Shown piece by piece: positions 1 to 14,862 of a DNA stretch of 14,862 nucleotides. How positions within the stretch are numbered: position 1 is the first letter of the stretch; each line of letters opens with the position of its first letter. The stretch comes from Candidatus Altarchaeum sp. (GTDB lineage: Archaea; Altiarchaeota; Altiarchaeia; Altiarchaeales; Altiarchaeaceae), in NCBI GenBank assembly GCA_018260755.1, contig JAGTWP010000037.1, forward strand, positions 1-14,862, given 5' to 3'. The position numbers and the translations under genes were made by a program. The notes under the pieces are model-generated. The model was given only the letters and a program-made list of their open reading frames with translations. It made no database searches and was not told where the DNA came from.

Positions 1-190
1 AGGCTTTAAAAAATTACAAGTAAAAATTACGTTTAACGAGGGGAAGTTGGGCTTAAATTTACTATGTTCGTGAATTCACTTCAAAGGTGTCATTTAAAAT
101 TTAAATATCCGAACGAAGTGAGATAAAAAATTAGTGGATTCAATAGAGTTGTTACAAATTAAAAATTTTAAAGGTGAAAAGTAATAAAAT
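1..190. other. Left-edge stretch without a gene
   Basis: I see no convincing gene here. The stretch is A+T-rich, with a short palindrome GTGAATTCAC near 70-79. At 142-161 it contains a degenerate copy of the dispersed repeat described at 1305-1418 (AATAGAGTTGTTACAAATTA). The related strings AAAGGTGAAAAGTAATAAAA (170-189) and AAAGGTGGAAAAGTTATTTT (203-222) form an imperfect direct repeat inside the small inverted-repeat unit 142-236. Confidence 0.5.
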
Positions 191-236
191 TTAAAGGAAT
201 TCAAAGGTGGAAAAGTTATTTTGCAACATGTCTAAT
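142..236. repeat. Small inverted-repeat unit (MITE-like), about 95 bp
   Basis: Two copies of the dispersed repeat face each other. AATAGAGTTGTTACAAATTA lies on the plus strand at 142-161. ATTAGACATGTTGCAAAATA lies on the minus strand (complement of 217-236). The arrangement is that of a tiny non-autonomous insertion element with terminal inverted repeats. The right-hand end runs into the coding sequence of the minus-strand gene at 191-589. No transposase is encoded. The motif TGTTGC(A/G)AA recalls IS6-family termini, but that link is an inference from memory. Confidence 0.45.
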
Positions 237-589
237 AAAATTACTTCTTTCCCAAATCCAAAAGCTAATCCTGCTTCGAGCATAACATTTGGATTTCTCT
301 CTGTTATATCGAATACGGAAAAATCTGTTTCTTGAATTTCTTTGCAAACCTTACAAAGTATAACCCCTTTCTTTTGAGTTTCAGCGGGATATAATGGTTT
401 GAGATTTAAGCGCTTGGCGACAAGATCGATTTTCTCTTTAAGGTCCTTTGTGTATTGTGGCCTGAAGGGAAAACCTACAAAAAATGTCTTTGGTTTAAAT
501 TCCAATTTTTCGGGACATATGCCATGATGTATTAAACATCTTTTCGGTAAATAGTTCATTTGTTTTGAGCTATCGATTTTATTTTTCAT
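191..589 (-). CDS. Nucleoside 2-deoxyribosyltransferase/TIR-like domain protein, C-terminus truncated
   Basis: This is a 132-residue protein. After a Cys/His-containing N-terminus (C18, H21, H22, C25) comes the strand FFVGFPF (36-42), and then the family's diagnostic block DITERNPNVMLEAG (94-107). The core Asn-Pro-Asn-Val and Glu105 match the active-site region of the nucleoside 2-deoxyribosyltransferase and TIR-like Rossmann-type families. Related proteins cleave nucleosides or NAD and often act in anti-phage defence, but no substrate can be assigned here. The conserved strand GKEVILL (113-119) is followed at once by codons from the dispersed repeat (LDMLQNN). The usual last strand and helix are therefore missing, and an insertion has probably replaced the natural end. 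The ATG overlaps the tail of the small open frame 579-740, and a minus-strand membrane-protein gene lies upstream. The fold assignment is fairly sure; activity is doubtful because of the truncation. Confidence 0.6.
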   Translation of the reverse strand: MKNKIDSSKQMNYLPKRCLIHHGICPEKLEFKPKTFFVGFPFRPQYTKDLKEKIDLVAKRLNLKPLYPAETQKKGVILCKVCKEIQETDFSVFDITERNPNVMLEAGLAFGFGKEVILLDMLQNNFSTFEFL

Positions 590-740
590 GATTTTTCACC
601 TCAATTTCTCTCAGGCTTCGGGCAATTTCAGACAACGTTTTGAGCGTATCTGAAGTCCAACCGCAAGGCTGGGTTTGGGCGGAGTGCCGAGGGTACGAAG
701 CCAGATACGCTCTGTTAGGCGACGTTGTTCTTTTGCTCAT
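579..740 (-). CDS. Possible 53-residue open frame running through the attC-like hairpin
   Basis: An open frame starts with ATG at 740, preceded by a purine-rich GGTGAAGGGGAAA, and stops at 579-581. It overlaps the start of the next gene by 11 bases, as co-translated genes often do. Its C-terminal third (TLSEIARSLREIEVKNHEK) looks like a real amphipathic helix. The middle third is simply the translation of the GC-rich palindrome at 632-728 and has an unnatural composition (Pro, Trp, Cys, Ser). It could be a small gene invaded by the palindrome, or a chance frame. I do not recognise a family. Confidence 0.25.
   Translation of the reverse strand: MSKRTTSPNRAYLASYPRHSAQTQPCGWTSDTLKTLSEIARSLREIEVKNHEK
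632..728 (-). repeat. GC-rich imperfect palindrome resembling an integron attC site
   Basis: The outer arms ACAACGT (632-638) and ACGTTGT (722-728), and the inner arms GAGCGTATCTG (642-652) and CAGATACGCTC (702-712), are perfectly complementary. They leave an asymmetric internal loop and a GC-rich centre that can form a second small hairpin (CCAACC with GGGTTTGG). Read on the minus strand, GCCTAAC (720-714) fits the attC R'' consensus RYYYAAC. The opposite core GTTGTCT (636-630) keeps the essential GTT but deviates from GTTRRRY. Its length of about 91 bp, and its place between the 3' end of one gene and the 5' start of the next in the same orientation, match a gene-cassette junction. No integrase is in the window. 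A REP-like palindrome or an insertion relic is the alternative. Confidence 0.4.
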
Positions 741-753
741 TTTCCCCTTCACC

Positions 754-1311
754 TTACTTTAGACCTGTTAGCCAATTTTTTATGATATCGTCTTTCAATA
801 GATAGGACGCTTTTTCATAAAAGGCCTTTTCTTTTGTTGACTTATCAGCGATATCCATGGCCTCTATAAGAGAGTTTATAAATTTTCTAAATTCTGGGAC
901 ATAATGCTTTTGTAGATCTTTCCATGCCTCTCTAAAATACAAACTTCTGCAAATATCATAGAGCCATGGCATCCAAGTTGCGAATATTACAGGCTCTACA
1001 TCTTTAGATAATCTCAGGTTGAAGTGTATTTCAAATAAATTTAGCAATGATGCCGTATATTCCCCAAGGCGTTCCTTTTCAACATCTGTAAGATTCTCAT
1101 CAATTTGCTCATTGTATATTTTCTCCAATTCTGGATGGTCAATCGCTATTTTAAATAATTCTATACTGGATAACTCTAATCTTGTATATACATCTTGTTT
1201 TCTTACTTTATTGCTTCTTTGAAACTCTTTGAATGTGATAAGTAACGTAAATATAAGACCAATTGTAGTGATAAGTTGAGTGATTGAAAAAAATATATTC
1301 ACAGTAGACAT
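754..1311 (-). CDS. Single-pass membrane protein with helical cytosolic domain, function unknown
   Basis: The 185-residue protein has one strongly hydrophobic segment at about residues 5-26, which begins with VNIFFSITQLITTIGLIFTL. A basic stretch follows (KEFQRSNKVRKQ), and then an all-helical region that includes YTRLELSSIELFKIAIDHPELEKIY. This layout, a short N-terminal anchor with a helical domain inside the cell, recurs among poorly characterised accessory-island proteins. I cannot name the family with confidence. The start codon and second codon (ATG TCT) lie inside the dispersed repeat at 1305-1323, so the insertion may have provided a new start or trimmed the original N-terminus. The gene lies upstream of, and in the same direction as, the truncated deoxyribosyltransferase/TIR-like gene, with the attC-like palindrome between them. 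Confidence 0.55.
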   Translation of the reverse strand: MSTVNIFFSITQLITTIGLIFTLLITFKEFQRSNKVRKQDVYTRLELSSIELFKIAIDHPELEKIYNEQIDENLTDVEKERLGEYTASLLNLFEIHFNLRLSKDVEPVIFATWMPWLYDICRSLYFREAWKDLQKHYVPEFRKFINSLIEAMDIADKSTKEKAFYEKASYLLKDDIIKNWLTGLK

Positions 1312-1323
1312 GTTGCGAAATAA
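1305..1323 (+). repeat. Dispersed 19-bp repeat, copy 1 of the identical pair
   Basis: TAGACATGTTGCGAAATAA occurs here and again, identical, at 1400-1418. It is inverted with one change at 217-236. On the complementary strand it contains the ATG that starts the 185-residue membrane-protein gene. Together with the inverted copy at 217-236 it brackets the two-gene accessory segment. Confidence 0.75.
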
Positions 1324-1399
1324 CTTAAACTCATAAATCGTCTGTTTTTTATTTATTCTAATTTATTAATTTACATTAAGAGATTAAGAACTTAATAAA

Positions 1400-1625
1400 T
1401 AGACATGTTGCGAAATAATTTTCAATCTATTGTTATTTTAAATTTATTTAAAATCTCCGAGCAAAGCAAGGTGACAATATATTCATAATAATTTCAAATT
1501 TTTTCCATCATATTTTCCAGCATAAAAAACAATTTTTTAGATTGTTTATCTATTGTTATTGTAAAAACCTCACAGGTTTTTGGTATAAAATGGTATGGTA
1601 TAAACTATTTCGCAACAACTCTATT
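1400..1625. mobile_element. MITE-like element, about 225 bp, with terminal inverted repeats
   Basis: The left end TAGACATGTTGCGAAATAA (1400-1418) and the right end (complement of 1602-1625, reading AATAGAGTTGTTGCGAAATA then GTTT) are inverted repeats over about 24 bp with three mismatches. The interior is A+T-rich, non-coding and capable of hairpins. This is the structure of a miniature inverted-repeat element mobilised by a transposase elsewhere. No clear target-site duplication is visible. The ends recall IS6-family termini, but I could not verify this. Confidence 0.5.
1563..1581 (-). terminator. Perfect hairpin with A/T flanks, candidate terminator for ftsZ
   Basis: AAAAACCT (1563-1570), loop CAC, AGGTTTTT (1574-1581). 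The 8-bp stem ends in a T run on either strand and lies about 80 nt beyond the stop of the minus-strand ftsZ. It could equally be an internal palindrome of the MITE-like element. Archaea often terminate on T tracts alone, so the hairpin itself may not matter. Confidence 0.3.
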
Positions 1626-1660
1626 ATGTATATACTCATACATAATTACATTATATATAC

Positions 1661-2716
1661 TCATACCATCCTTATATTGCCCATGTTACTCCGTTCCTGC
1701 TGTCCCTGAAATTGGTTTTTGATCATATCTGGTGCAGAGATACCTGTTAAAATAGCTATCACCTCTAACTCATCACCCATTCCCTGCTCAACTCTTGCTC
1801 CAAATACTACATTTGCATCCTGTGGGAAATTTTGAGTTATCTTTTCTCCTACTTTTGTAACATCGTTTAAACTTGTATTTGGACCTCCAGTTATATGAAT
1901 TAATGCTCCTCTTCCTTTGCTAATTTCCATATCCAAAAGAGGATGATATAATACCCCCTCTGCTGCCTGCTTAATCTTATCCGGGCCTGCTCCATGTCCG
2001 ACACTGATTGTTGATATATCTCCATTCATCATAACTGCTTTAAGATCTGCAAAGTCCAGATTAATCAAACTTGGTTCTAAAATTGTCTTTGAGATTCCCC
2101 TGACAGAAGTAAATGTTACCATATCTGCAGCTGCAAATGCATCATTAATTGGCATATTCGGGGCAAATTCTAAAAGTCTATTGTTATCTATTATAACAAC
2201 TGTGTCTGCATACTCTCTCAGTTTTGCTATTCCTTCCCTTGCTTTTTGTGTTCTTGCTCTTTCCAATTTAAAAGGAAATGTTACAATTGCAACAACCAAA
2301 GCACCCATATTTTTTGCAATTTTTGCTACTATTGGCGCTGCACCTGTTCCTGTTCCTCCACCCATTCCAGCAGTCAAAAATAACAAATCAACCCCTTCCA
2401 TTTGCTGGGTAAGTAACTGGTTGCTCTCTATTGCTGCTGCTTCACCGACATCCGGAAATCCTCCGGCACCCATTCCGCCTGTGGTCTTTGCTCCAATCAA
2501 AATTTTAACCATATTTCCTTTTAAATTCATCAAGTGAACCTTGTCGGTATTTATTGCTATTAACTTTACTCCGTCATTTCCAAGACCTGCGTTTGCTAAT
2601 CTTTCAATATTATTACTTCCTGCACCACCTGCACCAACCACCATAATTTTTGGAACTGCATAAGTTCCGATATCTCCGACTATTCCAGCAGTACCTTTAA
2701 ATATTTCTTCCCCCAT
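1661..2716 (-). CDS. ftsZ: Cell-division GTPase FtsZ (single-domain paralogue)
   Basis: FtsZ is the tubulin-like GTPase that polymerises at midcell to direct division. This 351-residue protein has the expected size for an archaeal FtsZ with a very short tail. The nucleotide-binding loop GAGGAGSNN is at 28-36, the tubulin signature GGGTGTG at 119-125, and the catalytic T7 loop N219-L-D221-F-A-D224 is intact, so GTP hydrolysis between subunits should be possible. After the core (to about residue 325) only about 25 residues remain (QGQQERSNMGNIRMV at the end). It therefore lacks the long linker and the C-terminal peptide that usually bind membrane anchors. It is the last gene of a minus-strand group, 118 bp after the double FtsZ. 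A TATA-like stretch lies at 2731-2742, implying its own promoter with an extremely short leader. FtsZ identity is sure; the FtsZ1/FtsZ2 assignment is open. Confidence 0.95.
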   Translation of the reverse strand: MGEEIFKGTAGIVGDIGTYAVPKIMVVGAGGAGSNNIERLANAGLGNDGVKLIAINTDKVHLMNLKGNMVKILIGAKTTGGMGAGGFPDVGEAAAIESNQLLTQQMEGVDLLFLTAGMGGGTGTGAAPIVAKIAKNMGALVVAIVTFPFKLERARTQKAREGIAKLREYADTVVIIDNNRLLEFAPNMPINDAFAAADMVTFTSVRGISKTILEPSLINLDFADLKAVMMNGDISTISVGHGAGPDKIKQAAEGVLYHPLLDMEISKGRGALIHITGGPNTSLNDVTKVGEKITQNFPQDANVVFGARVEQGMGDELEVIAILTGISAPDMIKNQFQGQQERSNMGNIRMV

Positions 2717-2834
2717 TTTTTTATAAATTTAATATATATTAATAATTGATATGTTGATTTAAAAAAAATAAAAAATTAAAAAATAAATTTTTCTTTGGTT
2801 TTGCTACTTTTATTGTTGTTATTAATTGCGGTTC

Positions 2835-5285
2835 TTATAAGTAGGTTATTCCCATATCATCAAAAATACTTGGCATTGAAGTACTATATCTGCTGTTTTT
2901 TCCCCCTCCAACCGGAATACTCAGTCCTTTTACACCTGTAAGTATCGCTACGACTTTAATTTTGTCCCCGAGTTTTGAGTCAATTCTTGCACCCCATACA
3001 ACATTCGCGTTCTTTTTAACACCTTTACTTATACCATCTCCGATAGCATGTGCTTCATTCAATGTCATACCCATTCCTCCGGTTATGTGAATTAATGCAC
3101 CGCTAATATCACTGTAATTCACATCTAGTAAAGGCCTGTTCAATGTTGACTCAATTGCCTGCTTAACTTTATCAGGACCATCACCTTCACCGACACAAAT
3201 CAAAGAAATTTCTTTATTTCCCATCGTTGATTTTATATCTGCAAAGTCCAGGTTTATTAAACTTGGTGTCATAATTGTCTCTGTAATACCCTGAACAGCA
3301 TCCTGAATTACTCTGTCTGCGAACATAAATGCCTCATTCATAGGCATATTTGGCACTGTAGCACGTAATTTCTCATTGTCTATTACAACAACAGTATCAC
3401 AGTACTGCATTAACTTCGCTATTCCTTCTTTTGCCTTCTCCTTTCTTGCTCTTTCAAGATTAAAAGGATATGTTACAATTCCTACAACGATTGCACCTGC
3501 CTGTTTCGCGATCTTAGCTACTACAGGTCCCGCACCTGTTCCAGTTCCACCTCCCATACCTATTCCCAAAAACACAAGTTGAGGTCTTCCTACTGCCTGC
3601 TGTAAAAGATTAAAGGATTCCTCTGCTGCTTTTTCACCAACCTCAGGATAACCGCCGGCTCCCATACCTCGTGTCATCTTTCCTCCTATTAATACTTTTG
3701 TAATAGGTACTTTATCTTCTTTAACCATATCAACTAGCGCTCTTTTATCGGTATTTATAGCAACCAGTCGGGTACTTCTCAAACATGTTTTAGAAAGTCC
3801 TGCTTCCGAAAGACGAGTAATACTGTTGCATCCTCCTCCACCAACACCTATCACAACAATTTTTGGATCTTCAAGTTTAACACCTTCTGCACCCATAATA
3901 TTTTTTAACTCTTCTTGTTCTCTCGCGAGTGCTTCCGCATCTTCAACTAAAACTGGTCTTTGCCTTGATTGTGGTTTTGGTGGTTGTACATATTCGGGTT
4001 GCGGAATATTTCCTTGTGGTTGTTGAACTCCATATCCTTGTTGCGGTTGAGTATAACCTGGCGGTTGTTGTTCCGGTTGAGAGTAGCTTCCGACTCCACC
4101 GTATCCACCTGCTGGCCATGTTGGTTTATACATCTTCTTTGGCTCTGCTTGTTGCGGCTGAAATTGCTGTTGCTGTGCTGATGATGACTGTGCAGCAATT
4201 CTACTTCCTCCTATTGGAATATTACTTCCTTCGGACAATAGATTGCTCTTTACTCCTGTTATAATTAAAACAATCTCCACTTCATCACCCATTTTATCAT
4301 TTACTCTTGCACCCCATATTACAGGAGCATTTTGACTTACCTTCTCAGTAAGCATACTTCCCGCCTTATTTGCATCATTCAGCGAAAGCGTTGAACCGCC
4401 CGTAAGGTGAATCAAAGCACCGGTTGCACCCATCGTATCAATTTCCAATAAAGGTTGATTTTTAACTGCTGCTACTGCATCCTCTATCTTCTTTGGACCT
4501 GAACCTCGTCCTACACTTATCATTGCCATTCCACCTGTCTTCATTATTGCCATAAAGTCAGCAAGATCCAAATTTATCAAACTCGGAATAAGTATAGAGT
4601 GTGTTATTCCGTCTATTGCCTTTCCGATAACATCATCTGCAATTCTAAATGCGTCATCCACAGGTAAATTTGGAGCATATTGAACTAATAAATTGTTATC
4701 CAAAAGAATAACTGTGTGAGATACCTGCTTTAACTTTTCAATACCTTCTCTTGCCTTCGTAACTCTTACACGCTCAAGTTTGAAAGGAAATGTTACAACG
4801 CTGATAACTATTGCTCCGCTATCCGTTGCAATTTTTGCTACTATTGGCGCCGCACCTGTTCCTGTTCCTCCACCCATACCTGCAGAGATAAATACGATTC
4901 GTGCTCCTTCAAGTGCCTGTGCAATATCCTGATTGCTTGCTACCGCTGCTTCTTCACCGAGCTTAGGATAACCTCCTGCACCTTGTCCGCCTGTTAATTT
5001 TGCACCTATTAAAATTTTCTTTATTCTTGGATCTTCTATCATCTGTAATTGTTTTATATCTGTATTTGATGCTATTAACTCAACCTCATCTGCAATTTTC
5101 ATTTCTGCCAATCTTCTAATTGTATTGCATCCTCCTCCTCCGACACCAACTACACATATTTTCGGATTTTTCGTAGATACTCCCTCTGCCCCTAAAATTT
5201 CAGACCTTTGTTCTGCATTTCTGCTGCTATTTGTGTCTCCTGTTTTGAAAACACCACCTATATTACCATAATTATATGGTTCCAT
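2835..5285 (-). CDS. Tandem double FtsZ: two complete FtsZ domains fused in one chain
   Basis: This 816-residue protein contains two full FtsZ units. Domain 1 spans about 41-345, with G loop GVGGGGCN (47-54), GGGTGTG (138-144) and T7 loop N238-L-D240-L-A-D243. Domain 2 spans about 473-785, with G loop GVGGGGCN (480-487), GGGTGTG (578-584) and N678-L-D680-F-A-D683. The motifs repeat at exactly 440 residues. A low-complexity Gln/Pro/Gly/Tyr linker (about 350-445) and a charged helix (446-462) join them. Both domains follow a GAEGV element (32-36, 465-469), so the duplicated unit included that pre-domain segment. The chain ends in IFDDMGITYL, resembling the partner-binding tail of FtsZ. Both active sites look intact, so the protein is probably a pre-joined protofilament dimer. 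It follows a 66-residue gene by 86 bp and precedes a third FtsZ. A TATA-like TATAAAAA (complement of about 5324-5331) may serve as its promoter. Confidence 0.93.
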   Translation of the reverse strand: MEPYNYGNIGGVFKTGDTNSSRNAEQRSEILGAEGVSTKNPKICVVGVGGGGCNTIRRLAEMKIADEVELIASNTDIKQLQMIEDPRIKKILIGAKLTGGQGAGGYPKLGEEAAVASNQDIAQALEGARIVFISAGMGGGTGTGAAPIVAKIATDSGAIVISVVTFPFKLERVRVTKAREGIEKLKQVSHTVILLDNNLLVQYAPNLPVDDAFRIADDVIGKAIDGITHSILIPSLINLDLADFMAIMKTGGMAMISVGRGSGPKKIEDAVAAVKNQPLLEIDTMGATGALIHLTGGSTLSLNDANKAGSMLTEKVSQNAPVIWGARVNDKMGDEVEIVLIITGVKSNLLSEGSNIPIGGSRIAAQSSSAQQQQFQPQQAEPKKMYKPTWPAGGYGGVGSYSQPEQQPPGYTQPQQGYGVQQPQGNIPQPEYVQPPKPQSRQRPVLVEDAEALAREQEELKNIMGAEGVKLEDPKIVVIGVGGGGCNSITRLSEAGLSKTCLRSTRLVAINTDKRALVDMVKEDKVPITKVLIGGKMTRGMGAGGYPEVGEKAAEESFNLLQQAVGRPQLVFLGIGMGGGTGTGAGPVVAKIAKQAGAIVVGIVTYPFNLERARKEKAKEGIAKLMQYCDTVVVIDNEKLRATVPNMPMNEAFMFADRVIQDAVQGITETIMTPSLINLDFADIKSTMGNKEISLICVGEGDGPDKVKQAIESTLNRPLLDVNYSDISGALIHITGGMGMTLNEAHAIGDGISKGVKKNANVVWGARIDSKLGDKIKVVAILTGVKGLSIPVGGGKNSRYSTSMPSIFDDMGITYL

Positions 5286-5371
5286 TTCAAATTTGTTTAA
5301 TACTTTGTTTAAATTTTAAATTATTTTTATACTTTTTCCATGACCGTTTCTGATTTTAGGAAATTTGTTGT

Positions 5372-5572
5372 TTATTGTCTTATTTTTTGTGTTTCTGTAA
5401 ATTCAGCAATTTTTTTCTCGTCTTTTATGACGAAAAAAAATACATCTTTAATAAATTGTGACAATGCATATTGTGACCCATCTTTACCCAAGTCCTTTAA
5501 TGCTTTGCCCCATGCTTCATGCGTTTTTAATGACTCTTCATCGGAAAAGTATATTTGTGTTTGCAACCCCAT
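5372..5572 (-). CDS. 66-residue protein, possibly a ribbon-helix-helix-like DNA-binding protein
   Basis: I do not recognise this protein. It begins with a strand-like segment MGLQTQIYFSD (1-11). A charged helix follows (about 12-29), then a Gly-x-Ser turn, and then a helix containing YALSQFIKDVFFFVIKD (about 35-51). A short strand followed by two helices is compatible with a ribbon-helix-helix DNA-binding protein, but the first helix is longer than usual, so this is only a suggestion. It is the first gene of the minus-strand group leading into the double FtsZ, 86 bp upstream. It faces the A+T-rich spacer shared with smc. That position fits a regulator of the division genes or a small division accessory factor. 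Its codon use and clear start support it as a real gene. Confidence 0.6.
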   Translation of the reverse strand: MGLQTQIYFSDEESLKTHEAWGKALKDLGKDGSQYALSQFIKDVFFFVIKDEKKIAEFTETQKIRQ

Positions 5573-6024
5573 TTTGTTTTTTTTATAATTTTTGTTTTTA
5601 AATTTTGGAATAAATTATGTTTAATATATTAAATATTTAATTATGAATTTAAAGATTCTAATAAATTTAAATAAAGTTAAATAATTGGAAATTCATATAA
5701 ATAAATTAGATGATTATATAATTAGATAATGAATTAAATAATTATATAAATGAATTAAATAATTAAGACATTAAATATAATTAAATTTTTAAATAAAAAT
5801 AAAAAAGAACATAACTACAACAATTGTTGTTGTAATATTGATAACAAAACTATCAAAGCCCAAATCAAATACACAAATTTTTAAATGTAATCAAAATTTT
5901 TAAAATTATCAAATTTTATGTTTTATTCTTTTTACTCACATAAGTTAGAGATTTTCAAACTATTACTTCACTTATATAAAAATATAATACAAAACAAATA
6001 ATCAAAGGTTAAAATTCATTTAAT
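5573..6024. promoter_or_regulatory. A+T-rich divergent intergenic region between the ftsZ group and smc
   Basis: About 450 bp without a gene. It is almost entirely A and T, with an imperfect tandem of ATGAATTAAATAATTA (5729-5744 and 5750-5765) and a perfect 14-bp palindrome ACAACAATTGTTGT at 5817-5830. It must carry promoters for both directions. A good TATA box for smc lies at 5972-5980. The palindrome is the best candidate operator. An origin-like role cannot be excluded, but no Orc1/Cdc6 gene is present. Confidence 0.5.
5972..5980 (+). promoter_or_regulatory. TATA box of smc
   Basis: TTATATAAA lies 45-53 bp upstream of the smc ATG. Initiation about 25 bp downstream would give a leader of roughly 20 nt. 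There is no strong Shine-Dalgarno motif before the ATG. Confidence 0.45.
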
Positions 6025-9000
6025 ATGAGGTTAGAAAAGGTCTCTGTTGAGGGATTTAAAACATTCAAAAACAGACAAAATATTGATCTACCTTATAAAT
6101 ATACTGCCATTGTAGGCCCAAACGGAAGTGGTAAAAGTAATCTAATTGATGCATTATGTTTTGTAATCGGCAGATCAAGAGGGATGAGAACAGACCGACT
6201 GGCGGAACTTATTTATAACGGCGGAACAGAGGGAAAACCATCTGATGAAGCAATTGTTTCCGCATATTTTTCCTTGGAGGATGAACAAAAACAAATTGTA
6301 AAAATAACACGAATTGTCAGGCGCGACGGAAAAACACAATATAAAATAAATTACAAAGCATCGCTGAGCGACCCTATTTTATCTAAGAATGACAAAAATA
6401 TCTCAAAAGAAAAAATCCTTGAAACAATAGGTGACAATGAGTACAATGTGCTTCTCCAAAATGACATAACAAATTTTATTGAAATGAGTCCCAAAGAGCG
6501 GAGAGGAGTTATTGATGAAATTTGCGGAATTGCCGATTACGATGAAAAGAAAACCGATGCAATAAAAGAACTTGCATCTGTTGAAGAAAAAATTTCAGGA
6601 GCAAATGTTCAGCTCAACGAGCGGCAGGAAAATTTAAAAATTTTAGAAAAAGAAAAAGAGGATGCAATAAAATTTAAAGAGGGTAAAAAGGAAATTTATG
6701 CGCTTGAGAGAGTATTTAATTACATAACTTTAAGTGAAACCGAGAAAAAAATAAATGAATACAAGATTTCAGCCAAGGGCTTGTGTGATGTTCGCGATTC
6801 GTATAAAGTCAGTGAAGGCAACATTAAAACAAAGAAGACGGAACTTGAAACAAAAATTTCGGACATCAATAAACAGCTTATTGAAAATGAAAAAAAGCGC
6901 GGAGAGTCCGATGTGTCTTTGCTGAATGCAGAACAAAGGTATTTAAAAACAGAAAATAAAAAACTCGGGGAATTAAATGAAAAAATAAATTTTGCAGTCC
7001 AAAAAAAGGACGAGTTGAATAATCTATTTACTTCCTCATCTATACAAATAAAAAATTTTTCCGGGCGAATCAAACAAATTGCTCAAATAATTGCGGATAC
7101 CAAAATTTCCGAAATTGAAAACAAAGTTATGGAATTGAAGGACAAAATTTATAACCTGAAAATAGCTGGCAGCAATGCGAGAAATAAATATGAAAATGAA
7201 AAAAATAATAGTGGTGAAAAGCGCAAAAGATGTAATTTGAACAAAGTGGAAATTTCCAAATACATTGCGAGAGAGCAGGAATTAGCGAGAGAAATAGATA
7301 ATAAAAGTTATGCCTACAAAGAAATTTTTGAGAGACATTCAAAACTCAGAAAGGAAAAATTCAACGCCGAAAAAGAGTATGAACAATTAATTGAGGGCTA
7401 TGAAAAGATAAAGGGAGAGTATGTGCGGAAAAAGGAAATTTTAAAAAATTTACGAAAAAATTTAATTGCCGACTATCTGAAAAAAGCAACAGGCGGAATA
7501 TACGGAACGGTCTCCGAATTGTGCAGAGTTTCGGATGCAAAATACAGGAAGGCAATTTACAGTGCTGCGGGAAACCGTATGGAAAATATTGTTGTTGAAA
7601 ATGAAAATATAGCAGTAAAATGTGTAAATTTGTTAAAAGCAGGAAGAATAGGAAGGGCAACATTCCTGCCGCTTAACAAAATAAATATAAATTTACCTAA
7701 TGAAAGTCCTGCTGGTTTGGGATTTGCGCGCGAGTTTTTAATTTATGATGAAAAATTTGAAAATATAATTACATACATACTGCGAAATACAATTATTGTA
7801 GAAAATCCTGATGATTTTAAACCGCTAATCGGAAGATACAGGGTGGTTTCTCTTGACGGGGACATTGCCGAAAAAGAAGGAAGTATAAGCGGCGGATTTA
7901 TAAAAGAAAGATTAAATTTTAACGAAATTTCCGATGAAATCAACGCCCTTGAAGGAAAGTTAAGTGCAGCGGAAGAAGAAATTGAAAGAGTAAAGGAAAG
8001 AAAAAATATAAGTACAGATGATTTAGAAAAAGATCTGACGAGCGTTCAGGTTGAGGTTGAAAAAATAAAGATTGAAAAAAAGACATTAACAGGATACAGA
8101 GAAGAAAAAGAAGATGAAATTAAAGTCCTTGAAGGTGAAATCAAAGCGAGTGAGGAAGAAGGGAAAGGATTATTGCTGGAAATTGAAAGAACGGAAAATG
8201 ACCTGAAAGTTTTAGAAAAAAATTTAGAAAAAACAGAAAAGGAAATAAAAGGTGAAGAATATAAGCGGATTGAAAATTTAAAAAATGAAAAGAAAAATTT
8301 AGAGATTGAACTTGCGAAGTCACAGAAGGATGCTGATTTTGCAAATACACAAATTTCCGACCTGAAAATTGATGAAATACTATCAGAAAGAAAGCAGTCC
8401 GAAAATGTGCTCAAAGAGACATCCGAAAGAATAGAAAAAATAAAACTTGCGCTGAAGAAAAAAGAGGAAGAAAATAAAGAATTAGCATTAGCAATTCAAA
8501 AACAGGAACAGGAACGGAAAAATGTCGAAGAAGAAATCGCAAGACAGAACATAGAATTAGAAAAAAATTTAAATGCGAAGGAAGAAATAAGGGCTCAAAT
8601 TGAGAAAATTTTGATTGAGGAGGGAAAATTAGAAGAGCATAAGAAAATGCTCCTGGAGAATATTGAAAAAATGAATAAGGAAACGGATAAATTGGCTGAT
8701 AATAACATGACTGAGGAAGATCTCAATAAATTTTTGACGGATAAAAATAACGAAAAAAACAGCAAGGAAGATATTATAAACAGGATAAACGAACTGAATG
8801 AAAAACTGAAGGCGATGGGAAATATAAATTTGAGAGCAATCAATAATTATGACGAAGCAAAAAAAAGTCATGATGAAATTTTTAACAAGGTTGAAACATT
8901 GAAGAATGAAAGACAGGCGATATATGATTTTATTGCATCTGTTGAAAGGAGAAAAAGAGAGGTTTTTATGGATGCCTTTGAAAAAATAAGGGCAAATTTT

Positions 9001-9399
9001 GAAGAAATTTTTAAAAAACTTACTGATAGTTATGGAACCTTAACATTAGATAATCCGAAGGATGTTTCAATATCGGGTCTGAACATTCACGCATCTTCGA
9101 AAGGAAAAAAGATTACAAAAGTTGATGCGATGTCGGGCGGAGAGAAGGCATTGACATGTGCGGCATTTTTGCTGGCAATTCAGCAGTACTCTCCAGCACC
9201 GTTTTATGTCCTTGATGAAATGGACGCATCGCTGGACTCTGAAAATTCAGTAAAAATCGCCGGATTACTAAAAGAAAGCAGCGGACAGTTTATAATGATA
9301 ACCCATAATGAAAATGTAATGAAATACGCAGATGCTGCAATCGGGGTTTCAATGCAAAACGGAATATCGCAAATAGTTGGTGTGAAGATAAATCAGTAA
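6025..9399 (+). CDS. smc: Chromosome segregation ATPase SMC
   Basis: SMC dimers entrap and compact DNA and help separate sister chromosomes. The 1124 residues follow the full SMC plan. The N-terminal head carries Walker A GPNGSGKS (31-38), and a Q-loop region around residue 145 contains LLQNDITNFIEMSP. A long coiled coil runs to about 488. The hinge (about 489-625) starts at TGGIYGTVSEL. A second coil runs to about 985, and the C-terminal head carries signature SGGEKAL (1037-1043), Walker B YVLDE (1061-1065) with catalytic Glu1065, D-loop SLD and the ITHNEN switch. The signature motif reads MSGGEK instead of the usual LSGGEK. It is slightly shorter than typical (about 1170-1190), consistent with shorter coiled-coil arms. 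The scpA and scpB partners are not in the window. It is transcribed away from the ftsZ group and meets tgtA tail to tail, with 44 bp between them. Confidence 0.97.
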   Translation: MRLEKVSVEGFKTFKNRQNIDLPYKYTAIVGPNGSGKSNLIDALCFVIGRSRGMRTDRLAELIYNGGTEGKPSDEAIVSAYFSLEDEQKQIVKITRIVRRDGKTQYKINYKASLSDPILSKNDKNISKEKILETIGDNEYNVLLQNDITNFIEMSPKERRGVIDEICGIADYDEKKTDAIKELASVEEKISGANVQLNERQENLKILEKEKEDAIKFKEGKKEIYALERVFNYITLSETEKKINEYKISAKGLCDVRDSYKVSEGNIKTKKTELETKISDINKQLIENEKKRGESDVSLLNAEQRYLKTENKKLGELNEKINFAVQKKDELNNLFTSSSIQIKNFSGRIKQIAQIIADTKISEIENKVMELKDKIYNLKIAGSNARNKYENEKNNSGEKRKRCNLNKVEISKYIAREQELAREIDNKSYAYKEIFERHSKLRKEKFNAEKEYEQLIEGYEKIKGEYVRKKEILKNLRKNLIADYLKKATGGIYGTVSELCRVSDAKYRKAIYSAAGNRMENIVVENENIAVKCVNLLKAGRIGRATFLPLNKININLPNESPAGLGFAREFLIYDEKFENIITYILRNTIIVENPDDFKPLIGRYRVVSLDGDIAEKEGSISGGFIKERLNFNEISDEINALEGKLSAAEEEIERVKERKNISTDDLEKDLTSVQVEVEKIKIEKKTLTGYREEKEDEIKVLEGEIKASEEEGKGLLLEIERTENDLKVLEKNLEKTEKEIKGEEYKRIENLKNEKKNLEIELAKSQKDADFANTQISDLKIDEILSERKQSENVLKETSERIEKIKLALKKKEEENKELALAIQKQEQERKNVEEEIARQNIELEKNLNAKEEIRAQIEKILIEEGKLEEHKKMLLENIEKMNKETDKLADNNMTEEDLNKFLTDKNNEKNSKEDIINRINELNEKLKAMGNINLRAINNYDEAKKSHDEIFNKVETLKNERQAIYDFIASVERRKREVFMDAFEKIRANFEEIFKKLTDSYGTLTLDNPKDVSISGLNIHASSKGKKITKVDAMSGGEKALTCAAFLLAIQQYSPAPFYVLDEMDASLDSENSVKIAGLLKESSGQFIMITHNENVMKYADAAIGVSMQNGISQIVGVKINQ

Positions 9400-9443
9400 A
9401 ATCAGCAAATTTAAATTTTCGGATAATCTTAATAATCTTACTT

Positions 9444-11141
9444 TTATCTTACTCTTACAGCAACCCCTCTCTTAAAACTCGTGCATTCTCTCGGAGCGAG
9501 CATTAATGTTCCCGTTGCAATTAAATTATCATCCTTATCAACAACCAAACATTCGTCTCCAGCCCTTAAATTTTTATCCGCATTAATAACAAATTTTGCA
9601 AAAACATTCATTCCTTCTTTAACAAAAGGAACTGCTTCATCTGCTATTGCTATCCTCAATTTAGGAAATTTGAAAAATTTATGCAGTTCCTCTGCCAGTT
9701 TTTTATGAGGAATAATGAAATGGTCGCTTGCCCTTACACTCCCAAGCAATTCCTTTGTTTTATTGTCATGAATCCACCTGATTCTTTTTGTCTTTCTTGA
9801 ACGTTTTATAATCAAATTAAACTGAGCCAGAATTTGAGCGGCATTCTCTCCGAACTGATATTGCATGATTGCTTTAACTTTTTCTTTATCATCTGCATCG
9901 GACTTAATTCCAAAGACATTTAAAGGATAAATATCCAAAATTTCCTGTGGAACATTTCCAAATGGTTTAACATTAATTAAATTTTCTGTCTTAACATTTT
10001 TTGCCCTGCTTTTAACATTATAAATTTCAGTCCTGCTGTCAAATCCGAAATCAAAGAATGCCGAGCGTTTTGTTATAGGGTCAAATTCCGATAAAAATTT
10101 CCTGTGTTTTTTTAATGTTCTAACTGCTTTATACAAACTCGGATGTGATATTGCCCGCATTTCAATATATTCCCATAAAGTATTCTCTTTTATTGCCTGC
10201 TTAATCCTTCTGATTTCTTCATAAGACACATATAAATTGTGCAATGCAATGTCATGCTCATCCAAATCACAGGGATTTTTATTATGGCATGCCGGGCAGG
10301 AACATGGCAGATATTCAAGTTCCGAAATTTTCTTTGTTCCGTAATTTGTGATGTATCTTTTATCCTTTGCAAATAAGGCATAAGCAGCAGAATCAAATAT
10401 ATCGCAGCCCAGACCGACAGCCAGACCAAACAACATAGGATGTCCCAATCCGAAGGCGTGAACGATATTACCTGCTCTAATGTTCTTCTTTGCAGCTACA
10501 ATTATATTAACTAAATCCTCAAATCTGTATTCTTCCATCAAACGAACAATTCCGCCGATTGCATTTAATTCAAAATTTTTTGAAATTTCCCTCGCGGCTT
10601 TTGCCCTTAAATCCATAAATGTTGAACCCTGAATTGCCGCATTTACAACCAAATTTAAATTTAAGTTCTTTGCCTCTTTTGCTCTCTTCAATGTTACGGT
10701 TAAATTTTCCTCTGCAAGACGTTTATAAGCATCAGGCAATGTCGGAATGTCAAGAAAAGAGCCGATTTCCGCTCCAATATGTTCCTCAAATTTTAAAATT
10801 TCGCTGTTGCTTATGTCAATGTCACCGTATTTCATCAGCTGATAACTTCCGGAATCAACGGCAATAATTCCGTCAAAATTGAAAAATTTATGTATGCCCT
10901 GCTCAAGTACATTGTTCTTTTTTTCTTCACTTTTAAAAAGCATATAAGCATTTGTCATTAAAATTTTCGCATTAAATTTTGATTTTAATTTGTCTATGCT
11001 CAATATAGGATTATTCAGGCCATAAACAGGCATTAATGCCGGTGTTTCTATAACCTTGCTTTGATTGTCTTTATCCTTTATCTCTAATCTTCCGATTCTT
11101 CCTGCAATATCCTTATCTTTTATTTCAAACGAAATTTTCAT
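9444..11141 (-). CDS. tgtA: Archaeosine tRNA-guanine transglycosylase (preQ0-inserting)
   Basis: This enzyme swaps guanine at position 15 of archaeal tRNAs for preQ0, the first tRNA-bound step to archaeosine (EC 2.4.2.48). The 565-residue length is that of the one-piece archaeal form. The TIM-barrel domain has VDSGSYQ with Asp96 and GCDIFDSAAY with Asp250, matching the two catalytic aspartates of the Pyrococcus enzyme shifted by one residue. The zinc site is C280-x-C282-x2-C285 with a probable His301 (in ALHNLYV). After the linking domains comes a PUA domain (about 488-565) ending FKRGVAVRVR, which helps to reach the buried G15. A TATA box (11166-11175) lies 25-34 bp before the ATG, implying a leaderless or nearly leaderless mRNA. 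The gene is divergent from mtaB, another tRNA-modification gene. Confidence 0.96.
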   Translation of the reverse strand: MKISFEIKDKDIAGRIGRLEIKDKDNQSKVIETPALMPVYGLNNPILSIDKLKSKFNAKILMTNAYMLFKSEEKKNNVLEQGIHKFFNFDGIIAVDSGSYQLMKYGDIDISNSEILKFEEHIGAEIGSFLDIPTLPDAYKRLAEENLTVTLKRAKEAKNLNLNLVVNAAIQGSTFMDLRAKAAREISKNFELNAIGGIVRLMEEYRFEDLVNIIVAAKKNIRAGNIVHAFGLGHPMLFGLAVGLGCDIFDSAAYALFAKDKRYITNYGTKKISELEYLPCSCPACHNKNPCDLDEHDIALHNLYVSYEEIRRIKQAIKENTLWEYIEMRAISHPSLYKAVRTLKKHRKFLSEFDPITKRSAFFDFGFDSRTEIYNVKSRAKNVKTENLINVKPFGNVPQEILDIYPLNVFGIKSDADDKEKVKAIMQYQFGENAAQILAQFNLIIKRSRKTKRIRWIHDNKTKELLGSVRASDHFIIPHKKLAEELHKFFKFPKLRIAIADEAVPFVKEGMNVFAKFVINADKNLRAGDECLVVDKDDNLIATGTLMLAPRECTSFKRGVAVRVR

Positions 11142-11165
11142 CTTTGTAAACTTTAAAGATAATAA

Positions 11166-11175
11166 ATTTATAAAT
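11166..11175 (-). promoter_or_regulatory. TATA box of tgtA
   Basis: ATTTATAAAT is palindromic and lies 25-34 bp upstream of the tgtA ATG (first base 11141). That is the distance expected for a leaderless archaeal transcript. Confidence 0.5.
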
Positions 11176-11344
11176 TTAATTTACTTAATCTTAAATCACG
11201 CCAAAAATTTTGAGGAATTTTTAGAAGCCATCTTACTTCATTCAGAGTAATTGAATTTATTTTAATCGTATTCCAATCTAATTAAAATGTCAATATAGAA
11301 ATCAGAACAAGTGATGTTATTTTGTTATTTATTATTCGTAATTG

Positions 11345-11354
11345 TTTTATAAAA
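11345..11354 (+). promoter_or_regulatory. TATA box of mtaB
   Basis: TTTTATAAAA lies 28-37 bp upstream of the mtaB ATG at 11382, so transcription should start within a few bases of it. Two further ATGs at 11372 and 11377, in a tandem ATGAA repeat, are out of frame with the gene. They would be read as decoys only if the leader included them. Confidence 0.5.
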
Positions 11355-11381
11355 ATTAGACATAAATCAAAATGAAATGAA

Positions 11382-12740
11382 ATGAAATTTAAAATTTTAA
11401 CCTACGGATGTTCGATGAATAAGGCAGACAGCGAATGCATTGCAGGGATAATTAAGGAAAAATTTAAATCTGATGCTGAAATTAAGGAATATTTTGTAGA
11501 TGAGGTAAAAAATTTTGATATTGATAAAGAAAAGATAAATTCCGATAATAATTTTCTAATTATAAATACATGCATAGTCAAACAACCAACGGAAAACAAA
11601 ATTTTTGATTTAATGAGAAAGATAGAGAAAAAAAGAGAAAATGAAAAATGTCTGAATGTAATAGTGAGTGGTTGTCTGCCTGCTGCATACCCTGAAATTT
11701 GCAGGAAATTTAAATTTTCGTTCATCGGAACAAATGTTTCTGATATAAACAAGGCAATTGATGAGGCAATTGAAGGGAGAAAATTTGTAAAAATAGAAAA
11801 GCAGGAGGATAAACTGTGTATTCCGAAATTTTCGTTTAATAAATTTATATCCATAATTCCGATTTCTGAAGGGTGCGTTGGAAATTGTTCATACTGCTCA
11901 ACAAAATTAGCAAGACAAAATTTGACATCTTATAAGGAAGAGAATATAATCAAAACAATAAAAAATGCAATAAAGTACGGTGCAAAGGAAATTTACATAA
12001 CAGGTCAGGATACAGGATGCTACGGATTGGATATTGACACAAATATCGTAAGTTTGCTTGAAAAAATTTCCGAAATTGAAGGAAAATTTAAAGTAAGGGT
12101 TGGAATGATGAATCCGGATTTTGCATTAAAATTTTTAGATGAATTGATTGAAATATTTAAACATCAAAAATTTTACAGGTTCATCCACATTCCGGTTCAG
12201 AGCGGAAGCAATGCCGTTTTGAGGGATATGAAAAGAAATTATTGTGTTGAGGATTTTATCGGGGTTGCAGAGAAATTTAAATGTATTGATGCAAGCATTT
12301 CAACAGACATCATTGTTGGCTTTCCAACCGAGACAGACGATGATTTTAAATGCAGTGTTGACTTAATTAATAAAATCAAACCGGAATTTTTAAATTTGTC
12401 AAAATTTTATGTAAGGAAGGGAACACTGGCGGAAAGGTTTATAAGAAATAAGCAATGGACTTATGATACAAGAATTGCAAAAGAACGGTCGTTGTTAATT
12501 TCCGGGATTTTCAGGGAAATTTCAAAGGACAATAATAAAAAATGGCTTAACTGGGAAGGGGAAATTTTGACAGATGAAATTGAGAACGGCATGCTTATAG
12601 GGAGAAATTTTACATATAAAAAAATTCATATAAAGGATAAAAAGGTTCAATCCGAATTATTAGGAAAATTTGTCCATTGTAGAATTATTAAAGCAGGGGA
12701 AATTCTGGAAGGGGAAATTTTAGGAAGTGAAATTAATTAA
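11382..12740 (+). CDS. mtaB: tRNA-t6A37 methylthiotransferase, e-MtaB/CDKAL1 type
   Basis: This is a radical-SAM enzyme with two iron-sulfur clusters. It adds a methylthio group to N6-threonylcarbamoyladenosine at tRNA position 37 (ms2t6A), which stabilises decoding of A-starting codons. The 452 residues contain three domains. The N-terminal cluster domain has Cys10 (YGCSMNK), Cys64 (INTCIVKQPTENK) and Cys98 (SGCLP). The radical-SAM domain has C165-x3-C169-x2-C172 (GCVGNCSYCSTKLAR), GQDTGCYG, HIPVQSGSN and DIIVGFPTETDDDF. The TRAM RNA-binding domain lies at about 385-452. The NTC-V-K-PTE and YC-TK-AR patterns mark the archaeal/eukaryotic branch, not bacterial MiaB. It is divergent from tgtA and is followed after 20 bp by the cas6 remnant, which it may co-transcribe. 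Confidence 0.95.
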   Translation: MKFKILTYGCSMNKADSECIAGIIKEKFKSDAEIKEYFVDEVKNFDIDKEKINSDNNFLIINTCIVKQPTENKIFDLMRKIEKKRENEKCLNVIVSGCLPAAYPEICRKFKFSFIGTNVSDINKAIDEAIEGRKFVKIEKQEDKLCIPKFSFNKFISIIPISEGCVGNCSYCSTKLARQNLTSYKEENIIKTIKNAIKYGAKEIYITGQDTGCYGLDIDTNIVSLLEKISEIEGKFKVRVGMMNPDFALKFLDELIEIFKHQKFYRFIHIPVQSGSNAVLRDMKRNYCVEDFIGVAEKFKCIDASISTDIIVGFPTETDDDFKCSVDLINKIKPEFLNLSKFYVRKGTLAERFIRNKQWTYDTRIAKERSLLISGIFREISKDNNKKWLNWEGEILTDEIENGMLIGRNFTYKKIHIKDKKVQSELLGKFVHCRIIKAGEILEGEILGSEIN

Positions 12741-12760
12741 GTTTAATTATTTATTTTAAA

Positions 12761-13093
12761 ATGCGACTTTTAATAAAAGTAAGGAATGCAAAAGAGCAGG
12801 ATTATGATTTGAAGTACTATCACAAATTACAGGGCTCTATATACAATTTAATAAAAGATACGGAGTACGGCGAACTTCATAATCACGAAGGATATAAATT
12901 TTTCTCTTTTTCAAACATTTTTCCGATGAAAACAGGTAAAGGTGATGATAGGAATCTCATGCTTGCATCACCAAGCGAGAAATTTATTGATGTGGTTTTG
13001 GATAAATTAAGCGGGAGAAAAGATAATTTATTGCACATAGGGGAATACGAACTTGAACTCTGTAGCATAAAAAAAATAAAACTGAAATATTGA
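12761..13093 (+). pseudogene. cas6: N-terminal half of CRISPR endoribonuclease Cas6, frameshifted remnant
   Basis: The 110 residues match the N-terminal ferredoxin-like domain of Cas6, which cuts CRISPR precursor RNA into guides. The start MRLLIKV, the segment YYHKLQGSIYNLI (residues 19-31), the block GYKFFSFSNIFP (45-56), DDRNLMLASPS and the following helix are all typical. Intact Cas6 is roughly twice this length. The frame ends at TGA just after a run of eight A (13069-13076). Slipping by one base in that run would continue as KTEILKSACTPSSPMKLTS and on to VVLK before a stop at 13159, which resembles the next part of a Cas6. The C-terminal RNA-binding half with its glycine-rich loop is absent. 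No repeat array and no other cas gene is visible. It lies 20 bp after mtaB. The family call is fairly secure; non-functionality is inferred. Confidence 0.7.
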
Positions 13094-13202
13094 AATCTGC
13101 TTGTACTCCCTCTTCCCCGATGAAACTTACCAGTTTGAATAGAACCAGTGTGGTATTGAAATGAATGGAAATACATTTTGTGTGTAACATAAAAAAGGGT
13201 AA

Positions 13203-13295
13203 ATTTTACCTAAATTAAAATTTCATAATGTTGCAAAACTTTATGGTTATCAAGAAGCAGCAGCAGCAGCAGCAATAGAAATAGACCAGGAATAA
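13203..13295 (+). other. Short open-frame relic with GCA triplet run
   Basis: A frame opened by a stop at 13200-13202 and closed by TAA at 13293-13295 encodes NVAKLYGYQE, six alanines and IEIDQE. It looks like the C-terminal end of a protein but has no in-frame ATG or GTG. The alanine run comes from six tandem triplets (13256-13273), the only such microsatellite in the window. ATGTTGCAAAA at 13228-13238 matches 11 bases of the dispersed repeat copy at 217-236. It is probably gene debris; I do not recognise the source. Confidence 0.3.
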
Positions 13296-13305
13296 TTTAT
13301 CATTT

Positions 13306-14418
13306 TCACAAAATATACCCTGTCGCATCCTCAATTAAGCCAAATCCCGAACCTAAATTATTCGTATCAATATCAAGGCCTTCCATAGATATATCCGTAA
13401 CCTCACATAAGTATTCAATATAAGTAAACATTCCGATTTTTTCAAATATAAATTTATGCGAAGCATATGCCTTTAAAGAAATAAAGACCTTGCCTTCATT
13501 TGCAGTAATGAGCCATTCCCGGTTCTTTTTTCCGGATTTCTTTATATTTAAATTTTTGAAAATATATTTCTTGTCTTTCGTTTTATCGTAAAATTCAAGT
13601 ATAGAACGTATCTTATGCTCAAATATTAATATTTCTATCCTGGGCTCAAAGTAAGTCAATACGGAACCATTTGAGAATACAATTCTTCCCCAGTACCACG
13701 GAACAAAAGGACCGATTACAACAACTTTCTGAACATAGCATTTTCCTGTGAAATTTTCTCCGTTTAATGTCCCGGTAAAATCAAAATACAGGTTTATTAA
13801 AGCAAAACCGGCAAATAACTTAAAATAGTTGTTGAACTCAAAGGACTTTGAATTATCTTCTGCTCTTGTTATTTTGAAATTTGCAATTTCTTTGTTTCTT
13901 TTGGATAAAATAAAGGAATAATCGGGAAATTTTCCATTATAGCGGACATTTACCTTATTTTGTCGGGCAGAAACCATGAGCCCGTCGGAATTTATTGATA
14001 TTGAACATTCGTCTTCCAGGATTAAATTTTTCCTGTCAGTATAACCCCATACGGTTATGTAACCGTTTCTTCCTTCGCATTTTCTGTTTATTATCTCTTT
14101 ATGGTTAATTTTTATGGACTCAGAGGTATGTCCGAACATTATGAGAAGTTGTCTTTTGTCTTCGGGCTTTGTTGCTCCGTAAGTCATAAACCAGTATTCT
14201 TTTCCGGTGGGGGGTAAATTTTCAAAACAAAAAAACATACGGTCAATTTCCTGAGCGGACTTTTTTGTTTTTTTAAGTTCTATCAGGGAATTATACTTTG
14301 AACTAATTTCGTCTATTTTTTCTTTTAAGTACATTTTTTCAATACCTGACAAAATTTGGACATATTTATCCAGAGTATCAAACGGATAATCCGTTATTTT
14401 TTTATTTTCATCAGCCAT
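13306..14418 (-). CDS. Uncharacterised 370-residue beta-rich protein, weakly AttH/CrtC (lipocalin)-like
   Basis: I cannot assign a function. After a charged N-terminal helical region (about 1-60) the protein is rich in alternating strands. There are two tryptophan-bearing segments, GKEYWFMTYG (72-81) and WYWGRIVFSNGSVLTYFEPR (241-260), preceded by VQKVVVIGPFVP. The pairing of an early substrate-entry strand with a W-x-W, Phe, Asn-Gly-Ser, Thr-Tyr block recalls the AttH/hydroxyneurosporene-synthase (CrtC) superfamily, whose members have a double lipocalin-like barrel and bind hydrophobic ligands. This resemblance is weak and from memory. There is no signal peptide or membrane segment, so it should be cytosolic. 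It runs convergently towards the cas6 remnant and stands 83 bp downstream of the DUF357 gene, perhaps in one transcript. Confidence 0.7.
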   Translation of the reverse strand: MADENKKITDYPFDTLDKYVQILSGIEKMYLKEKIDEISSKYNSLIELKKTKKSAQEIDRMFFCFENLPPTGKEYWFMTYGATKPEDKRQLLIMFGHTSESIKINHKEIINRKCEGRNGYITVWGYTDRKNLILEDECSISINSDGLMVSARQNKVNVRYNGKFPDYSFILSKRNKEIANFKITRAEDNSKSFEFNNYFKLFAGFALINLYFDFTGTLNGENFTGKCYVQKVVVIGPFVPWYWGRIVFSNGSVLTYFEPRIEILIFEHKIRSILEFYDKTKDKKYIFKNLNIKKSGKKNREWLITANEGKVFISLKAYASHKFIFEKIGMFTYIEYLCEVTDISMEGLDIDTNNLGSGFGLIEDATGYIL

Positions 14419-14501
14419 TTTAAATTTATTTAAAAATATCCAAAAGTAAGCGAAGTCACCTTAAAAATTTAATCAGGTATTAAATTTTTTTTCCCTCAAA
14501 T

Positions 14502-14744
14502 TTATTTCAAAAATTTTATAAATTTTCCTGCATCGAGCCACCCTTCCGCATATTCAAGTGCTATGATCGCCCCGATAAAATTTCCTTTGCTGTAAAAATA
14601 TAACGCATCATTGTAATAATTGAGCGCCATTTCGTAAAATTTTCTACTTTCTTCTGTATTTACCTTCAAGGTTAAATTTTCAAACAGGACTTTTGCTTTG
14701 TTCAAATATCTTTCTGCCCTTTCTTTTATTTCATCATTACACAT
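14502..14744 (-). CDS. DUF357 family small helical protein
   Basis: The 80-residue protein matches the archaeal DUF357 family of unknown function. Helix one carries IKERAERYLNKAKVLFENL. The family's diagnostic C-terminal pair of helices follows: YYNDALYFYSKGNFIGAIIALEYAEGWLDAGKFI, given here only as its start (residues 49-67) and its end EYAEGWLDAG. The A-x2-YA-GWLDAG ending is typical. I chose the ATG at 14744 because it gives the usual family length. An in-frame ATG at 14858 would add 38 residues of unrelated composition. Family members often neighbour translation or DNA-handling genes in archaea, but no role is established. It precedes the 370-residue gene on the same strand. Confidence 0.8.
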   Translation of the reverse strand: MCNDEIKERAERYLNKAKVLFENLTLKVNTEESRKFYEMALNYYNDALYFYSKGNFIGAIIALEYAEGWLDAGKFIKFLK

Positions 14745-14862
14745 TTTTTTATTTTGGATATGATTGATGTTAAGAACTAAACTCCGCATTTTTACACCTG
14801 CACTCACGTTTAACCATTTCTTTTCAAACACTTTAAATTTTTGCGAAGTTAAGGTCAATTAT

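What the first reader, a model, noticed from the sequence alone, without database searches (positions are those of the whole stretch)
2835..5285. Covalently fused tandem FtsZ with both active sites intact
FtsZ is normally one domain per chain. Here two complete domains sit in one chain, with motifs offset by exactly 440 residues, each with GGGTGTG and an intact T7 aspartate pair, joined by a roughly 95-residue Gln/Pro-rich linker. A pre-joined dimer would fix subunit stoichiometry or link two protofilaments, and would change the assembly rules of the division ring. I know of no well-described natural case of this design.
Basis: partly seen in the sequence, partly recalled or inferred. Interest (0 to 1): 0.8.

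Follow-up and report, generated by a model that had tools for sequence, protein, structure and literature searches.

The report
Natural fused double FtsZ in Altiarchaeum
One genus of underground archaea makes its cell-division protein FtsZ as two different, apparently working copies joined in one chain, and has lost the usual partner FtsZ1, so its division ring must be built by rules different from those known in other cells.

Summary
The 816-aa ORF at 2835-5285 (-) encodes two complete FtsZ domains, with GGGTGTG and T7 motifs exactly 440 residues apart and every nucleotide-contact motif kept. The window is from a Candidatus Altiarchaeum genome. The same in-frame fusion (816-836 aa) occurs in all four genomes of the genus held here. 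Both domains are under purifying selection (dN/dS 0.08-0.18), and all linker length changes are in frame. It is therefore not an assembly or sequencing artefact. Other Altiarchaeota have only single-domain FtsZs, and no other fusion appeared among 394 archaeal genomes surveyed; two apparent cases proved to be adjacent genes split by stop codons. New facts: both fused domains, plus a third FtsZ immediately downstream, belong to the FtsZ2 clade. FtsZ1, found in 261 of 297 archaea surveyed, is missing from all four Altiarchaeum genomes. The array sits beside SMC, where a relative (G005) carries FtsZ1. Only the second fused domain keeps a SepF-type C-terminal peptide. Best explanation: a fixed 1:1 FtsZ2a-FtsZ2b subunit, anchored by SepF through its second half, replaced the FtsZ1/FtsZ2 pair. 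Whether the halves share one protofilament or link two is untested. Verdict: real, unreported in the papers searched, a new variant of FtsZ.

The parts
2835..5285 (-). Fused FtsZ2a-FtsZ2b gene, 816 aa
   Evidence: ORF, Pfam Tubulin+FtsZ_C twice, TIGR00065 667 bits, conserved in 4 of 4 genus genomes
4242..5168 (-). FtsZ domain A, residues 40-348
   Evidence: Pfam/phmmer; AlphaFold model pLDDT 83, pTM 0.85, best PDB matches M. jannaschii FtsZ, TM 0.87-0.89
4854..4874 (-). GTP-binding motif GGGTGTG of domain A (residues 138-144)
   Evidence: sequence; invariant in four genomes
4557..4574 (-). T7 loop NLDLAD of domain A (residues 238-243)
   Evidence: sequence; N238, D240 and D243 invariant in four genomes
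3870..4241 (-). Linker, residues 349-472, Q/P-rich, ending in a conserved helix before domain B
   Evidence: 31% Q+P, 123-139 aa in four genomes, in-frame indels only, dN/dS 0.27-0.38
2925..3869 (-). FtsZ domain B, residues 473-787
   Evidence: Pfam/phmmer; dN/dS 0.08-0.14
3534..3554 (-). GTP-binding motif GGGTGTG of domain B (residues 578-584)
   Evidence: sequence; invariant in four genomes
3237..3254 (-). T7 loop NLDFAD of domain B (residues 678-683)
   Evidence: sequence; invariant in four genomes
2838..2864 (-). C-terminal peptide FDDMGITYL, candidate SepF-binding motif of the whole chain
   Evidence: GITYL identical in four genomes; same place and type as the GID-centred archaeal FtsZ tail described in PMC8178401
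1661..2716 (-). Third FtsZ (FtsZ2c), 351 aa, 118 nt downstream on the same strand
   Evidence: Pfam and TIGR00065 341 bits; beside the fusion in all four genomes
6025..9399 (+). SMC, divergent neighbour of the fusion; G005 carries SMC divergent from FtsZ1

Best explanation
The gene encodes a covalent heterodimer of two long-diverged FtsZ2 paralogues (A and B) that polymerises with GTP in the division ring. Fusion fixes A and B at 1:1. Domain A has neither the N-terminal helix motif seen in other Altiarchaeota FtsZs nor a C-terminal anchoring peptide of its own, so it would be held at the membrane only through B, whose C-terminal peptide would bind SepF. Together with the third FtsZ2 encoded next door, it would replace the usual FtsZ1 (scaffold) plus FtsZ2 (constriction) pair after FtsZ1 was lost. 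Shown here: the fusion, its conservation, intact GTPase motifs, FtsZ2 ancestry, FtsZ1 absence, the single tail and the presence of SepF genes. Inferred: GTPase activity, polymerisation, SepF binding, replacement of FtsZ1 function. Open: whether A and B sit in one protofilament or in two linked ones.
For: Fusion in 4 of 4 Altiarchaeum genomes under purifying selection. All three domains fall in the FtsZ2 clade at 100/99 support; grouping A with FtsZ1 is rejected, p-AU 0.0025. An FtsZ1 query finds 261 of 297 archaea but none of the four Altiarchaeum genomes; FtsZ1 is also absent from the PF00091 scan. SMC lies divergent from FtsZ1 in G005 and from the fusion in G000 and G003. SepF genes in G000 (two over cut-off), G001 and G003. 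In other Altiarchaeota both FtsZ1 and FtsZ2 begin with M(D/E)(S/A)IV..A and carry their own tails; domain A has neither. FtsZ1 scaffolds, SepF recruits FtsZ2 in Haloferax (PMC7613921); OdinFtsZ2 binds SepF by its tail (PMC12583498). ftsZ is transcribed in A. hamiconexum (PMC12133352) and 73% of its cells are reported to show FtsZ rings (PMC4500143).
Against: No biochemical data. The AlphaFold model of the whole chain is too poor to judge domain contacts (pLDDT 51). The cited papers do not say which of the FtsZ genes is transcribed or in the ring. The FtsZ1-replacement locus rests on one comparator, G005. SepF binding is inferred from a short motif, GIT instead of GID. The domain-A changes (D185H, K to M after T7) could mean reduced activity. 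Internal starts or proteolysis that would separate the halves are not excluded.
Confidence: 0.55

Rival explanations
1. Built-in cross-linker: A domains and B domains assemble in separate protofilaments, and the long disordered linker ties the two together, like a covalent Zap protein, with the B filament at the membrane and the A filament behind it.
For: The linker is 123-139 aa, Q/P-rich, low-complexity and conserved in length class rather than sequence, far longer than needed to join neighbours in one filament. A and B are deeply diverged (about 1 change per site) and each is conserved in its own way.
Against: A long linker permits this but does not require it; ordinary FtsZ tails are also disordered. 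No lateral contact is predicted or tested.
Confidence: 0.25
2. The fusion only keeps A and B at equal amounts; the halves then behave as two ordinary FtsZs on a flexible leash with no new assembly rule.
For: Adjacent, unfused ftsZ2 pairs are common in other archaea (for example G116, G076, G096, G136, G034, and G122 and G056 checked directly), so loss of a stop codon between such genes is an easy origin.
Against: Fusion and linker are retained in every genome of the genus; domain A has no anchor of its own, so the leash has at least an anchoring role.
Confidence: 0.3
3. The protein is cut, or domain B is also made from an internal start, so the cell mostly uses separate FtsZs.
For: A codon that can serve as a start (ATG or TTG) lies just before domain B in all four genomes, in the sequence NI(M/L)GA(E/D)G.
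Against: The codon reads as Met in two genomes and Leu in two, and the gene's real starts show no clear ribosome-binding site; there is no known cleavage site. The helix before B is conserved as protein (dN/dS mostly 0.14-0.23).
Confidence: 0.1
4. Assembly or sequencing artefact joining two genes.
For: All genomes are MAGs.
Against: Four separate MAGs share it in frame with purifying selection and in-frame linker indels.
Confidence: 0.01

Closest known systems
Archaeal FtsZ2 (e.g. Haloferax FtsZ2, OdinFtsZ2)
   Same: Each domain is a complete FtsZ with GTPase and T7 motifs and falls with the FtsZ2s of other Altiarchaeota; C-terminal SepF-type peptide present at the end of the chain.
   Different: Two domains in one chain, joined by a 123-139 aa linker; one tail for two domains; FtsZ1 partner absent.
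Archaeal FtsZ1/FtsZ2 two-protein division ring (Haloferax)
   Same: Two distinct FtsZ types plus SepF in one cell.
   Different: Altiarchaeum has no FtsZ1; its types are three FtsZ2 paralogues, two of them fused.
M. jannaschii FtsZ1 (1FSZ, 1W5A, 2VAP)
   Same: Closest solved fold to domain A, TM-score 0.87-0.89, 43-44% identity.
   Different: Single domain, FtsZ1 clade.
Eukaryotic alpha/beta-tubulin heterodimer (general knowledge)
   Same: The polymerising unit is a fixed pair of two diverged GTPase paralogues.
   Different: Tubulin pairs non-covalently; here the pair is covalent and flexible, and alternation is not shown.
Zap-type FtsZ cross-linkers (e.g. ZapA, ZapD)
   Same: Would link FtsZ filaments under the cross-linker reading.
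   Different: Here the link would be inside the FtsZ chain itself; no separate protein.

Membership tests
FtsZ | Tubulin/FtsZ GTPase domain plus FtsZ_C domain, over curated cut-offs | tested here: met
   PF00091 277.9 and PF12327 177.1 bits, two stretches each; TIGR00065 667.3 vs cut-off 295.2
FtsZ | GGGTGTG loop and catalytic NxDxAD T7 loop in each domain | tested here: met
   Present in A, B and the third FtsZ in all four genomes
FtsZ | FtsZ fold | tested here: met
   Domain A model pLDDT 83; best PDB matches are FtsZ, TM 0.87-0.89. Domain B was not modelled apart
FtsZ | One FtsZ domain per chain | tested here: not met
   Two domains in one open reading frame in four genomes. This is usual architecture, not a criterion of homology
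FtsZ | GTPase activity and polymerisation | not testable with these tools
   needs purified protein
Archaeal FtsZ2 | Groups with FtsZ2, apart from FtsZ1 | tested here: met
   Clade support 100/99; FtsZ1 side marked by MjFtsZ1 and OdinFtsZ1. A+FtsZ1 rejected, p-AU 0.0025; the same test for B and C did not finish. No named FtsZ2 reference was available
Archaeal FtsZ1 | Groups with FtsZ1 | tested here: not met
SepF-anchored FtsZ | C-terminal GID-type peptide | tested here: inconclusive
   Tail ends (M/L)GITYL in four genomes; GID itself absent, position and type similar (PMC8178401). Binding not tested
SepF-anchored FtsZ | SepF gene in the genome | tested here: met
   G000 C14 and C45, G001, G003; none found in the 65%-complete G002

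The most novel reading that the evidence does not exclude
A natural, obligate covalent FtsZ heterodimer is the building block of a Z-ring that works without FtsZ1: two diverged FtsZ2 domains alternate in one filament or tie two filaments together, with a single SepF anchor per pair. It would be the first FtsZ whose polymerising unit is a built-in pair.
Probability: 0.35. Interest if true: 0.82.

Novelty: new variant of a known kind. Interest (0 to 1): 0.66.

Why it matters
How many FtsZs a ring needs, why most archaea keep two, and whether FtsZ filaments must be made of single subunits are open questions. A genus that lost FtsZ1 and joined two FtsZ2 copies in one chain is a natural experiment on all three. 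The protein can be expressed in ordinary laboratory hosts, split, or mutated one active site at a time, so GTP hydrolysis at alternating sites, the role of linker length and one-anchor-per-two-subunits can be tested directly. It also gives a testable route for the loss of FtsZ1 in a lineage whose cells are reported to show FtsZ rings.

Tried and rejected
1) Artefact: rejected by four genomes, selection and in-frame indels. 2) Second, independent fusions: one search listed open frames of 882 aa (G122) and 731/675 aa (G056); direct reading shows adjacent separate ftsZ2 genes with stop codons between them, so the tool's figure for protein queries reads through stops. 3) FtsZ1-FtsZ2 fusion (one domain of each type): rejected for A by the AU test (p 0.0025) and by the tree for A, B and the third; AU tests for B and C with FtsZ1 did not finish. 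4) Recent tandem duplication: not supported, since the three domains are about 1 change per site apart; which two are sisters is unresolved (A+B p 0.21, B+C p 0.42). 5) Full-chain structure: model too poor to use. 6) Literature: nine full-text searches found no description of a tandem FtsZ; the library lacks most subscription papers, so absence is not proof.

Full report
Observation. The ORF at 2835-5285 on the minus strand is 816 aa long with no internal stop. Pfam finds Tubulin and FtsZ_C in two stretches each, and NCBIfam ftsZ scores 667 bits in two stretches. The cores are separated by 123 residues, 31% Gln plus Pro.

It is not an artefact. The genome is a Candidatus Altiarchaeum MAG (1.32 Mb, 85% complete). 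Three other genomes of the genus, Altarchaeum sp. HURL_140, Altiarchaeales archaeon A3 and Altarchaeum sp. CG2_30_32_3053, carry the same fusion (832, 836 and 828 aa; 84-87% identical) followed by the same third FtsZ. Pairwise dN/dS is 0.14-0.18 in domain A, 0.08-0.14 in domain B and 0.27-0.38 in the linker, whose length changes are all multiples of three.

Active sites. All nucleotide-contact motifs (T1 to T6, the AF..AD helix and T7) are present in A, B and the third FtsZ in every genome. Domain A has private changes: the Asp found in 73 of 73 background FtsZs (M. jannaschii D185) is His in all four A domains, and the basic residue following the T7 aspartates is Met. Domain A still models as a good FtsZ fold (pLDDT 83; best PDB matches M. 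jannaschii FtsZ, TM 0.87-0.89). So 'both active sites intact' is supported by motifs but not by assay.

Ancestry. Trees of all FtsZs in the phylum, with M. jannaschii FtsZ1 and OdinFtsZ1 (9V7V) as markers, place A, B and the third FtsZ together in the other, FtsZ2, clade (100/99). Grouping A with FtsZ1 is rejected (p-AU 0.0025); the matching tests for B and the third did not finish. The three are about one change per site apart, and their branching order is unresolved. None of the four Altiarchaeum genomes has an FtsZ1, whereas 261 of 297 surveyed archaea do at the same threshold. With completeness of 85, 87, 65 and 87%, chance absence in all four is about 0.1% if losses were independent (my estimate).

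Distribution. In the phylum (29 genomes) only this genus has the fusion. A survey of 394 archaeal genomes with the fused protein, fully listed down to E 1e-90, shows a match spanning both domains only in the four Altiarchaeum genomes. This is a lower bound on the search: 282 of those genomes had no FtsZ match that strong. An FtsZ1 query over 297 genomes showed no long open frame among the listed rows. Two leads, G122 (882 aa) and G056 (731 aa), proved on reading to be neighbouring separate genes with stop codons between. Side-by-side ftsZ2 genes are thus common, and a fusion could arise by losing one stop codon. Bacteria were not surveyed.

Neighbourhood. The fusion is divergent from SMC in G000 and G003. 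In G005, a complete genome of another family of the class, SMC is divergent from FtsZ1. This suggests that the FtsZ2 array took over the FtsZ1 locus, on a single comparator; SMC and FtsZ1 are not adjacent in other phylum members where both were seen.

Anchoring. Other Altiarchaeota FtsZ1s and FtsZ2s start with M(D/E)(S/A)IV..A, a short helix-like motif, and end with their own tails. Domain A lacks both. The chain ends (M/L)GITYL in all four genomes, of the type that binds archaeal SepF, where the motif centres on GID (PMC8178401). SepF genes are found in three of the four genomes, two of them in G000. In Haloferax, FtsZ1 forms the first ring and SepF recruits FtsZ2 (PMC7613921); in Odinarchaeota FtsZ2 binds SepF by its tail (PMC12583498). 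Altiarchaeum ftsZ is transcribed (PMC12133352) and 73% of cells are reported to show FtsZ rings (PMC4500143), though neither paper says which gene is meant.

Mechanism. The best-supported reading is a fixed 1:1 FtsZ2a-FtsZ2b unit, held at the membrane by SepF through its B half, which with the third FtsZ2 took over from the FtsZ1/FtsZ2 pair. Activity, polymerisation and SepF binding are inferred. The linker is long enough (roughly 9 nm mean span for a 123-residue disordered chain, my estimate) for neighbours in one filament or for two filaments, so the geometry is open; the whole-chain model was too poor to help.

Novelty. Nine full-text searches found no description of a tandem FtsZ. The library holds only open papers, so earlier mention cannot be excluded. 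I rate it a new variant of a known kind: ordinary FtsZ domains in an architecture not described before, with loss of the partner protein.

Noticed in passing
L078 6068-7240 and 10066-11295 (G000 C41), L079 136-1266 (C78), L080 4647-5978 (C45): The genome holds at least four further divergent tubulin-superfamily proteins (376-443 aa; Pfam Tubulin 32-79 bits), two of them in one cluster with beta-propeller, CBS and metal-binding-motif membrane proteins. PMC9871819 mentions CetZ-like proteins in Altiarchaeota.
   Followed up: partly
G000 C14:2249-2473 and C45:25721-25921: Two SepF paralogues in an archaeon without FtsZ1; the second is weaker (28.5 bits, cut-off 27).
   Followed up: partly
L128 5531-6910: FtsZ2 of archaeon G122 with a long N/Q-rich N-terminal extension (459 aa), next to a separate 376-aa FtsZ2.
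   Followed up: partly
L129 5945-8071: Two ftsZ2 genes in G056 lie directly end to end in the same frame, separated by a stop codon: what a state just before fusion could look like.
   Followed up: partly
window 12761-13093 (+): 110-aa ORF with a sub-threshold match to the N-terminal part of Cas6 (24.1 bits, cut-off 27); no repeat array found at 12700-14862.
   Followed up: partly
L085 2685-3041 and 3662-3820: In G003 two fragments matching the C-terminal end of TgtA lie beside SMC, where the window has one full TgtA gene.
   Followed up: no
G027 C33:2250-2804: A divergent tubulin-family match inside a 720-aa open frame in another Altiarchaeota genome; architecture not examined.
   Followed up: no
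window 191-589 and 754-1311 (-): Two ORFs (132 and 185 aa) downstream of the FtsZ array with no Pfam match.
   Followed up: no
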